From NCBI GenBank assembly GCA_005884925.1, contig VAYU01000023.1, forward strand, positions 62,001 through 126,000: 64,000 bases of DNA, read 5' to 3'. Made by a program: the position numbers and the translations under genes. Below, piece after piece: positions 1-64,000 of the stretch (within the stretch, counting starts at the first letter, position 1; every line of letters starts with the position of its first letter). A model generated the notes under the pieces. That model did no database searches, was not told the origin of the DNA, and was given only the letters and a program-made list of their open reading frames with translations. Origin of the DNA: Actinomycetota bacterium. Its GTDB lineage: Bacteria > Actinomycetota > UBA4738 > HRBIN12.

Positions 1-140
1 AGCGCCCGGATCTCGTAGTTCGGCAGGGCGAGCAAGGCCGGGATGTGGGCGGTGGCGGCCCAGCCACGGATGGGGCTCACTCCGATGATCCCAACACCCA
101 GCGTCGATCCAGGCATCTTCATCGGCGATCGAAGCGCCAT
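1..140 (-). CDS. Gfo/Idh/MocA-family oxidoreductase, N-terminal fragment
   Basis: The reading frame runs off the left edge of the window, so only about 46 N-terminal residues are visible. They contain a nucleotide-binding turn of the form GVGIIGVSPIRGW followed by HIPALLALPNYEIRA. This is the usual opening of Gfo/Idh/MocA NAD(P)-dependent sugar or polyol dehydrogenases (Rossmann strand, glycine loop, helix with HIPAL). Two in-frame ATGs exist, at 140 and 122. I use the upstream one because a purine-rich GGGG sits 8 bases before it. It follows the F420-reductase-like gene on the same strand by 41 bases and is probably the distal gene of the MFS/YceI/oxidoreductase operon. The substrate cannot be inferred. 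Confidence 0.7.
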   Translation of the reverse strand, partial: MALRSPMKMPGSTLGVGIIGVSPIRGWAATAHIPALLALPNYEIRA

Positions 141-181
141 AAGCGTCGCCCCGCGATCTCGCCTGGAGGCCGGACGGACGA

Positions 182-832
182 TCATGCGGCTGCCGCGAGA
201 GCCGTGCGTGCCTCGCTGGTGTCGACGACCTTCCCGTTCAGTCCTCCGAACTGATGCAGAGGGCCGGACGTCTCGATGCGCAGAGTGGCGTCCGATCCGC
301 CCGCCTTCATCGCGTCGAACCCGGCCACCCGGATCAGCCGCTCGATCGCTTCGGCAGCCTGGTCGTCGTCGGTCGCGTAGAAGAGCACCGCGCGCGGCGT
401 TCGGTTGGCCTCCGCGGCCAGTGACTCGGCGCCGAGGGTGCCGAACGCCTTCACGAAGTGAGCCTCGGCGGGGAGGAGTCCGGCGACGACAGAGCCGGAG
501 GACTGATCGTCGGGAAGCGTCCGAACGACCTCGCCGTTGGCGTCCTGTCCCACCGGGTTCGAAGGATCGACGACGACCTTGCCCCTGAGCAGATCTGCGT
601 GTTGGGCGATCAGATCCTTGAGCGTCTCGAGCCACACCGCGAACACAACGACATCGCCGCTCGCGATCGCCTCCTCGACCGAGGCGGCACTCGCCAGCTC
701 GCCCAACTCGTTCGCCAGCGCCGTCGCGTTCGAAACGTCACGCGAGGCCAAGACGACGCGTTCCCCGCCGCCGACGAGATCCCGCGCCACGGGCGTGCCG
801 AGATTGCCAACTCCGATGATCGCGGTGGTCAT
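182..832 (-). CDS. NADPH-dependent F420 reductase-like NAD(P)-binding protein
   Basis: The protein has 216 residues. It begins MTTAIIGVGNLGTPVA, a Rossmann GxGNxG motif typical of F420H2:NADP oxidoreductase (Fno)-like proteins and their NAD(P)-binding relatives, followed by an ASRD segment after the second strand. The VVVDPSNP and KAFGTLGAESLA segments match the family layout, in which the C-terminal half closes over the hydride site. The ATG at 832 has a strong ribosome site (GGAGGAAGCAG) just upstream. It lies 26 bases after the YceI gene on the same strand, in a run of four co-directional genes. True F420 use is not proven by sequence; many family members use other partners. Confidence 0.75.
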   Translation of the reverse strand: MTTAIIGVGNLGTPVARDLVGGGERVVLASRDVSNATALANELGELASAASVEEAIASGDVVVFAVWLETLKDLIAQHADLLRGKVVVDPSNPVGQDANGEVVRTLPDDQSSGSVVAGLLPAEAHFVKAFGTLGAESLAAEANRTPRAVLFYATDDDQAAEAIERLIRVAGFDAMKAGGSDATLRIETSGPLHQFGGLNGKVVDTSEARTALAAAA

Positions 833-858
833 CTGCTTCCTCCTTGCTCTCTTCCGGC

Positions 859-1443
859 TCAGCGCACCCGATGGGCCTCGACCTCGATCTCGAGGTCGAC
901 CTTCTTGCCCACCAGGAAGCCACCGGTCTCGACCGCCATGTTCCAGGTCATGTCCCAGTCCTCGCGATCGATCGTGGTCTTGGCCGACGCGGCGAACATC
1001 GCCTCGCCTTCCATATCCGGCCCCCACCCGAGGAACTCTCCCGAAAGGGTGACGGACCTCGTGATGTCCTTGATCGTGAGGTCGCCGTCCAGCTCGAACA
1101 ACGTCCCGCCGGTCGGCCGCACCGCGGTGCTCTTGAACGTAAGCACCGGATGCTTCTCGATCTCCAGGAAGTCCCCGCTCGTCAGGTGTTCGTCTCGCTT
1201 CTCTGTGTGGGTCGTGATGCTCCCCGCTTCGATCTTCACGTCGACGCGCGAGTCCTCCGGCGACTCGGCGACCTCGATCGATCCGGTGAACTCCGTGAAC
1301 TGACCCCGGACCTTCGACAGCATGTGTCGCGCTACGAAGCCGACGACCGTGTGAACGACGTCGAGCTCGTACGTTCCGGCTGGCGGGATCGACACCCCGT
1401 GGTATCCCCGGCCTTCGGCCACCGGCTCCTTCGTCTCCGTCAT
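859..1443 (-). CDS. YceI-family lipid-binding-like protein
   Basis: This is a 194-residue protein spanning the whole YceI domain. It starts with the GTYELDVVHTVVGFVARHM segment, continues with SGDFLEIEKHPVLTFKST, and ends with a beta-barrel edge around DLTIKDITRSVTLSGEF. YceI proteins form a lipocalin-like barrel that binds polyisoprenoid or other long hydrophobic molecules. No signal peptide is visible, so it is probably cytoplasmic. Its ATG overlaps the stop of the MFS gene in an ATGA arrangement, implying translational coupling. Placement behind an exporter and before two oxidoreductases suggests a role with a hydrophobic ligand, but this is inference. Confidence 0.85.
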   Translation of the reverse strand: MTETKEPVAEGRGYHGVSIPPAGTYELDVVHTVVGFVARHMLSKVRGQFTEFTGSIEVAESPEDSRVDVKIEAGSITTHTEKRDEHLTSGDFLEIEKHPVLTFKSTAVRPTGGTLFELDGDLTIKDITRSVTLSGEFLGWGPDMEGEAMFAASAKTTIDREDWDMTWNMAVETGGFLVGKKVDLEIEVEAHRVR

Positions 1444-2918
1444 CCTTGCCCCCTTCGCTCCACGGCCCCCGCCTGTTGCGAGAGCCCTACGTGCGCTTGC
1501 ACGGCCGGCCGCAGGACCGTCCCCGCCACCGCGAACGCCGCGAGCACGAGTCCGGCTCCGATGGCGAACGACCGTTGGTAGCCGTTGGTCAGGGCTGCCG
1601 GCTCGGCGACCGACCTGGCGAGCAGCCCGTTCGTCTGCGACGCCGAGAGCGAGGCGAGGACCGCCAAGCCCAACGCTCCTCCGACCTGCTGGGTCGTGTT
1701 GACCAGCCCGGAGGCGAGGCCGGGATCGTGCTCGGTCGCGCCCGACATCGCGAGGGCCATCAGCGAGGGGAAGGCGAGGCCGAAGCCCATGCCGAGCAGG
1801 AGCATCGACGGCAGTACATCGATGAGGTAGTCGGCCTCCACGGGCACCCGCGCGAAGAAGACCAGCCCCGCGCCGATCAGCACGACACTCGGCAGGAGCA
1901 CCGCGCGGGCGCCGAAGCGGCTGATGAGCGGCCCCGAGAACGCGAACGACATCGTTCCGATAGCGACACTGAAGGGAAGGAACGCGAGCCCGATGCCGAG
2001 CGGGTCATACCCCAGGACGCGCTGGAAGAAGAGACTGCCCAGGAAGAACACCCCGAACATGGCGGCGAAGATCAGCAACAGCACGACGTTCGCTCCGGAC
2101 ACATCGCGCGACCGAAAGATGCGGAGTGGGACCAGCGGGTTCGCGATCCGCGACTCGCGAACGACGAAGGCGATCAGCGATGCCGTCGCTGCCGCCCCGA
2201 ACCCAAGCGTCTGGGCCGATCCCCACCCGAAGTCGGTCGTCCGGATGATCGTGTAAACGCTGAGTAGCAGCGCCGCCGTCACCAGGAAGGCGCCAACGAC
2301 GTCAGCGCCCTCACTGAGCCCGATCCCGTGGTCGGATCCGACCAACCGCACGGCGAAGAACGCGGTGACGATGCCGACCGGGACATTGACGAAGAAGATC
2401 CAGTGCCAGTTGAGTGCCGCGGTCAGGAAGCCGCCGGCCAGGAGCCCGATCGACGCGCCCGCTGCCGCGACGAAGCTGTAGATGCCGATCGCCCGTGCCC
2501 GCTCGCGCGGCTCGCCGAACATCGTCACAACCATGCCGAGGATGACGGCAGAGGTCATCGCTCCTCCGACGCCCTGGACGAACCGTGCCGCGACCAGCAT
2601 CTCCTGGCTGATGGACAACCCGCACACCAGGGAGGCCGCCGTGAACACCACGAGACCGGCAAGGAAGACCCGTCGCTGACCGAGGAGGTCGCCGAGTCGG
2701 CCCGCCAGGAGGAGGGCGCCACCGAAGGCGATCAGGTACGCGTTCACCACCCAGGCCAGGCTCGACTGAGAGAAGCCGAGATCGCTCTGGATCGAAGGCA
2801 AAGCGACATTCACGATCGTCGCATCGAGGACGATCATCAGCATCCCGGCGCACAGAACGACCAGGGCGAGCCACCGCGGATCGCCTGTCATCTCCTTCTG
2901 GGTGTCCTGGGTGTCCAA
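1440..2918 (-). CDS. MFS drug-efflux transporter, DHA2 (EmrB/QacA) family
   Basis: The protein is about 492 residues and rich in membrane helices. It opens with a helix containing MLMIVLDATIVNVALPSI, the DHA2 motif D1 (LDxTIVNVALP), and continues with RLGDLLGQRR, the motif A loop between helices 2 and 3. The long hydrophobic series is consistent with the usual 14 helices. I choose the TTG at 2918 because AAGGAG lies 9 bases upstream. The ATG at 2891 immediately abuts a purine run, which is too close. It is divergent from a MarR gene 73 bases away, the common arrangement for a repressor-controlled multidrug pump. The substrate is unknown. Confidence 0.9.
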   Translation of the reverse strand: MDTQDTQKEMTGDPRWLALVVLCAGMLMIVLDATIVNVALPSIQSDLGFSQSSLAWVVNAYLIAFGGALLLAGRLGDLLGQRRVFLAGLVVFTAASLVCGLSISQEMLVAARFVQGVGGAMTSAVILGMVVTMFGEPRERARAIGIYSFVAAAGASIGLLAGGFLTAALNWHWIFFVNVPVGIVTAFFAVRLVGSDHGIGLSEGADVVGAFLVTAALLLSVYTIIRTTDFGWGSAQTLGFGAAATASLIAFVVRESRIANPLVPLRIFRSRDVSGANVVLLLIFAAMFGVFFLGSLFFQRVLGYDPLGIGLAFLPFSVAIGTMSFAFSGPLISRFGARAVLLPSVVLIGAGLVFFARVPVEADYLIDVLPSMLLLGMGFGLAFPSLMALAMSGATEHDPGLASGLVNTTQQVGGALGLAVLASLSASQTNGLLARSVAEPAALTNGYQRSFAIGAGLVLAAFAVAGTVLRPAVQAHVGLSQQAGAVERRGQG

Positions 2919-2965
2919 GCCGCGTGGCTCCTTCCCTGGGGTCGCCTTCGCCTGTATGCTTGCTC

Positions 2966-3007
2966 TTGCAAGTACCTTACGACCAAAGTAGGTGCAAATG
3001 CAAGTAC
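2966..3007. promoter_or_regulatory. Candidate MarR operator: direct repeat TGCAAGTAC x2
   Basis: The divergent intergenic region contains TGCAAGTAC at 2967-2975 and again at 2999-3007, exactly 32 bases apart (about three helical turns). CTTGCAAG within the first copy is itself a palindrome. The second copy overlaps the start of the MarR gene, a position suited to autorepression. Function is inferred from position and repetition only. Confidence 0.4.
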
Positions 3008-3498
3008 TTTCGGATTCTGGGGTCGCCGGACTCCTCGATCGGCTCGTAGAGAAGGAGGTCCCGGGCAGCCGTGGTTTCGACGCTTGGCGGTCGCTGCTGC
3101 GGGCGCACGCCACCCTCATGCGCCGACTCGATACGGATCTCGAACGAGAGACGGGTCTGTCGCTAGGCGACTTCGACGTGTTGGCTCAGCTGGCGGAGGC
3201 CCAAGGTGAGTTACGCATGACGGAGCTGGCGGACCGGGCGCTCATCTCTCGGTCGGGCATGTCCCGTCGCGTCGCACGGCTGGTCGATGAAGGTCTCGTT
3301 CGCCGGGACAGAGCGGGTGCCGACGCGCGTGGTGTCGTGGTGACGCTCACCGACGCTGGCATCGCCCGCCTCAGTGAGACGGCGCCCATCCACGCCCGCG
3401 GGATCTCCGAGCTGTTCGTCGCGCAGCTCGATGATCAGGAGCTCGCCGTCCTGGAGCGCGCTCTGAACAAGGTCATAGTCGACTGTTCCTTCGGCTGA
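2992..3498 (+). CDS. MarR-family transcriptional regulator
   Basis: This 168-residue protein has the MarR winged-helix layout. A dimer helix lies at the N terminus, then LSLGDFDVLAQLAEAQGELRM, a recognition region ELADRALISRSGMSRRVARL, and a wing with the arginine-rich GLVRRDRAGADARGVVVTLT. MarR proteins bind palindromic operators and usually release DNA on binding small aromatic or toxic ligands. The start may be the GTG at 2992 or the in-frame ATG at 2998; neither has a clear ribosome site, so a leaderless transcript is possible. It is divergent from the MFS pump, which is its probable target. Its 3' end overlaps the end of the convergent phospholipase D-like gene by 26 bases. Confidence 0.9.
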   Translation: MQMQVLSDSGVAGLLDRLVEKEVPGSRGFDAWRSLLRAHATLMRRLDTDLERETGLSLGDFDVLAQLAEAQGELRMTELADRALISRSGMSRRVARLVDEGLVRRDRAGADARGVVVTLTDAGIARLSETAPIHARGISELFVAQLDDQELAVLERALNKVIVDCSFG

Positions 3499-4531
3499 GA
3501 TCCGGCGACGCGGCGTAGCGAGCCGCGACCGCGTCGGCGAACGCCGCGAAGCGCTCGGCGATGGGCTCGGCCGTCGCGTGCAGGATGTTCTCGGCGTTGC
3601 TCTCGCCGTTGCGCGAGCAGTTGAAGCTGCCGGTCAGGACCTCGTCGTCGGCGACGACCACCTTGGCGTGCATGTAGTCGTGGACGGCTCCCTCGGCATA
3701 CGGGTTCGAGCGCTTACCCGACAGGCGCGGCGCGATCGCCTGCCACGCCCCGATCTTCTAGTGGTTAGCAGGAACCGAGCGCCACGCCGACATGACCTCA
3801 TCCATCTGCGTCGCGTCGTACGCGCCGGCCACGTCGAACGATGCCCGCCCGGTGAACTCGGCGAGCGTCCCCAGGATGGTGCCCGAAGTGACCACGGGAG
3901 AGAGGATCCGGATCCGTCGCCGTGAGGCGCCGAGTCGCTCGGCGACGAGGTGGGCGAGCGACGGACCCTTCGGCGAGAAGAACGGACGGACCGTGACGCC
4001 GCCCTCCAACGTCGTGACGGTGCCGGCGCCGCCGCTCGGTTCGATCCGGCCGTGCGTCCACAGCTTCTCGAAATCGTGCGAGTAGTCGCCCGCGATCGAG
4101 GGGGACTCCACTCGGATCACGGCGTTCTCCTCACGGGAGAAGGCGTCGTCGGTCCAATTCGTGGAACCCGTCCATACGGCATCACCGTCACGCACCACGT
4201 ACTTGTGATGCATCAGCGTGCTTTCGTCGTGGACGCCTCGAGTCGGGACCTCGAGACCGTCGATCTCGTCGGGGCTCGCCGCCATCGGTCGAGGCGCGGC
4301 GGGGTGACGCGGACGGTCCACGTTGAACGCCACCCGGACCATGACGCCTCGCGCCGCGGCTGCCTCCAGCGCATCGGCGACGCGCGCGCTCGCCCCCTCC
4401 CGCGCATGGAAGTCGTAGATCGCGACGTCGAGCGTTCGCGTCGCCGCGGCGATGAACGCGATCAGCGACGCCGACACCGCCTCGGCGGTCTGGCCGCCGT
4501 CGGTCAGGAAGTCGATCTCGAGTGCGCTCAC
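3473..4531 (-). pseudogene. Phospholipase D-like protein interrupted by an in-frame amber codon
   Basis: The frame encodes two phospholipase D HKD motifs: HHKYVVRD followed by GSTN in the first half, and HAKVVVADD followed by GSFNCSRNGESNAEN in the second. Between them a TAG codon at 3758-3760 stops translation, yet the same frame stays open on both sides, with no shift, from the GTG at 4531 to the stop at 3473. The surrounding sequence would read NH-stop-KIGAW, so a single TGG-to-TAG change would explain it. Both motifs are normally needed for one active site, so the gene as read is inactive unless the codon is read through. The GTG start overlaps the stop of the upstream LOG gene as GTGA. 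Confidence 0.8.
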
Positions 4532-5184
4532 GACACGTGCGCGCACTCGCGCCGGTAGCAGTCGACGACGCTCCGCACGGCCCCGGCGGGATCGTCCGTC
4601 ACGGTGAGGAGGCGCAGGTCCGCGGGCGAGATCAGCCCCTCGGCGAGCACCTTCCCGTCGATCCATTCCAACATCGGGTCCCAGTGCGCACGCCCGAACA
4701 GGACGACCGGGAAGTGACGGATCTTGCCGGTCTGGATCAGCGTCAGCGATTCGAAGAGCTCGTCGAGCGTGCCGAAACCGCCCGGGAACACCACGAACCC
4801 CTCCGTCGCCTTCACGAACATCGTCTTGCGCGCATAGAAATGGTGGAACGTGTGGGAGATATCCAGGTAGGCGTTCGATGCCTGTTCGTTGGGAAGCTCG
4901 ATGTTGAAGCCGACCGACAGGCCGCCCGCTTGCTTCGCGCCGCGGTTGGCCGCCTCCATCACGCCGGGCCCGCCGCCGGTGACCACCGCGAATCCTTCCC
5001 GGGCGAAGCCGGCCGCCGTCTCCACGGCCAGCGAGTACCAGCGATCGGTCTGGGGCAACCGGGCGGAGCCGAAGACCGCGACGGCCGGCCGGTCGATACG
5101 CGCCACCGCCTCGAACCCGACCCGGAACTCCTCAGCGATCCGGGCGACGTGGCGGTCGACGTCGTCCGTCTCCCGCTGCAACAT
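4528..5184 (-). CDS. TIGR00730/LOG-family Rossmann protein
   Basis: The protein has about 218 residues and the hallmark of the LOG (Lonely Guy) family: VVTGGGPGVMEAANRG in the first half and FPGGFGTLDELFE (PGGxGTxxE) in the second. Well-studied LOG proteins hydrolyse nucleoside 5'-monophosphates such as cytokinin riboside monophosphate, releasing the base and ribose 5-phosphate. Bacterial members are often general nucleotide phosphoribohydrolases, so I do not assign a substrate. The start is uncertain between the ATG at 5184 and a GTG at 5199; a longer version would run into the upstream lipoprotein gene. It is translationally coupled to the downstream phospholipase D-like gene. Confidence 0.85.
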   Translation of the reverse strand: MLQRETDDVDRHVARIAEEFRVGFEAVARIDRPAVAVFGSARLPQTDRWYSLAVETAAGFAREGFAVVTGGGPGVMEAANRGAKQAGGLSVGFNIELPNEQASNAYLDISHTFHHFYARKTMFVKATEGFVVFPGGFGTLDELFESLTLIQTGKIRHFPVVLFGRAHWDPMLEWIDGKVLAEGLISPADLRLLTVTDDPAGAVRSVVDCYRRECAHVS

Positions 5185-5258
5185 CGTCCGGTCGTCCACG
5201 CCGTGACAGTGTCCGGCCCGTGTCCCCAGCTGACAAGGCGCGGATGCGATCGGATCGA

Positions 5259-6800
5259 TCAGGTCTGGATGTTGAACCAACAACCTCCGGGACCGAAGTA
5301 GCTGATCCCCTCGCCCCACACGCCGATGGTCTTGCCGGTGGACGTGATGGCGATCTCGCCGTAGTCGCCGTAGATCTCATCGAACGCGCTGTTGCCGGAG
5401 GGGTCGGTATGGATGTAGGGGGCGGCGCCAGCGGGAGCGTCGGAGATCTTCAGGGGTGCGCTCCAGGTGAGCCCGCCGTCGATCGAGCTCCGATACCAGA
5501 CGTTCCAGTAGTGGGTTCCGTCGGCCTTCTGGAGATCACCGTCCGACGTTTGCATGTACCACAGGCGATAGTCACCGTTCCCGGTTCCCACGACGCGCGG
5601 CTGCGTCGAATCCTCACCGTTGACGGAGACGCCGGTCGCGTCGCCCCAACTTTGACCCTCGTTCGTGGAGATCGTCACGTAGCTCGTCTGGGGACCTCCG
5701 TCGATGAGTGGCCCCTCGTACGCGAACACCAAGCGTCCGTTCGCGTCGGTCGCGACCGACGTCTGTCCCGTGTAGAACTCGCCGCACCCGAACGAGAAGC
5801 AGTTCTCTCCGATCGGCACCTTGGCGACGATGACGTTCTCCCAGGTGTCCCCGTTGTCGCGGGAGATGACGGCGTGATGCCAGACCTGACCGGACGAGAC
5901 GCAGTTGAAACTGCCCGATCCCGCGCACGTGTAGCGGAAGCTGCTCTCGGAGAAGATCACGGTCCCGTCGGGAAGCACGACCCCGTCGTAGGCGTAGAAG
6001 TAGCGCCGGCTCGTGACGACCCTGATCTGCTTCCAGGTGGCGCCGTAGTCGTGCGACACGCCGACCCAGAGGTCGCCGCCGGTGGGACCGTTCCACGAGA
6101 CGTACACGTCCTGCCCGCTCGGTGACGTGGCGATCTCCGGCTTGTCAGTCCATGAGACCTGTCCGTTGGGGCGAACCGGGTCCGTCCACGTCTGCCCGTG
6201 ATCGATCGACTTGATGAACAGGGTCGAGAAGCCGCCGTGGCGGTCGGCGTTCAGGAAGAACGCGTACACGATCCCGGTGTCGGGAACGACCGTGATCGTC
6301 GGGTCGTATTGCGCCTTACTCCCCTTGACGCCCCAGATCGGAACCTGGTCGCCCCAGCTCGCGCCGTTGTCCGACGAGACCGTCAACGCGATATAGGGGC
6401 TGGGGCAGTGTGATTGGCAAGGAGCCGGCTGCCCGTACCGGGTCGTGAGGACATAGATGTAGGGATCCTGTGGGTCGGTCGCCACCGCCGGCTCCCAGTC
6501 GTCGACGTTGGGGTTCACGACCTGCTCTCCTGCCCAACCCGTCGCCGCGTCGGTCGTGGTGGCTTGGCGGCGATGTCCGAAGGTGCCGGCCGCCCGGGCC
6601 TGGGCGAGCGCGTTCAGGCGCCCGGCGGTGGTTGCGTCCTCCTCGGAACCGCCTCCCATCCCGCTGTCGGCGCGACCCGCGTCGTGCCCAGTCTCATGGG
6701 ACCGGGAAGTGCCCAGCGTGTGCGACCCTTCTGCGTGCGAAGAGCACGCAACAGCCACGAGGGCGAGCGGAAACAGGAGAGCGAACCAGCGACGAGGGAT
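5259..6800 (-). CDS. Secreted BNR-repeat (sialidase-fold) lipoprotein
   Basis: The protein carries repeated Asp-box-like segments (SSDNGASWGD, SIDHGQTWTD, SHDYGATWK, SRDNGDTWEN, STNEGQSWGD, SIDGGLTWS), the mark of a six-bladed sialidase-type propeller. I see no sialidase arginine triad and do not claim sialidase activity. Upstream of the first conventional start (GTG at 6758) the open frame encodes PRRWFALLFPLALVAVAC, a clear lipoprotein signal with lipobox cysteine at residue 19. The only position spaced correctly from the AAGGAG site is an ATC codon at 6800, so I extend to it. A standard gene caller would start at 6758 and lose the signal. Confidence 0.75.
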   Translation of the reverse strand: MPRRWFALLFPLALVAVACSSHAEGSHTLGTSRSHETGHDAGRADSGMGGGSEEDATTAGRLNALAQARAAGTFGHRRQATTTDAATGWAGEQVVNPNVDDWEPAVATDPQDPYIYVLTTRYGQPAPCQSHCPSPYIALTVSSDNGASWGDQVPIWGVKGSKAQYDPTITVVPDTGIVYAFFLNADRHGGFSTLFIKSIDHGQTWTDPVRPNGQVSWTDKPEIATSPSGQDVYVSWNGPTGGDLWVGVSHDYGATWKQIRVVTSRRYFYAYDGVVLPDGTVIFSESSFRYTCAGSGSFNCVSSGQVWHHAVISRDNGDTWENVIVAKVPIGENCFSFGCGEFYTGQTSVATDANGRLVFAYEGPLIDGGPQTSYVTISTNEGQSWGDATGVSVNGEDSTQPRVVGTGNGDYRLWYMQTSDGDLQKADGTHYWNVWYRSSIDGGLTWSAPLKISDAPAGAAPYIHTDPSGNSAFDEIYGDYGEIAITSTGKTIGVWGEGISYFGPGGCWFNIQT

Positions 6801-6910
6801 GTCGGGTACTCCTTCTGGCCGGGGGGAGATGACTGTATCCGGGGCTCTCTGTGCTGGTCAAGGTCCGTTGGATCCGTGGGTCCGGTCACCCGAACGAGCG
6901 GCGGGCGGGG

Positions 6911-6934
6911 CGTGTCCGTCACCCGTCGGACACG
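6911..6934. terminator. Hairpin downstream of the 784-residue secreted protein gene
   Basis: CGTGTCCG and CGGACACG form a perfect 8-bp stem with an 8-base loop. It lies about 50 bases past the stop of the minus-strand gene ending at 6987. There is no U-run, so intrinsic termination is doubtful; it may stabilise the transcript end. Confidence 0.3.
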
Positions 6935-6986
6935 TTCATCCCCCCACGCGCGCGTTGGTCCATGACGCGCCCGATCAGCTACCAGA

Positions 6987-9341
6987 TCAGCTGACGACCC
7001 TCACGATCGCTCTGACCACGTCTCGCTTCGCTGGGTCGTGGATGGATGTCGACGTCACCAGCCACGATCGCACCGTTCCGATGCTCGTCCCCGGCCGGAC
7101 GCTGATCGATAAGCGGAGCGTTTGAGCGCTTCCGGGGGCGAGTATGGCGGTGCGGAAGGTGCCGTCGACGACCTTGCTGGTGACGTCCGCGTTCCTGAAG
7201 TAATAGTGAACCGTGAAGCCCTTCTTGTTGCCTGGACCCCTCAGCAGGAAGCTGTCGTTGACGTTCCCGTCGTTCTGCTCCTTCACGTAGAAGCTCCGCG
7301 TCGAAAGAGGCCGTCGCCAGGCTCTCGCGGTCTGGAGCTCGCCCGTCAAGTTGTACACGTTGTTCCCGACGAAGGGCGTCTTGATGCTCGGCTTGATCTT
7401 GCCGTCGGGCTGGTGCCTGGCGATGCGCAGCACGCTGGCACTGCTCATCTGACCGTCGGGGTTGATAGTCGTGACCAGGCAGGTGGCGCCGCTCGCGGTG
7501 GTCGTGTTCAGGTCGAGATCGAGGTGGGTCGGAGATACGAACCCGACCCCGTTCACCGTGACCCCGCAGCCGACATCCACCTGCAACCGCTGGGCGAACC
7601 CGGCTCCTGGGTCGTACCAGCCGGTGTCACCGTCGGACATACCGGAGAGCTGGACGTGGACGCTGGCCCGGCCGAGGGGGACCGGCGATGACGTCGAAGT
7701 GGGCGTCGCGGGGCCCGGCGCCTGGAGGCGGGCGATGCGCACCCCCCACGTGTCGTCGGCGCTCACATATTCCTGGATCGTCCAGATGGTCTGGTTGTCC
7801 TGCGGATCGACGCGCGTGAGCGAGTAGTCGCCCCATCGGCGGGCGCCGTACACCGAGCCGTTGTCACCCGCTGGGTTGTACGCGGACGAGCTGCTCGTGT
7901 ACAGCGTCGGTGCCCCGACGGATCCGAGAGGGTCGCTCGATGAGCGAGACGCGTACCAGGCATCGACGTGCGCCGCCGCGCCTGCGGTGCTACCGGCGAT
8001 CACCATGTTCCCTTGGCCAGAGACGGCCACCGTGGGGATCCAGTAGGAACGAGGGTTGGTCGTAGTGGGGTCGAACACGGTCCCGGCCTGGACGAGGCTC
8101 GGTGTCACCCCGCTGCCCGGGTCGATCTCATACCACCTGGCTCCATCGCGCCCACCTGAGCCGACCGTCACGCCGAAGGCGTTCACCTGGATGTTGTGCG
8201 CCGTCCAGATATGACCGTCCGACGTCATGCTGGCTGCGAAGAGACGATCGTCGACCGCGTCGAGACGCCCGTTGGACCCCCCCGTATTGCCAAGGTGTGG
8301 GACCGAGGCCGGGAACGACGTGGACCCGACATCGAGCTGCAACAGTCGGAGCATGGTCGGCGTACCCCCCGGATCGCTCACCCGGAAGAGGTCGAGCTTG
8401 CCGAAGGAGCTAACGTCGACGCCTATGAAATAACCGACACCGATCGCGGGGTCGGGGTCGTCCACCCCCTGGGGTGTGAAAGGCCCGTTCCCGTTGCCCG
8501 CGATCAGGTGGGTGAAAGCCGTATACACGATCGGACCGGCGCCGAGGATGGAGGATTTGCGCACCACGTATGCGTTGCTGTTCACGAAGCTTCCGTTGGT
8601 CGTACTGAACTCGTTCGTGCCGATGTAAAGGGCGTTGGTGTCGACGCCGAGGGTCGGGTAGTCGGCGAACTCTCCCGCGGTCACGCCGATGTGGAAGAAC
8701 GTCCAAACGGTCGATGGTCCGATCGTGTCTGTATCAGAGACCGCGATCATGATCCGGTTCGACCGCGTGCCATCGCAATTCGGGACGTCGATCATGACAG
8801 CGATCCACCTGTCCGAGAGCCGGTCGTAGCGGATGTGGGGATCCGACGAGAAGTTGCAACCCCCCGGTCCGACCGGCGTCATCTCCGGGGCCCAGAAGGC
8901 GTCGCTCGCGATGTCGATCCCTCCATCGGCCGCGCCGGACATCTTGTCGTAGCTCCGAACGCGCGTGTTGAGCATCGCGACGAACTGCGTTGGACCCACG
9001 TCGCCTTGCGTGTCTGGGGGAAAGACGCCCGACTCCAGCGCCGGACCATCGAAGGAAGTGACCTGGCTTATCGAGGTTGCAGCGAGTGAGGCTTTCGTTC
9101 GGGTTGTGAGGTGCGATCGTGGATCGCTCGCCTTCGTCGCCGGGCCCGTCCGGACGGGAGCGCTTGCGTTCGTGAATGATCGCGGTGGCGTAGCCGAAGC
9201 AAGCTGGGCGGTCGTCCGACTGTGGCTCTCGACGCCGAAGAGGAGCTTCCCCACGCGCGCATCGCTGGCTGAGGCGGGCGCCGGGACAGCCGTTCCTAGG
9301 ATCAAGACAGCCACGACGATCTGAGCCGGGAAGCGTTTCAC
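6987..9341 (-). CDS. Large secreted protein, propeller-like N-terminal region (function unknown)
   Basis: This is a 784-residue secreted protein. The GTG start encodes MKRFPAQIVVAVLILGTAVPAPASA, a signal peptide with an AxA cleavage site. Residues of roughly 90-540 contain recurring Asp/Gly-rich blades (for example DPHIRYDRLSDRWIAVMID and DYPTLGVDTNALYIGTNEF), typical of propeller proteins sold as 'exported protein of unknown function' in Actinomycetota. After a Pro/Ser/Thr linker near 550 the C-terminal part is beta-rich and may be an Ig-like wall or glycan-contact module. No catalytic motif is recognised. It lies upstream of the BNR lipoprotein on the same strand, separated by 186 bases with a hairpin, so the two may be expressed separately. 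Confidence 0.8.
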   Translation of the reverse strand: MKRFPAQIVVAVLILGTAVPAPASASDARVGKLLFGVESHSRTTAQLASATPPRSFTNASAPVRTGPATKASDPRSHLTTRTKASLAATSISQVTSFDGPALESGVFPPDTQGDVGPTQFVAMLNTRVRSYDKMSGAADGGIDIASDAFWAPEMTPVGPGGCNFSSDPHIRYDRLSDRWIAVMIDVPNCDGTRSNRIMIAVSDTDTIGPSTVWTFFHIGVTAGEFADYPTLGVDTNALYIGTNEFSTTNGSFVNSNAYVVRKSSILGAGPIVYTAFTHLIAGNGNGPFTPQGVDDPDPAIGVGYFIGVDVSSFGKLDLFRVSDPGGTPTMLRLLQLDVGSTSFPASVPHLGNTGGSNGRLDAVDDRLFAASMTSDGHIWTAHNIQVNAFGVTVGSGGRDGARWYEIDPGSGVTPSLVQAGTVFDPTTTNPRSYWIPTVAVSGQGNMVIAGSTAGAAAHVDAWYASRSSSDPLGSVGAPTLYTSSSSAYNPAGDNGSVYGARRWGDYSLTRVDPQDNQTIWTIQEYVSADDTWGVRIARLQAPGPATPTSTSSPVPLGRASVHVQLSGMSDGDTGWYDPGAGFAQRLQVDVGCGVTVNGVGFVSPTHLDLDLNTTTASGATCLVTTINPDGQMSSASVLRIARHQPDGKIKPSIKTPFVGNNVYNLTGELQTARAWRRPLSTRSFYVKEQNDGNVNDSFLLRGPGNKKGFTVHYYFRNADVTSKVVDGTFRTAILAPGSAQTLRLSISVRPGTSIGTVRSWLVTSTSIHDPAKRDVVRAIVRVVS

Positions 9342-9436
9342 GTTCGCGCATCGTATATCAGGGACGCGACCCGCCTTGTGAGGATAGGAATCATCGAGTC
9401 ACCAGAGAGCCTGGAACGATCTCATGTCAACGCAGA

Positions 9437-9808
9437 TCAGCGCTGCAGGTTGACCCAGGCGGCCATCACGGCCCGTGCGAGCTGAGGGTCCTGTTGCTGG
9501 AGGCGACCGCTGACATCGCTCGGAAGGATCGTGCCGGTAGCGAGTCCTTCGAGCCAGCTCGTGACACGCTCGACGCGTGCCGGACGCCCGGTCCTCGGCC
9601 CCGCGATCAACCCGGGGTGAGTGACGCCTCGGTCCACCGTCACCGCTCGGTTCGGTTCGCGGACGGATGACGTGGCGACGACTTCGATGGCCACCGGTGC
9701 GAAGAGCACGACGGCGACGATGAGGAAAGCCCACAGCCGAGGAACGCCGCTCTTCGGATGCCTCACGGATGCTCCTGCACGTGAAGCCGTCTGGGACTGA
9801 GCCTGCAT
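9437..9808 (-). CDS. Small single-pass membrane protein, unknown function
   Basis: The 123-residue frame starts with ATG at 9808 behind an AAAGGGGGC ribosome site. A single hydrophobic helix lies near residues 24-45 (LWAFLIVAVVLFAPVAIEVV), preceded by a basic stretch. The remaining ~75 residues are soluble and predicted outside the cell by the positive-inside rule. The C terminus (LQQQDPQLARAVMAAWVNL) is helical and amphipathic. No family is recognised. The gene sits between the large ATPase gene and the 784-residue secreted protein gene on the same strand. Confidence 0.55.
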   Translation of the reverse strand: MQAQSQTASRAGASVRHPKSGVPRLWAFLIVAVVLFAPVAIEVVATSSVREPNRAVTVDRGVTHPGLIAGPRTGRPARVERVTSWLEGLATGTILPSDVSGRLQQQDPQLARAVMAAWVNLQR

Positions 9809-9921
9809 GTCTGCCCCCTTTCCCTGGGCCGCTCCAGGACCGCGGCCCTCGTCCATCAGGAGGCGTGGAGACGCTCGGCACGCCGGTGCAGTCCGGCGGA
9901 ACACTTCGAACGAGGAACAGC

Positions 9922-12900
9922 TCAGACGTGCCAGGTCGTCGGTACGCGCGGGTCCGGAACGTAGGAGCAGAACGTGCCCGTCCGGATCGTGTTGGCGAGG
10001 TGGTGCCAGAGCGCCGGCTCCTGCTCGCGGATCCTCGCCAGCGCGGTCTTGATCGCCTTCGTCACGTTGACCCTGGCTCTCTCGGCATCGGAAGGAGCAC
10101 GCCGGTCTCTCCCGCCGATCCCGATGGCGACGGCGAGCTCTCTTGCCAGGAGATCCCTCTCATCGAGAGCCCGTGCCGCACGCTCATGGTCGGCGCGCTC
10201 TTCGGCCTCGTCGATCTCGCTTTCGAGTTCCTGGAGCCGCCCGCGGTACGCCTCCTTGGCACGGGTATCCAGGAGCTCACCGCTCCCTCCCGGATCGCCA
10301 CGAAGGGTGTATCCGGTTTCGCTGCGTAGCGCACGTGCGTTCGCCCCGCTACGGGTCGCGCGACCAGCTGTCATCAGGTCAAGGGCCAAGAACTCGCGTC
10401 CCGGGTTCGCCAGCAGCTCGGCCAGATAGTGGAGACCTTTGGAGTCCTTCAGGCGGAAGGTTTCGTCCTCGAACGTGATCGACCAGTACTCGCCCTCACG
10501 ACGGAAGACGTTGCCCCGGCGCACGGGTTCCTTTGCGGAACCGTCCTGCATCGTGACAGCACCCAGGCGGGTTCCTTCCGTCCCGAGCATCGCCCCGATC
10601 TTCTGACCCAGCGCCCGCATGCCGAGCTGCTCACCGGTCGCGGCGGCTTCTGCCAACAGGTTCTCGGCGTGCTCCCGGTCGCCCGGTGCATCACGCCCGA
10701 AGAGCATCCGCGCGTAGTCGTACTGCGTGTACGCCACCCAAGGGCGCGATCCCATCGCGCCGTTCCGGTCCAACGCCAGGTCGAAGAGAGCCTCAGCCTC
10801 GTCCCATCCTCGGAGGGCCGCCGCGAGGATGCCGACACATCGCGCCATCGAGCCGGTGCTCACCTCGCCGCCCGAAGTAGCGTGGTGTCCCGCATACGGC
10901 CGCAGCAGCTCGAGCAGGGTGCCCGCCCGGTCGGCGTCGCCGAGGTGATCGGCGACCTCGGCGAGGAGGCTCATCTCGAACAGCCAATCGTTGTCTCTCT
11001 TGAGACCGCCGAATCCATCGGCGGCGAGCTGGTCGAACACGCGTCGTGCGTCGCCCGCACGTCGAAGCTCGCGATAGAGGTGAGCAAGCACGCACCGGAG
11101 CACCGGACGCGTCGGGTACTCGGCGAGCGACCGGGTGATGATCGGCTCCATCTCGTCGAGGCGGCCCTGCTCGCGACGAAGCATGTACGACTGGATCCCG
11201 AAACTGAGGATCGCATCCCATCGCTGCGCACGATCGCCGTTGCGCATCGCCTCGGGGATCAACCGCTCCGCCTCATCGAATCTGCCGTCGAACAGCGCCC
11301 GCATCACGCGCGAGGTGAGTACGAGCCAACGCTGGGCAGGTTGACGGAGCTCGTCGACCAGCAACGAGCTCGCATGGATCTCCCTATCGACGGCCGCGAT
11401 GTCTCCCAGTTCATGAAAGGTGACCATGCGCCAGTCGCGGCCCTCCAGGATCCGCTCCGCGTCGCCTGCCTCGATCGCGAGCTGCAGGATCTCCGTCGCG
11501 ATCCCCAGACGCTCCTCGGCATTGTCCGGCCACCACGTCGCGGCGAAACTGCCCGCGAGGGCGTAGGAGAGCGTCGCGGGGTCCCCGGTCCGGCGGGCGA
11601 TCTCGACGGCCTCATGGCTGAGCCGGTGAAGCTCGTCCGGCGATCGCTCGTCCCGGAGCGCCCCAGCGAGCCGCGACATCAGTCTGGCCCTGACCCGGCT
11701 GTCGCCGGTCGGCTGGGATCTCAGCGCTCGCTCGAGGAGGGGGACCAGCCGGCGATCGCTTCCGGCGCGAGCCCAGACGAACCTCCCCCCGTAGCCGAGG
11801 GCCGCGGCAGCGAGCTGCTCGGACATCGAGCGCTTCTCGGCGACCTCTGCCGCGCGCAGGAACGTCTCTTTGGCCCCTTCCAGGTCACCTTCGCGCGCCT
11901 GACAATCGCCGAGGGCGAGGAGCAAGCGGCACCGGTCTTCGGCATCAGTCGGGCGCTTCCTTTCCAGGATCTGGAGCGCGAGCCCGAAGAGGCGGACTCC
12001 TTCCTCGTAGGCGAGGAGGGCCGCGGCTCGCTCGGCCGCGCCCGACGCGTATCCGATCGCCTTGTCGGCTTCGCCCAGCGGCGCGGCCTCGCAGAAATGG
12101 TGGGCAAGCTCCGCGAGGTGTGGCTCGGGATCGTCGGCGTACAGGGACTCCAGCATCTCGCCCACGTCTCGGTGGATCCGCATCCGTTCCGCGGTCGTCA
12201 ACCCTTCGAAGACGACATCGCGGACAAGTCCGTGAGAGAAGCTCATGCGGCCGGACGCGGCCGGCATCTCGGTCACGACACGCGCGGCGACGGCCTCGTC
12301 GACGATCTGCAGGAGCTCGTCCGTAGGCAGTCCGCTCGCGCGTGCGAGCGCGTCGAGCTGGAACTCCCGGCCGAGGACCGACGCGAGGGACAGGACGTGA
12401 CGACATCGCTCGGAGAGGAGGCCCAGACGTCGGCCGATCACCTCCCGGATCCGCGCCGGGATCTCGGCGCGCGCCAGGGTTGCCTCGTCGGTGTCCTCGA
12501 GGCGGCCTTCAGCCACCAGGAGCCGGATCACCTCGTTCACGTATAGCGGGTTCCCCTCGGTCTGCCCCTGCACGGCCTCGATCACGGCCGGCGGAACCTG
12601 GACGTCGACGGTCGCTTGGATCAACGCCGCGACATCGGGGCGCTCGAGACCCGCCAAGGAGGTCTGTCGGGTCGCCATGTGACGGGCCACCTCCGCCACC
12701 GTGGAGGTGAGATGAGGGTTCTCCGGCCCGTCATCCCGGTACAGCCCAACCAGGAGGAGATGGGTGTCATCGATCTCGCTCGCGACGAACCGGAGAAGGA
12801 GGAGTGACGGAGCGTCCGCAGCTTGGAGGTCGTCGAGCACGAGGACGAGCGGCTGGACGCCAGCGGCGATGCGAAGGAAGGCGACCGTCGAGTCGAACAG

Positions 12901-13308
12901 ACGGAACCGCGCCCCTTCAGGGTCGGACGAAGCCGACACGCGCACCTCGGGGAATTGGTCCCGGAGCTCGGGCAGAACCTGGGCGATGTCCGGTGCCCCC
13001 GACCCGAGTTGGACGAGAAGCGTCTCCGGATCCTGATCCCGCACATACGACCGGAGCGCTTGGACCCAAGGCCAATACGCGGGAGCCCCTCCCGCCTCCC
13101 AGCAACGACCCCAGAGGACCCGAGCCCCTCGGTCCCGTGCGCGGCTCGCCAGCTCATCGACGAGGCGAGTCTTACCGATCCCTGCTTCCCCGCCGATCAG
13201 GAAGACCCTTCCCCGCCCCGCCAGCGCATCGCCGAGGCCCGCTTCGAGCTCCGCCAGTTCGCGTTGGCGCCCCACGAAGACATCCCCCTCCTGAGCGCCA
13301 AGATGCAC
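9922..13308 (-). CDS. Large AAA/STAND-type ATPase regulator
   Basis: From the chosen GTG the protein has about 1128 residues. FVGRQRELAELEAGL opens an AAA_16-type module, with Walker A GGEAGIGKT near residues 39-47 and Walker B LVLVLDDLQ near 154-162. A long helical, TPR-like region follows (about 450-900). The C-terminal ~160 residues start EYWSITFEDETFRLKDSKGLHYLAELL and end VRTGT-like FCSYVPDPRVPTTW, a module found at the C end of many actinobacterial signalling ATPases. It resembles AfsR/MalT-class signal-integrating regulators, but no LuxR or SARP DNA-binding domain is visible. The open frame extends upstream to 13635; I prefer GTG 13308, which has GGAAG six bases before it. The gene is divergent from the sigma factor. 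Confidence 0.8.
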   Translation of the reverse strand: MHLGAQEGDVFVGRQRELAELEAGLGDALAGRGRVFLIGGEAGIGKTRLVDELASRARDRGARVLWGRCWEAGGAPAYWPWVQALRSYVRDQDPETLLVQLGSGAPDIAQVLPELRDQFPEVRVSASSDPEGARFRLFDSTVAFLRIAAGVQPLVLVLDDLQAADAPSLLLLRFVASEIDDTHLLLVGLYRDDGPENPHLTSTVAEVARHMATRQTSLAGLERPDVAALIQATVDVQVPPAVIEAVQGQTEGNPLYVNEVIRLLVAEGRLEDTDEATLARAEIPARIREVIGRRLGLLSERCRHVLSLASVLGREFQLDALARASGLPTDELLQIVDEAVAARVVTEMPAASGRMSFSHGLVRDVVFEGLTTAERMRIHRDVGEMLESLYADDPEPHLAELAHHFCEAAPLGEADKAIGYASGAAERAAALLAYEEGVRLFGLALQILERKRPTDAEDRCRLLLALGDCQAREGDLEGAKETFLRAAEVAEKRSMSEQLAAAALGYGGRFVWARAGSDRRLVPLLERALRSQPTGDSRVRARLMSRLAGALRDERSPDELHRLSHEAVEIARRTGDPATLSYALAGSFAATWWPDNAEERLGIATEILQLAIEAGDAERILEGRDWRMVTFHELGDIAAVDREIHASSLLVDELRQPAQRWLVLTSRVMRALFDGRFDEAERLIPEAMRNGDRAQRWDAILSFGIQSYMLRREQGRLDEMEPIITRSLAEYPTRPVLRCVLAHLYRELRRAGDARRVFDQLAADGFGGLKRDNDWLFEMSLLAEVADHLGDADRAGTLLELLRPYAGHHATSGGEVSTGSMARCVGILAAALRGWDEAEALFDLALDRNGAMGSRPWVAYTQYDYARMLFGRDAPGDREHAENLLAEAAATGEQLGMRALGQKIGAMLGTEGTRLGAVTMQDGSAKEPVRRGNVFRREGEYWSITFEDETFRLKDSKGLHYLAELLANPGREFLALDLMTAGRATRSGANARALRSETGYTLRGDPGGSGELLDTRAKEAYRGRLQELESEIDEAEERADHERAARALDERDLLARELAVAIGIGGRDRRAPSDAERARVNVTKAIKTALARIREQEPALWHHLANTIRTGTFCSYVPDPRVPTTWHV

Positions 13309-13615
13309 CCCGTCTTCCGGCACGGAGGTCTTGCGCAACGCGGACGGCACGGGAACGTTCAGATCGGCCACCTCGGAGCTCGCTTCCTGACGTTCTATCC
13401 CCCCGCATGCTTGAGCGCCACCCTCCCCGAGGGCTTGCGCGCGGCGACCTTTCCGGAAGTGTGGCGATCGGTGACCGTCGGGTGCCCGCTCGCCTGATGC
13501 CCGAGACTTCGTCGGAGGGTCGAGCGGGATACCGTGCTTCGCGATCCCAGATGAGGTCGCATAACCGCGACCCCGCCAGAAGCGTCTCCACTTCGTGAGG
13601 TGATGCAGGAGGCTC
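13309..13615. other. Divergent region between the ATPase and sigma factor genes
   Basis: If the ATPase begins at 13308, this 307-base stretch is the shared upstream region of two divergent genes. The ATPase frame is open through it without stops and is arginine- and proline-rich, unlike the folded part of the protein. I therefore treat most of it as non-coding. An upstream GTG at 13371 would shorten the gap. No clear promoter or operator was identified. Confidence 0.35.
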
Positions 13616-14137
13616 GTGCTCGAGGAGGCGGACATCCGGGCGTTCTTATCGTCGGACTACCCCCGGCTGGTCGCCGGCCTCGGTCTCGTGCTCGGCGGAC
13701 AAGCCGCCGCCGAGGATGCCGTCCAGGAGGCCCTGGCGCGAGCGTGGGAGCGATCCTTGCGCGGTGAAGCGATCGACTCGCTGCGGGACTGGGTTGCCGT
13801 CGTGGCCATGAACCTGCTCCGCAGCAGATTGCGCAGGCTCGGGGCCGAGCGGCGAGCGACGGAGCGCGCGGCCGCCCGTCAACCCGGGCACGCGCAAGCG
13901 GACGCGACTCGGTCATCCCCCGATGAACACCTCGATCTTGCCGCAGCCTTGCGGACGCTGCCCGCGCGTCAACGGGAGGCGGTGGTGCTCCACTACTTCG
14001 CCGGACTCGGTGTTGCGGAGATCGCGCGGGCCATGCGGACGCGGGAGGGGGCGGCCAGGGGCTTGCTCCATCGGGGTCGGCGGTCCCTGGCTGCTGCCCT
14101 TGGCCCGAGCTACCGAACCGGGGTGCTCGATGCCTGA
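13616..14137 (+). CDS. ECF-type RNA polymerase sigma factor
   Basis: This 173-residue protein has region 2 at residues ~10-80 (DYPRLVAGLGLVLGGQAAAEDAVQEALARAW) and region 4 at ~110-165 (LRTLPARQREAVVLHYFAG then LGVAEIARAMRTREGAARGLL). That is the sigma2-sigma4 architecture of ECF factors with no sigma3. The start is the GTG at 13616 with AGGAGG just upstream, a rather short spacing. The stop overlaps the start of the membrane anti-sigma gene by 8 bases, so the two are translationally coupled, the classical arrangement for a sigma factor and its anti-sigma. The sigma subgroup and target promoter could not be assigned. Confidence 0.9.
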   Translation: MLEEADIRAFLSSDYPRLVAGLGLVLGGQAAAEDAVQEALARAWERSLRGEAIDSLRDWVAVVAMNLLRSRLRRLGAERRATERAAARQPGHAQADATRSSPDEHLDLAAALRTLPARQREAVVLHYFAGLGVAEIARAMRTREGAARGLLHRGRRSLAAALGPSYRTGVLDA

Positions 14138-14687
14138 CCTCGACGAGCACGTACGCACGGAGGTCGAGCGCATGGCCCGGCAGGTGGACACCTCCGGTGC
14201 GCTCCCTGCAGTCGCGCGACGGGTTCGCCGGCGGCGGGTCCTGCGGGCGGTGGAGAAGGGATCCCTCATCGCGGTGGTCCTTGTCGGGACCCTTCTCGGG
14301 ATCGTCGAGATGCGCCTCTTCACCAGCTCGAACACAGCAGGCGAGGGCGCCACGAGGACACGGATCGCATCCGCGACCATCGCGGGCGATCTCGAGGTCG
14401 TCCTGATCGCTGAGCGGGCGTCGGCAGGGGGTGTGGAGGCAACGGTCCACGCGATCGTCCTGACCAACCGTGATGGGCGGTGGCGCGTCACCGGGGACGC
14501 GCTCGTGGGCTCGCGGGACGGCTGGCGGTGGGACCGCTCCATAGCGCCGGGCGGTGTCTGCCGACTCGTGGCTGCGGACGCGCCGCCCAGTGCATACATC
14601 GAGGTCAGCCTTGCGACCGACGAGACCGATGGATGCTCCGCGCCGTTCCTGTTCGCCGTCGAGCGCGGACGAGTGGTCTCTCGATGA
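14130..14687 (+). CDS. Membrane-anchored putative anti-sigma factor with extracytoplasmic sensor domain
   Basis: The 185-residue protein has a short cytoplasmic N terminus (residues 1-43, ending with an arginine cluster RRVRRRRVLRAVEK), one membrane helix near 44-62, and an outer domain from about 73 to 185. The coupled overlap with the ECF sigma gene strongly suggests that the cytoplasmic part binds the sigma factor. No zinc HxxxCxxC motif is seen, so it is not a canonical ZAS-type anti-sigma. The outer domain has a conserved pattern (a T-x-IA-x-ATI start, a GWRW segment, GGVCRLVA, and a DGCSAPF cysteine region) repeated in the next gene. The anti-sigma role is inferred from gene order and topology. 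Confidence 0.75.
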   Translation: MPDLDEHVRTEVERMARQVDTSGALPAVARRVRRRRVLRAVEKGSLIAVVLVGTLLGIVEMRLFTSSNTAGEGATRTRIASATIAGDLEVVLIAERASAGGVEATVHAIVLTNRDGRWRVTGDALVGSRDGWRWDRSIAPGGVCRLVAADAPPSAYIEVSLATDETDGCSAPFLFAVERGRVVSR

Positions 14688-14762
14688 GAACGTCGCGCCA
14701 CGACATAACCTCCGCAGCTCCGTGGGCGTCTCAAGGATGAGGAACTCAGAGGAGGTGCATCC

Positions 14763-15209
14763 ATGCTGCGGTTGTTGAGGAGGTCTCGGATCATCCTCCC
14801 GGTGGTGGCTCTGGGGTTGGCGCTCTTGGCGATCGTGGGATCCGCCTACGCGTCGTCCCGTGCCTCGGCGGCGGATACGACCAAGCAGATCGCTACCGCC
14901 ACGCTGGGTCACGACTTCCGCGTGACCCTCCAGGCCGTCCAGGGCTCGGGAGGCGGCGCGACGATATCCGTCGCCGCCTTCGAGTTCATCGACGGCGCGT
15001 GGAAGTCACTCGGCCGGCAGACGGTGGGTGACCCGAACGGCTGGCTGTGGCCCGTCGTGACCGATGGCGGGGCCATCTGCCGGTTCGCAACCAGCGACGT
15101 GGATCCGTACCCCATCGAGGTCAGGCTGCTGCTCTCGCCGAGCATCGGCTGCTCCCCGGCGACCTACAACTTCCACGTGGACACGTACGACGAGCTCGTC
15201 CCTGGATAG
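14763..15209 (+). CDS. Secreted or membrane-tethered paralogue of the anti-sigma sensor domain
   Basis: The 148-residue protein starts behind an excellent AGAGGAGGTG ribosome site. An N-terminal hydrophobic stretch (residues ~10-30) ending in AYASSRASA is a signal peptide or anchor. From residue ~40 on it aligns with the outer domain of the preceding protein: TKQIATATLGHDFRVTL against TRIASATIAGDLEVVL, GWLWP against GWRWD, GGAICRF against GGVCRL, and IGCSPATYNF against DGCSAPFLF. Both keep two cysteines in the same places, which could form a disulfide. It probably arose by tandem duplication and lost the sigma-binding segment. Its role could be ligand capture for, or competition with, the anti-sigma. 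Confidence 0.75.
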   Translation: MLRLLRRSRIILPVVALGLALLAIVGSAYASSRASAADTTKQIATATLGHDFRVTLQAVQGSGGGATISVAAFEFIDGAWKSLGRQTVGDPNGWLWPVVTDGGAICRFATSDVDPYPIEVRLLLSPSIGCSPATYNFHVDTYDELVPG

Positions 15210-15358
15210 GCCTCATCAGCTCGCCGATGCAGGTCAGCAGGATCCCCACGGGTGCACCGCACGCTGCGCTCGGGCAAGATCGTGATCTTGATGACGCGGG
15301 AGACCGTTCCGGCGGGGATGTCAGGGGTGCCATCTTGACCCACGTAGTCTGCCGAGCT

Positions 15359-15898
15359 GTGAACAACTCAGGTGTCGTGATCCGGGGTGAGCGGGTCGTG
15401 CTTCGACCGTTCCGGCCGGAGGAGCTCGACCAGTGGCATAGCGCCAGGATGGCCAGCGCCGACGATCGCACCCAGTTCCCCGTTGGCCCGCCCGACCCGG
15501 AAAGGCTCTGTGAGCGTGTCGAGCGGTCGGGCGAGCTGCGTCACGGCACCCTGGACCTGGCCGTTGACGTCGATGGCCGGCTGATCGGAGAGATCGGGAC
15601 CTACGCGGAGCCCGGTCGGGAGATGCGGCCCGGCTTGTTCTTCCTGTCGATCGCGCTGTTCCGTCCGCAGGACCGCGGCCGTGGCCTGGGTACCGACGCC
15701 GTCCGCGTGCTGTGCGACTGGTTGTTCCGATCGGCCGGTGCGGAACGGATCGAGAGCTCGACCGCGATATCGAACCCAGCCATGCGCGGAGTCTTCGAGA
15801 AGCTCGGTTTCGGGTTCGAGGGCGTGAAGAGCCGCTGGGACGTCGATTGGGCCCACTATGCGGTGTCCCGCGAGCAGTGGAACGTGGATCCCTCGTGA
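15359..15898 (+). CDS. GNAT-family N-acetyltransferase
   Basis: The protein has about 179 residues and the RimJ/RimL-type GNAT plan: VIRGERVVLRPFRPEEL at the start, a central strand FLSIALFRPQDRGRGLGTDAV holding the acetyl-CoA loop (RGRGLG), and ASNPAMRGVFEKLGF-like SNPAMRGVFEKLGFGFEG near the end. These enzymes transfer acetyl from acetyl-CoA to protein N termini, antibiotics or small amines; the acceptor is unknown. Two GTG starts are possible (15359 and 15377), neither with a strong ribosome site. The next gene begins 61 bases downstream on the same strand. Confidence 0.85.
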   Translation: MNNSGVVIRGERVVLRPFRPEELDQWHSARMASADDRTQFPVGPPDPERLCERVERSGELRHGTLDLAVDVDGRLIGEIGTYAEPGREMRPGLFFLSIALFRPQDRGRGLGTDAVRVLCDWLFRSAGAERIESSTAISNPAMRGVFEKLGFGFEGVKSRWDVDWAHYAVSREQWNVDPS

Positions 15899-15959
15899 GT
15901 GCAGAAGAGGGTCGGACTGGGGAAGCCTCGCCCTTCAACCGAAGTCGCATGATCCCGTG

Positions 15960-16821
15960 ATGCGCGAAGGCCGGCTGACGCTTCGCGATGGTCGCACCCT
16001 CGCCTGGTGTGAATACGGTCCGCCTGGTGGTCGACCACTCTTGCGGTTCCAGGGCATGCCCGGATCACGGAGATCTCGACACCCTCACGAAGACTCCTAC
16101 GACCGATCCGGGGTTCGTCTGATCGTTGCGGATCGACCTGGCTACGGGGCATCGACGAGACTCGAGGGTAGGGGGATCCGCGTGGTAGCTGCTGACGCCT
16201 TGGAGCTGCTGGATCACCTCGGTTTGGACTCCGTCTACATCACGGGAACGAGCGGCGGCTCACCCCACGTTCTCGCGTTCGCTGCCCTATACCCCGAGCG
16301 CGTGCGCGCGGCGACCGTCGTGGTCGGCGCCGCACCCCTTCTTGACGAGGACACCGGAGGGCTCATCGGCCTCAACCGCGAGGCCTGGGTGTCGTCGCAG
16401 GAAGGGTGGGACGCGATGTACGCAGTCCTCGCTCCCGTGCGAGGCGAGCTCCTCCGCGACCCCCTTGGTGCGTTCCGGCGGGTGATGGACGCCGCACCTC
16501 CAGCCGATCGCGCGGTCATGGACGATCCCGATCGGCAACGGGTGTTCATCGAGGACCAGGAGGAGGCGCTCCGCCCCCGGCGCCGAAGGGTGGACAGACG
16601 AAGCGATGGCCGTGTTGGGACCATGGGACTTCGATCCATCGCTCGTGTCGTGCAGCCTTACCTGGTGGCACGGCGCGGATGACGCCAATGCGCCTATCAC
16701 AGCCGTGCGACGTCTCGTTGCCACGATGGATGGAGTAGACCTGCGACTCTGGGGAGAGGCCGGTCATCTGGAGCCGTACCGCCGACACGACGAGATCCTG
16801 GCCGAGCTGCTCGCTCGGTGA
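15960..16821 (+). pseudogene. Alpha/beta hydrolase with a +1 frameshift at a C5 tract
   Basis: The first part (ATG 15960) contains the alpha/beta-hydrolase oxyanion region LLRFQGMPGSR and the nucleophile elbow GTSGGSP. The frame then enters an arginine-rich extension. Another frame continues with GAEGWTDEAMAVLGPWDFD and ends with GEAGHLEPYRRHDEIL, which carries the catalytic-histidine segment. The two join perfectly if one C is removed from the run at 16574-16578, giving EALRPGAEGWTDEA. The whole would be about 286 residues, normal for the family. It is either a sequencing error in the homopolymer or a genuine inactivation. The 3' end abuts the signalling gene that follows. Confidence 0.8.
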
Positions 16822-17063
16822 GAACGACCGTCGGCGCGCTGACGGGAAGACTTCGTCAACGTTGTTGTAGAACCCGGCGTCGACCAGAGACCTCCGCCTC
16901 AGGCTGCTTCGTCTCGGTCGACAAGGACGCGCGGGATCGCCATCGCCTCAACGATCTGACGAGCACGACATGGCGCCTGAAGAGCGACCGGGGCTACGCT
17001 GTTTCGATGCGACGATCCGGAGCGGAGGATGACGGCTCGACGACCCTTCGTGAAGGAGCGCTG

Positions 17064-19598
17064 TTGAAGGGTTTGCGAGGTCACCCGAAGCAGATGAGCA
17101 GGTCGACGCTTCTTCGATACACGAGCAAGATCGTCCTGGTAGGTGGTGCCTATTACGTGGCTGCCATCCTTGGGTTGAGGCTGGCGTTGATCGAGAGGAA
17201 CGTAACGCCGCTTTGGCCCCCCACGGGCATCGCGGTCGTGGCGTTCATTATCTTCGGGTGGCGCGTGTGGCCAGGCGTTGCACTGGCAGCTTTCGCGGTC
17301 AACATGCCCATCAGCACGAACGGGCTGGCCGCCGCCGCGACGGCAACGGGCAATACGCTGGCTCCGATCGTTGCGGCGCTCCTCCTCGTCAGAGTGGGTT
17401 TTCGAAAAGAGATCGACCGACTGCAGGACGCCTTGGCCATCGTCTTCCTGGGAGCCCTCCTTAGCATGCTGATCAGCGCTTCGGTAGGGGCGGGCACCCT
17501 CGTGCTTTCCGGAGCGATACCAGCGAGCAAGTTCCCGGCAGCATGGGCGGTGTGGTGGACCGGCGACGCCATGGGAGTTCTCGTCGTTGCCCCCTTCCTC
17601 CTCGGCTTGTTCCAGAGGCCGTGGAGCGGGTCGCTCCGAGAACGCACCGAAGCGGGCGTGCTCCTCCTCCTCGTCGCCACCGTGTCCGTCCTTGTGATGA
17701 ACACCGACCTTCGGCTGATGTTCCTGGTGATCCCATTCCTGGGATGGACGGCATGGCGCTTCCAGCAGCGTGGGGCGGCCCCGGCGGCATTGCTCGCTGC
17801 CGGGATCGCCTCGTGGGCCGCAGCCCACGGCCTGGGCCCCTTCCAACAAGGCACGTTGCTCGAGAAGATGATCACCCTCCAAGCATTCAATGCGACCGTC
17901 GCCTTCTCCTCGTTGTTCTTCGCCGCTTTGGTGACCGAACGAACGCGCGCTCGTGAAGCCCTGGAGCGCGCTGCTGCCGAGCTGGAAGACAGGGTTGGGC
18001 GGCGAACAGCTGACCTTTCCACCGCGAACGCACGGTTGAAACACGAGATCGCCGAGCGCCACGACGCAGACCGGAAGCTTCGACAACGAGAGGGGCAGCT
18101 CGCTGAGGTTCAACAGCAGGCGCAGGTCGGAAATTGGGAGTGGGTGATCCCGGAGGATCGAGTGTCATGGTCGGACGAGATGTACCGCATCCACGGGCAC
18201 CTCCCGAAGGCGTTTCCCCTTACGTTCGAGAAGGCGGTGGAGCAAGTCGAGGAAGAGGACGCCGCCCGCATCCGCGCCAACGTGCAGGCCGCCCTAGGGC
18301 GAGGCCGCGACCACGATCTGCCTCCGAGCGAGTACCGCATCGTCCGAGCGGATGGGGCGGAGCGCGTGTTGCTCGGGAAGGCCAGACTGAGCGTCGGCTC
18401 GGATGGACAGCCGCTCCGGATGATCGGGACGGTCAAGGACATCACGGAGAGCAAGAAGGCCGAACGCGAACATCGGATCGCCGAGACGTTGCAGCGGAGC
18501 CTTCTTCCTGACCGTCTCCCAGAGATCCCCGGGGTCATGCTGGCGGCGCGTTACCTCCCCGCGACCTCCGATATCGAGGTCGGCGGCGACTGGTATGACG
18601 TGGTGCAGCTTCCGAACGGGACCGTGGGGCTGGCGATCGGCGACGTCGCCGGCCATGGACTGCGGGCCGCCTCCACCATGGGACAGTTGCGGATGGCGTT
18701 GCGCGCCTATGCGCTCGAAGAGGAATCACCGTCCCAGGTTGTCAGTCGGGTTCGTCATCTCGTGCGACTGCTCGTGCCGGACATCGTGACCATGATCTAC
18801 CTCACTTTCGACCCCGAGTCCGGGACCTTGCGGTTCGCAAACGCAGGCCATCCTCCGCCCCTGCTTGTCGGATGGAAAGGGGAGACCTCGTATCTGGAAG
18901 GCGGTTTAGGGCCCCCTTTGGGGGCGACGACTCATCTCGGGCAGGACATCGAGGTCGCAGCTCACGTGGACGCGGGTTCGACCTTGCTCCTCTTCACAGA
19001 TGGACTCGTGGAGCGGCGCGGAACCTCGATCCGTGACGGGCTCACCCGATTGAAGACGCTGGCAGCAGATCGTGGCGAAGATCTCGAGGCCCTTTGTGAC
19101 CATCTCTTGGGGTCGATGGTGACGAGTCAGGTCTCAGACGACATCGCTCTCCTGGCACTCCGGCAAGTTCCGCTTGCAGCGGAACCGTTGCTCCTTCGCC
19201 TTCCCGCGGAACCGCATGTTCTCGCCCCGCTGCGCCATACCGTTCGCCGGTGGCTTCGAGAGATCGATGCCGATCCGAGAGTTGCGGACGACGTCCTGAT
19301 CGCCTGTGGGGAAGCATGCGCGAACGCGATCCAGCACGCTTATGGAGCGAAGGATGGCCTTTTCGAGGTGAACCTCGTCTTGTCCGATGGAACGGTCGAA
19401 GTAACCATCCGAGACCTTGGGAGCTGGAGGCCTTCGTCCGGTTCGGGAAGAGCCGAACGACGCGGAGGGCTCGGCCAACGTTTGATGCGAGAGCTCATGG
19501 ACTCAGTGGACGTGAACAGCGGGCCGGGGGGGACGGTCGTCCGGATGCGCCGCAGCCTTCAGGTGGGAGCTGATCGTGAACGAACTCGCGCGCGTTGA
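17064..19598 (+). CDS. MASE1-PAS-PP2C phosphatase-HATPase fusion (partner-switching regulator)
   Basis: From the TTG at 17064 (AAGGAG five bases upstream) the protein has 844 residues. Residues ~20-295 are a multi-helix MASE1 sensor (PLWPPTGIAVVAF and FGWRVWPGVALAAF). A coiled coil leads to a PAS domain beginning QAQVGNWEWVIPEDRVSWSD near 350. Residues ~470-690 are a SpoIIE/PP2C phosphatase (AETLQRSLLPDRLPEIPGV, GGDWYDVV, GDVAGHGLRA, LLLFTDGLVERR). Residues ~705-835 form an RsbW-like ATPase with the N-box GEACANAIQHAY. It thus joins an antagonist phosphatase and an anti-sigma-type kinase in one membrane protein. It overlaps the STAS gene by 23 bases. The ligand sensed by MASE1 is unknown. Confidence 0.9.
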   Translation: MKGLRGHPKQMSRSTLLRYTSKIVLVGGAYYVAAILGLRLALIERNVTPLWPPTGIAVVAFIIFGWRVWPGVALAAFAVNMPISTNGLAAAATATGNTLAPIVAALLLVRVGFRKEIDRLQDALAIVFLGALLSMLISASVGAGTLVLSGAIPASKFPAAWAVWWTGDAMGVLVVAPFLLGLFQRPWSGSLRERTEAGVLLLLVATVSVLVMNTDLRLMFLVIPFLGWTAWRFQQRGAAPAALLAAGIASWAAAHGLGPFQQGTLLEKMITLQAFNATVAFSSLFFAALVTERTRAREALERAAAELEDRVGRRTADLSTANARLKHEIAERHDADRKLRQREGQLAEVQQQAQVGNWEWVIPEDRVSWSDEMYRIHGHLPKAFPLTFEKAVEQVEEEDAARIRANVQAALGRGRDHDLPPSEYRIVRADGAERVLLGKARLSVGSDGQPLRMIGTVKDITESKKAEREHRIAETLQRSLLPDRLPEIPGVMLAARYLPATSDIEVGGDWYDVVQLPNGTVGLAIGDVAGHGLRAASTMGQLRMALRAYALEEESPSQVVSRVRHLVRLLVPDIVTMIYLTFDPESGTLRFANAGHPPPLLVGWKGETSYLEGGLGPPLGATTHLGQDIEVAAHVDAGSTLLLFTDGLVERRGTSIRDGLTRLKTLAADRGEDLEALCDHLLGSMVTSQVSDDIALLALRQVPLAAEPLLLRLPAEPHVLAPLRHTVRRWLREIDADPRVADDVLIACGEACANAIQHAYGAKDGLFEVNLVLSDGTVEVTIRDLGSWRPSSGSGRAERRGGLGQRLMRELMDSVDVNSGPGGTVVRMRRSLQVGADRERTRAR

Positions 19599-19950
19599 AT
19601 CGGAGCAGCACGGCTCCCTCTGTCTCGTTCGCGTTTACGGAGAGATCGATATGTCCAACGATCGAGAAGTCTTGACTGCGATAGAGGGGGCCGTGGCTCG
19701 AAAGACGGTCAGGTTGGTCGTGGATCTCACTCACACGACGTATCTGGATAGTGCAGGCTTGGCGCTCCTTCTTCGTCTGGCCGAGCGGATACAAGCCCGA
19801 CAACAAAGGCTGAGCGTCGTGGTCCCTGTTGATTCTCCCGTCCGGAGGGCGTTCGAACTGACGGGGCTGCCGAGCGTGATCGACTTGGAGTCTCGATCGG
19901 AGGACGCCATGAACCAGACCAGGCCCGGATACTCGAACGACCAAGTGTGA
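19576..19950 (+). CDS. STAS-domain anti-sigma factor antagonist (RsbV/SpoIIAA-like)
   Basis: The 124-residue protein is a single STAS domain. It has LCLVRVYGEIDMSND at the first strand and helix, and TTYLDSAGLALLLRL with the conserved DSAG serine that is the phosphorylation site in SpoIIAA/RsbV. Its GTG start lies inside the 3' end of the phosphatase-kinase gene, so the two proteins are made together. The expected cycle is phosphorylation of the serine by the ATPase domain of the partner and removal by its PP2C domain. The sigma factor or other final target is not identifiable here. Confidence 0.9.
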   Translation: MNELARVESEQHGSLCLVRVYGEIDMSNDREVLTAIEGAVARKTVRLVVDLTHTTYLDSAGLALLLRLAERIQARQQRLSVVVPVDSPVRRAFELTGLPSVIDLESRSEDAMNQTRPGYSNDQV

Positions 19951-19958
19951 GGAACGTG

Positions 19959-20696
19959 TCACATCTCTATCTCGACGCCGGGGATCGGTGCTGGGAGTCC
20001 GACCTCCATCACGCGCCGGACGACCTCTGAGGGGAGCTTCAGCACGAGCGGGGTAAGGTCCAGCTCACTGGCGAGTTCGGAAAGCTGCAGCAGCATGGCC
20101 AGGCCCCTGCTATCGATGAAGGTAAGGCCCGAGAGGTCGAGTGTGAGTCGCTTGCCAGTCCGAAGTTCCATCTCGAGGTGACGGCCCACAGCGTCCACGT
20201 TCATGACCTCGAGTTCTCCGAGGAGACGGAAGCACCCGGGCTTTCCTGTTTCGACGACCTTCAGATTGTGCAGATGGGCCATGTCGATCGCCAGCTCGAC
20301 ACCGATCACTTGGAGGGTCCGTTCCCACAGGGTGACGAGCCCTTCTGGGACCATCGGTTCAGGGAGTTCTCGCAGAGCGAGGGCCTCGAGCCACTCCCTC
20401 CGCCTTGCCCAGTAGTCCAGCCACTCGTCCCACTCTGCCCGTTCGGCGCTCAGCTCAGGAGAGATCGTCTCCCTGCCTTCTTCCGAGGCTCGTTTCGCCT
20501 GCTCCTCGAGCGATCGGACATGCTGCAACACGATCGATCGAGCCTCCCGGTCGGTCGCTTGACCGTCGTCACCTCCGGGCGCGATCGCCCTACCCAGGTC
20601 CGAGCCGAGCAATTGCTCGACGTCGCGCCACCACGTCACCCAAGCGAGGTATGCCTGTGGCGCCGCTGTGGGCAGACGGATGGTCAGCTTCGTCAT
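19959..20696 (-). CDS. STAS-domain protein with an N-terminal helical extension
   Basis: The 245-residue protein ends in a STAS domain (residues ~145-245) with LTFIDSRGLAMLLQLSE, where the antagonist serine is present (DSRG). The first ~140 residues are helical and charged (EWDEWLDYWARRREWLEAL), of unknown fold, so this is longer than a plain RsbV. It converges on the first STAS gene with only 8 bases between their ends. The two may report different inputs to one phosphatase-kinase. Partner choice is inference. Confidence 0.8.
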   Translation of the reverse strand: MTKLTIRLPTAAPQAYLAWVTWWRDVEQLLGSDLGRAIAPGGDDGQATDREARSIVLQHVRSLEEQAKRASEEGRETISPELSAERAEWDEWLDYWARRREWLEALALRELPEPMVPEGLVTLWERTLQVIGVELAIDMAHLHNLKVVETGKPGCFRLLGELEVMNVDAVGRHLEMELRTGKRLTLDLSGLTFIDSRGLAMLLQLSELASELDLTPLVLKLPSEVVRRVMEVGLPAPIPGVEIEM

Positions 20697-20900
20697 CTCG
20701 ATATCGGACGGTACTCCGCCCTTCGAAAAGGGAGCAAGTCATCCACCCCGCCGAACCCGGTATCTCCTGCGCAACAGGCCTTCTTGGTGCCCCCCGGGAG
20801 ACCCGCGATGCCGAAAGCGACGGCAGCCGTTGCGAGACCGAATCACCAGTGGGCCCCCCGGCCCTCTGGATCTGACGGACGTCGTGCAGACATAGCGGGA

Positions 20901-20925
20901 GGGGCTCCCCTGGCGGGGGAGCCCC
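20901..20925. terminator. GC-rich hairpin after the secreted BNR gene
   Basis: GGGGCTCCCC and GGGGAGCCCC make a perfect 10-bp stem with a five-base loop (TGGCG). It begins 25 bases past the stop of the minus-strand gene ending at 20950. The strand carries no U-run afterwards, so it is a stem-loop terminator only by position. Confidence 0.45.
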
Positions 20926-20949
20926 TGCGACGCAGTAACGAAGGAACGG

Positions 20950-22800
20950 TCAGATCGTCCGGATGGACGCGTAGTACACGTCCTCCTCGATCGTCCCGTT
21001 CCGACCCCGAGTATCGCCCCAAGTGATGTGGACGTTGCCGCCTCCCACGGCCAAGCCCATATAGTCCCCGAGGAACCCGCACTCGCTGGGGTTGTTGGCG
21101 CAGGTCAGGTTTGGCATCGAGCTGGTAGTGATCCTCCGGTAGCTCCAGCTCGTGCCGTCGTTCGCCGACGTTGCGAGCGTGATGTCGTTGCAGCCACTCG
21201 ATTCGCAGTTGCCGTACTTTCGGTCGTAATAGGCGACATAGAGTTTTCCGTCCGGACCGAGACCGCCCCATGGCATCCACTGCGCCGTGGTCCCTCCGTT
21301 CGTCGTGAGATCGCGCCGTGTGGTCCACGACGAGCCGCCATCGGTGGACTCGCTGAACAGGATGTCGGCGTTGAAGTTGCCGCACGGCGTGACCGGCAGG
21401 CCCTGGAACTCATCACACGGTCCGCCGTGACGGAAGTCCGACCAGTAGACCACCAGCTTCCCGGTGGGGTCGATGCCTGCCGTGGGATAGTCGCTCATGC
21501 GGTAGCTGTTCGGGGGCAGGCACTGGCGGAACAACGAGCAGTCGGGGATCTCGTGCCCGGGCAGCGAGTACGGCTCGGTCCCCGAGTCCCTGGCCACCTG
21601 GACCGGGCGGGTCCACGTGTTCCCGGCGTCGGAGGACTTGACCATCAGGATCTGGTTGTTGAGCCCGCCGGGCGAGTTGACCGTCACCTTGTTGGTGTTG
21701 AAGTTCATGAAGAACACGTAGATCGTGCCGTCGGGTCCCACCACCGGGTCGGACCACTGATCGTTGTTGCAGGCATGCGCGGGCTGACTGGGATCGAAGG
21801 CGTTGCCGAAGTTGCAGATGTTCGAGTTCCGCCCGCTGATCACCTTGGCCGTCGTCCACGTCTGACCGCCGTCTCTGCTGCGGGAGAAGAAGATCGGGGC
21901 GTCGCAGAACGAGCCCCCGCCTCCACAGGTGAAGTCGAAGATCGTCCAGGTGACGTACAGGTTGTCGGTGAACGGACTCGTTGGCCACGTGTCGGCAGCC
22001 ATTAGTTCCTTGTCGTCGAACAGGAGCGGGTTGGAGAAGTTCGTCCTGATCGGAACGGCCGATGCCGAGAGCGGTGGACTGAACGGACTACAGCTCCCAG
22101 AGCCCGGCGTGTGAAGGGCCGATCCCTTCAGGCAGGAGTTCGCTTTCCACGCGAAGACCCCATCGAAACCATCCTGTGCGAAGTCCGCCCCGAGGGTGAC
22201 GTAAAACAGGTTGCCCTGCGAGTCGAACACGTGCACCGGATCGCTGAAGAAGTCGAACGACCAGACGCCGCCGGGCGCCTCGGGGATGTTGATCCGTCCG
22301 CTCGGCAGGCGGGAGTCACCGAAGTGCTGCCCGCCATCGACCGAGAAGTCGACGCCGGTGTGGTTCCCCGACAGGCTCGAGTCGTTCTGGCTCACGACGA
22401 CGTTGCTCGGGTCGGTGGGGTTGACCGCCACCCATTCCTCGGACTGGAACCGGTAGCCGCAGTCCGTGTTGGCCCGGACGTTGTTCGGGCTGCCGGCGAA
22501 CACGTTCGCGCACCCTGCGGTGTCGATCGTCGGATCGGGCAGAGTGGCTGTCGCGCGGACCTGCGCGCTCGTCCGGATCCCGAGCCCTTCCATCGCGCTC
22601 TGGACCACGGCGCCCGAAAGCATCGGGACGAAGTTGCCGTTCGGCAGTCGTGGCGGAGCCTTGCCTTGCGCCGCGGCCAAGGCCATGGTGAGGGCCGGGT
22701 TGCGGTGGACGGCGGTCTGGGTGGAAGCCGGATCGTTCCCAATCGCGATCATCGCGAGTACCGCGACGCAGGCGACGGCGCTGGCGATTGCCCTTCGCAT
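20950..22800 (-). CDS. Secreted BNR-repeat (sialidase-fold) protein
   Basis: The 616-residue protein starts at ATG 22800 behind AGGAAGGGGAG and has an N-terminal signal peptide (MRRAIASAVACVAVLAMIAI). Asp-box segments recur: SVDGGQHFGD, SRDGGQTWTT, SSDAGNTWTR, STDGGSSWTT and SANDGTSWSY. It ends with GGGNVHITWGDTRGRNGTI. It is similar in layout to the lipoprotein at 5259-6800 but lacks a lipobox cysteine, so it is probably released. No arginine triad or acid/base pair characteristic of true sialidases could be placed with confidence. Likely an extracellular protein that binds or modifies a polymer. Confidence 0.85.
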   Translation of the reverse strand: MRRAIASAVACVAVLAMIAIGNDPASTQTAVHRNPALTMALAAAQGKAPPRLPNGNFVPMLSGAVVQSAMEGLGIRTSAQVRATATLPDPTIDTAGCANVFAGSPNNVRANTDCGYRFQSEEWVAVNPTDPSNVVVSQNDSSLSGNHTGVDFSVDGGQHFGDSRLPSGRINIPEAPGGVWSFDFFSDPVHVFDSQGNLFYVTLGADFAQDGFDGVFAWKANSCLKGSALHTPGSGSCSPFSPPLSASAVPIRTNFSNPLLFDDKELMAADTWPTSPFTDNLYVTWTIFDFTCGGGGSFCDAPIFFSRSRDGGQTWTTAKVISGRNSNICNFGNAFDPSQPAHACNNDQWSDPVVGPDGTIYVFFMNFNTNKVTVNSPGGLNNQILMVKSSDAGNTWTRPVQVARDSGTEPYSLPGHEIPDCSLFRQCLPPNSYRMSDYPTAGIDPTGKLVVYWSDFRHGGPCDEFQGLPVTPCGNFNADILFSESTDGGSSWTTRRDLTTNGGTTAQWMPWGGLGPDGKLYVAYYDRKYGNCESSGCNDITLATSANDGTSWSYRRITTSSMPNLTCANNPSECGFLGDYMGLAVGGGNVHITWGDTRGRNGTIEEDVYYASIRTI

Positions 22801-22966
22801 CGGTTCTCCCCTTCCTGAGACGTCCTTCGTCACGTGTCGTCCGGGGCGGCCGGAGGATCCCGCGCGGCACCGAGCACGGCCGGGAGGGCCATCCATCACC
22901 TCCAAGGCGCAAAGACAAGTCGGCCTGGGCCGGAACGCCTCTCGCCGGCTCCAGCTCGAGGAATCT

Positions 22967-23249
22967 ATGGGTCCCCTTTTGGGTAGGTCAACATGCAGAC
23001 GCGGTATCTCCCGGCGTGAACAGAAGGCCTCGCTCTCCAAGGCGGCTGACGAGAGGGCGGCGAAGAAGATTCACCACCGTCTGGACCCTCTCGAACGCAC
23101 CGCCACTCAGCGGGACGAGGAGGAAAGGAAGCTGAAACGGCAGTTGGAACGCCTCACCGCACATGACCGTGGGGATGGCCCACGAGGTAGACCTGTTCGA
23201 ACGCCTGCGCGGTGCCTTCCGGGACGACGAGGGGGACGGACGCTTCTAG
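22967..23249 (+). pseudogene. Possible small coiled-coil protein with a frameshift
   Basis: Between 22801 and 23318 there is no long gene. On the plus strand an ATG at 22967, with GAGGA upstream, opens a Lys/Glu/Arg-rich helical frame (SKAADERAAKKI, RDEEERKLKRQLERLTAHD). At a G4 run (about 23170-23173) another frame continues as MAHEVDLFERLRGAFRDDEGDGRF and stops at 23249. Removing one G would join them into a ~93-residue charged protein. GC at third positions is consistent with coding, but no family is recognised. The rest of this interval holds nothing I can support. Confidence 0.4.
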
Positions 23250-23318
23250 CCGCCTATGGATCGCAGACGGCGGCACCAAACAGCGCTTCGGTGCCCCGCG
23301 GAACCTGCGCCGGGCACG

Positions 23319-25763
23319 TCACCCGTCGAGCGTAGCGCTCCCCTGACCTTCCGCGACCCCGCCGTCCATCAGCCGCGTGAGCCATCCCTGCCGGTTCAGT
23401 GTGAAGAGCGAGAAGAGCTTCACCGGGATCATGACGAAGATGAACACGATGCTGACCAGGGGGACATAGAGGATGGAAGCGGGTTCGGAAGCGAGGTGGC
23501 CGATGCCCTTGATCGCCCGCCCAGCCATCAGCCAGACCGCCGTCGCGGCAGCGACCAACCACGCCTGATCGACGACCGCGCGCACGAGGAAGAAGACCGC
23601 GATGGTGAGCGTGAAGGGTCCGACGAGATTCTGGATCACCGTGATCGATGTGACGGCCGGCTCGCGCCACATCCAACCGCGTCCGATCGCACGCGCGTAG
23701 CACCGGTATGAATTCCTGCTCCAACGTATGCGCTGCTTCAAGAATGCGCGAAAGGTGTTGGGGAACACCGTCCATGCACGCGCGTTCATCTGGTATGTCG
23801 TGCCCCAGCCGTCGCGCAGGACGAGCCACGTGAGCCTGCCGTCGTCGCCGCTGACGCACCTCCGTCCGAAGAAGGTCTCGAACTCGAGTTCGTCGAGGAC
23901 AGGCAGGATCACGTCGCGGCGGTAGGCGGCAGTCCTCCCCGCGACGCACGGGACCGCGTCCCGCCTGGCCGTGGCGGGCAGTTGATGGACGAAACGGACG
24001 TCGAGCATCCAGTCGGCGACGCGGCGCCACAGCGACGCCCCCGGACGGTAGACGTTCTGGCGGCAGGCGACCCCGCCCACGGTGGGGTCGGAGAAACCCG
24101 GCAACATCTTCCGAACGAAACCGTCATCCCACAACGTGTCCGAGTCCGTCAGGACCACGATCGGCTGGGTGGCTGCGAGGACCCCGACGGCAAGGGCATG
24201 CCGCTTCCCAGGTGGCTCGACGACGATGACCTGCAGCTCGTGGTGGTCCTTCGCCCATCCGCGAGCGAGAGGGATCAGGTCGTGCTCGGTGTGATCGATC
24301 ACGAGGAGGACCTCCTCGACGTCGTTCGCGCGCCAGCTCTGGAGGCATCGCTCGAGCAGCTGTGGGTCCTCACGGAACACCGGAACCACGACCGAGACGC
24401 CTGCCTCGTATGGCGCCGTCCGCGGACGGTACCGGTAGCCCAGATACTGACGGACCAGCCACCCCATCCAAACGAAGGCGCCGAGCAACGAGAGCGGGAG
24501 CCACCACGGAAGACCTCCCGAGCCCGAAAGGGAGTTCGGCGGCCCCAGCTCGCTGTTTGGCGGCACCGGCCGCACGGTCGTACCGGTCGCGTCGTTGCGG
24601 ACCCGGACGGTCTCGCGCGTGCCCGAGAAGGTCGTGTCGGATAGCGTCGTCCCGGCCGGCCCGGCGTAGACGTAGGTGCCGACGAGCGCTCCGGAGATAT
24701 CGTTGCGGGTCGCGACGGTCGACTTCGAGGCGCCGGAGATCCTGATCCCGAAGCGTTGCGCGGAGATGGTGTTGCCGGCGATCGTGGTGTTGGAGGAGCC
24801 CTCCACGACGATGCCGTCGAACGCTCCCCGGATCCGGTTGGCGGCTACCAGGTTGCCATCCGAACCGTCGAACAGCATGATCCCGTGGTCGTTCGGGTCG
24901 ACGATCGTGTTGTCTTTCACGATGCTCGCGCTGACCCGGTCGGCCAGGATGATCCCGTGCAGTCCGCTGCCGACGACCGTGTTCCCCACGATCGTGAGAT
25001 GGCTCGACACGGTGTGCGGATCGATCCCGTAGACCGTGCTGTCGACCACATGGTTGCCCGCGATCCGGACACCGACCGCGTGGGTCAGATACACGCCGAA
25101 GTAGTTCCCCGAGATGGTCGAGTCCACGACTGCCGATCCCTTCGCCGGCGCCCAGAACGCGATCCCGTAGCTGTGGACGCCGGGGTGACCGAGCCGCGCG
25201 ATCCGGTCGCGTCGAAGGACCAGCCGGCCGCCTTCTTCCGCCGAGATGAACGCGCGGCGTCCTGGCGCCGTCACGGTTGGCGCGGGCCCGAGGCCGGTGA
25301 TCGCGACGTCGGTCAGATCGACGGAGCCGCCGCGTGCCACGACCAGGAACGAGCCGGGCGCGAGGTCGAGCCGTCCGCCGCGCACCCGGAGCGACGCCCG
25401 GCGTTCGATCGCGATCGGCTCCCTGAGGAGCCAGGGGCCACGCCCTTCGTGCCGCAGGGTCCCGCTCGGGAGCGCCGCCGCGAGCGCTGCGAACGTCGGC
25501 AGGCGACCGTGCGTGAGGGTCCGCTGCCGCACCGCTGCTGGCGGGTTCCCGTTCACCTTCGGGCGTTCGACGGCCGCCGGGTTCGGTGGGTACGAGTGAT
25601 CGAATGCACCGGTCGAAGCCCCGGGAGGATGCAGGTCGATGCTCACCGTCAGATAGGCGACGAACACGAGGGTCAAGGCGTAGAGGAGTGGACCGGCCAC
25701 GCGGCCGACCCGACGCCATCCGTTCGGGAGCGGGATCGGCCCCCGACGAGCGTCGCGTGCCAT
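23319..25763 (-). CDS. Fusion of AlgG/AlgE-like epimerase beta-helix and processive GT2 glycan synthase
   Basis: This 814-residue protein joins two enzymes. After a membrane helix (residues ~22-42), residues ~110-390 form a right-handed parallel beta-helix. It contains YGIDPH (245-250) and GLHGIILADRV, the signature region of mannuronan C5-epimerases, where the Tyr, Asp and His of YGxDPH are catalytic. A second helix (~419-437) leads to a cytosolic GT2 domain with the nucleotide-binding TDSDT (DxD, 539-543), GDD near 639-641 and the processive-synthase motif QRIRW (677-681). Two to three more helices follow. The expected topology puts the epimerase outside the cell, next to the exit of the chain. 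Two bases separate it from the preceding dehydrogenase gene. Confidence 0.85.
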   Translation of the reverse strand: MARDARRGPIPLPNGWRRVGRVAGPLLYALTLVFVAYLTVSIDLHPPGASTGAFDHSYPPNPAAVERPKVNGNPPAAVRQRTLTHGRLPTFAALAAALPSGTLRHEGRGPWLLREPIAIERRASLRVRGGRLDLAPGSFLVVARGGSVDLTDVAITGLGPAPTVTAPGRRAFISAEEGGRLVLRRDRIARLGHPGVHSYGIAFWAPAKGSAVVDSTISGNYFGVYLTHAVGVRIAGNHVVDSTVYGIDPHTVSSHLTIVGNTVVGSGLHGIILADRVSASIVKDNTIVDPNDHGIMLFDGSDGNLVAANRIRGAFDGIVVEGSSNTTIAGNTISAQRFGIRISGASKSTVATRNDISGALVGTYVYAGPAGTTLSDTTFSGTRETVRVRNDATGTTVRPVPPNSELGPPNSLSGSGGLPWWLPLSLLGAFVWMGWLVRQYLGYRYRPRTAPYEAGVSVVVPVFREDPQLLERCLQSWRANDVEEVLLVIDHTEHDLIPLARGWAKDHHELQVIVVEPPGKRHALAVGVLAATQPIVVLTDSDTLWDDGFVRKMLPGFSDPTVGGVACRQNVYRPGASLWRRVADWMLDVRFVHQLPATARRDAVPCVAGRTAAYRRDVILPVLDELEFETFFGRRCVSGDDGRLTWLVLRDGWGTTYQMNARAWTVFPNTFRAFLKQRIRWSRNSYRCYARAIGRGWMWREPAVTSITVIQNLVGPFTLTIAVFFLVRAVVDQAWLVAAATAVWLMAGRAIKGIGHLASEPASILYVPLVSIVFIFVMIPVKLFSLFTLNRQGWLTRLMDGGVAEGQGSATLDG

Positions 25764-25765
25764 CG

Positions 25766-26689
25766 TTAGTGCGCGCGCCCCTCCGCGCGCGCGAGTTCAG
25801 GCTCCGCCTCTGCCCACACGAGCCCGGCGATCTCGTCGTTCACATGGATCGTCGCGCGGAGCATCGGGAGCAGGTGGCCCAGGCCATGGTCCCGCGCGAA
25901 CCCGAGGAAGCCGACGGCGTCCTTCGGCAGGCAGATACCTCCGTAGGGGAGCCCTCCACGGGTGCCGTAGCGCGGGTTCCACATCCCCTCGGCGCCGAGC
26001 GCGACGGCCTCGAACGCCGACTCCGGTTCGGCACTGAGCGCTCGGAGGGCCCGGTGCATCTCGTTGAAGAAGCTGATCTTCGTCGCGTTGAACAGGTTCG
26101 CGACGTACTTCGTCGCCTCGGCGGTCCGGAGGGACATGACGTGGACCGGTACGTCCCCCCAAGGCGTGTAGAGCCGCCGCAGCGCCTCGGCCGACGCCTC
26201 GTCGAGGGCGCCGATCACGATGACCCGGGGCTCAAGGAAGTCCCGCTCGGCCGTGGCGGCCCGCAGGAACTCCGGGTTCATGCAAACCCCGAAGTCCCGA
26301 CCCGCCCGACGCCCGGACGCCAGCTCTAGCGCAGGGATCACGATCCGCTCCGTGGTCCCGGGGGGCACCGTGCTCCGAACGACGACGACCGGTCGATGCT
26401 TCGCGCTGACGATCGCGCGGCCGACGGCGACGGCGGCCTCACGAACATAGGAGGTGTCTACGCGCTCGTCGACGGTCGGGGAGGGAACGGAGATCAGGTA
26501 CGCGGAAGCCCGGACGTCGACGAGCGCCGAGGCGTGTACGGCGTCGAACCCGCGGCTCTTCAGCAGCGCGACGCGCTCTGGATCGACGTCGCAGAAAACG
26601 ACGCGATGCCCCTTGGCCGTGAATCCGGCTCCCGTTGCCGTCCCGACGACGCCCGAACCGATCACCGCGATCGAGAGCGGATCAGCCAT
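25766..26689 (-). CDS. Short UDP-glucose/GDP-mannose dehydrogenase-family protein
   Basis: This 307-residue protein has the family's NAD-binding start (IAVIGSGVVGTATGAGF, GxGxxG), the RSTVPPGTT loop, CMNPEFLR, ATKYVANLFNATKISFFNE and the catalytic-cysteine motif GGICLPKD. Members oxidise an NDP-hexose twice to an NDP-uronic acid (UDP-glucuronate or GDP-mannuronate). The usual C-terminal nucleotide-binding domain of about 100 residues is absent: typical family members have 400-450 residues, and this one ends after the central helical domain. It is the first gene of a two-gene operon with the GT2/epimerase fusion, so it is the likely supplier of the uronic-acid donor. Whether the short form is active alone is not known. 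Confidence 0.85.
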   Translation of the reverse strand: MADPLSIAVIGSGVVGTATGAGFTAKGHRVVFCDVDPERVALLKSRGFDAVHASALVDVRASAYLISVPSPTVDERVDTSYVREAAVAVGRAIVSAKHRPVVVVRSTVPPGTTERIVIPALELASGRRAGRDFGVCMNPEFLRAATAERDFLEPRVIVIGALDEASAEALRRLYTPWGDVPVHVMSLRTAEATKYVANLFNATKISFFNEMHRALRALSAEPESAFEAVALGAEGMWNPRYGTRGGLPYGGICLPKDAVGFLGFARDHGLGHLLPMLRATIHVNDEIAGLVWAEAEPELARAEGRAH

Positions 26690-26893
26690 CGCAAGCCTCC
26701 TCTCGCCTCCGATGGTGCGCCATCACGAAACCGTTCCCCAGCTGTTGTTTTCGCGAGGAACCGACCCTTGTGTACGCGACGCAGGCACAGCTCTCCTTCG
26801 GCCTAACCGTCCCGTGGGTTGAGGGAATCACGGAGCGCTAAGGGTCTTTCCGGGGGCTGCCGATGCTCGTTGAGCCCAACGGGAAGCCAGACC

Positions 26894-28303
26894 GTGCGAC
26901 GAACCCTCACCCTCCTCCTCGCCGCCACGCTCATCGCTGCGTATGCGGCGATCGCGGCCCGAGGTGCGGTAATAACGCCCGTCATCCGCACGGCAACGAA
27001 GGCAGGGCACCCGACCCATCCGGTCTGGTATCACGACGACGTCGCCATTCGTATCGGTTCGCGGCTCGTCCTCGCTTGGAACGCGGCCGGCGGCTCGGTC
27101 CGGGCGCGGACCTGGAACCTCGCGAGATCGCGGTGGTCTGCCACGGCGACCACGGTGTCGGGGACGAAGCTGGACTGCCGATGCACCGATTCGACGGGCG
27201 CGAACCCGAACCGTCACGACGTCCCGACGGTGTTCAGCGACCCGGCCGGACGGGTGTACGCGATCTACGGAGGAGGAACGGCCTCTCATACTGGGGACCA
27301 GACCGGACCGTTCTTCCGGGCCGCCGCGACCACGGGCCCACCCAAGACCTGGGGGCCACAGCAACGCCTCTCCATCCCTGGTGCGATGTACGACGTGGAG
27401 GTCGCGCGCGACAACCACGGGGTGAACCATCTGATCGGACAGCAAGGGGACAACGCCAACGGCGCGGGTTCCCTCCTGTACGTCCGCGTCCCTCCGGGGA
27501 CATCTTCGACCCCCGGGGATCCGCGACCCGCTCAGGTCCTGGTGAAAGGCGGGCGGGACCCGAACGCGTGCGCGTGGCAAGCCGCCCCCGGATGCGACAT
27601 CTTCGTGATCGGGAGGTTGGTCTCGGGCCCCGCGGACCTGGCGCAGCCGACGACCCCGACACCGCTTTTCCTCACTTGGGGCTGGACGGAGAAGAACCTC
27701 TCGGGGACATGCGGGGACCCCGCGGGGTTCTGCGACCACGGGCTGTACTTCGCGGAGAGCTTCGACGGAGGAACACACTGGGTGAACGCTGACGCGACGG
27801 CCTCGATCGACATCACCTCCGAACAGATCTCGTACGACGATCCGCGCTTCGTCGTGATCCGCCCCGCGAAGAACGTCGGGTTGTTCAAAGCCATCGCAGC
27901 GACCGGGCACTACCCGGGCACACCGTGGATCGCGTACCAGCCGCGCGCGGACATGGGGACGGGAAAGGTCGACGTGACGAAACGGAAGGGCTCTTCGTGG
28001 GCGGCGCCGACCGTCATCGATCGAAGCCGCCCGTGGAACAACCACCTCGTCTTCAGGGCGTACGCAGACGGGCGGCTCGTACTGTGGTCCGATATCGCCC
28101 AGACCGGTCGCCACGCGAGGGAGCTCGCGCAGTGGACACTCGCGCCGGCGAGAGGGTCCTGGCGGTCCAAGCGGTTGTCCGTCGGGGCGAACTGGTTCCT
28201 GACGGGAAGGCCGGCTGGAGCCTTGGAGGTGTTGGTGTGGCGAGCGCCATGGACGAGCGGCAGGAGCCGGGTCCGGTTCGCGCTCCTCAAAGAGCCGTCG
28301 TGA
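26894..28303 (+). CDS. Secreted BNR_4-type propeller protein, possible polysaccharide lyase-like
   Basis: The GTG at 26894 (GGGAAG seven bases upstream) starts a 469-residue protein with a clear signal peptide (VRRTLTLLLAATLIAAYAAIAA). Blade-like repeats resemble the BNR_4 family: WYHDDVAIRIGSRLVLAWN, RHDVPTVFSDPAGRVYAIYGGG and AESFDGGTHWVNAD. BNR_4 propellers include several polysaccharide lyases (for example ulvan and rhamnose-glucuronate lyases), but others bind only; no lyase residue set was confirmed. It is divergent from the dehydrogenase/epimerase-synthase operon, separated by 204 bases. In alginate clusters a lyase is usual in this setting. I infer a glycan-modifying role. Confidence 0.7.
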   Translation: MRRTLTLLLAATLIAAYAAIAARGAVITPVIRTATKAGHPTHPVWYHDDVAIRIGSRLVLAWNAAGGSVRARTWNLARSRWSATATTVSGTKLDCRCTDSTGANPNRHDVPTVFSDPAGRVYAIYGGGTASHTGDQTGPFFRAAATTGPPKTWGPQQRLSIPGAMYDVEVARDNHGVNHLIGQQGDNANGAGSLLYVRVPPGTSSTPGDPRPAQVLVKGGRDPNACAWQAAPGCDIFVIGRLVSGPADLAQPTTPTPLFLTWGWTEKNLSGTCGDPAGFCDHGLYFAESFDGGTHWVNADATASIDITSEQISYDDPRFVVIRPAKNVGLFKAIAATGHYPGTPWIAYQPRADMGTGKVDVTKRKGSSWAAPTVIDRSRPWNNHLVFRAYADGRLVLWSDIAQTGRHARELAQWTLAPARGSWRSKRLSVGANWFLTGRPAGALEVLVWRAPWTSGRSRVRFALLKEPS

Positions 28304-28436
28304 AGTCGAGTGATACCCGGGCCGAGGATGGGTTCGTTGGACCATCGGTGATGACGCGCCCAGTGTCACTGGCTAGCGGATCGATAGCGGATCAGGCTCT
28401 GGTGCACACCTCGTTCAGGAACGGGTACAGGTCGAT

Positions 28437-28469
28437 CGTGTCGGCCAGTATCGAATCGTGGCTGACACG
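28437..28469. promoter_or_regulatory. Inverted repeat overlapping the start of an HTH gene
   Basis: CGTGTCGGCCA (28437-28447) and TGGCTGACACG (28459-28469) form an 11-bp inverted repeat with one mismatch and an 11-base spacer. It overlaps the GTG start of the adjacent ArsR-like gene, as expected for autoregulation. Function is inferred from symmetry and position. Confidence 0.4.
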
Positions 28470-29148
28470 CGATCGTTCGCGTCCGTCGGAAAGCTCCTCG
28501 GTAGCGGCGCTCGGGCCGCGATGCTGCACCTGCTGATGGACGGAACCCATCACACGGCTCGCGAACTTGCGAACCATGCGGGAGTCGCCCCATCCACGGC
28601 GAGCGCACATCTTTCCGCGCTGGTTCAGGCCGCCTCGTCACCGTCAAGCGCCAAGGTCGGCAGCGTCACTTTCAGCTACAGGCCCGGCGGTAGCGGGCGC
28701 CTTGGAATCGTTGAGCGGCCTGGTAGGTGCGCCCGATCATGTCTCTTCTCTTCGGCAGGCAACCATCCGACGCCAGCTCGCTACTGCTAGGACCTGCTAC
28801 GACCATCTCGCGGGGGAGCTGGGCGTAGAGATCGCGGATCCGATGATGAAGCGCGGAGCTCTCTTGTGGAAGGACGGCACATCCATCATCCCGGAGGATG
28901 GCGCCAAGCTGATCCGACCGCTGGGCATAGACCTCTACGGTCTGAGGAGGACCAAGCGACCGCTCGTCCTCGCATGTTCAGATCGGACCGAAGGACGGCC
29001 CCACGTCGCTGGCGCCCTCGGGCAGGCCTTGTGCGAGTTGTTCCTCGCCTCGGGGTGGATCCGCCGGCGCCCGGGGACTCGAGCACTCTCGATCACGGAC
29101 TCCGGTGCCACTTGGCTGCGTGAACGCCTCGATCTGGAGCTTCGCTGA
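28458..29148 (+). pseudogene. ArsR-type winged-helix regulator with two frameshifts
   Basis: A GTG start gives SVGKLLGSGARAAMLHLLMDGTHHTARELANHAGVAPSTAS with the ArsR winged-helix fold. Near 28631 the frame must change by one base to read LVTVKRQGRQRHFQL, then again near 28690 to read VAGALESLSGLVGAPDH and onward to the stop. The last part (residues ~90-220) includes YDHLAGELGVEIADPMMKRGALL. Joined, the protein would be about 229 residues. Both shifts are compatible with loss of one G in a short G run. An inverted repeat covers its start codon. If the shifts are errors, the gene is intact. Confidence 0.75.
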
Positions 29149-29193
29149 AGGTGGCATAGCGGCTCACATAGGCTGCTCTGCACGGCTTCTCGG

Positions 29194-29267
29194 TGCCCCC
29201 GGGAGGAATCGAACCTCCGACACACGGTTTAGGAAACCGATGCTCTTCTCCACTGAGCTACGGGGGC
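29194..29267 (-). tRNA. trnR-CCU: tRNA-Arg (CCU)
   Basis: The strand folds into a 74-base cloverleaf. The acceptor GCCCCCG pairs with CGGGGGC. The D arm is GCTC/GAGC. The anticodon loop TTCCTAA is set in a TCGGT/ACCGT stem and gives anticodon CCU. The T arm GGAGG-TTCGATT-CCTCC is intact. The discriminator is A and no CCA is encoded. It decodes AGG. Confidence 0.95.
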
Positions 29268-29333
29268 CGGGGGCACGGGGACGAGGGCGCGAGCACATGG
29301 TGAAAGTCTAGCGAGCTGCCTCGCTCCGTTCTG

Positions 29334-30041
29334 CTAACGGTGCGGCCTGGTGGCTGCGAAGTAAGCGACCGACCCCGTGATCTCTACCTCCACCGACTCG
29401 AACGACTCCCGAAGGATCTGGCGGAGTCCGTCAGCGGTGTCGCCGAGGTTGTCGAAGCCCCCCTCCCAGTTGAACACCCGCACGACCGCTCGAGCTTGCG
29501 GGGTGTGATGCTCGCGAAGCCCGAGGACGGTTCCTCCGAAGAGCACCCCGTCCGGGGCAAGCACGTCGGCGATGTTGCGGATCGCGATCGCCTTGTTCGC
29601 GTCGGGCCCTCGAAGGCAGTGGAGCACGAAGCTGAGCGCCGCCGAGTCGAACCCGTGGGGTACGGGTAGGGGTTTCATCACGTCGGCTTCGACCGTGGTC
29701 GGGTGCATAGCCGCAAGCCGCCGAGAGGCGCGACGGAGCACATGCGGGTTGGGGTCGAGCAAGGTGACCTCGGTCCCGGGAGAGGGCTCGGCCTTCTCGA
29801 TGAAGTAGCCGGTGCCGGGACCGACGTCGAGGTGTCGATGTCCGAGATGCCGACGGTAGCGCTCAACCGCCTCAGGGATGGGACACCGCCACACCGCGCG
29901 CGACATGAACCCGAGTACCCACGGGTCGTATATCGCGAGCATGAACGGGTTGTAGCCGGATTGGCCCTTGTAGGCGGGGTCGTCTCGATCCACCGTTCGC
30001 CAATCTACCTTCTGAGGATCGGCGCCGGTTCCCGACGTCAC
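29334..30041 (-). CDS. Class I SAM-dependent methyltransferase
   Basis: The 235-residue protein has the SAM-binding glycine motif LDVGPGTGYF in the first third, an acidic second strand (TEVTLLDPNPHV) and a motif IV/VI region (FDSAALSFVLHCL, LAPDGVLFGGTVLG). This is a complete Rossmann methyltransferase of the UbiE/type 11 kind. The substrate is unknown; the N terminus (NPFMLAIYDPWVLGFMSRAVWRCP) is typical of family members that act on hydrophobic or small molecules. The GTG start follows GGTG. It sits beside the tRNA-Arg gene on the same strand, 66 bases away. Confidence 0.85.
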   Translation of the reverse strand: MTSGTGADPQKVDWRTVDRDDPAYKGQSGYNPFMLAIYDPWVLGFMSRAVWRCPIPEAVERYRRHLGHRHLDVGPGTGYFIEKAEPSPGTEVTLLDPNPHVLRRASRRLAAMHPTTVEADVMKPLPVPHGFDSAALSFVLHCLRGPDANKAIAIRNIADVLAPDGVLFGGTVLGLREHHTPQARAVVRVFNWEGGFDNLGDTADGLRQILRESFESVEVEITGSVAYFAATRPHR

Positions 30042-30453
30042 CTCGTTCAGGAAGTTCAGGACCAGGCCAACACGCAGTACCCGAACATCGGCAAACGCCC
30101 TTGAGGGCGAGCATCAGTGGTTCATCGCGGGGCCGCACCAAGCAGTGAACGGTGAATCCGATGCGTTCTGCGCCGCGCTCAATCAGGCGAGCCGGAGTGG
30201 ACGGTCGTGAGTGCCCGACGGCTAACAAGGCGTTCCAGGTGCGCTCGTGATGCCCTCGCGCACCGCAGCGGGCCTGTTCCTCGGGTATTCGATGTCGGTA
30301 GAGGACGGTACGGGCCGTGGACGGGGGCAAACGGCACGCGTCGCTGGGTGGAGCGCCTCGCCGCCCAGCAAAACGAGCGGACGGTTCGCATGATCCTGGG
30401 TTCTCGGTTGGGGAGGCGCCCGAGGTACGGGCCGTGACTGCGGCGGCGGGTGG
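30042..30453. other. Interval without an intact gene
   Basis: These 412 bases separate the methyltransferase and phosphotransferase genes. No long reading frame has family similarity. Two short plus-strand stretches read like protein fragments (EGEHQWFIAGPHQAVNGE near 30110-30180 and GTRRWVERLAAQQNERTV near 30340-30390) but lie in different frames without starts. They may be remnants or chance. Confidence 0.4.
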
Positions 30454-31191
30454 TCATGGCGCGATGGCTCGATCATGCCGCTCCAGCCATTCGAGCTGGT
30501 GCTGCCACCACCGTGCCGCGTCCTCGGATCCATCACCGCTACGGCGAATGACCGTCTCCCTCACTCGCTGCTTGACCTCGTCCATGAGATCGCTCCTGTC
30601 GGCGAGGCCGTAGGCGTCGCACCACAGCCGGATCCGTCGGCGCTGCTCCTCGGGTGGCGGTCCATCCCATCCGAGGTTCAGCCACAGGAACATGCCGTAA
30701 GAGACGTCGCGGATGCGCGGACCGGGACGCGCCATATCGAAGTCGAACAGCGCCGTCGGCCTCCCATCGACGAAAACGGTGTTCACCGGGGAGATGTCGT
30801 TGTGGCAGACGACCTCTTCGACACCGGCCAACGCTGAGCCGGCGGTCGCATCGTGGTATCGGCGGAGCAAACGAGCTGCGTCGGCCAATCGCTCGTCGGT
30901 CAGTCCGGCGTCGAGGTTGTCCGGGACGAAGCCCTCGATGTAGGACAGGCGCTCTCGCCCCTGGTCGTCGATCCCCAGGAAGCGCGGCGCGTCCGCGAAG
31001 CCGACCTGCTCCAGGTGGCGGAGGAGGGCGTGTACGAAGGCCGAGTGCGGACCGACCGGCCGCCGAACCGTGTCACCGACTCGGACGACGCCCGGCGTGA
31101 CGCGGCCTCCCAGCAGCGGGACTTCAGCCGGCTGAGCGGCATGAGGGTCGTTTGCAGCGTAGTGGGAAGGCACAACATCCAGGGTACGCAA
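30454..31191 (-). CDS. Aminoglycoside-phosphotransferase-family kinase (APH)
   Basis: The 245-residue protein has the APH/choline-kinase catalytic loop VVCHNDISPVNTVF (HxDxxxxN) and the metal-binding ALFDFDMARPGPRIRD (DxD), followed by the usual helical C-terminal lobe. APH-fold kinases phosphorylate aminoglycosides, macrolides, choline or other small alcohols; the substrate is not inferable, and resistance should not be assumed. The N-lobe is short (about 110 residues), as in many family members. The start is uncertain: a TTG at 31191 or a GTG at 31173. Confidence 0.8.
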   Translation of the reverse strand: MRTLDVVPSHYAANDPHAAQPAEVPLLGGRVTPGVVRVGDTVRRPVGPHSAFVHALLRHLEQVGFADAPRFLGIDDQGRERLSYIEGFVPDNLDAGLTDERLADAARLLRRYHDATAGSALAGVEEVVCHNDISPVNTVFVDGRPTALFDFDMARPGPRIRDVSYGMFLWLNLGWDGPPPEEQRRRIRLWCDAYGLADRSDLMDEVKQRVRETVIRRSGDGSEDAARWWQHQLEWLERHDRAIAP

Positions 31192-31254
31192 GCCCGGCCT
31201 CGCCCGGTCGTTCTGGAAGGCACCGGAGCGTCGACAGGTCCCGCGCCGGGGTCA

Positions 31255-31661
31255 TCGGTCCGAGCGATGTCGACTTCTTGCTTCTTTCGCCGCTCGCGCT
31301 CGTTGTGGCGTTCTTCGTGGTGATCCCCGCGGCCTACGGCGCGATGATGCCGTGGATGGCAGAACGCCTGCTGCGCGCGAGGGATCGATCCTGCGACGCG
31401 GGCGTTGGGCGTGGATCGTTAGCTTGCTACCGCTCCTGTTCGCGAACATCGTGGGGGCACCGATCCTGCTCGTTGCGCTCGGCGTGTGGGCCATCGGCCG
31501 CTCGGCACCGAGTCTCGTAGAGGCCTGGCGGTCGAGGGTCCGCCACGTGGATCGGCCGCGCGGCGCTGGTCGCCATGGCGGCCGCGTCCGGCGCCGGCCT
31601 CCTCCGCGACGGGATCGACATCCTCGGTTGTCCCCCCTTCTCACAGTGGTTAGGATCCTGA
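31255..31661 (+). pseudogene. Small multi-helix membrane protein with two frameshifts
   Basis: Membrane-like segments occur in succession but in changing frames: DVDFLLLSPLALVVAFFVVI then AAYGAMMPWMAERLLR; then WAWIVSLLPLLFANIVGAP and LLVALGVWAIGRSAPSLVEA in a second frame; then ATWIGRAALVAMAAASGAG and GIDILGCPPFSQWLGS in a third, stopping at 31661. A one-base change near 31370-31380 and another near 31540 would restore one ~135-residue protein. The family is unknown and the start is not clear. It lies just upstream of the toxin-antitoxin pair. Confidence 0.65.
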
Positions 31662-31667
31662 CCAGTC

Positions 31668-31922
31668 ATGAGCGAGACGATCGCATTCACGGAAGCGAAG
31701 GCACATCTCTCGGAACTCGTCGACCGAACCTCACGCGAGCACGAACGGTTCGTGGTGACGCGCAATGGAGTACCGGCGGCGGTGCTCCTTTCTCCCGACG
31801 ACCTCGAGTCACTCGAAGAAACCGTCGAGATCGTGCAGGACAAGGCGCTCCTCGAGTCCATCCGCACGTCCCGGCGCGAGGCGTCTGAAGGCAAGCGGGT
31901 TCGGCTCAAGGATCACGTCTAG
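31668..31922 (+). CDS. Type II antitoxin, Phd/YefM family
   Basis: This 84-residue protein begins MSETIAFTEAKAHLSELVDRT, the N-terminal Phd/YefM DNA-binding fold (SEAR/K-x-x-L pattern), and contains FVVTRNGVPAAVLLSPDDLESLEET. The tail beyond residue 55 is a flexible segment that wraps the toxin. It is 3 bases upstream of the RelE-type toxin gene, antitoxin first, the usual order. It should both neutralise the toxin and repress the operon. Confidence 0.92.
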   Translation: MSETIAFTEAKAHLSELVDRTSREHERFVVTRNGVPAAVLLSPDDLESLEETVEIVQDKALLESIRTSRREASEGKRVRLKDHV

Positions 31923-31925
31923 CTC

Positions 31926-32189
31926 GTGTACGAACTCGAGATCACGCCGGAAGGCCTCCGGCACCTCCACCGGCTTCCGGCGAAGGTTCGAGCGGCCGTC
32001 ATCGAAACGATCGTCGGATCGATCTCCGAGAACCTGCATCGAGCGGGGAAGCCCCTCAGAGGCGAGCTGGAAGGCCTGTACTCGGCTCGACGAGGTGAGT
32101 TCCGGGTGATCTTCGAGATCGACGAACGAGCACACGTCGTGCTCGTCCATCGCGCGCAGCATCGGCGTCGCGTGTACCGGAGCCGCTGA
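31926..32189 (+). CDS. Type II toxin, RelE/ParE family
   Basis: The 87-residue protein has the RelE/ParE fold: MYELEITPEGLRHLHRLPAKVRAAVIETI, GELEGLYSARRGEFRVIFEIDERAHVVLV and basic HRRRVYR at the C terminus. Arginine-rich C-terminal residues and the tyrosine near the end match RelE-type ribosome-dependent mRNA interferases. Family alone does not separate RelE from ParE (gyrase) activity. The GTG start is 3 bases after the antitoxin stop. Its stop TGA shares its final A with the ATG of the next gene. Confidence 0.9.
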   Translation: MYELEITPEGLRHLHRLPAKVRAAVIETIVGSISENLHRAGKPLRGELEGLYSARRGEFRVIFEIDERAHVVLVHRAQHRRRVYRSR

Positions 32190-33766
32190 TGGATCGCAGA
32201 GGCTTCCTCCGTCGAGCGGGAGGGCTGATCCTCGCGAGCCCGCCGCTCGCCGCGCTGGTCGGGGCGTGCACGCGAGCGACGAGCACGTCGACCCCGACCA
32301 CGTCCGCTCCGCCGACCACGCCGACGACCAGCGTCCCTCCGGGCATCCCATGGGATGACCTCGCCGCGGGCCTCCACGGCCGGCTGATCCGTCCGGGCAC
32401 CCCGAGCTATCCGGGCGCGCGGTTGGCGTACGACCCGCGGTTCGACGACATCCGCCCACGCGCGATCGTGATGGCGAACACCGCCGGCGACGTCGCGCGG
32501 ACGATCCTCTTCGCGCGCGATCACAGCCTGGCTTTCGCCGCGCGATGCGGCGGCCACAGCTACGGCGGGTACTCGCTCTCGGACGGGATCGTGATCGATT
32601 CGTCTGAGATGGCGACCATCCGAACCGGAGCAGGAACCGCCATGATCGGTGCGGGCGCGAAGGTGATCGACGTCGCGGCGGGTCTCGCAGCCGCGGGCGC
32701 CGTTATCCCGGTCGGCACCTGCGCGACCGTCGGGATCAGCGGGCTGACCCTCGGCGGCGGTCAGGGGATCGTCGGGCGGCGGTTCGGGCTGACCTGCGAC
32801 TCGCTCCGAGCGGCGACGGTCGTGCTCGCCGACGGGCGCATCGTGACGTGCGACGCATCGACGGACGCGGACCTGTTCTGGGCGCTCCGGGGCGCGGGCG
32901 GCGGCAACCTGGGAGTCGTCACGTCGTTCACGTTCGTGTCGCATCCGCTCAACGCGATCACCGCGTTCTCGATGTCGTGGCCCTGGTCGGACGCGGCAGA
33001 CGTCGTCGCGGCGTGGCAGACGTGGGGACCTTCGGTGCCGGCGCCGCTCTGGTCCAGCTGCCGCCTCCGGTGGATCCCGGGTTCGGGCCCGTCGGTGTCG
33101 GTGAGCGGGGCGTGGTCGAGCGCCGCGTCGGAGCTCGCGCGGCATCTCGACGAACTGGCATCGGCATCGCGCCACGCGCCGTCACGATCGACGGTGACGA
33201 TGTCGCCGCTCGACGCCGCCAGGTACTTCGCCGGATGCAGCAGCTACTCGATCGAGGACTGCCGCCTCACGGAACAGGGCGGCCGGTTGACGCGGGAAGG
33301 GTCCCTCGCGAAGTCCGACTTCTTCGATCGGTCGATCGACGCCGACGTGGTGCGGGCGGCCCTCGCCCTGATCGAAGGCCGGGGAGCGACCACGGCGCTC
33401 GCGGCGCAGACCGCCGGCGTGCTCTTCGACGCCTGGGGCGGGACGATCACGGACGTCGCCCCGGACGGGACCGCGTTCCCGCATCGGGGCGCCAGGTTCC
33501 TCGGGCAGGAGTTCGTGACGTTCCACGGGCCGATCACCGACGCGACGCTCGGGACGAACCGAGGGTGGTTGACGAACCTGTGGCGAGCCTTCCGCCCCGC
33601 CGCGAGCGGCGCCGCGTACGTCAACTACATCGACCCGGAGCTCCGTGATTGGCTCCGCGCCTACTACGGCGACAACCTCGCTCGACTGGTCGACGTGAAA
33701 CGCCGGTACGACCCCGACGACGCCTTCCGGTTCGCGCAGAGCATCCCCACGACGTTGCCGTCCTGA
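32189..33766 (+). CDS. Tat-exported FAD-linked oxidase lipoprotein (berberine-bridge type)
   Basis: The 525-residue protein starts with DRRGFLRRAGG, a twin-arginine signal, and a lipobox LVGAC at Cys27, so it is a Tat-exported lipoprotein. A Ser/Thr/Pro linker follows. The FAD domain has CGGHSYGGYS (His123) and GTCATVGISGLTLGGGQG (Cys178), the two residues that covalently attach FAD in berberine-bridge-type oxidases; both are present, implying bicovalent flavin. The end (VNYIDPELRDWLRAYYG, VKRRYDPDDAFRFAQSI) is the BBE domain. It oxidises an alcohol, sugar or amine to be determined. It overlaps the toxin stop by one base, so the toxin operon may read into it. Confidence 0.9.
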   Translation: MDRRGFLRRAGGLILASPPLAALVGACTRATSTSTPTTSAPPTTPTTSVPPGIPWDDLAAGLHGRLIRPGTPSYPGARLAYDPRFDDIRPRAIVMANTAGDVARTILFARDHSLAFAARCGGHSYGGYSLSDGIVIDSSEMATIRTGAGTAMIGAGAKVIDVAAGLAAAGAVIPVGTCATVGISGLTLGGGQGIVGRRFGLTCDSLRAATVVLADGRIVTCDASTDADLFWALRGAGGGNLGVVTSFTFVSHPLNAITAFSMSWPWSDAADVVAAWQTWGPSVPAPLWSSCRLRWIPGSGPSVSVSGAWSSAASELARHLDELASASRHAPSRSTVTMSPLDAARYFAGCSSYSIEDCRLTEQGGRLTREGSLAKSDFFDRSIDADVVRAALALIEGRGATTALAAQTAGVLFDAWGGTITDVAPDGTAFPHRGARFLGQEFVTFHGPITDATLGTNRGWLTNLWRAFRPAASGAAYVNYIDPELRDWLRAYYGDNLARLVDVKRRYDPDDAFRFAQSIPTTLPS

Positions 33767-33802
33767 ACCACTCGACGCACCGCTTCTCGCGATACTGGTC
33801 GC

Positions 33803-35245
33803 GTGCAGCGGTTCGACGTGTTCGTGATCGGAGGCGGCGGGACCGGGTCCGAGGTCGCCTATCGGCTCGGTCGTGGGAGCGACCTCCGCGTCGGCATGGC
33901 GGAGCGCGACCGGCTCGGCGGGGAGTGCAACAACTACGGCTGCGTTCCCACGAAGGTCATGCTCCGCAGCGCGAAGATCGCGGCGCTCGCGCGTGACGCC
34001 GAACGCTTCGGGGTGCAGATCCCGACCGTGGAGATCGACTTCGGCGCCGTGATGGACCGGGTCCGTGCGGTGATCGACGCCTCGTCCGGGGAAGAGGCGG
34101 GACCCTTCGAGGATCTCGGGATAACCGTCGTGAAGGATGACGCGCGGCTGGTCGGTCCTCACGAGATCGAGATGGCCGACGGAACGAGGATCGTTGCCGA
34201 TCGGATCGTGCTGGCCACGGGGACGACGCCGCAGACGCCGCCGATCCCTGGTCTGGAAGGCACACCGTTCTGGACCAACCGCGAGGCGATCTGGTCCCCG
34301 ACGTCCGTGCCGACGTCGCTCGCGATCATCGGCGCCGGCGCGGTCGGGATCGAGTTCGCCCAGCTCTACGCACGGTTCGGTACGCGCGTGACGGTGCTGG
34401 AGGCGACGCCGCGGATCCTGCCGAACGAGGACGAAGCGTCGGCGGTCGCGCTCGGGCCGGCCCTCGAGGAGGAGGGGATCGAGCTCCGCGCGGGCGTGAC
34501 GATCCCGCGGGCGTCGCGCGACGGGCAGGGGTGGCGACTGGAGGTCGAAGACGGCGAGCCCGTGCGCGCCGACGAACTCCTGGTCGCGGCAGGCCGCGTC
34601 CCGGACCTGGAGGGGCACGACCTGGCGGCCGTCGGCGTGACCTTGGACGACGAGGGCAAGCCCGTCCTCGGCGAGACGCTCCGCACCACGTCGCCCGACA
34701 TCTGGGCCGCCGGCGACGCGACGGGCGAGCTTCTGTTCACGCACGTGGGGACGTACGAGGCCGGGCTCGTCGTCGACGACATCCTCGGCCGGCCGCGCGC
34801 GCGCGACTACCGGGTCGTTCCCCGCGTGACGTTCTGCGATCCCGAGGTCGCGAGCGTCGGGCTCACCGAAGCACAGGCCCGGGAGGCGGGCCACGAGGTT
34901 CGAACGTCCGTGGTGCCGATCGCCGAGAACGAACGAGCGACGATCGACGGCGCGCGGTTCGGTGTCGTCAAGCTGGTCGCCGACGCGACGGACGGCGAGC
35001 TCCTGGGAGGTCACATCGTCGCCGACGGGGCCGGCGCGATGATCCACGAGGTCGTCGCGATGATGGCCGGGCACGTCGCGGCCCGAACGATCGGCGACGC
35101 GATCCACGCGTACCCGACCCTGTCGGAGTCGGTGAAGGCCGCCGCCGAACAGCTGGGCATGAGCGGGAAGACCGGCTCATCGGAGTACCCGACGCCGCCC
35201 CGCGGCTACCATCGGACGGGTGACGCGGACCCTCTCGGCACGTGA
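33803..35245 (+). CDS. Pyridine nucleotide-disulfide oxidoreductase (class I flavoprotein)
   Basis: The 480-residue protein has an FAD site (VFVIGGGGTGSEVA), the redox motif GGECNNYGCVPTK (Cys42 and Cys47), the NAD(P) site IIGAGAVGIEFAQL, and a second FAD contact (DIWAAGDATGE). It closes with HAYPTLSESVKAAAEQ, where the His-Glu pair is the catalytic base of the class. Family resemblance is to dihydrolipoamide dehydrogenase, mercuric reductase and related reductases; no N-terminal HMA domain is present. It may reduce a disulfide carrier, since no 2-oxoacid dehydrogenase genes are near. GTG start. Confidence 0.85.
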   Translation: MQRFDVFVIGGGGTGSEVAYRLGRGSDLRVGMAERDRLGGECNNYGCVPTKVMLRSAKIAALARDAERFGVQIPTVEIDFGAVMDRVRAVIDASSGEEAGPFEDLGITVVKDDARLVGPHEIEMADGTRIVADRIVLATGTTPQTPPIPGLEGTPFWTNREAIWSPTSVPTSLAIIGAGAVGIEFAQLYARFGTRVTVLEATPRILPNEDEASAVALGPALEEEGIELRAGVTIPRASRDGQGWRLEVEDGEPVRADELLVAAGRVPDLEGHDLAAVGVTLDDEGKPVLGETLRTTSPDIWAAGDATGELLFTHVGTYEAGLVVDDILGRPRARDYRVVPRVTFCDPEVASVGLTEAQAREAGHEVRTSVVPIAENERATIDGARFGVVKLVADATDGELLGGHIVADGAGAMIHEVVAMMAGHVAARTIGDAIHAYPTLSESVKAAAEQLGMSGKTGSSEYPTPPRGYHRTGDADPLGT

Positions 35246-36440
35246 GCTCGCCTCCGAGACCGACGGCTCGGTCGAGGTGATCGATTGGCTTACGCGGATC
35301 GGGATCCTCCAGACCCGAACGCCACAGACGTACACGTTCGGGGACGCGTTCCGCGTGAAGATGATCCTGTCGCTCCTCGGAGCCGGCTTCACCCACGAGG
35401 ACATCGAGGCGGCGGTCGCCTCAGCGGGATTGGATCTCCGGCACGTCGACCGCTACGTGATCCTCGAGCCGAACGAACGGTCGGCGCGGACGTTCGCGGA
35501 GTTCGCCCGCAGCCTGGGTCCTCGCGCGCCCGACGTCCTGCCGGGCATCTACCAGCTCCTCGGCCTCGCGGAGCCCGATCCCGCATCGCATCTCCCGGTG
35601 GATGAGGAGACGTTGCTGCGCGATCTCCTCCACGTCTGGAGCCTCGCCGACACCGATGACACCCCATCGCGCGCCGCTCGTCTCCTGGGCGACGGGACGA
35701 GGACGGTCGTCGCCGGGTGGGCTGATCTGCTCAACGAACGGATCGCGGGACCGGCCCGAGATCGGTGGCTGCGCAAGGAGGTTTCAGCGTTCCCTCCCGA
35801 AGTCGCCGATGCCGCAGCGAACCTGTACATGCTGTTGCCCCGGTTCGTCCCCTGGTTGATCCAGCGCTACATCGAACAGATCGTGACGTCGGGGATCGCG
35901 GACAGCTTCGAGGACGTGCTCGCGTCTCGAGGGCTCGCTCCGGCTCCGCCGCCGGCCGGTCCCCCGGCCGTCGCCTTCGTCGACATCTCCGATTACACGA
36001 CGGTCACCGAGCAACGGGGTGACGACGTCGCGGTGCGGATCGCGACGGCGCTGCAGCGTCACGCGGAACGTGCCGCTGCCGATCGCCACGGTCGAGTGGT
36101 GAAGTTGCTCGGCGATGGGGCGATGATGGAGTTCCGCGAGGTGAGCAGCGCGGTCGAAGCTTCGATCGACCTGGTGCGAACGATGACCGCCACCCTGGGT
36201 GTCGCCGCTCACGCCGGTGTCCATGCGGGGCCCGTGATCGAGCGTGATCGGGACCTGTTCGGGAGCACCGTGAACCTCGCGGCGCGGGTGTCGAGCGCGG
36301 CCGGGCCGGGCGAGGTGCTCGTCACCGAAGTTGTCACCCGTCTCATGGACGCCGATACGGTCAGGTTCGAGGAGATCGACCCCACCGAGCTCAAGGGCGT
36401 TTCGCAACCGCTTCGGTTGTTCCGCGTCGCCGGGTCGTGA
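35220..36440 (+). CDS. Class III adenylate/guanylate cyclase with N-terminal regulatory domain
   Basis: The 406-residue protein has a C-terminal class III catalytic domain (residues ~250-400): VAFVDISDYTT (metal Asp), KLLGDGAMMEF (second metal Asp), and DLFGSTVNLAARVSSAAGPGEVLVT, with the Asn and Arg of the transition-state motif. The first ~65 residues (ELASETDGSVEVIDWLTRIGI, GDAFRVKMILSLLGAGFTHED) look like a MerR-type winged helix, common in actinobacterial cyclases. The middle is helical and unassigned. It probably makes cAMP from ATP, with the N-terminal part as a sensor. It overlaps the reductase gene by 26 bases, so the two are co-transcribed. Confidence 0.85.
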   Translation: MTRTLSARELASETDGSVEVIDWLTRIGILQTRTPQTYTFGDAFRVKMILSLLGAGFTHEDIEAAVASAGLDLRHVDRYVILEPNERSARTFAEFARSLGPRAPDVLPGIYQLLGLAEPDPASHLPVDEETLLRDLLHVWSLADTDDTPSRAARLLGDGTRTVVAGWADLLNERIAGPARDRWLRKEVSAFPPEVADAAANLYMLLPRFVPWLIQRYIEQIVTSGIADSFEDVLASRGLAPAPPPAGPPAVAFVDISDYTTVTEQRGDDVAVRIATALQRHAERAAADRHGRVVKLLGDGAMMEFREVSSAVEASIDLVRTMTATLGVAAHAGVHAGPVIERDRDLFGSTVNLAARVSSAAGPGEVLVTEVVTRLMDADTVRFEEIDPTELKGVSQPLRLFRVAGS

Positions 36441-36457
36441 GCTCGAGGAGGGACCAC

Positions 36458-37186
36458 ATGTTGCAGATCCGTCGGGACGCCGAGATCCATGCCGAGGAGG
36501 GGGGGTGGTTCTCGGCACGTTGGCACTTCTCGTTCGATCACTACCGCGATCCGGAACAGATGGGCATCGGGCCGCTGCGCGTCTTCAACGACGACCGGTT
36601 AGTTGCCGGCGCCGACTGGCCGATGCATCCGCACGCAGACGTCGAGGGACTCACCTACGTGGTGGAGGGGACCTTCGAGCACGCCGATTCCCTCGGACAG
36701 GACGGCACGCTGCTGCCCGGCGGCGTGCAACGGATGACGCTCGGCTCCGGCGCCCTGCATTCGGAGCGCAACGGATCGAAGATCGAGCCGATGCGCTTCC
36801 TGCAGTTCTGGATCCTGCCGGACACGCCGTCGATCCCACCCAGCGTCGAGCAACGTCAGTTCACGCGCGAGGATCGGTACGGGCGGCTGCTCAAGGTGAT
36901 CGGGGCGGAGGGCGGCGACGTCGTCGCCGTCCATCAAGACGCAGCGACGTACGTCGCCACCCTCCCACCTGGCGCCGTGGTGGAGCACGCGTTCGGCGAG
37001 GCCCGCGCCGGCTACCTCTACCTGATCGCGGGGGCCGTGCGGCTGAACGAGGATCGGCTCGGCACCGGGGATGCCGTCAAGATCTTCGGTCCCGAGCAGA
37101 TCCGCATCGCAACGGATGAAGAGGCCGAGTTGATCCTGATCGATGTGCCGGTGCGATACACGCCCGTCGGGGTCTGGGCGAGGTGA
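36458..37186 (+). CDS. Pirin-family cupin protein
   Basis: The protein has about 242 residues and the pirin bicupin plan. MHPHADVEGLTYVVEGTFEHAD carries the iron-binding HxH...E set, followed by GVQRMTLGSGALHSERN and a second cupin domain (PGAVVEHAFGEARAGYLYLI). Bacterial pirins often act as quercetinases or as redox-sensing regulators; the role here is unknown. I prefer the ATG at 36458, which has GGAGGG six bases upstream, over the GTG at 36437 that overlaps the cyclase stop. It is co-directional with the cyclase. Confidence 0.85.
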   Translation: MLQIRRDAEIHAEEGGWFSARWHFSFDHYRDPEQMGIGPLRVFNDDRLVAGADWPMHPHADVEGLTYVVEGTFEHADSLGQDGTLLPGGVQRMTLGSGALHSERNGSKIEPMRFLQFWILPDTPSIPPSVEQRQFTREDRYGRLLKVIGAEGGDVVAVHQDAATYVATLPPGAVVEHAFGEARAGYLYLIAGAVRLNEDRLGTGDAVKIFGPEQIRIATDEEAELILIDVPVRYTPVGVWAR

Positions 37187-37304
37187 GCCGCCCGGATAGA
37201 GCCGGATCCGACGGAATGCGGGCCTCATGGCGGAGTGATTCGGTCTTGCCTTGACAGATGCCCTTTGCCGATGGGACTGTTCACGGGTCCCAAGGGGGGG
37301 AACC

Positions 37305-38549
37305 GTGCTCCGCGGCAGCAACCGCCGGCGACTGCTCGCATTGCTCCAAGACCATGGTGCGCTGACGCGGGCCGATCTCGTCCGCCGGTCGGGGATCTCG
37401 CGCGCGACCGTGTCCGGCGTCGTCGCGGCGTTGCTCGACGAGGGATTCATCCACGAGCTGGCACCCACGAGCGGCGCTCGCGACGGGCGGGTCGGACGTC
37501 CGAGCGCGCTCCTGACCCTCGACCCCGCGAGCGGCGCGGCGGTGGGTATCGACATCGACCACAACTGTCTCCGCGTTGTCGTCGCCGACCTGTCCCACAC
37601 GGTTCTCGCCGAAGCCCAGCGCCCGCTCGACATCGACCACGACGCCGACACGGCGATGGCACTCGCCGCCGACCTGATGCACCTGGTCGTCGCGGAGGCG
37701 GGGTTGGAGCCGTCACAGATCCTCGGCGTTGGGATGGGACTGGCCGGCCCACTCGATCACGCGACCGGCCGCCCCAACCCCTCGAGCATCTCGCCCAGCT
37801 GGGTGGGCGTGGACGCGGCTCGAGAGATGCGGCGCCACGTCGGGCACATCGTGCACATCGACAACGACGCGAACCTGGGCGCCCTCGCGGAGTCGATGTG
37901 GGGCGCCGGTCGCGGCGCCAGCGAGGCTGCGTACGTGAAGGTCGACACAGGAGTCGGGGCGGCCTTGATCCTCGGCGGGCAGATCTACCGCGGAGCCGTC
38001 GGGACGGCCGGCGAGATCGGGCACTCGACGATCGCCGAGGACGGGCCCGTGTGTCGGTGCGGCAACCGCGGGTGCCTCGAGCGCTTCGTCGGGACCCCGG
38101 CCCTCCTAGAGAGCCTGCGGGGGAGCCACGGGGACCTGACGGTGCACGACCTGCTCCACCTGGCCGCGGCCGGCGATTCGGGCTGTCGCCGCGTGATCGG
38201 CGACGCGGGGCGGTTGATCGGCGTGCAGGTCGCCAACCTCTGCAACCTCTTGAACCCACGACGGGTGATCATCGGTGGTTCGCTGAGCGCCGCCGGCGAC
38301 ATCCTGCTGGACCCGATCCGCGCGTCGATCGAACGCTGCGCGCTCCCGATGGCCGCGGCGACCGCCGAGGTCGTCGCCGGCGAGCTGGGCGATCGTGCCA
38401 CGGTCCTCGGCGCGCTGAGCCTCGTGTTCCGGCAGGTCGATCCGTTCGAGCTCAAACCGCGGCGAGGTCCCGTCCCGGTCGCCCGGATCCAGCCCGCCGT
38501 CAAGGAGGCGGTCGAAGCGGGACCGTCCAGTCGATCGGGTTCCGTATGA
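37305..38549 (+). CDS. ROK-family transcriptional regulator/sugar kinase-like protein
   Basis: From GTG 37305 (AAGGGGGGG upstream) the protein has 414 residues. An N-terminal winged helix (LLALLQDHGALTRADLVRRSGISRATVSGVVAALL) precedes the ROK fold, with ATP-binding GVGMGLAGPLDHATG, and GEIGHSTI-x-EDGPVCRCGNRGCLE holding the cysteines of the ROK zinc site. Regulators such as XylR/NagC share this layout. The next three genes are a sugar ABC transporter, so it is the probable sugar-responsive repressor of that operon. Confidence 0.9.
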   Translation: MLRGSNRRRLLALLQDHGALTRADLVRRSGISRATVSGVVAALLDEGFIHELAPTSGARDGRVGRPSALLTLDPASGAAVGIDIDHNCLRVVVADLSHTVLAEAQRPLDIDHDADTAMALAADLMHLVVAEAGLEPSQILGVGMGLAGPLDHATGRPNPSSISPSWVGVDAAREMRRHVGHIVHIDNDANLGALAESMWGAGRGASEAAYVKVDTGVGAALILGGQIYRGAVGTAGEIGHSTIAEDGPVCRCGNRGCLERFVGTPALLESLRGSHGDLTVHDLLHLAAAGDSGCRRVIGDAGRLIGVQVANLCNLLNPRRVIIGGSLSAAGDILLDPIRASIERCALPMAAATAEVVAGELGDRATVLGALSLVFRQVDPFELKPRRGPVPVARIQPAVKEAVEAGPSSRSGSV

Positions 38550-38608
38550 ACGAGTGACCGCCCGGTTCGGCGGTCGAGGATGAGGCCGAGCGACGGCCTC
38601 GGGGGGAG

Positions 38609-39841
38609 ATGGTCGAGTTGAGAACACCGCTCAAGACGCTGACGGGGGCCGCTGCCGTCCTGCTGCTGGGGACCGTGCTCGCAGCGTGCAGCTCGTCATC
38701 GACCACGAACACGACGGCGCCGGGGTCCTCGGCGTCCGTGCCGGCGATCGCGGCCGGTGATTTCACGGCCGACTTCTCGGTCATGCAGCAGCTCACCGGG
38801 CTCGCATCGTCGGGGACCGGGTTGATCGGCGTCCTCCTCCCGGACACCACGACGTCGACGCGGTACGTCCAGTACGACGCGCCCTTCCTCAAGAAGGCCT
38901 TCGAGGCCGCAGGCCTCAGCGCCGACCAGTTCAAGGTCGACAACGCCCAGGGCAGCGCCGCGACGATGCAGACGCAGGCCGACGCCGACATCAACGCGGG
39001 CGCCTCAGTCCTGTTGATCGATCCGCTCGACCCGGGCAGTGGCGCCGCGATCGAGACGAAGGCCGAAGCGCAGGGTGTCAAGGTGATCGACTACGATCGC
39101 CTCGTATCCGGCGGCCCCGCAGACCGGTACTACGTGAGCTTCAACAACGTGCAGGTCGGCCAGTTGATCGGGAAGGGCGAGGTGGACTGCATCTCGGCAT
39201 GGAAGGTGACGAGCCCGAACATCCTGATCATGGACGGCGACCCAACCGACAACAACGCGAAGCTGTTCGCGCAGGGCTACAACGGGGTGTTGGCCCCGCA
39301 CTTCAGCGACGGTTCGTACACGAAGGTCGGCGAGCCACCCGGCACGTGGACGCCGGCCGTGACGCAGACCAACTTCGAGCAGCAGTACACCGCGCACCCG
39401 AACATCAACGCCGTGGTGACGCCGAACGATGACAACGCGAACGCCGTGATCTCGGTCCTGCAGAAGGACGGGATCCCGGCGAACACGTTCCCGACCACCG
39501 GCCAGGACGCATCGGTGCCGGGCCTGCAGAACATCCTGAAGGGGTACCAGTGTGGGACCGTCTACAAGCCCGTCTACGCCGAGGCAGAGGCGGCCGCAGC
39601 GCTGGCGCTCTACCTGCGGGCCGGCCAGACGCCTCCCTCGTCGCTGGTGAACTCCACGACGAAGGACAGCGAGATCAACAAGGAGATCGCGTCCGTCTAC
39701 ACGACGCCGGTCTGGGTGACCACGGACAACATGGCGGACACCGTGGTCAAGGACTCCGGCACGACGGGTATCGGGCCGACGGCCTCCGACCTGTGCACCG
39801 GCGGGCTCGCCAGCGCGTGCACGGCGGCCGGCATAAGCTAG
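38609..39841 (+). CDS. Sugar ABC transporter substrate-binding lipoprotein (XylF-like)
   Basis: The 410-residue protein has a lipoprotein signal (LLLGTVLAACSS, lipobox at Cys27) and a type I periplasmic binding fold: TGLIGVLLPDTTTSTRYVQYD, LLIDPLDPGSGAAIETKAEAQGVKVIDYD, VVTPNDDNANAVISVLQKDGI, and TGQDASVPGLQNILKGYQCGTV. This last arrangement is close to xylose- and ribose-binding proteins. It captures a pentose or related sugar for the ATPase and permease that follow. A perfect hairpin lies between this gene and the ATPase gene. Confidence 0.9.
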   Translation: MVELRTPLKTLTGAAAVLLLGTVLAACSSSSTTNTTAPGSSASVPAIAAGDFTADFSVMQQLTGLASSGTGLIGVLLPDTTTSTRYVQYDAPFLKKAFEAAGLSADQFKVDNAQGSAATMQTQADADINAGASVLLIDPLDPGSGAAIETKAEAQGVKVIDYDRLVSGGPADRYYVSFNNVQVGQLIGKGEVDCISAWKVTSPNILIMDGDPTDNNAKLFAQGYNGVLAPHFSDGSYTKVGEPPGTWTPAVTQTNFEQQYTAHPNINAVVTPNDDNANAVISVLQKDGIPANTFPTTGQDASVPGLQNILKGYQCGTVYKPVYAEAEAAAALALYLRAGQTPPSSLVNSTTKDSEINKEIASVYTTPVWVTTDNMADTVVKDSGTTGIGPTASDLCTGGLASACTAAGIS

Positions 39842-39852
39842 TTCGTCGGGTC

Positions 39853-39895
39853 GGGATCGGGCCGCATCCGCGGAACGCGGATGCGGCCCGATCCC
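39853..39895 (+). terminator. Perfect 20-bp hairpin between binding-protein and ATPase genes
   Basis: Bases 39853-39872 and 39876-39895 are exact reverse complements with a 3-base loop (GAA). It starts 12 bases past the stop of the binding-protein gene. There is no U-run, so read-through is expected. In ABC operons such hairpins often protect the binding-protein mRNA 3' end and raise its level above that of the ATPase and permease. Confidence 0.8.
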
Positions 39896-39935
39896 CGCTC
39901 CAGCCACACATCACGAGGGGGAAGCCACGGGAACC

Positions 39936-40754
39936 GTGATCACCGACGTCGAGTCGGGAACGCCGCCGGCCCCTCCGACCCGGAGCGCCGAGCCGCTCCT
40001 GCGGCTCCGTGGGATCAACAAGAGCTTCGGGGCGGTGCAGGCGCTCGTCGGCGTCGACCTCGACGTGCCGTCCGGACAGGTCACGGCGCTCGCCGGAGAC
40101 AACGGGGCCGGCAAGTCGGTGCTGATCAAGTGCATCGCCGGGATCCACGCTCCCGAGAGCGGTCAGATCTCGTGGGAGGGCAAACCCGTCCACATCAGAT
40201 CGCCCCGTGATGCGGCCGGCCTCGGCATCGAGACCGTGTACCAAGACCTGGCGCTCTGCGACAACCTCGACATCGTCCAGAACATGTTCCTCGGCCGTGA
40301 GCGGTCGCGGCGCTCCACGCTGGACGAGGAAGACATGGAGTCGTCCGCGCGCGACACGCTCGCGCAGCTGAAGGTGACCACCGTCCGATCGATCCGCCAG
40401 CCCGTGGCCTCGCTCTCGGGCGGCCAGCGGCAGTCGGTCGCGATCGCCAAGGCCGTCCTCTGGGACGCGAAGCTCGTGATCATGGACGAGCCGACGGCCG
40501 CCCTCGGTGTGACGCAGACCGCGAACGTGCTCGAGCTGGTCCGCAGGCTGGCCGACCGCGGTCATGCGGTGATCATGGTGTCGCACAACATGAACGACGT
40601 GTTCCAGGTGGCCGACCAGATCGCCGTCCTCTACCTGGGGAAGATGGTCTCGGTCCGGCCGACGGCGGATGTCGATCGTCAGATCGTCGTCGATTTCATG
40701 ACGAGCGGCGTCTCGACGCGCGGCACTGGGTCGCAGCCTCCAGCGAGAAGCTGA
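39936..40754 (+). CDS. Sugar ABC transporter ATPase, single-domain
   Basis: The 272-residue protein has one complete ABC cassette: Walker A GDNGAGKS, Q-loop VYQDLALCDNL, signature LSGGQRQ, Walker B VIMDEPTAAL and switch His in VSHNMND. Xylose/ribose importers usually use a two-cassette ATPase (XylG/RbsA, ~500 residues). This one has a single cassette, so a homodimer must serve, as in some fructose-type systems. GTG start. It is followed by the permease gene 2 bases away. Confidence 0.9.
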   Translation: MITDVESGTPPAPPTRSAEPLLRLRGINKSFGAVQALVGVDLDVPSGQVTALAGDNGAGKSVLIKCIAGIHAPESGQISWEGKPVHIRSPRDAAGLGIETVYQDLALCDNLDIVQNMFLGRERSRRSTLDEEDMESSARDTLAQLKVTTVRSIRQPVASLSGGQRQSVAIAKAVLWDAKLVIMDEPTAALGVTQTANVLELVRRLADRGHAVIMVSHNMNDVFQVADQIAVLYLGKMVSVRPTADVDRQIVVDFMTSGVSTRGTGSQPPARS

Positions 40755-40756
40755 TC

Positions 40757-42070
40757 ATGGCCAAGGTCGACGAACCGACGCCGTCGCCGGAACCGGCTCC
40801 CGAGGCCGAAGAGCTCTCGTCGGAGGCTGCCAGCAGAGCCACGCTGGCGGTCTCGCCGGAGCTCGTCGCCGGTTCCGTTCCCGAGTACCTCCGCGTCTCG
40901 CTCGCGCGGATCCGTGCGGGGGAGACCGGTGTGTTGCCCGTCATCGCGGGGATGCTGCTGGTGTCGATCCTGTTCCGATCCCAGAACTCGCAGTTCCTCA
41001 CGGCCCGGAACCTGGTCGACCTGCTCGTGCAGGCCGCGGTGGTCAGCGTGCTGGCGATGGGTGAGATCTACGCGCTGCTGCTCGGCGAGATCGATCTGTC
41101 GATCGGGTTCGTGAGCGGGATCGGCGGCGTCCTGATGGCGGAGCTGGTCAAGCCCTCCGGGCTCGACTGGCCATGGTGGGCCGCGATCGCGTTGGCTCTG
41201 TTGGTATGCGCGGTGATCGGCGCGTTACAGGGAACGATCATCACGCGGCTCGGGGTGCCGTCCTTCGTGGTCACCCTCGCGGGGTTCCTGTTCTGGCAGG
41301 GCGTCCTGCTCAAGATCCTCGGCAACGGCGGTTCGGTCCTGATCAACGTGAGCGTCATCAACGACATCGCGTCGGGGAACCTGACTCCGATCGCCAGCTG
41401 GGTGGTGATGCTCGTGATCGTCGGGGTGTTCGCGATCATGACCTGGCGGCGCGACGCGCGGCGTCGAACCGCCGGACTCGTGGCGCCGCCGCAGAGCTTC
41501 ACGGCGTTGAAGATCGGGACCGCGCTCGCCGGGGCCGTCGCGATCGTGCTGCTCTGCAACACGAACCGCGGCATCCGCGCACCGATCCGTGGGGTGCCAT
41601 GGGTCGTGATCCTCGTGTTCGGCGTCCTCGCCATATGGACGTTCGTCCTGGGGCGTACTCGCTTCGGCCGGTACATCTACGCGATCGGAGGCAACGCCGA
41701 AGCCGCTCGACGCGCCGGGGTGAACCTCCCCCGGATCCGGACGATCGCGTTCACGCTCTGCTCGTTCACCGCCGGTATCGCGGGGGTGATCTACGCGTCT
41801 CGCCTCCGTTCGGTCTCCACCGCCTTCGAGGGCGGGACGCTCGTGTTGTACGCGGTGGCCGCCGCGGTGATCGGCGGCACGAGCCTGTTCGGGGGACGGG
41901 GGAAAGCGCTGCACGGGCTGTTGGGCGGACTCGTGATCGCGGGGATCGCCAACGGGATGGGGCTCCTGGCGTTCAGCGCCGCCTCGCAGTACATGGTGAC
42001 CGCGCTCGTGTTGCTCGTCGCCGTGACCATCGACGCGGTGGCCCGTCGCGGCCGGGTGGCCCGGACGTGA
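40757..42070 (+). CDS. Sugar ABC transporter permease (XylH-like)
   Basis: The 437-residue protein has an ~75-residue acidic N-terminal extension, then about ten membrane helices. The family region AMGEIYALLLGEIDLSIGFVSGI (xylose-type EAA-like loop LGEIDLSIG) and GNAEAARRAGVNLPRIRT (cytoplasmic coupling loop) are present, with an extended central loop (TWRRDARRRTAGLVAPPQS). It forms the membrane pore of the ROK-controlled sugar importer. The stop overlaps the ATG of the peroxiredoxin gene by one base. Confidence 0.9.
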   Translation: MAKVDEPTPSPEPAPEAEELSSEAASRATLAVSPELVAGSVPEYLRVSLARIRAGETGVLPVIAGMLLVSILFRSQNSQFLTARNLVDLLVQAAVVSVLAMGEIYALLLGEIDLSIGFVSGIGGVLMAELVKPSGLDWPWWAAIALALLVCAVIGALQGTIITRLGVPSFVVTLAGFLFWQGVLLKILGNGGSVLINVSVINDIASGNLTPIASWVVMLVIVGVFAIMTWRRDARRRTAGLVAPPQSFTALKIGTALAGAVAIVLLCNTNRGIRAPIRGVPWVVILVFGVLAIWTFVLGRTRFGRYIYAIGGNAEAARRAGVNLPRIRTIAFTLCSFTAGIAGVIYASRLRSVSTAFEGGTLVLYAVAAAVIGGTSLFGGRGKALHGLLGGLVIAGIANGMGLLAFSAASQYMVTALVLLVAVTIDAVARRGRVART

Positions 42071-42537
42071 TGGTCGAGCTCCAACCGGGCGACCCGGCGC
42101 CCAGCTTCGCGCTCCGGAACCAGCACGGCGACGTCGTTCGGCTGGAGGACTACCGGAGGAAGAAGGTCCTCGTCTACTTCTATCCGGAGGCGGACACGCC
42201 CGGGTGCACGACCCAATCCTGCGACCTCCGGGATCATCGCCAGGATCTGGGAGCGATCGGCGTGGACGTCGTGGGGATCTCGCCCGACGACCCGGACAAG
42301 CAGCTCGCGTTCGACCGGAAGTACGGGTTGGGTTTCCCGCTGCTCGCGGACGAGGACCACGCCGTCGCCGACGCGTGGGGGACCTGGGGGCCGAAGACGC
42401 GAGGAGGCGTGACCGTCGAGGGCATCATCCGGTCGTCCTTCCTGGTGGACGAGCAGGGGAACATCGAGCGGGCGTGGTACGGCGTCACCCCCAAGGACAC
42501 CGTGCCGAACGCGCTCTCGGCCTTGTCGGCCGGGTAG
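42070..42537 (+). CDS. bcp: Peroxiredoxin, BCP/AhpC type thiol peroxidase
   Basis: This 155-residue protein has the BCP peroxidatic motif DTPGCTTQSCDLRD (Cys46) with a second cysteine five residues later (Cys51), the resolving position in some BCPs. PAPSFALRNQHGDVVRLEDY and FPLLADEDHAVADAWG match the family. It reduces hydroperoxides, using thioredoxin or a similar partner. Its start overlaps the permease stop, so it is likely co-transcribed with the sugar importer although the functions are unrelated. Confidence 0.9.
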   Translation: MVELQPGDPAPSFALRNQHGDVVRLEDYRRKKVLVYFYPEADTPGCTTQSCDLRDHRQDLGAIGVDVVGISPDDPDKQLAFDRKYGLGFPLLADEDHAVADAWGTWGPKTRGGVTVEGIIRSSFLVDEQGNIERAWYGVTPKDTVPNALSALSAG

Positions 42538-42549
42538 CCCTCCGGTCAG

Positions 42550-42789
42550 CTAGCGATCGCGGCCCGCGATGCGGTCCGCGATCGCCCGCGCTTCCTCGAG
42601 TTCGGCGCGGTCCACGAAGACGTGGACCGCGCCGAACTCCCAGATCCGGCTGAAGAACCCGGGGAGCTTCACCCACCAGACGATCCCCTCCTTCTCGAGC
42701 GCCTCCGCGATCGCGTCCGCGTGCTCGGGCGTGAACTGCCCCAGGTGGACGGTGCGCACGTCGGGCGGTACGCGTTCGAGTCCCGGCAT
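42550..42789 (-). CDS. Small conserved alpha/beta protein (DUF2007-like)
   Basis: The 79-residue protein begins MPGLERVPPDVRTVHLGQF and has a compact alpha/beta pattern (HADAIAEALEKEGI, WWVKLPG, GAVHVFVDRAELEEARAIADRI). The size and order resemble small ferredoxin-fold domains such as DUF2007; I cannot confirm the family. The ATG at 42789 sits 1 base after the frameshifted winged-helix gene, with GGGGA upstream, so the two are probably co-transcribed. Confidence 0.65.
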   Translation of the reverse strand: MPGLERVPPDVRTVHLGQFTPEHADAIAEALEKEGIVWWVKLPGFFSRIWEFGAVHVFVDRAELEEARAIADRIAGRDR

Positions 42790-42790
42790 C

Positions 42791-43840
42791 TCATTCCCCG
42801 TCCTCATGGAACGTGCGGAGCCGTTCGGCCTCGTCGTCGAGCATGATCCGAACCGCCCCGCAGCAGCCGCTCGAAGGGCTCGACCCGGACGCGTCCTCCT
42901 TCGACGTGCCACGTTCCGGCGACCTGTCCGTCCACGAGGAAGGTGGGAACCGAGTGCGGGGTCTTCGTGTTGAAGACTCGCGGACGGTGATGTTCGGGGA
43001 GGATCTGCGTCGCTCGTTCGTTGATGAGCAGGGTGGCGTCCCAGGTCGGCAGGAACCGGATCGGGGCCGGGGTGTCGGCGGCGGGGAGCGGTGCGCGGTG
43101 GAGATCGTGGAGCACCTCGCCGCGTTCGCTCCGGAACCGGCGCAACCGCATCCGCGCGAGCACTCCTTCGAGGTGCGGGCCCGGCACGCCCGACCATCCC
43201 GAGATCTCTTTCGTCGTGGACGGGCCGGATCCCCCCAGGTACCGTCGGATGAGGAGTCGATGCCCTCGGCCTCGGTAACCTCCGGCACGTCCATCCACGC
43301 ATCGGCCAGGCCGTAGAGGTCGGCGCTCCGCCGCTCCCAGGTCCCGGAGGGCGGGACGCGGACCAGGTCCACCCACAGGCCTAGCCCGTTCCAGATCGCC
43401 GGTTCGACATCGAGGATACGGACGAGTTCTCGCCTGGGGAGCGGCCCGCCCGCGAGGAGGTCGCGCAGCCGCTCGGCCGTTCGCACCATCGTGTCTTCGT
43501 CCGCGGTGCGGCGGGCCGCACGCAACCACCAGCCTCGTCGTGCGGCGCGAACCCCGGCGGCCAGCGCCGGGTAGTCGCGCGCCGAAACCAGATGGATCGT
43601 GCTCCGCATCAAGGTTCCCTGGACCACGGAACGGCGTTCGAGGGCGGCCGTGAGAGCGCTCCGACGGAACCCTTTCAGCCGGGTCCACAACCCGATGTAG
43701 GCGGACGGGGCGTACTGCGCTTGGAGCCCGCCGATGCGTTCAACCGCACGGGGGATCGAGAGGTCCGCCGGTTCGAGCAGGAGCTGCCGGGCGAGCAACG
43801 CGCGGTTGCGTTCGCGCTGGGAAAGGGTGCGCTCGGTCAC
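42791..43840 (-). pseudogene. Winged-helix DNA-binding protein (HTH_42/YcaQ-type) with two frameshifts
   Basis: The N-terminal half (start at 43840) reads LARQLLLEPADLSIPRAVERI, GGLQAQYAPSAYIGLWTRL and GTLMRSTIHLVSARDYPAL, the opening of the HTH_42 family that includes interstrand-crosslink glycosylases such as YcaQ/AlkZ. Near 43252-43262 the frame must shift by one base to read LLIRRYLGGSGPSTTKEISGW and FLPTWDATLLINERATQIL. Near the G4 run at 42856-42859 it shifts back to VRIMLDDEAERLRTFHEDGE. Both shifts are single-base and homopolymer-adjacent. Corrected, the protein would be about 349 residues. Confidence 0.8.
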
Positions 43841-43918
43841 GGGCGGAGTGTATGGTCGCGCTCGGTCTCAGCCATCGACCGGAACCCTCGAAGAGCAACC
43901 CTGACTAGACTGCTCCCC

Positions 43919-45388
43919 ATGGCGGACCAGTACCTGCCGTCGGCGATCGAATCGCCGCTCGTGGTGGTCTCCAACCGGGGCCCCGTCACCTTCGAGCGCA
44001 ACGACGCTGGCGGCTTCGAAGCGCAACGAGGCGCGGGAGGCCTCGTGACGACGCTGGCGGGCGTCTTCTATCGGGACGAGGCGACTTGGGTCGCGGCCGC
44101 GATGACGGAAGCAGACCGAGAGGTCCCGAAGAGGCAGGCGCTGGATCACGCGACCGATCTTCGGCTTCGGTTCGTGTCGCTCGATCCGAAGATCTACGAC
44201 GGCTATTACAACGGGATCTCGAACGGGATCTTGTGGTTCACCCACCACTTCCTGTGGGACATCGCTCGGAGTCCAACGTTCGATGAGTCCACCGACGACG
44301 CCTGGCACGCGTATGAGGAAGCGAACCGGGCGTTCGCCGAGGTGCTCGACCGGTTCCCCGACGATGCGGTGTTCCTGGTCCAGGACTATCAGCTCTCGCT
44401 CGTCCCGATGTATCTCCGCGAGCTGCGACCGGAGGCCCGCATCATCCACTTCTCCCACACGCCGTTCGCGGGACAGACGTACCTCCGGATGCTGCCGATC
44501 GGCATGCGGGAGGCGTTGCTCCGCGGCTTGGCGGGCGCGGACGTGCTCGGGTTCCAGTCACGGACCTGGGCCGAGAACTTCCTGCTGTCCGCGAGATCCC
44601 TCGCGGGGGCGAAGGCCGACCTCCATCGGTGGCGCCTGTCGCTCGACGGAAGGACGTCGCTGATCCGCACGTTCCCCGTCTCGGTCGGCGCGGAAGGCCT
44701 GCGCTCGATCGCCTTGCAACCCGAGACCAAGGCGATCCGTCGGGAGATCCGGGCCTCGCTCGGCGAACAGCGGCTGCTCCTTCGCGTGGACCGACTGGAG
44801 CCGTCGAAGAACATCCTTCGCGGGTTCCTCGCGTACGAGCTGTTCCTCCGACGGAACCCCGGGTGGCGCGGCCGGGTTCGCTTCCTCGCGTTGCTCACAC
44901 CCTCGCGCGAGGAGCTCACCGCCTATCGCGAATACGGCGACGCGTGTCTGGCCGAGGCGCACCGGATCAACACCGAGCTCGGGCGTGACGGATGGGTCCC
45001 CGTAGTCGTTCGGCTCCAGCACGACATGGACTACGCGGTGGCTGCCTATGGCATGTATGACGCCATGCTCGTCAACGCGGTGTACGACGGGATGAACCTC
45101 GTAGCGATGGAGGGCCCCGTCGTGAACCGCAACGGCGGGGTCCTGATCCTGTCGCGGAACGCCGGAGCCTACGGGCGGCTCGGCCGCCAGGCGCTGGGCG
45201 TCAACCCCTTCGACGTCCGGGAGACCGCGGACGCGATCCAGCAGGCGCTGGAGATGGACCAGGACGAGCGAACGCGGCGCGCCCGGGGGCTCTCCCGGAC
45301 GGTCCTCGCGCATACGCCCGCGACCTGGCTCGCCGATCAGCTCGACATGCTCGACCGGGCCGTCCGCCTCCGCGGATCCGACGAGTGA
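43919..45388 (+). CDS. otsA: Trehalose-6-phosphate synthase (GT20)
   Basis: The 489-residue protein has the OtsA plan: SNRGPVTFER at the start, FTHHFLWDIARSP, VFLVQDYQLSLVPMYLRELRP, IIHFSHTPFAGQTYLRMLPIGMREALLRGLAGADVLGFQSRTWA, and the sugar-donor region LLRVDRLEPSKNILRGFLAYE and GMNLVAMEGPVV. It transfers glucose from UDP-glucose to glucose-6-phosphate. I choose ATG 43919, which has no clear ribosome site. No OtsB phosphatase lies next to it; trehalose would be completed elsewhere. It is divergent from the winged-helix gene. Confidence 0.9.
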   Translation: MADQYLPSAIESPLVVVSNRGPVTFERNDAGGFEAQRGAGGLVTTLAGVFYRDEATWVAAAMTEADREVPKRQALDHATDLRLRFVSLDPKIYDGYYNGISNGILWFTHHFLWDIARSPTFDESTDDAWHAYEEANRAFAEVLDRFPDDAVFLVQDYQLSLVPMYLRELRPEARIIHFSHTPFAGQTYLRMLPIGMREALLRGLAGADVLGFQSRTWAENFLLSARSLAGAKADLHRWRLSLDGRTSLIRTFPVSVGAEGLRSIALQPETKAIRREIRASLGEQRLLLRVDRLEPSKNILRGFLAYELFLRRNPGWRGRVRFLALLTPSREELTAYREYGDACLAEAHRINTELGRDGWVPVVVRLQHDMDYAVAAYGMYDAMLVNAVYDGMNLVAMEGPVVNRNGGVLILSRNAGAYGRLGRQALGVNPFDVRETADAIQQALEMDQDERTRRARGLSRTVLAHTPATWLADQLDMLDRAVRLRGSDE

Positions 45389-45513
45389 CCGGAAGGGACC
45401 GGGGCGGCCACCGATCCTCGGTTCCTCCCCAGCGAGCGCTCAGACTTCCGTAACCTCAGCCTGCTCGGATGGGCCCGACCGGATCGTCGGACGGCGGCGG
45501 AGGCAGCCTCGGT

Positions 45514-46238
45514 ATGAAGCGCAGGACGAAGGTGGCGGTCGGCGCCGCGGTCGGACTCGTCGTCGTTCTCGCGGCCGGGGGCTTCGAGCTCTGGCAGCTG
45601 TTCGGGGGGAGCGAGCCGCCGCCGGTCGCGCTCAACAACGTTTCATCGTCGACGAGCGCGAGCTCGACCCCGAGCTCGGGCGGGAGCCTCGACGGGACGT
45701 GGACGATCGACAACACGTCGGGGTCGCTCGCGGAGGGCACGTCGTCGTTCGCGGGCTACCGCGTGAGGGAGGAGCTCGCGGGACCGGCGCCAACACGGCG
45801 GTCGGTCGGACCCAGAATGTGTCGGGCTCCCTGACGATCGTCGGGAACACGATCACCGCGATGCAGGCGACGGTCGACATGACCACGCTCCAGAGCGACG
45901 ACAGCCGCCGAGACGACCGGCTCCGGACGGATGGGCTGCAGTCGGCCCAGTTCCCGACGGCGACCTTCACCCTGACGAAGCCGATCGAGGTCGGGTCGGT
46001 GCCGAAGGAGGGCCGAACGATCCAAGCCGTCGCGATCGGCGACCTCACGCTGCACGGGGTGACGCGGAGCGTCGAGGTGTCGATCCAAGCACAACGCAAC
46101 GGCGATGAGATCGAGGCCATCGGCAGCGTCGACATCGCGCTGACCGATCACGGGATCCAGGCGCCGACCGGGTTCCTGGTTCTGTCGATCGCGAACACCG
46201 GCACCATCGAGCTCCACCTGCTGTTCCAACCCGCGTGA
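45514..46238 (+). pseudogene. Membrane-anchored YceI-family protein with a frameshift
   Basis: The ATG at 45514 (an earlier one at 45469 is possible) starts MKRRTKVAVGAAVGLVVVLAAGG, a membrane anchor, then a Ser-rich linker and LDGTWTIDNTSGSLAEGTSSFAGYRVREELA, the first YceI strand. At 45780-45782 (a GGG run) the frame must gain one base to continue as GTGANTAVGRTQNVSGSLTI and QFPTATFTLTKPIEVG. This extends to IGDLTLHGVTRSVEVSI and the stop at 46238. Joined, it is a 241-residue extracytoplasmic lipocalin-like protein. Either one G was lost in sequencing or the gene is inactive. Confidence 0.8.
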
Positions 46239-46334
46239 GCAGGAGTTCGCTGGCCGAACGCTCGGTCCGTTCTCAGCCACTTCCCAGGTTCGACTGTTGC
46301 ACTTGCGGTAACGGCAGGACCAGGAGGTACGTCG

Positions 46335-46691
46335 ATGGGTCAGCCATATGGACCGTGGCAGGGGCCGGGGTTCGAGCACCACGGGGCCTGGTGGGGGATC
46401 CTCCACCTGCTGCCCTTCGTGATGCTCCTCCTGTTGATCGGCGTGGGGATCTGGGCGGTCATTCGTTTCACGTCGCGACCGATCCCGCTCGGCGCGGGCG
46501 TCGGCCCGGCTCCGCTCCCGCCGCGCGATCCGGCCCTGGAGGAACTGCGCATCCGGTACGCTCGCGGCGAGCTCGAGCGGGAGGACTTCGCGCAGCGGAT
46601 GCGCGACCTGGGAGGCACGGATATCGGCGATCGAGCGTCGCCCGTCGATCGCTCGGTGCCTCCGGATGACTCCGCCCCCGCGAGCGGATGA
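46335..46691 (+). CDS. Small membrane protein with SHOCT-like C-terminal domain
   Basis: The 118-residue protein has one membrane helix (ILHLLPFVMLLLLIGVGIW, ~22-43) and a C-terminal SHOCT-like helical hairpin (PALEELRIRYARGELEREDFAQRMRDL). SHOCT segments are short oligomerisation domains. It overlaps the following gene's reading frame only slightly: the response regulator starts at 46705, 14 bases beyond its stop, so they form an operon. Function unknown. Confidence 0.75.
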   Translation: MGQPYGPWQGPGFEHHGAWWGILHLLPFVMLLLLIGVGIWAVIRFTSRPIPLGAGVGPAPLPPRDPALEELRIRYARGELEREDFAQRMRDLGGTDIGDRASPVDRSVPPDDSAPASG

Positions 46692-46704
46692 GGAGATGGG
46701 TCTG

Positions 46705-47433
46705 ATGGAGCGGACGGCGGCGGGCGGACCCACGGAGTCGGCCGCCGACGCCGTCCGCGTGCTCGTGGTGGACGACGAACCCGCGATCGCCGATCTGGTC
46801 GGCACGGCCCTCCGGTACGAAGGGTTCGACGTCGCGACCGCGGGGAGCGGTCGCGACGTCCTCACGATGGTCGAGTCGTTCCGGCCCGAGCTGATCGTGC
46901 TGGACATCATGCTGCCGGACCTCGACGGCTTCGAGGTGCAGCGCCGCCTCGCCGATCGCGGCCGGCGGATCCCCGTGCTGTTCCTCACGGCGCGTGACGC
47001 GACCGAGGACAAGGTTCGCGGGCTCACGATCGGAGGCGACGACTACGTCACGAAGCCATTCAGCCTGGAGGAATTGATCGCGCGGATCCGGGCGGTGCTA
47101 CGACGTGCGGGTCACGGCGAGGAGTCGGCCGGTCGGCTTCGATTCGAAGACCTCGAGATGGACGAGGACACGCACGAGGTCTGGCGCGCGAGAGGTCCGG
47201 TCGAGCTCACGCCCACCGAGTTCAACCTGCTTCGGTTCATGCTGGTCAACCCGCGACGCGTGCTGTCCAAGGAACAGATCCTCGACCACGTCTGGCATTA
47301 CGATTTCGGCGGCGACGCGTCGATCGTCGAGACGTACATCAGCTATCTGCGCAAGAAGGTGGATGGGACCGAACCGCACCTTATCCACACGGTGCGCGGG
47401 GTCGGCTACGCGCTCCGGTTGCCCAAGGAGTGA
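46705..47433 (+). CDS. OmpR/PhoB-family response regulator
   Basis: The protein has 242 residues. The receiver has VLVVDDEPAIADLVG, the phospho-acceptor in LIVLDIMLPDLDGFE, LTARDA and the conserved Lys in VTKPFSLEEL. The C-terminal winged helix ends LTPTEFNLLRFMLVNPRRVLSKEQILDHVW and VETYISYLRKKVDG. I choose ATG 46705, which has GAGGAG nine bases before. It overlaps the start of the histidine kinase (GTGA), so the pair is coupled. Regulon not inferable. Confidence 0.93.
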   Translation: MERTAAGGPTESAADAVRVLVVDDEPAIADLVGTALRYEGFDVATAGSGRDVLTMVESFRPELIVLDIMLPDLDGFEVQRRLADRGRRIPVLFLTARDATEDKVRGLTIGGDDYVTKPFSLEELIARIRAVLRRAGHGEESAGRLRFEDLEMDEDTHEVWRARGPVELTPTEFNLLRFMLVNPRRVLSKEQILDHVWHYDFGGDASIVETYISYLRKKVDGTEPHLIHTVRGVGYALRLPKE

Positions 47434-48932
47434 GGATGTCCCTCCGGGCGCGGTTGTTGATCGTGACGGTCGTGCTCGTCGCGTCCGGCCTCCTCGTGGC
47501 GAACCTCGCGACCTATCACTACCTGTCTGGGTTCCTGCTGCGGCGGGTGGATCAGCAACTCGTGGCCGCGGTCCCGGGCGCCAGATTCGCATTTGCCCAA
47601 CCGCCGGGCGACCAAGGTCCGGGCGGTATCCCCGGAGTCGCGTTCGGAACCTACGTCGCGGCCCTTGACGGGTCGGGAAAGACGATCGCCGACCGGTTCC
47701 TCGGAGCAGCCGGTTCTCCTCCTAGCCTGCCTGCCGAGCTCCCCATGTGGTCTCCGGATGATTCCGCGCCGATCACCGTCCGCTCGGTCGACGGCTCACT
47801 TCGCTATCGGGTGCTCGCGCATGACGACCAGGTCATCCAGAACGGGATACCCACGACCGTCACCTTCGTCGTCGCGATCCCGTTGACCGAGGTACATGTG
47901 ACGCTCCGGCATCTGATGGGGGTTGAGTTCCTCGTGAGCGCGATCGTGCTCCTCATCGTCGCCGGGCTCGCCCTGTGGCTCGTCCGGGTCGGCATGCAGC
48001 CGCTCGAGGGGATGGGCAGGACCGCGGACGCGATCGCGGCGGGCGATCTCACGCGCCGGGTGGAACCGGCCGACGAGCGGACCGAGGTCGGGCGCCTCGG
48101 GATCGCCCTCAACACGATGCTCACGCGCATCGAAGCCGCCTTCGAGCAACGGCGTCGCTCCGAGGAGCGTCTCCGCCGGTTCGTCGCCGACGCCTCGCAC
48201 GAGCTGCGCACGCCCCTGACGTCGATCCGCGGGTACGCGGAGCTGTTCCGGCGCGGCGCCGACACGCGCCCCGAAGATCTGGCGAAGTCCATGTCCAACA
48301 TCGAGTCCGAGGCGTCACGGATGGGCGTGCTCGTCGACGACCTGCTGTTGCTCGCCCGGCTGGATCAGGGCCGCCCGCTTGAGCGCGAACCGCTCGATCT
48401 CGCCGGCGTTGCGCGCGACGCCGTCGAGAGCGCGCGGGCGATCGAGCCGGATCGGCCGATCGAGCTCGTCGCCGACGATCCGGTCCGGATCGTCGGCGAC
48501 GCCCCCCGCCTGCGACAGGTGATCGACAACCTGCTCGATAACGCCCGCGTGCACGCACCCGGATCCCCCGTTCGCGTGGAGGTCTCGCTCCATGGTGAGG
48601 AGGCCCTGCTCCGGATCGGCGACCGGGGGCCTGGACTCGATCCCGAGGTCGAGGGGCGGATCTTCGAACGGTTCACGCGCGGTGACCCATCGCGATCGCG
48701 CGGGACCGGTGGCGTTGGCCTCGGCCTTTCGATCGTTCAGGCGATCGTAGCGGCACACGGCGGAGAGGTGACGGCCACCTCCGGCGAGGAGGGCGGAACG
48801 GTCTTCGACGTTCGGCTCCCGGTCGGCGGCCCGCCCGAGGCTCCGACCCGCCCGGATCAGCCGGTCCCGATGGACGAAGAACCTGTGTTCGGCAGCGGTG
48901 ACCAGACTTCGTCGGCACGGGCGATCGAGTGA
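47430..48932 (+). CDS. Sensor histidine kinase (HAMP, HisKA, HATPase_c)
   Basis: The 500-residue protein has two membrane helices (near 8-28 and 164-186) flanking a ~135-residue extracellular sensor domain. After HAMP comes the H-box FVADASHELRTPLTSIRGYAE (His257), then N-box VIDNLLDNARVHAP, G1 IGDRGPGLD and G2 GTGGVGLGLSI. It phosphorylates itself and then the adjacent OmpR-type regulator. The signal is unknown. The C-terminal tail after residue ~470 is Pro-rich. Neighbouring SHOCT and YceI genes suggest an envelope or membrane cue. Confidence 0.93.
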   Translation: MRMSLRARLLIVTVVLVASGLLVANLATYHYLSGFLLRRVDQQLVAAVPGARFAFAQPPGDQGPGGIPGVAFGTYVAALDGSGKTIADRFLGAAGSPPSLPAELPMWSPDDSAPITVRSVDGSLRYRVLAHDDQVIQNGIPTTVTFVVAIPLTEVHVTLRHLMGVEFLVSAIVLLIVAGLALWLVRVGMQPLEGMGRTADAIAAGDLTRRVEPADERTEVGRLGIALNTMLTRIEAAFEQRRRSEERLRRFVADASHELRTPLTSIRGYAELFRRGADTRPEDLAKSMSNIESEASRMGVLVDDLLLLARLDQGRPLEREPLDLAGVARDAVESARAIEPDRPIELVADDPVRIVGDAPRLRQVIDNLLDNARVHAPGSPVRVEVSLHGEEALLRIGDRGPGLDPEVEGRIFERFTRGDPSRSRGTGGVGLGLSIVQAIVAAHGGEVTATSGEEGGTVFDVRLPVGGPPEAPTRPDQPVPMDEEPVFGSGDQTSSARAIE

Positions 48933-48996
48933 CCGGACAGATCGCTATTGGAAGACCGGGCGCCGCCGTGACGTGGTGCGGCCCCGTCGGAGACGA

Positions 48997-49680
48997 CTAC
49001 GCCCCCATCGGGAGCTCTTCGTGCACGCGACCGGCTTCCAGGCGCATGCGGCGCGGCGCCCGCATCGCCACCAGGTCGTCGTGCGTCACGACGATCAGCG
49101 TGACTCCATGGGTCGTCCACAGCTCTTCGAGCAACCCAACGATCTCGTCGCGCGTCTCCTGATCGAGGTTTCCGGTCGGTTCGTCCGCAAGGACGACGCG
49201 CGGCTCCTTGACCAACGCTCTCGCGATGGCGGTCCGTTGTTGCTCGCCGCCGGAAAGCTCGCCGGGGAGATGCGCGGCTCGATGCGACAGCCCGACCTCG
49301 GCCAGAGCCTCTTCCGCTCGCCGTCGTCGCTCGACACCGTGCACGCCGAGAGGGACCAGAGCCGTCTCGACGTTCTCGCAGCTGGAGAGCGTGGGGATCA
49401 GGTTGAACGTTTGGAAGACGAACCCGAGGTCGTGGGCGCGCAACCGCGTCAGCTGGCCCTCCGAGAGCGCGCCCAGCTCGCGGCCGTCGTACACAACGGT
49501 CCCGCTCGTCTGGCGGTCCATGCCGCCGAGCAGCTGGAGCAACGTGCTCTTGCCCTGACCGGTCGGCCCTTGGATCGCGACGAACTCCCCGTCGCCGATC
49601 GAGAGGTCGACGCCCGCGAGGGCATCGACCGACCCTCGCCCGTTGCCGTAGCGCTTCGTGACATCGTTCAGCTCGTACAT
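48997..49680 (-). CDS. ABC transporter ATPase, MacB/LolD type
   Basis: The 227-residue protein has Walker A GPTGQGKST, Q-loop FVFQTFNLIPTLSSCENV, signature LSGGEQQR, Walker B VVLADEPTGNLD and His-switch VVTHDD. The order and size match type VII (MacB/LolD/FtsE-like) ATPases, which pair with FtsX-like permeases. The permease gene lies 12 bases upstream on the same strand. The transporter could drive mechanotransmission, export or lipoprotein movement; no adaptor gene is next to it. Confidence 0.92.
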   Translation of the reverse strand: MYELNDVTKRYGNGRGSVDALAGVDLSIGDGEFVAIQGPTGQGKSTLLQLLGGMDRQTSGTVVYDGRELGALSEGQLTRLRAHDLGFVFQTFNLIPTLSSCENVETALVPLGVHGVERRRRAEEALAEVGLSHRAAHLPGELSGGEQQRTAIARALVKEPRVVLADEPTGNLDQETRDEIVGLLEELWTTHGVTLIVVTHDDLVAMRAPRRMRLEAGRVHEELPMGA

Positions 49681-49692
49681 GACTCCTCCTTC

Positions 49693-51093
49693 TCACACGA
49701 CCTGCCGGATCGCGTCCGCGGGGCGCATGCGCGCGGCCCGCCATCCACCGAACAGCCCGGCGATCGCGCCGCCGGCCAGGGAGAGCCCGACGGCCGTCGC
49801 CACCAGCGAGGGGGTCACCGACGCGTGCAGGGCGACCGAGATCGTCCGCGAGAACGGGTTCCCCGTGCCGGGCGGGCCGACCAGCCCCTGAGCGCTCGAC
49901 ACCGTCGCCGTGAGGCTCGGTGCCACCTTCGTCACGATCCACGCGCCGGCGATGCCCAGGCCGATCCCGACCGCGCCGCCGATCAGCCCCAGGACGAGAG
50001 TCTCGCCCATCACCTGGCCCACCACGCGCCGAGTGCGCCAGCCGATCGCCTTGAGCGTCCCGATCTCGCGGACGCGGCGACCGACCGCGGCGAGCGTCAG
50101 CAGCGTCGCGAGCGCGACCGCCGTCACGAGGGCTGCGATCGAGAGCCACGATCCGAGCTTCGATGCGAGGTTCGAAGCGCTGGAGAGCGAACCCGTCACC
50201 TGCTTCGCCAGGTCGCTCGACGTCGAGACGGTGGCGTTCGGGTCGGCCTGCATGATCGCGTGCTTCGCCGTCGTGATCGTCGTCGAACTGGTCGCCTTGA
50301 CGTAGACGGTGTTGATCCGGCCCTTCGCATGGGCGAGCGCCTGCGCCCTCGTGAGCGGGAGGTAGATATCCGATCCCGCCCCTTGCGCCGAGGGCGAGGT
50401 GATCCCCACGATCGTGAAGGAGGTGCCACCGATCGTGATGGTGTCCCCGACCCCGAGGCCCTTCTGCTTCGCGAACGATGCGTCCAGGATCGCGACGTCC
50501 CGCTTCGCATCGGACGGCGCGAACGTGCGTCCCTGCGCCAGCTGCGTGGCCGACAGCGGTCCGATCGACACGTTCGACGTATCGATGCCGGCCACCGACG
50601 ACGTGCTCACCTTGAGTTGCCCAGGCGTGACGACGGCGGATGACTGCGCGGTCGGCGCGCCCGCGCTCGCCGCGCCTTGCCTGGGGAACGAGATCTTCGG
50701 GAGCTTCCCGTTGAGGTGGATCAGCGAGAGGTCGAGTCCACCGACCCCACCCGCCACCCCATCCAGCTTCGCGATCGTGTCGGCTTCCGAGGCGTCGAAA
50801 GAGGCCTGGCCGGGGCTCGTCAGGACCTGGTCGCGCGAGATGCGCTTCCGGTCGCTGCCGGCGCCGACCTGGAACCGGCCCGTCGGCGGACCTCCGGTGC
50901 CGGAGCGGGTGACGGTGATGTCGGTGCCGACCCCGTAGAGGGAATGGAGCACGGTCCCCTGCGCCTGCTGGACACCCGTGGCCATCGCGGTGACGGCGAC
51001 GACGAGCCCGATGCCCACGGCGAGGCCGAGCGACACGACCAGAGCTTGCTTGCTCCTGCGGCGGAGCTCTCTGGCGAGATAACGGAAGAACAC
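49693..51093 (-). CDS. ABC transporter permease, MacB/FtsX-like
   Basis: The 466-residue protein has an N-terminal helix (ALVVSLGLAVGIGLVVAVTAMATGV), a ~250-residue extracytoplasmic domain with MacB_PCD-like repeats (KQKGLGVGDTITIGGTSFTIVGIT), and three C-terminal helices (IAALVTAVALATLLTLAAVGRRVREIGTLKAIGWRTRRVVGQV, LIGGAVGIGLGIAGAW). The RVREIGTLKAIGW loop is the FtsX/MacB coupling motif. It partners the ATPase that follows. Exact substrate unknown. Confidence 0.9.
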   Translation of the reverse strand: MFFRYLARELRRRSKQALVVSLGLAVGIGLVVAVTAMATGVQQAQGTVLHSLYGVGTDITVTRSGTGGPPTGRFQVGAGSDRKRISRDQVLTSPGQASFDASEADTIAKLDGVAGGVGGLDLSLIHLNGKLPKISFPRQGAASAGAPTAQSSAVVTPGQLKVSTSSVAGIDTSNVSIGPLSATQLAQGRTFAPSDAKRDVAILDASFAKQKGLGVGDTITIGGTSFTIVGITSPSAQGAGSDIYLPLTRAQALAHAKGRINTVYVKATSSTTITTAKHAIMQADPNATVSTSSDLAKQVTGSLSSASNLASKLGSWLSIAALVTAVALATLLTLAAVGRRVREIGTLKAIGWRTRRVVGQVMGETLVLGLIGGAVGIGLGIAGAWIVTKVAPSLTATVSSAQGLVGPPGTGNPFSRTISVALHASVTPSLVATAVGLSLAGGAIAGLFGGWRAARMRPADAIRQVV

Positions 51094-51201
51094 GGGAACC
51101 TCCTATCGGGAACCACGTTCCGGTCGAGGAGCAGTGGAACGCGCAGAGCTTGGAGGTCCATGGGTCGGCCCTGGGAGATGACTGAGAGTTCGCGGTCGCC
51201 G

Positions 51202-53601
51202 CTACCCGCGCATCGCCTTCCAGAGGATCCGGTTCATCAGTCGCATCGGGATCAGGTCCGGGTTCGAGAAGTCGATCCGGAGCGATGCCGCGGCCATCGG
51301 ACTGTTGAAGGTGTTCTTGGCGGTGAGGGACACGCCTGGCGCGACGGCCGTATACGGGCGGAGGTTCGGGGTCGAGGAGAAGGCCGCAGACATCGGGGTC
51401 GCGACCGCGTCGAACTGGCTCATCGGCGGAACGCCCAGGATCAGCTCCATCGTCCGGAGCACCGAGACCGATGAGTAGAAGGTGGAGTCGATCGCACCCG
51501 TCTGCGTGTAGGGGGTGATCGCGAACACGGTCGACCGGTGCCCGTCGACGTGATCGGGCCCGTCCTGCGCGTCGTCCTCGAGCGCGAAGATCGCGGTCGA
51601 GCCCCAGAACGACGAATGGGACACCGCCTCGACGAGCCGGCCGAGCGCGAGGTCGTTGTCGGCCACCATCGCATCGGGCCGCCGCGCGCGAGGGGTCGTG
51701 CCCGCGGTGTGGTCGCTCGGGAGGTAGACGAACTGCATCGCGGGCATCGAGCCGCGGGTCTGGTATCCCTGGAAGACCTGGAGCCAGCGGTTGATCCGAA
51801 CCTGATCCGGCACGATGAGATCCCACCCCGGGTATTGGGGGTCCGTGTGCCCGATGAGCCCCGGGATCGAGGGTTGCAGATCGACGGGGTTGTCCACGAA
51901 GAAGCCGAAGTTCCGGTAGGGGACGCCGGCGGTGGCCAGCTGATCCCACAGGAACCCTCGCCCGGGATGCTCGCCCGGGAGGCCGGCGGTGGTGCCCTCA
52001 CCGAAGCCGCCGAAGTCGTACGGCCTGCCGTAGCCGTTGTAGTCGACCGGCCAGTTCCGCTGGATGTACCCGTTCGCGTACGCCCCCGTGGTCCAGCTCC
52101 ATCCGTCGGCCGAGACCTCCGCGTCGGCGTAGAAGTTGTCGAAGGTGACGAAGCGCCGCGCGAGCGCATGCTGGTTCGGCGTCACGTCCTGCCCGAAGAT
52201 GGCCAGCGACGGGTCGCCGTTCCCCTTGCCCAGGTCGCCGAGGATCTGGTCGTAGGTCCTGTTCTCCTTCATCACGTAGATCACGTGCGTGATCGGCGTG
52301 GCATCGCCGGGCTTCGACGGGATCACGCTGCCGCTGGGGACGCCGGGAGGCGCGCCGAACCGATCGTTCGCCGAGACCTGTGCCGTGTACGCGGCGAGTT
52401 GCGCCGCATCCGGCACCGGGATCGTCGAGAGGGTCCCGTGCATGAACGCCGGCCAGTAGGTCGTGGGATCGGTGTGCGGACCGGCGCCGAGGCCCTTCAT
52501 GTTGATCGCGAACACCGTCCGTCCGGACGGGGCGACCGCGACGCCGCTCGGGTACCAGGCCGTGGGGATCAGGCCGGCGACGCGGTCCGGCGTCGATGCG
52601 TTCCCCAGCTCGACGACCGCGACATCGTCGTCACCGCCGTTAGCGACGTATAGCGTCCTTCCGTCCGGGCTCACCGCGAGCCCGTCCGGACCCGCGCCGA
52701 CCGGCGCACCCGGATAGGGCGTCAGGTCGATCGTCCGACGGACGGACCCGGTCGTGCCGTCCAGAACGGTGACGCTGTCGCTGTCGCCGTTCGCGACGTA
52801 GAGCTCGTTCGCGACGGGGTTCGCGACGATCGTGCAGGGATGCATCCCGACCGCGACGGTCTTCACGACGGCGTTGGTGCTCGTGTCGATCACGGTGACG
52901 GTGCTCGCGCCCCAGTTGGTCACGAAGGCGCGGGTGCCGGCGGTGTCGAGAGCGACCCCGTACGGCAAGTGGCCGACCGCGACGGTGGCCAGGACGGAGC
53001 GCGAGGTGGGGTCGACCACGCGGAGGGTGTCGTCCAGGTTCCCCGCGACGTAGAGCTTCGTGCCGTCGTCCCCGACCGCGATCCCCGCCGGCCACGGGTG
53101 CTCGTTGCCCCGATTGCCCGTGAGCTTGATGTGCTGGATCTCCGTGAGGGTTCGTCCGGTGATCCGGAACGCATGGATCGCCCCGCCGGGGCCGTCGGAG
53201 GCCCACGCGGAGCGCCCGTCCGGCGAGAACGCGAGTCCGACGTAATAGCCGGTCGGATGCCCGCTCGCCCAATCCCACCATCCGTGGGACTTGGCTCCGG
53301 CGGCCGAGATCACCTGGAGGACGTCACCCGTTGACGGGTCGATCGCCATGAGCGAGTGATGCGCGTAGCCGGCGTTCGCGACGAGCAGCAGGTTCCCGGT
53401 CGGACTCATCGCGACGTCCATCGGCCACAGCCCGAGGTCCGTCTGCGTGCCGGCCGGGGTCACGTGCCAGCCCTGCGGCGTGAAGGCGGTTCCGTCGGGC
53501 CGCGGACCCGCGGTGGGGGCGGCCGCCGCGGCGGCCATCGCGGCCACGACGACGGACAGGACGGCCGCCGCGGCGGCCGCCCGGAACGCCTGCCGATGCA
53601 T
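51202..53601 (-). CDS. Secreted YncE-like propeller/phosphoesterase fusion
   Basis: The 799-residue protein has a long alanine-rich signal region, then a YncE-type beta-propeller (~60-370) with repeated blades such as GDDGTKLYVAGNLDDTLRVVD, TNWGASTVTVIDTSTNAVVKTVAVG and PDGRTLYVANGGDDDVAVVE. From ~405 it is an acid-phosphatase/phosphoesterase domain (IYVMKENRTYDQILGDLG, VTFDNFYADAEVSADGWSWTTGAYAN, FALEDDAQDGPDHVDGHRSTVF), with the metal-ligand motifs ENRTYD and DAQDGPDHVDGHR. It is similar to bacterial phospholipase C-type enzymes. Exported to the surface or medium; substrate unknown. Confidence 0.85.
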   Translation of the reverse strand: MHRQAFRAAAAAAVLSVVVAAMAAAAAAPTAGPRPDGTAFTPQGWHVTPAGTQTDLGLWPMDVAMSPTGNLLLVANAGYAHHSLMAIDPSTGDVLQVISAAGAKSHGWWDWASGHPTGYYVGLAFSPDGRSAWASDGPGGAIHAFRITGRTLTEIQHIKLTGNRGNEHPWPAGIAVGDDGTKLYVAGNLDDTLRVVDPTSRSVLATVAVGHLPYGVALDTAGTRAFVTNWGASTVTVIDTSTNAVVKTVAVGMHPCTIVANPVANELYVANGDSDSVTVLDGTTGSVRRTIDLTPYPGAPVGAGPDGLAVSPDGRTLYVANGGDDDVAVVELGNASTPDRVAGLIPTAWYPSGVAVAPSGRTVFAINMKGLGAGPHTDPTTYWPAFMHGTLSTIPVPDAAQLAAYTAQVSANDRFGAPPGVPSGSVIPSKPGDATPITHVIYVMKENRTYDQILGDLGKGNGDPSLAIFGQDVTPNQHALARRFVTFDNFYADAEVSADGWSWTTGAYANGYIQRNWPVDYNGYGRPYDFGGFGEGTTAGLPGEHPGRGFLWDQLATAGVPYRNFGFFVDNPVDLQPSIPGLIGHTDPQYPGWDLIVPDQVRINRWLQVFQGYQTRGSMPAMQFVYLPSDHTAGTTPRARRPDAMVADNDLALGRLVEAVSHSSFWGSTAIFALEDDAQDGPDHVDGHRSTVFAITPYTQTGAIDSTFYSSVSVLRTMELILGVPPMSQFDAVATPMSAAFSSTPNLRPYTAVAPGVSLTAKNTFNSPMAAASLRIDFSNPDLIPMRLMNRILWKAMRG

Positions 53602-53709
53602 CCTCGCCCCTCCCGTGATCCGGACGCACGTTCCCGGACTCCCGCTTATAGCACGGAGGGCTCGCTGGCCGGTACCCGGCGAACGTCGGTGATGAGGGCC
53701 CTGCCCAGC

Positions 53710-54156
53710 TCAGGTCTCGGAGAGGGGCAGCGCGGCGACCGCATCGCGAAGGGCTTCGAGGTCGGCTCGGTCAAGCGCGAGGAGCTCGGGCGGCGGCTCG
53801 AAGAGCGCGTCCATCAGCAGCCGTTTGACCTGGGCCCCGCGAGGGGTCAGGACGACGAGCTTCACGCGACGATCACCGGGACGGGCTCGGCGCTCGGCCA
53901 ACCCGCGTTCCTCCAGCCGGTCGACGATCCAGGTGGCGTTGGACGCATCGCACATCCACGTGTCCGCGAGCGCGCTCATCGTCTTGCCCTCGTCTTCGGA
54001 CAGCAGGTGGAGCGCCTTCGCATCGTTGGGGGTCAGTCCATGGTCGCCGATGATCCGCGACCGATGGCGAGCGGTCTCGAAGAAGAAGCGTGCGAGCGGA
54101 CGCCATGCCGCTGCCGCGAGCTCTTCGTTCGTGAGCACCCGTGCCATGCTCGTCAT
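53710..54156 (-). CDS. MarR-family transcriptional regulator
   Basis: The 148-residue protein has the MarR winged helix: LTPNDAKALHLLSEDEGKTM, ALADTWMCDASNATWIVDRLEERGL and the wing AERRARPGDRRVKLVVLT. The start is ATG 54156 or ATG 54147. It is divergent from a DrrAB-type exporter operon with a strong palindrome between them. It most likely represses that exporter and senses its substrate. Confidence 0.88.
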   Translation of the reverse strand: MTSMARVLTNEELAAAAWRPLARFFFETARHRSRIIGDHGLTPNDAKALHLLSEDEGKTMSALADTWMCDASNATWIVDRLEERGLAERRARPGDRRVKLVVLTPRGAQVKRLLMDALFEPPPELLALDRADLEALRDAVAALPLSET

Positions 54157-54208
54157 CGTAGCCCACGGTCGCCTGAACCTCCAAGCGCTTTCACCATCGG
54201 GGTCGTTC

Positions 54209-54232
54209 GATAGTTGACATCGCTCAAGTATC
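54209..54232. promoter_or_regulatory. Candidate MarR operator overlapping a TTGACA box
   Basis: GATAgTTGAcatcgcTCAAgTATC is a 24-base dyad whose half-sites match at 8 of 12 positions (GATA.TTGA). It contains TTGACA, a consensus -35 hexamer oriented toward the exporter genes. It lies between the MarR gene and the exporter ATPase gene, a position where repressor binding would block RNA polymerase. No -10 box was assigned with certainty. Confidence 0.55.
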
Positions 54233-54276
54233 TGTGCAAGGGTGGCGGCTTCACGAAGAAGGTAGGGGGTGGATGG

Positions 54277-55254
54277 ATGACGGACGAGACCGCGATCGTC
54301 GTCGAGAGCCTGACCAAGAAGTTCGGGGACGTCGAAGCACTTGCCGGGGTCGACTTCCAGGTCGAGAGCGGAACCGTGTTCGGGTTGCTCGGACCCAACG
54401 GCGCGGGCAAGACCACCGCGATCCGCATCCTCACAACGATCCTTCCGCCCGACGGCGGGAGGGCCGAGGTGCTCGGATACGACGTCGTGCGGGACGCGCA
54501 GAAGGTGCGGCTCCGGATCGGGATGGCCGGACAGTTCGCGGCGGTCGACCCCCTGCTCACGGGTCGCGAGAACCTGCGGCTGGTCGGCAAGGTCGCGCAG
54601 ATGCCGAACGACCTCATCCTGCCCAGGGCCGACGAGCTCCTCGAGCGGTTCGAGCTCACGGACGCTGCCAACCGACCCGCTCGTACCTACTCCGGAGGGA
54701 TGCGCCGGCGGCTCGACATCGCCGCCGCGCTCGTCGCCCGTCCGCCCGTGCTCTTCCTGGATGAGCCGACCACCGGGCTCGACCTCCACAGCCGCAACGA
54801 GCTGTGGGCCATGATCAAGGAGCTCGTGGCCGAGGGCACGACGCTGCTCCTCACGACCCAGTACCTGGAGGAGGCGGATCGGCTCGCCGGCCGGATCGCG
54901 GTGATCGACGGGGGGCGCGTGATCGCCGAGGGCACGCCCTCGGAGCTGAAGGCGAAGCTCGGCCGTAGCGTGATCGAGCTCTCGATGGCGGACGAGACGG
55001 ACGCGTTCCGCGCGGAACGGGCGTTGTCGCATCTGGGTCGGCCGGAGCTGGACGGCACCATCCTCCGCCTTCCGGGCAACGTCCCCGGCGGGGCCATGGA
55101 GGTGCTGCGCGCGCTCGACGGCGCCGGCCTCGAGCCCGACACCCTCATGGTCCGCGAGCCCAGCCTCGACGACGTCTTCCTCCAGCTGACCGGTCACAAG
55201 GCGGAGCGTTCCGAGCTCGAGGATGCAACCGTACCCGTGGGAGGTGCCCGATGA
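54277..55254 (+). CDS. Drug-type ABC exporter ATPase (DrrA-like)
   Basis: This 325-residue protein has Walker A GPNGAGKTT, Q-loop GMAGQFAAVDPLLTGRENL, signature YSGGMRRRLD, Walker B VLFLDEPTTGLD and a DrrA-type C-terminal extension ending EPSLDDVFLQLTGHKAE. I choose ATG 54277, behind GGTAGGGGGTGG. The stop overlaps the permease ATG. With the permease it should export a hydrophobic compound, under control of the divergent MarR protein. Confidence 0.92.
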   Translation: MTDETAIVVESLTKKFGDVEALAGVDFQVESGTVFGLLGPNGAGKTTAIRILTTILPPDGGRAEVLGYDVVRDAQKVRLRIGMAGQFAAVDPLLTGRENLRLVGKVAQMPNDLILPRADELLERFELTDAANRPARTYSGGMRRRLDIAAALVARPPVLFLDEPTTGLDLHSRNELWAMIKELVAEGTTLLLTTQYLEEADRLAGRIAVIDGGRVIAEGTPSELKAKLGRSVIELSMADETDAFRAERALSHLGRPELDGTILRLPGNVPGGAMEVLRALDGAGLEPDTLMVREPSLDDVFLQLTGHKAERSELEDATVPVGGAR

Positions 55255-56087
55255 GTCGAACCGCAGCGATCCCGTTCACGATCCCGGACGAACGGCACGG
55301 CCTCGGTCGCATCGGCGGCGCGATCTCCGACGCTATCGCGCTCTGGCAGCGGAACCTGATCGGACTGCGGCGGACCCCGCAGACCATCGTGTTCTCGACG
55401 CTCCAGCCCGTGATCTTCGTCCTGCTGTTCCGCTACGTCTTCGGAGGCGCGGTCTCGCAGACCCTGACCGTGCCGTACGTCGACTACCTGATGCCGGGGA
55501 TCTTCTGCCAGATGGTGGTCTTCGGCGCCATGCTGACGGCGGTCGGACTGGCGGCCGATCTCAAGAGCGGGATGCTCGAGCGATTCCATTCGCTGCCGAT
55601 GTCGCGCTCCGCCGTGCTCGCGGGACGCACGACCGCCGATCTCACCCGCAACTTCTTCGTGGTGATCCTCGTCAGCATCGCCGGGTTCATCGTCGGGTTC
55701 CGGATCCATACGAACGTGTTCGGGTTCCTGGCCGGGATGGGCCTGGTCCTGTTGTTCGGGTACGCGTTGTCATGGGTGTTCGCGACCGTAGGGCTCGCGG
55801 TGGGCGACCCCGAGACGGCGCAGGCCGCCTCGTTCCCGGTGATGGCCCCGCTCGTGTTCGCCTCGTCCGCGTTCGTTTCCGTCGCGACCATGCCGGGATG
55901 GCTCCGGCCCTTCGCTGAGCATCAGCCCGTGTCGGTCACGGCCTCGGCGGTCCGAGCCCTCATGATCGGCAACACGACGCCGGGTACGTCGACGGCAACC
56001 TACGTGTGGCAAGCACTGGCGTGGTTGATCGGTCTGATCGTGGTCTTCGCTCCCATCGCCGTGCGGCAGTACCGCAAGGCGGTGTAG
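55251..56087 (+). CDS. ABC-2 type exporter permease (DrrB-like)
   Basis: The 278-residue protein has six predicted membrane helices: TLQPVIFVLLFRYVFGGAV, YLMPGIFCQMVVFGAMLTAVGL, FFVVILVSIAGFIVGF, FLAGMGLVLLFGYALSWVFATVGLAVG, APLVFASSAFVSVATMP, and LAWLIGLIVVFAPIAV. GMLERFHSLPMSRSAVLAGR is the daunorubicin-resistance family signature region. It pairs with the ATPase immediately before it (4-base overlap). Confidence 0.9.
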   Translation: MSRTAAIPFTIPDERHGLGRIGGAISDAIALWQRNLIGLRRTPQTIVFSTLQPVIFVLLFRYVFGGAVSQTLTVPYVDYLMPGIFCQMVVFGAMLTAVGLAADLKSGMLERFHSLPMSRSAVLAGRTTADLTRNFFVVILVSIAGFIVGFRIHTNVFGFLAGMGLVLLFGYALSWVFATVGLAVGDPETAQAASFPVMAPLVFASSAFVSVATMPGWLRPFAEHQPVSVTASAVRALMIGNTTPGTSTATYVWQALAWLIGLIVVFAPIAVRQYRKAV

Positions 56088-56100
56088 CGGACCCGACGTC

Positions 56101-57405
56101 TCAGGCCGGGCCGTCCGCTGCGCCCGGGATCCGCGCCCCCGCCAGGAGGCGCACGATCGCGTCCTCGATGGGCTCGGCCTCGCACGACCCGTACCCGGCG
56201 GTGAGGATCGAGAACGCCGCGATCGTGCCTGAGGCCGTCCGGACGTACCCCGACAGTGCCGACGCCGGCCGGACGAAGAGCGTCCCGGTCTTCGCGCGCA
56301 CCCTGAGTCCGACCAGCCGGTCCGTGAGCGTTCCCTGCCCCGGCGTGGGGAGCGACCGGACGAAGACCGCACGCCAGGGCGCCCGGCGGGCGTCGAGGAG
56401 CAAGGTAACCATGCCCAGGGGGCTCGTCCGATCCTGATCGGACAGCCCCGACCCGTCTCGGACGCTCGCGCGCACGTGCCATCCGCGCGCCCACGCGCGG
56501 ATGGCACGTGCGCCCGCCGCGGTGGAGCCCCTGCCCTCGACCCGCGCGCCCAGCGCCTTCGTCAGCATCTCGGCGATGAAGTTGACCGAGTCGTGGTTCT
56601 GGCTGTGCACGAGCGAAGCGAGCGGAGCCGAGCGGATCCACGCCAGCCGTCGCAGGTGCTCGGGCGCGGGCCCGGCGAGCGCACCGCCGCGTATCCGGAC
56701 GCCGAGCGCGACCAGACCGGCACGGAGCGCCGAGGCGGCGTCGCGCTCGGGGGAGCCGGCGCCGCGGTTGCCGTCGATCGCGAGCGCGGTGGGACGGGTC
56801 ACGTAGCTGCGTGAGATCCCGGCCAGCCAACCGGGCGCCCACCAACCGCGGTCGAACGCCGAGGTGTCGCCCTCGATCGAGCCGGTGATCCGCCGGATCC
56901 CGAGCGCGTGAAGCCGCGCGGCGAGCGTGGCGAGCCGCGCGGCGGTGAGCCCGGGATCACCGGCGCCGATCAGCCAGAGGTTGCCCCTGAGTCGGCCGCC
57001 GCGGACGCGTGCGTCCGCGGCGGCCACGGTCGGGAACCGGTGACGCGCTCCGAACACGTCGAGCGCCGTCATCGAGGTGAGGATCTTCTCGTTCGACGCC
57101 AGGACGCGGGGAGTTCGTCCACGATGGAGGTAGATGATCCGTCCACGGACCCCGACCGCCACGGCGACGTCCCGCCCCGCCACGACGCCATCGATCGCGC
57201 GGGTCCACGACGCATCCGTGAGCAGGATCCGCGGTCGTGGAGGCGTCGGGCCCGCGGATCCCGGGGACGCGGCGGCCGACGATCCGAGGGCGGCTCCGGA
57301 GGGCGGGACGAGGGTCGGATGCCCGGACGGCGGAGGGTGCGCCACGGCCGTGCAGGCAACGAGCATCAAGGCGGCGCCGCTCCGCCACGCAGGGATACGA
57401 CCCAT
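56101..57405 (-). CDS. dacB: D-alanyl-D-alanine carboxypeptidase, peptidase S13 (DacB) family, lipoprotein
   Basis: The 434-residue protein has a lipoprotein signal (ALMLVAC, lipobox at Cys18), then a Ser/Pro linker. Penicillin-binding motifs appear in order: SNEK (Ser104-Lys107), SQN (268-270) and KTG (372-374). NLWLIGAGDPGLT and AIDGNRG are S13 landmarks. The enzyme trims peptidoglycan stem peptides or cleaves crosslinks outside the membrane. It is divergent from the next membrane gene, with 27 bases between starts, so the promoters overlap. It is convergent with the exporter permease. Confidence 0.9.
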   Translation of the reverse strand: MGRIPAWRSGAALMLVACTAVAHPPPSGHPTLVPPSGAALGSSAAASPGSAGPTPPRPRILLTDASWTRAIDGVVAGRDVAVAVGVRGRIIYLHRGRTPRVLASNEKILTSMTALDVFGARHRFPTVAAADARVRGGRLRGNLWLIGAGDPGLTAARLATLAARLHALGIRRITGSIEGDTSAFDRGWWAPGWLAGISRSYVTRPTALAIDGNRGAGSPERDAASALRAGLVALGVRIRGGALAGPAPEHLRRLAWIRSAPLASLVHSQNHDSVNFIAEMLTKALGARVEGRGSTAAGARAIRAWARGWHVRASVRDGSGLSDQDRTSPLGMVTLLLDARRAPWRAVFVRSLPTPGQGTLTDRLVGLRVRAKTGTLFVRPASALSGYVRTASGTIAAFSILTAGYGSCEAEPIEDAIVRLLAGARIPGAADGPA

Positions 57406-57432
57406 AGCGGGAGTCGAGGCTACGCTTCCCTC

Positions 57433-57963
57433 ATGATCGCTGCCGAGTGGTTCTTCATCGTTTTCCGGATCCTGCACATCGGTGCGGGGACGGTATGGGT
57501 GGGTTCGGTCTTCTTCCTGGTCGTGTTCGTCCAACCGAGCGCGGCCGCGATCGCGCCGGCAGGCGCGCCGTTCATGTCCGAGCTGCTCGGCGCCCGGCGC
57601 CTGGTGGACCGGATCCTGATCATCGCGAGCGTGACGATCGCCGCGGGGCTGATCCTGTACCTGCGCGACATGAACGATGCGGGCGGGTTCGGCGATCTTC
57701 TCGGGACGCACTCCGGCGTTGCACTGACGATCGGCGGCGTTGCGGCGCTCGCCGCGTTCCTCGTCGGGTTGTTCGGCACCCGTCCGAACGTGCAACGGTT
57801 GCTGGCGCTCGGACGGCAGATCGCGTCCTCGGAGGGGCCCCCCTCGCCCGATCTGACCGCCAAGGTCCAGTCGCTGCAGGACCTGATCAAGACGCTGGCG
57901 AGGACCAGCCTGGGATTGCTGGGGATCACGGTCGTCGCGATGGCGACGGCCCGGTACTGGTGA
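57433..57963 (+). CDS. Four-helix membrane protein (CopD/DUF2269-like)
   Basis: The 176-residue protein has four hydrophobic segments: FFIVFRILHIGAGTVWVGSVFFLVVFVQP, ILIIASVTIAAGLILYL, GVALTIGGVAALAAFLVGLFG and a C-terminal TSLGLLGITVVAMATAR. HIGAGTVWVGS has the His/Trp pattern of copper-resistance D-like and DUF2269 membrane proteins; histidine ligand or haem binding is not proven. It is divergent from the carboxypeptidase. Confidence 0.75.
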   Translation: MIAAEWFFIVFRILHIGAGTVWVGSVFFLVVFVQPSAAAIAPAGAPFMSELLGARRLVDRILIIASVTIAAGLILYLRDMNDAGGFGDLLGTHSGVALTIGGVAALAAFLVGLFGTRPNVQRLLALGRQIASSEGPPSPDLTAKVQSLQDLIKTLARTSLGLLGITVVAMATARYW

Positions 57964-57993
57964 CCGCCCGGAGTTCGTACGCCTGAAGAAGGC

Positions 57994-58887
57994 CTACGGC
58001 ACCCTGACGAGCTTGAACTCGAACAGACGGCCGTCATTCTCGTTCGGATCCAAGGTGAAGTTGACGCCTCGGTCCGTCACGTACATGCGATGCCTGCCCC
58101 CATCGGTCCCCGGAGCGAACACGACGGCAGAGGGCCGATCGATGCCCGTCGTGGACAGATCGATCTTCCGGATCAGGCGCCCCTTGAGCGTGGTCTCAAC
58201 GATGAACCGTTGACCGCTGCTGACGATGAACAGATGATCTGTCCGGCTGTCGTACGTCGATCCCTCTGGATGCGTCAGACCGAGCCGGAAAGCTCCGAAG
58301 CTCGCGACGGTGTCATCGCGCGTCCCGAACCGGCGATCCTTCCCCCGATGGATCTTGTAGACGCGACCGGTCGTCGAGTCGACGATGATCAGTATGTGAC
58401 CTGTGGGTCTCCACGCGAGGCCGTGCGGGTCGCTGAATCCGAAGTTCTCTGTGTTGATGATCCAATTCACGTGGTCATCCCTGGTACCGAGGTTGCCGTC
58501 GCGTCCTGCCGTGAACCTGTAGACGGCATCGGCGTTGTCGTCCGCGACGTACAGGGCTTTCGCCTTCGGATTCCACGCGACGCCCACGGGGTTGTACGTG
58601 GCCTTCGTGAGCGTGCGAGCGGCACGAAGATGACCCTTCAGCCCTGCGATGAAGAGATCGCGACGATGCCAGACACGCGAGTTGTCGACGGCTGAATCGG
58701 AGATCAGCAGACGGTGCTTCCCCGGGAGATAGGTGATGCCGGACGGGTCTGGACTGGGTGTCGACCAAGCCGAGGTCTTCGTCACCCGCACGACCTGCCC
58801 TGCGATGGCTGCCCGAGCAGGCTGTGCTTCGGCGATCAGAGGGCCCACGATGGCCGCAGCAAGGACGAGGTGGATGGCCCGCTTCAT
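57994..58887 (-). CDS. Secreted NHL/SMP-30-like propeller protein
   Basis: The 297-residue protein starts at ATG 58887 with a signal peptide (MKRAIHLVLAAAIVGPLIAEAQPARA). It then has six-bladed propeller repeats (DPSGITYLPGKHRLLISDSA, NPVGVAWNPKAKALYVADDNADAVYRF, DPHGLAWRPTGHILIIVDSTTGRVY, HPEGSTYDSRTDHLFIVSSG). Two short GNLGTRDDHVNW / RRFGTRDDTVASF loops resemble calcium-type Asp sites. No catalytic acid/base was placed. Exported; function unknown. Confidence 0.8.
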   Translation of the reverse strand: MKRAIHLVLAAAIVGPLIAEAQPARAAIAGQVVRVTKTSAWSTPSPDPSGITYLPGKHRLLISDSAVDNSRVWHRRDLFIAGLKGHLRAARTLTKATYNPVGVAWNPKAKALYVADDNADAVYRFTAGRDGNLGTRDDHVNWIINTENFGFSDPHGLAWRPTGHILIIVDSTTGRVYKIHRGKDRRFGTRDDTVASFGAFRLGLTHPEGSTYDSRTDHLFIVSSGQRFIVETTLKGRLIRKIDLSTTGIDRPSAVVFAPGTDGGRHRMYVTDRGVNFTLDPNENDGRLFEFKLVRVP

Positions 58888-58982
58888 CGGGACGCCTCGC
58901 AGAGATGTGTCATGGCTGGTCCCATGATGGCGAGTGGACGTACGTTGGACCGCGGCTGAACGTCGTAACCTCCGTACGGCGG

Positions 58983-59154
58983 TTGCATGAGATCGTGGCG
59001 GTGATCGCCGTTGCCGTGCTCTTCGGCGCCAAGCGGCTCCCGGAGATCGCGCGGTCGAGCCCAGGGAGGATCCAAGAAAGGTATCCGAGAGGGGCACATC
59101 GAGGATCCGACCGCGGGGCCGGGGCCGGAGGTGCAGGATCCGGGAAGCTCGTAG
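58983..59154 (+). pseudogene. tatA: TatA/TatB-type translocase component with a frameshift
   Basis: The frame reads LHEIVAVIAVAVLFGAKRLPEIARSS, the TatA/B membrane helix and amphipathic-helix start (FGxKKLPE pattern). A one-base change near 59060-59070 is then needed to continue as SKKGIREGHIEDPTAGPGPEV, the expected charged tail, which stops at 59154. No standard start is placed with confidence; TTG 58983 is only a guess. The whole is about 57 residues, typical of TatA. The substrate class (Tat) is represented nearby by the twin-arginine FAD oxidase. Confidence 0.6.
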
Positions 59155-59185
59155 CTCGTAGCCCTCCGATCGACGGTCAGCCGGT

Positions 59186-60958
59186 TCAGAGTTTGAACGA
59201 GAGTGTGCGCTTGCTCGGTGCGTAGGTGGTGTTACCGGCGTACCGGACGACGAACCGATAGGCCCCGGCGGCCGGCCGCTTGAACGACGCGACGTACGCG
59301 GCGTCGATGATGCCGTCGTTGTTCCGGTCCAAGAGGCCCTTGGCGCTGACGATCTTCGTGGAAATGGCCACGTACCTCCGCCCGACCTTGTGAAGGAGGC
59401 TGACCTTGATCTTCATCCCGCCGGTGGCGGCCTCGATCAGACCCTTGGCCTTGATCGCGGTCCTTCCCTTCGCCAGCTTCGTCGAGAGCGTGGTCAGGAT
59501 CCGATCGTCGTTGAGGATCGTGCCCGTTGCGGTGCCCACCACGATCTTCGCCCCGGCAGGGTTCGACAGCGTGAGCGTGAGGGACTCGTTGGGCTCGTAC
59601 GTCTTGTCACCGATGACGCTCACTGAGATCGTACCGGAGGCCTGACCCGCCGGGATCGTGAGCGTGCCGGACGCCCCGGTGTAATCGGAACCTGCGGTCG
59701 CCGTTCCGTTGGTCGTGGCGTAGTCGACCGTCACGTCCGAGGCCGAGACGGGGACCATCGCGACGGTGAAGATGAGCCGCGTCGTGCCCGAGTTGCCTTC
59801 GAGCACGGTCGCGTCGCTAACCACCAGCTTGGGACCGGCGTCGTCGTTCGTGATCGTCCCTGTCGCGACGCTGGTGCCGAGGTCGGCGTTGAAGGGCGCC
59901 GAGAGCGTCACGGTGAAGGTCTCGTCGCCCTCGTCCAGGAAGTCGCCGTTCACGGTGACCTCGATCTGCTTCGAGGTCTCGCCGGCGGCGAAGACGAGCG
60001 TCCCGGTCTTGGCCGCGTAGTCGCTGCCTGCGGTCGCGGTACCGTCGGACGTCGCGTAATCGACATCCACCTCACGTCCGCTCGGACCGGAGAGCGTGAT
60101 GGGGAGGGACAGGGTGGTCGACCCGATGTCGCCTTCGATCACCGAGGCGTTCCCCACCGACACCGTCGGATCGGGGTCGTCGTTCTGGATCGTGCCGATC
60201 CCGGTCGGGTCGGCGATCGCGATCCCACCGGTCGCGTTCGAAAGGTTCAGCGTGAAGGTCTCGTCGTCCTCCGCCAGCGCATCGTCGACGATCGTCACGG
60301 CGACCGGCTTCGAGGTCTGTCCAGGGTTGAACGTGAGGGTGCCGGAGGTGCCCGTGTAATCGGAGCCTGCGATCGCCGTCCCGTCGGCGGTGGCGTAGTC
60401 GATGCTCACGGGCGCTCCGTTCGCGTTCGTGAGCATCACGCAGAACGTGAGGGTACCGTTCGCCTCTGCGCCCGCGACGTCGGTGACGACGAACGAGGGG
60501 GGCCCCTCGTTGTCGTAGATGGTCCCGATGCCTTGGGGGTCCAGGATCGTTGCGTTGACGGGGCTCGAGAGGTTGACCGCGAAGGTCTCCGTCCCTTCGG
60601 TCATCGTGTCGCCGAGGACCGGGATCGCGACGGTCGCGCACTTGCACCCGCCGTTCGTGAGCGAAGCGTTGCCGGATGAAGGGGTGTAGTCCGAGCCGGC
60701 GGTGGCGAAGCCCGCGCCGGAGCCGAGGTCCGCCGTCGCGTAGTGCACCGACGGCGCTGCGCCGCCCTTCGAGCCCGTCCACGAGATCGTGAAGGTCATG
60801 GTCTTCTGACCGGCGTCGCCCTCCACGATCGATGCGTCGTTGATCCGGATCGACTTCTGCCGGGCCGCGAAGGCCGGCGTCGCCGCAACCAGTGGGATCA
60901 GGCCGGAGATGACCAGGATCGCGGCGCCCCGTGTGATCTGCCTCCCGATGTTCTTCAT
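59186..60958 (-). CDS. Secreted Calx-beta repeat protein
   Basis: The 590-residue protein starts at ATG 60958 with a signal peptide (RGAAILVISGLIPLVAATPAFA). Four Calx-beta repeats follow, each with the DYATxDGTAxAGSDY pattern and a closing GTIxNDD: near 32-145, 145-250, 250-360 and 360-470. The last ~115 residues are Ig-like (FRPAAGAYRFVVRYAGNTTYAPSKRTL). Calx-beta domains bind calcium and act in adhesion or surface assembly. It is divergent from the VWA gene. Confidence 0.9.
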   Translation of the reverse strand: MKNIGRQITRGAAILVISGLIPLVAATPAFAARQKSIRINDASIVEGDAGQKTMTFTISWTGSKGGAAPSVHYATADLGSGAGFATAGSDYTPSSGNASLTNGGCKCATVAIPVLGDTMTEGTETFAVNLSSPVNATILDPQGIGTIYDNEGPPSFVVTDVAGAEANGTLTFCVMLTNANGAPVSIDYATADGTAIAGSDYTGTSGTLTFNPGQTSKPVAVTIVDDALAEDDETFTLNLSNATGGIAIADPTGIGTIQNDDPDPTVSVGNASVIEGDIGSTTLSLPITLSGPSGREVDVDYATSDGTATAGSDYAAKTGTLVFAAGETSKQIEVTVNGDFLDEGDETFTVTLSAPFNADLGTSVATGTITNDDAGPKLVVSDATVLEGNSGTTRLIFTVAMVPVSASDVTVDYATTNGTATAGSDYTGASGTLTIPAGQASGTISVSVIGDKTYEPNESLTLTLSNPAGAKIVVGTATGTILNDDRILTTLSTKLAKGRTAIKAKGLIEAATGGMKIKVSLLHKVGRRYVAISTKIVSAKGLLDRNNDGIIDAAYVASFKRPAAGAYRFVVRYAGNTTYAPSKRTLSFKL

Positions 60959-61061
60959 GCTCTGGGTGTCGGCAAGTTGGGGGATATCGCTACATACCCG
61001 AGGGGGATGGAAAGGCGGTACCTGAACGGGGGTAGGCATCGTCGGATACCGTTAGCGCCCC

Positions 61062-62021
61062 ATGCAGATCCTGATCACGATCGCGGTGCTCGCCGTGGTC
61101 ATCGGCGTTGTCTTCCTCGTTGGGTCGCGGCAACGAGGGGGCACCACGAGCACGAGGGGCGTGCGGCCGCGGCCTTCGGGCGTGCGGCCGCGGCCTTCGG
61201 CCGCGGCCGCACGCCGCAAGCCCGTGAAGAAGTCATCATCCTTCCAACAGGCCCCGGCCTGGCTCCGGCGTCTGCCGATCCTGCTGCTGATTGGCGCGGT
61301 CGTCGCCCTGGGTGTTGCGCTCGCGCAGTTCCGTGTGTCGCGAACCGCGAAGCCGCCAACCGTTGCGCTCGTCCTCGACGTCTCGCTGTCGATGAACGCC
61401 ACCGATGTGCAGCCGAGCCGCCTTGCGGCTGCCCAGCAGGCGGCCGAGACGCTGGTGGCGCAGCTCCCCGAGTCGTTCCGCGTCGGGCTCGTGACCTTCG
61501 CGGACAAGGCGACGGTCCTCGTTGCCCCCACGGTCGATCACGAGAAGGTCGGCACGGCGCTGGACCACCCGCAGCAGGGTCGCGGCACGGTGATCGGGGA
61601 CGGTCTGTCCGCGACGCTCGACATGATCCAGACGCAGTGGACGGCGCAGGGCACGAGCGCGGCGGTGGCCGTGCTGCTCTCCGACGGCCGCGACACCGGG
61701 AGCCAGATCCAGCCGCTCGACGCCGTCGCGCGCGCCGCGTCCATCGGTGTGCCCGTGTACACGGTGGTGTTGGGCAAGACGACGGGGCCCGGCGCCGCGG
61801 ACGAGGAGCTGTTGTCGCGGATCGCGAGCGCCACCGGTGCGCAGACGTCGACGGCCGGGTCCGCCCAAGCCCTGACGACGATCTATCAGGATCTAGGAAC
61901 GCAGCTTTCCACGCAGTTGCAGATCAGCAGCTCCGCGCAGCTCTTCGTGATCGTCGCGGTCCTGCTGGCGATGGCCGCCGCCGTGATCGTGATCGTCCTG
62001 TCGCAGCGGCGTCCGTACTGA
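61062..62021 (+). CDS. Membrane-anchored VWA-domain protein (BatA-like)
   Basis: The 319-residue protein has an N-terminal membrane helix (LITIAVLAVVIGVVFLV), a basic linker with a 7-residue repeat (GVRPRPS twice), a second hydrophobic segment (LPILLLIGAVVALGVALAQF), and a von Willebrand A domain with the MIDAS start DVSLSMNATD and LLSDGRDTG. A final helix ends at SSAQLFVIVAVLLAMAAAV. BatA/BatB-type VWA proteins work with MoxR ATPases; none is adjacent. Convergent with the YbaK gene, 4 bases apart. Confidence 0.85.
   Translation: MQILITIAVLAVVIGVVFLVGSRQRGGTTSTRGVRPRPSGVRPRPSAAAARRKPVKKSSSFQQAPAWLRRLPILLLIGAVVALGVALAQFRVSRTAKPPTVALVLDVSLSMNATDVQPSRLAAAQQAAETLVAQLPESFRVGLVTFADKATVLVAPTVDHEKVGTALDHPQQGRGTVIGDGLSATLDMIQTQWTAQGTSAAVAVLLSDGRDTGSQIQPLDAVARAASIGVPVYTVVLGKTTGPGAADEELLSRIASATGAQTSTAGSAQALTTIYQDLGTQLSTQLQISSSAQLFVIVAVLLAMAAAVIVIVLSQRRPY
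61159..61214. repeat. Tandem 21-bp repeat running into a perfect 16-bp palindrome
   Basis: Two exact 21-base units lie at 61159-61179 and 61180-61200; they encode the GVRPRPS repeat of the VWA protein. Within the second copy, bases 61180-61195 pair exactly with 61199-61214 (loop TTC). The DNA is highly GC-rich and could pause polymerases or cause errors. Confidence 0.8.
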
Positions 62022-62025
62022 CGCG

Positions 62026-62505
62026 TCACGCGTCGTCGGGCCTCGTCACGTCGACGACCCTCGCTCCGAGCGTTCGGATGAGATCCTTGCCGGCCACGTG
62101 GAGGTTGACGCCGTGGGCGCCGGCCCCGATGGCGACCCGGCCGACGGAACGGATCCCGGCGTCCGCGACGACGGGCCATGCTGTGCGCGAACCGAACGGC
62201 GTGATCGCCCCCCGTTCGTACCCCGTCACCACGCGAGCCTCCTCCCGATCCGGCAGCGAGAGGCGTCGCGTCCCGAGGTGCGCCCGCAGCTTCGGCCAGT
62301 CGATCTGCCTCCCTCCGGGCACCAGGACGAACACGTAGTCGCCCTCACCGCGGCGGACGACGATCGTGCGGAGGAGCTGCTCGAGGCGGATGCCCTGGAG
62401 CCGGGCGCTCTCGTCGGCGCTCGAAGGTCGCTCGGTTCGAACCAGGACGAAGTCGAGACCCATCGCGGTTGCCGCGCGGGCGCCGGAGGGCAGATCCGCT
62501 TCCAT
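62026..62505 (-). CDS. YbaK/aminoacyl-tRNA deacylase-domain protein
   Basis: The 159-residue protein is a YbaK/ProRS-editing fold: DFVLVRTERPSSADESARLQGIRLEQLLRTIVVRRGEGDYVFVLVPGGRQIDW, then RRLSLPDREEARVVTGYERGAITPFGS, the family strand with the conserved Gly-x-x-x-P-x-G region. Such proteins hydrolyse mischarged aminoacyl-tRNAs (often Cys- or Ala-tRNA-Pro). It starts at ATG 62505 and is divergent from hutU. Confidence 0.88.
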   Translation of the reverse strand: MEADLPSGARAATAMGLDFVLVRTERPSSADESARLQGIRLEQLLRTIVVRRGEGDYVFVLVPGGRQIDWPKLRAHLGTRRLSLPDREEARVVTGYERGAITPFGSRTAWPVVADAGIRSVGRVAIGAGAHGVNLHVAGKDLIRTLGARVVDVTRPDDA

Positions 62506-62569
62506 GCGCGAGAACCGTACCGGGTAGGCTGCCCGTCGGACGGCACGCCGCGTCGGCGGGAGGCGGATC

Positions 62570-64000
62570 ATGACATCTGGCACATCGGCCGGGCCGCGGG
62601 AGGTTCGCGCCCCCCGTGGCGCGACGATCACCTGCAAGGGCTGGCAGCAGGAAGCCGCGATGCGGATGTTGATGAACAACCTCGACCCCGATGTGGCCGA
62701 GCGTCCCGAGGACCTCGTGGTGTACGGGGGGACCGGGCGGGCCGCGCGCTCGTGGCCCGCGTTCGATGCGATCGTTCGTGAGCTGCAACGACTCGAGGGC
62801 GACGAGACGCTCCTGGTGCAGTCGGGCAAACCCGTAGGGGTCGTCACCACGCACGAGTGGGCTCCCCGCGTCCTGATCGCGAACGCCAACCTCGTCCCCG
62901 AGTGGGCGACCTGGGAGGAGTTCCGGCGGCTCGAGGCGCTCGGGCTGACGATGTACGGCCAGATGACGGCGGGCTCGTGGATCTACATCGGGACGCAGGG
63001 GATCCTCCAGGGGACCTTCGAGACGTTCGCGGCGATCGCCGCGAAGCGGTTCGGCGGATCGCTCGCCGGAACGATCACCCTGACGGCCGGCCTGGGCGGG
63101 ATGGGGGGTGCGCAGCCGCTCGCCGTGACGATGAACGACGGTGTCGCGCTCTGCGTCGAGATCGACCCCGCGCGGATCGAGCGACGCATCAAGACCCGCT
63201 ACCTCGACGTTATGGTCGACGACCTGGATGAAGCCTTGCGCCTGGCCACCGATGCCCGCGACCGCCGGGAGGCGCTGTCGATCGGCGTCCTCGGCAACGC
63301 GGCCGACATCGTGCCCTCCCTCGCCGCGATGGACGCCCCGATCGACATCGTGACCGACCAGACGAGCGCCCACGACCCCTTGGCATACGTCCCGCAGGGG
63401 CTGTCGCTGGCCGATGCTGCATCCCTGCGCGAGCGCGATCCCGAGGGCTACACGGGCCGAGCGCGCGCCTCGATGGCCGCACATGTGGCAGGGATGGTCG
63501 CGTTCCTCGACGGAGGAGCTGAGGTCTTCGACTACGGCAACAACCTCCGGGCGGAGGCCAAGCTCGGGGGTCTCGACCGTGCGTTCGACTACCCAGGCTT
63601 CATCCCCGCGTACATCCGACCGTTGTTCTGCGAAGGCAAAGGCCCGTTCCGCTGGGTCGCGCTGTCCGGCGACCCAGCCGACATCGCGGCGACCGACCGT
63701 GCAGTCTTAGAGGAGTTCCCCGGGAACGAGCCCCTCGCCCGCTGGATCCGGATGGCGGGAGTGCGCGTCGCCTACCAGGGGCTCCCCGCCCGGATCTGCT
63801 GGCTGGGGTACGGCGAGCGGCACCGGTTGGGGCTTCGGTTCAACGACATGGTCGCACGCGGCGAGCTGTCGGCGCCCATCGTGATCGGGCGTGACCATCT
63901 GGATTGCGGCTCCGTCGCCTCGCCGTACCGCGAGACCGAGGCCATGCTCGACGGCTCGGACGCGATCGCCGACTGGCCGCTGCTGAACGCGCTCGTCAAC
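62570..64000 (+). CDS. hutU: Urocanate hydratase, C-terminus outside the window
   Basis: The frame opens at ATG 62570 (GGGAGG six bases before) and is open to the window end, giving 477 residues of a family that is usually ~550. It contains [51 protein letters not shown]-like [28 protein letters not shown] and the Cys-containing [16 protein letters not shown] signature of urocanase. The motif normally written RDHLDSGSVASP appears here as [12 protein letters not shown]. The enzyme converts urocanate to imidazolone propionate, using NAD+, in histidine breakdown. Other hut genes probably follow beyond the edge. Confidence 0.93.

Follow-up and report, generated by a model that had tools for sequence, protein, structure and literature searches.

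In Escherichia coli, malEFG and four more importer operons have been found to protect one particular gene by means of a 3' barrier, and the stabilised gene is invariably that of the substrate-binding protein (SBP) (PMC5927463). In Clostridia, SBP genes are followed by leaky internal terminators with long GC stems and low U content (PMC9045158). For the selective RNA processing and stabilization operons, 3' stem-loop stability is proposed to set stoichiometry within the operon (PMC8219983, PMC10311766). Here, we describe a perfect 20-bp hairpin located between an SBP gene and the ABC ATPase gene that follows it, in a 64-kb window (the whole stretch of DNA analysed, 64,000 nucleotides) from an incomplete draft genome of 2.7 Mb in 112 contigs with ~68% GC. 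Judging from its sequence and its counterparts in relatives, this intercistronic RNA hairpin probably uncouples expression of the SBP from that of the ATPase and permease within one operon.

Gene cluster and hairpin

The hairpin lies within a compact sugar-transporter cluster, the components of which are as follows:
37251-38549, + strand: ROK-family regulator gene, upstream of the transporter genes (Pfam PF00480, E 4.9e-53)
38609-39841, + strand: SBP gene, Peripla_BP_4, sugar type, first of the transporter cluster (Pfam PF13407, E 6.7e-44)
39853-39895, + strand: perfect 20-bp hairpin with a GAA loop (stem scan and folding)
39936-40754, + strand: ABC ATPase gene with one nucleotide-binding domain (Pfam PF00005, E 2.8e-30)
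40757-42070, + strand: sugar ABC permease gene, BPD_transp_2 (Pfam PF02653, E 1.1e-26)

All four genes share the + strand, with the order SBP-hairpin-ATPase-permease, and the upstream ROK gene likely encodes a local regulator. The match of the SBP to xylF/ChvE-like proteins fell below the cut-off. The ATPase would start at the GTG at 39936, which is preceded by a purine-rich stretch. At the far end of the cluster, a peroxiredoxin-like gene (42070-42537; Bcp type, assigned by eye) overlaps the permease stop and may share the operon.

The hairpin itself, GGGATCGGGCCGCATCCGCG-GAA-CGCGGATGCGGCCCGATCCC, is formed by arms at 39853-39872 and 39876-39895 around a GAA loop at 39873-39875, and 20 of 20 positions form Watson-Crick pairs. 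The SBP stop codon, TAG, occupies 39839-39841, so that 11 nt separate it from the stem, which begins at the 12th nucleotide; a further 40 nt lead from the end of the stem to the ATPase start. The 10 nt immediately 3' of the stem read CGCTCCAGCC and contain no U-run. The preliminary description, made from the letters and open reading frames, had reported exactly this element: a perfect 20-bp stem with a GAA loop, 12 bases past the stop between a binding-protein gene and an ABC ATPase gene, with no U-run. The pairing, the coordinates, the Pfam assignments and the tail agree with it on each point.

Folded alone, the hairpin reaches -45.7 kcal/mol (z -8.4), with none of the shuffled sequences equally good, and in 101 nt of context the fold retains a z of -5.4. 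When the 216-kb contig was simulated 10 times with an order-3 Markov model, the longest stem never exceeded 14 bp. A back-of-envelope estimate from base composition predicts ~6e-6 fully paired 20-bp hairpins (loop length, 3-10 nt) in 64 kb.

Several known identities were considered and rejected for this element. A canonical intrinsic (Rho-independent) terminator would carry a U-rich tract after the stem, which is absent here, and the terminator scan did not list the hairpin. At the gathering score, Rfam families matched the window only at a tRNA (29194-29267), with none at the hairpin, which argues against a known RNA family such as a riboswitch or attenuator. A REP/BIME element of the malE-malF type, which would belong to a repeated palindrome family, is likewise rejected: a search of the hairpin's own genome for a second copy returned only the hairpin itself.

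Proposed mechanism

The SBP gene, hairpin, ATPase gene and permease gene would be co-transcribed, with the promoter lying ahead of the SBP gene. After cleavage of the downstream part of the transcript, the GC-rich stem could block 3'-to-5' exonucleases, so that a stable SBP mRNA remains; alternatively, the stem could make some polymerases terminate. The two effects may act together, and with either one the SBP mRNA would exceed the transporter mRNA. Within this uncoupling explanation, we rank the role of 3' stabiliser first, as the somewhat better bet, because the stem stands without a U-tract; leaky, U-poor termination comes second, as a serious possibility that falls short of even chances.

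Structure at the SBP-ATPase junction in relatives

A scan of named genomes for the SBP recovered 80 relatives from Actinomycetota, Chloroflexi, Dormibacterota, Rhodobacterales and other groups, a distribution that may reflect horizontal transfer; the 79 with a readable stop codon were used. For each, we took the best perfect stem in the 120 nt after the SBP stop, with a threshold of at least 10 bp. Such stems were present in 28/79 relatives (35%) as against 14/1580 random windows (0.9%), and at lower frequency after the ATPase (4/68, 5.9%) and the permease (5/65, 7.7%); upstream of the SBP gene the figure was 0%. Fisher tests gave p values of 2e-29 against random windows, 1e-5 against the ATPase and 6e-5 against the permease, to be read with the caveat that related loci are not independent; after dereplication, 20/56 relatives carried a perfect stem after the SBP stop. 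When imperfect stems were allowed, the first 100 nt past the SBP stop had a median fold z of -3.07 across the 79 relatives, and 72% fell below z -2, compared with 22% of the stretches following the ATPase, 23% of those following the permease and 7% of random windows. The remaining 28% of relatives lack strong structure after the SBP stop.

The stems of different relatives are unrelated in sequence, and usually only 0-2 T residues occur in the 8 nt that follow them. As read from these sequences, what is kept at the SBP junction is structure and place, not sequence. Start-codon assignments for the ATPase genes are not secure, and up to half of the perfect-stem relatives may have a hairpin that enters the first ATPase codons, an overlap that would suit translational effects too. 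In two Streptosporangiaceae loci (L137, 6103-6139; L141, 4925-4961), the codons for the first conserved ATPase residues, LLRLRG, seem to lie in the 3' arm of the junction hairpin, an arrangement that would suit translational control.

Other SBP genes and the sister species

The same genome carries perfect, U-poor hairpins after the stop codon in 4 of 15 checkable SBP genes belonging to several families, the studied one included. Their stems measure 13, 16, 20 and 20 bp, begin 2-35 nt past the stop and are not followed by U-tracts. The three further examples are:
L263, contig C67: 16-bp hairpin after an SBP gene
L271, contig C48: 13-bp hairpin after an SBP gene
L272, contig C66: 20-bp hairpin after an SBP gene

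A junction-specific role of the hairpin is likely on these comparative grounds.

In the sister species G002, of the same genus, a hairpin occupies the same place with 18/20 pairs (-35 kcal/mol, z -5.5). It differs by two changes, one per arm, each of which breaks one pair and neither of which is compensatory, and its flanks diverge at a similar rate. The structure is thus kept in the aligned sequence of G002 without visible pair-by-pair compensation. A search of G001, the remaining genus member and an 84%-complete draft, found no match to the SBP.

A genus-wide excess of perfect hairpins

Six further perfect hairpins, with stems of 14-20 bp, are present in the 64-kb window, each within predicted coding sequence (42598-42639, 46828-46860, 48467-48501, 56470-56513, 56994-57025 and 61179-61215), and more occur in loci L016-L035. 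The description of the hairpin as far better than random therefore holds for its length and stability, as the Markov simulations and z score indicate, but it is no proof of function by itself. Across the 216-kb contig, we counted 36 perfect hairpins with stems of 12 bp or longer where ~1 is expected, and 26 of them lie inside predicted genes. Samples of three genomes of the genus yielded 60 intragenic perfect hairpins with stems of 13 bp or longer, or ~10 per 100 kb coding. The remainder of the family had 7 in ~0.43 Mb (1.6 per 100 kb), and the named relatives had 1.4 per 100 kb, all densities referring to sampled genome stretches rather than whole genomes and to genes called by our own script. 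Among intergenic hairpins of the genus, 14/20 lie within 45 nt past stop codons; an enrichment of perfect inverted repeats past bacterial stop codons has been described (PMC13155455).

The coding hairpins sit in conserved domains (e.g., response regulator, S13 peptidase and carbon-nitrogen hydrolase) and recur at matching positions in sister genomes that were assembled independently. Their loops are mostly 3-4 nt, 36/60 are in the register where codons face reverse-complement codons, and they are commonest in the first fifth of genes (21/60). Long coding palindromes are also known from nematomorph mitochondria (PMC6649704). Two of the coding hairpins, at 27019-27055 (L017) and 175178-175216 (L022) on contig C102 of G000, each differ from their G001 counterparts (L238 and L242) at two base pairs, where both partners have changed and pairing is kept. 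These two-sided changes are consistent with the footprint expected of template switching (PMC8794818), but also with selection for pairing. Third-position divergence in the coding-hairpin arms was reduced (8% vs 26% against G002; 13.5% vs 21% against G001); we rejected this reduction as proof of constraint, since selecting hairpins for perfection in a single genome in itself conceals roughly half of the changes.

The coding excess is perhaps caused by replication template switching. More broadly, we entertain, with considerable doubt, the idea that an unusually active process in this genus creates or maintains perfect hairpins of 13-22 bp genome-wide, mostly in conserved coding domains, through replication template switching or selection for mRNA structure, and that the SBP hairpin would be one product co-opted as a transporter-ratio element. 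A genus with a several-fold excess of coding hairpins would offer a natural case for how template switching makes and keeps hairpins.

Weighing the explanations

The genus-wide excess bears directly on whether the junction hairpin has a function at all. It might be a by-product of the same mutational process that made the coding hairpins, such as a template switch during replication between inverted sequences that lie close together, with its intergenic place due to chance. Template switching is known to produce perfect hairpins (PMC8794818), the genus has, per 100 kb coding, ~10 perfect hairpins with stems of 13 bp or longer where relatives have 1-2, the hairpin excess is far above Markov expectation, intergenic hairpin density is likewise above that in the rest of the family, and compensatory changes relative to the sister species are lacking. 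However, junction structure is ~40-fold more frequent than in random windows among genomes of other phyla that have no coding excess, and the intergenic hairpins of the genus cluster just past stop codons. Moreover, conversion of a quasipalindrome in a single event is unsupported, as the two differences from the sister fall in separate arms and one event fails to explain the perfect state. We therefore consider a functionless by-product unlikely. Part of the hairpin's perfection could nevertheless be mutational, given that the coding hairpins of the genus cannot have a transporter-ratio role. Perfection is accordingly poor evidence of function here, while the hairpin's place is good evidence.

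Still less probable is a strong terminator, by which the SBP gene would form its own transcription unit with the hairpin as its end, and a separate promoter would drive the ATPase and permease genes. A very stable GC-rich stem 12 nt past the stop would suit such an arrangement, and U-poor stems terminate to varying extents in Clostridia (PMC9045158), yet the U-tract is missing, a mere 40 nt remain between the stem and the ATPase start, and the structure in relatives is weaker after the permease, which is the likelier operon end. A scan of the region found no promoter-like site, though for this host such a scan is a weak test. We give very little credence to the palindrome being a DNA operator bound by a regulator dimer, for instance the product of the upstream ROK gene. 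Its perfect dyad symmetry and the ROK regulator gene adjoining the cluster are what one would expect of an operator; against it, the region upstream of the SBP gene shares only short 7-8-mers with the palindrome, the genome holds no second copy, and relatives have stems of unrelated sequence at the same place.

Uncoupling of SBP from transporter expression remains the preferred explanation. The preliminary description had likewise proposed an mRNA-stabilising or partial-termination element setting a high ratio of binding protein to transporter. Support for that role is partial: it fits the gene order, the junction structure in distant relatives, the three further SBP genes and published precedents (PMC5927463, PMC9045158), but a case built on perfect pairing alone is weak, given how many perfect hairpins the genus carries inside coding genes.

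Comparison with known systems

Its place directly 3' of an SBP gene, its stability beyond chance and the presence of structure in related operons align the hairpin with SBP-downstream stoichiometry hairpins. It resembles a canonical intrinsic terminator in being a GC-rich hairpin close to a stop codon, and differs from one in having no U-tract and in lying between genes of one cluster rather than at the cluster end. The malE-malF element consists of repeated REP sequences, whereas the hairpin described here is unique in its genome. Like the protective 3' elements of E. coli importer operons, malE-malF among them, it places a stable RNA structure directly past the SBP gene and before the other transporter genes (PMC5927463). 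With the internal terminators of Clostridia it shares the same place, the same kind of operon, a single hairpin, a long GC stem and few U residues after it; the two are phylogenetically remote, and here the stem is longer, fully paired (20 bp) and has no distinct U-tract (PMC9045158). Differential decay was measured for malE-malF (PMC5927463) and activity for the clostridial terminators (PMC9045158). Selective RNA processing and stabilization operons are similar in having a 3' stem-loop whose stability is proposed to set stoichiometry, and differ in that they are described for Clostridium-type operons, while the present locus has no known processing site (PMC8219983, PMC10311766). Collectively, these comparisons would extend the transporter-stoichiometry device known from E. 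coli and Clostridia to high-GC members of several phyla and to hairpins without U-tracts, and point to an SBP-junction hairpin whose place is conserved while its sequence is free.
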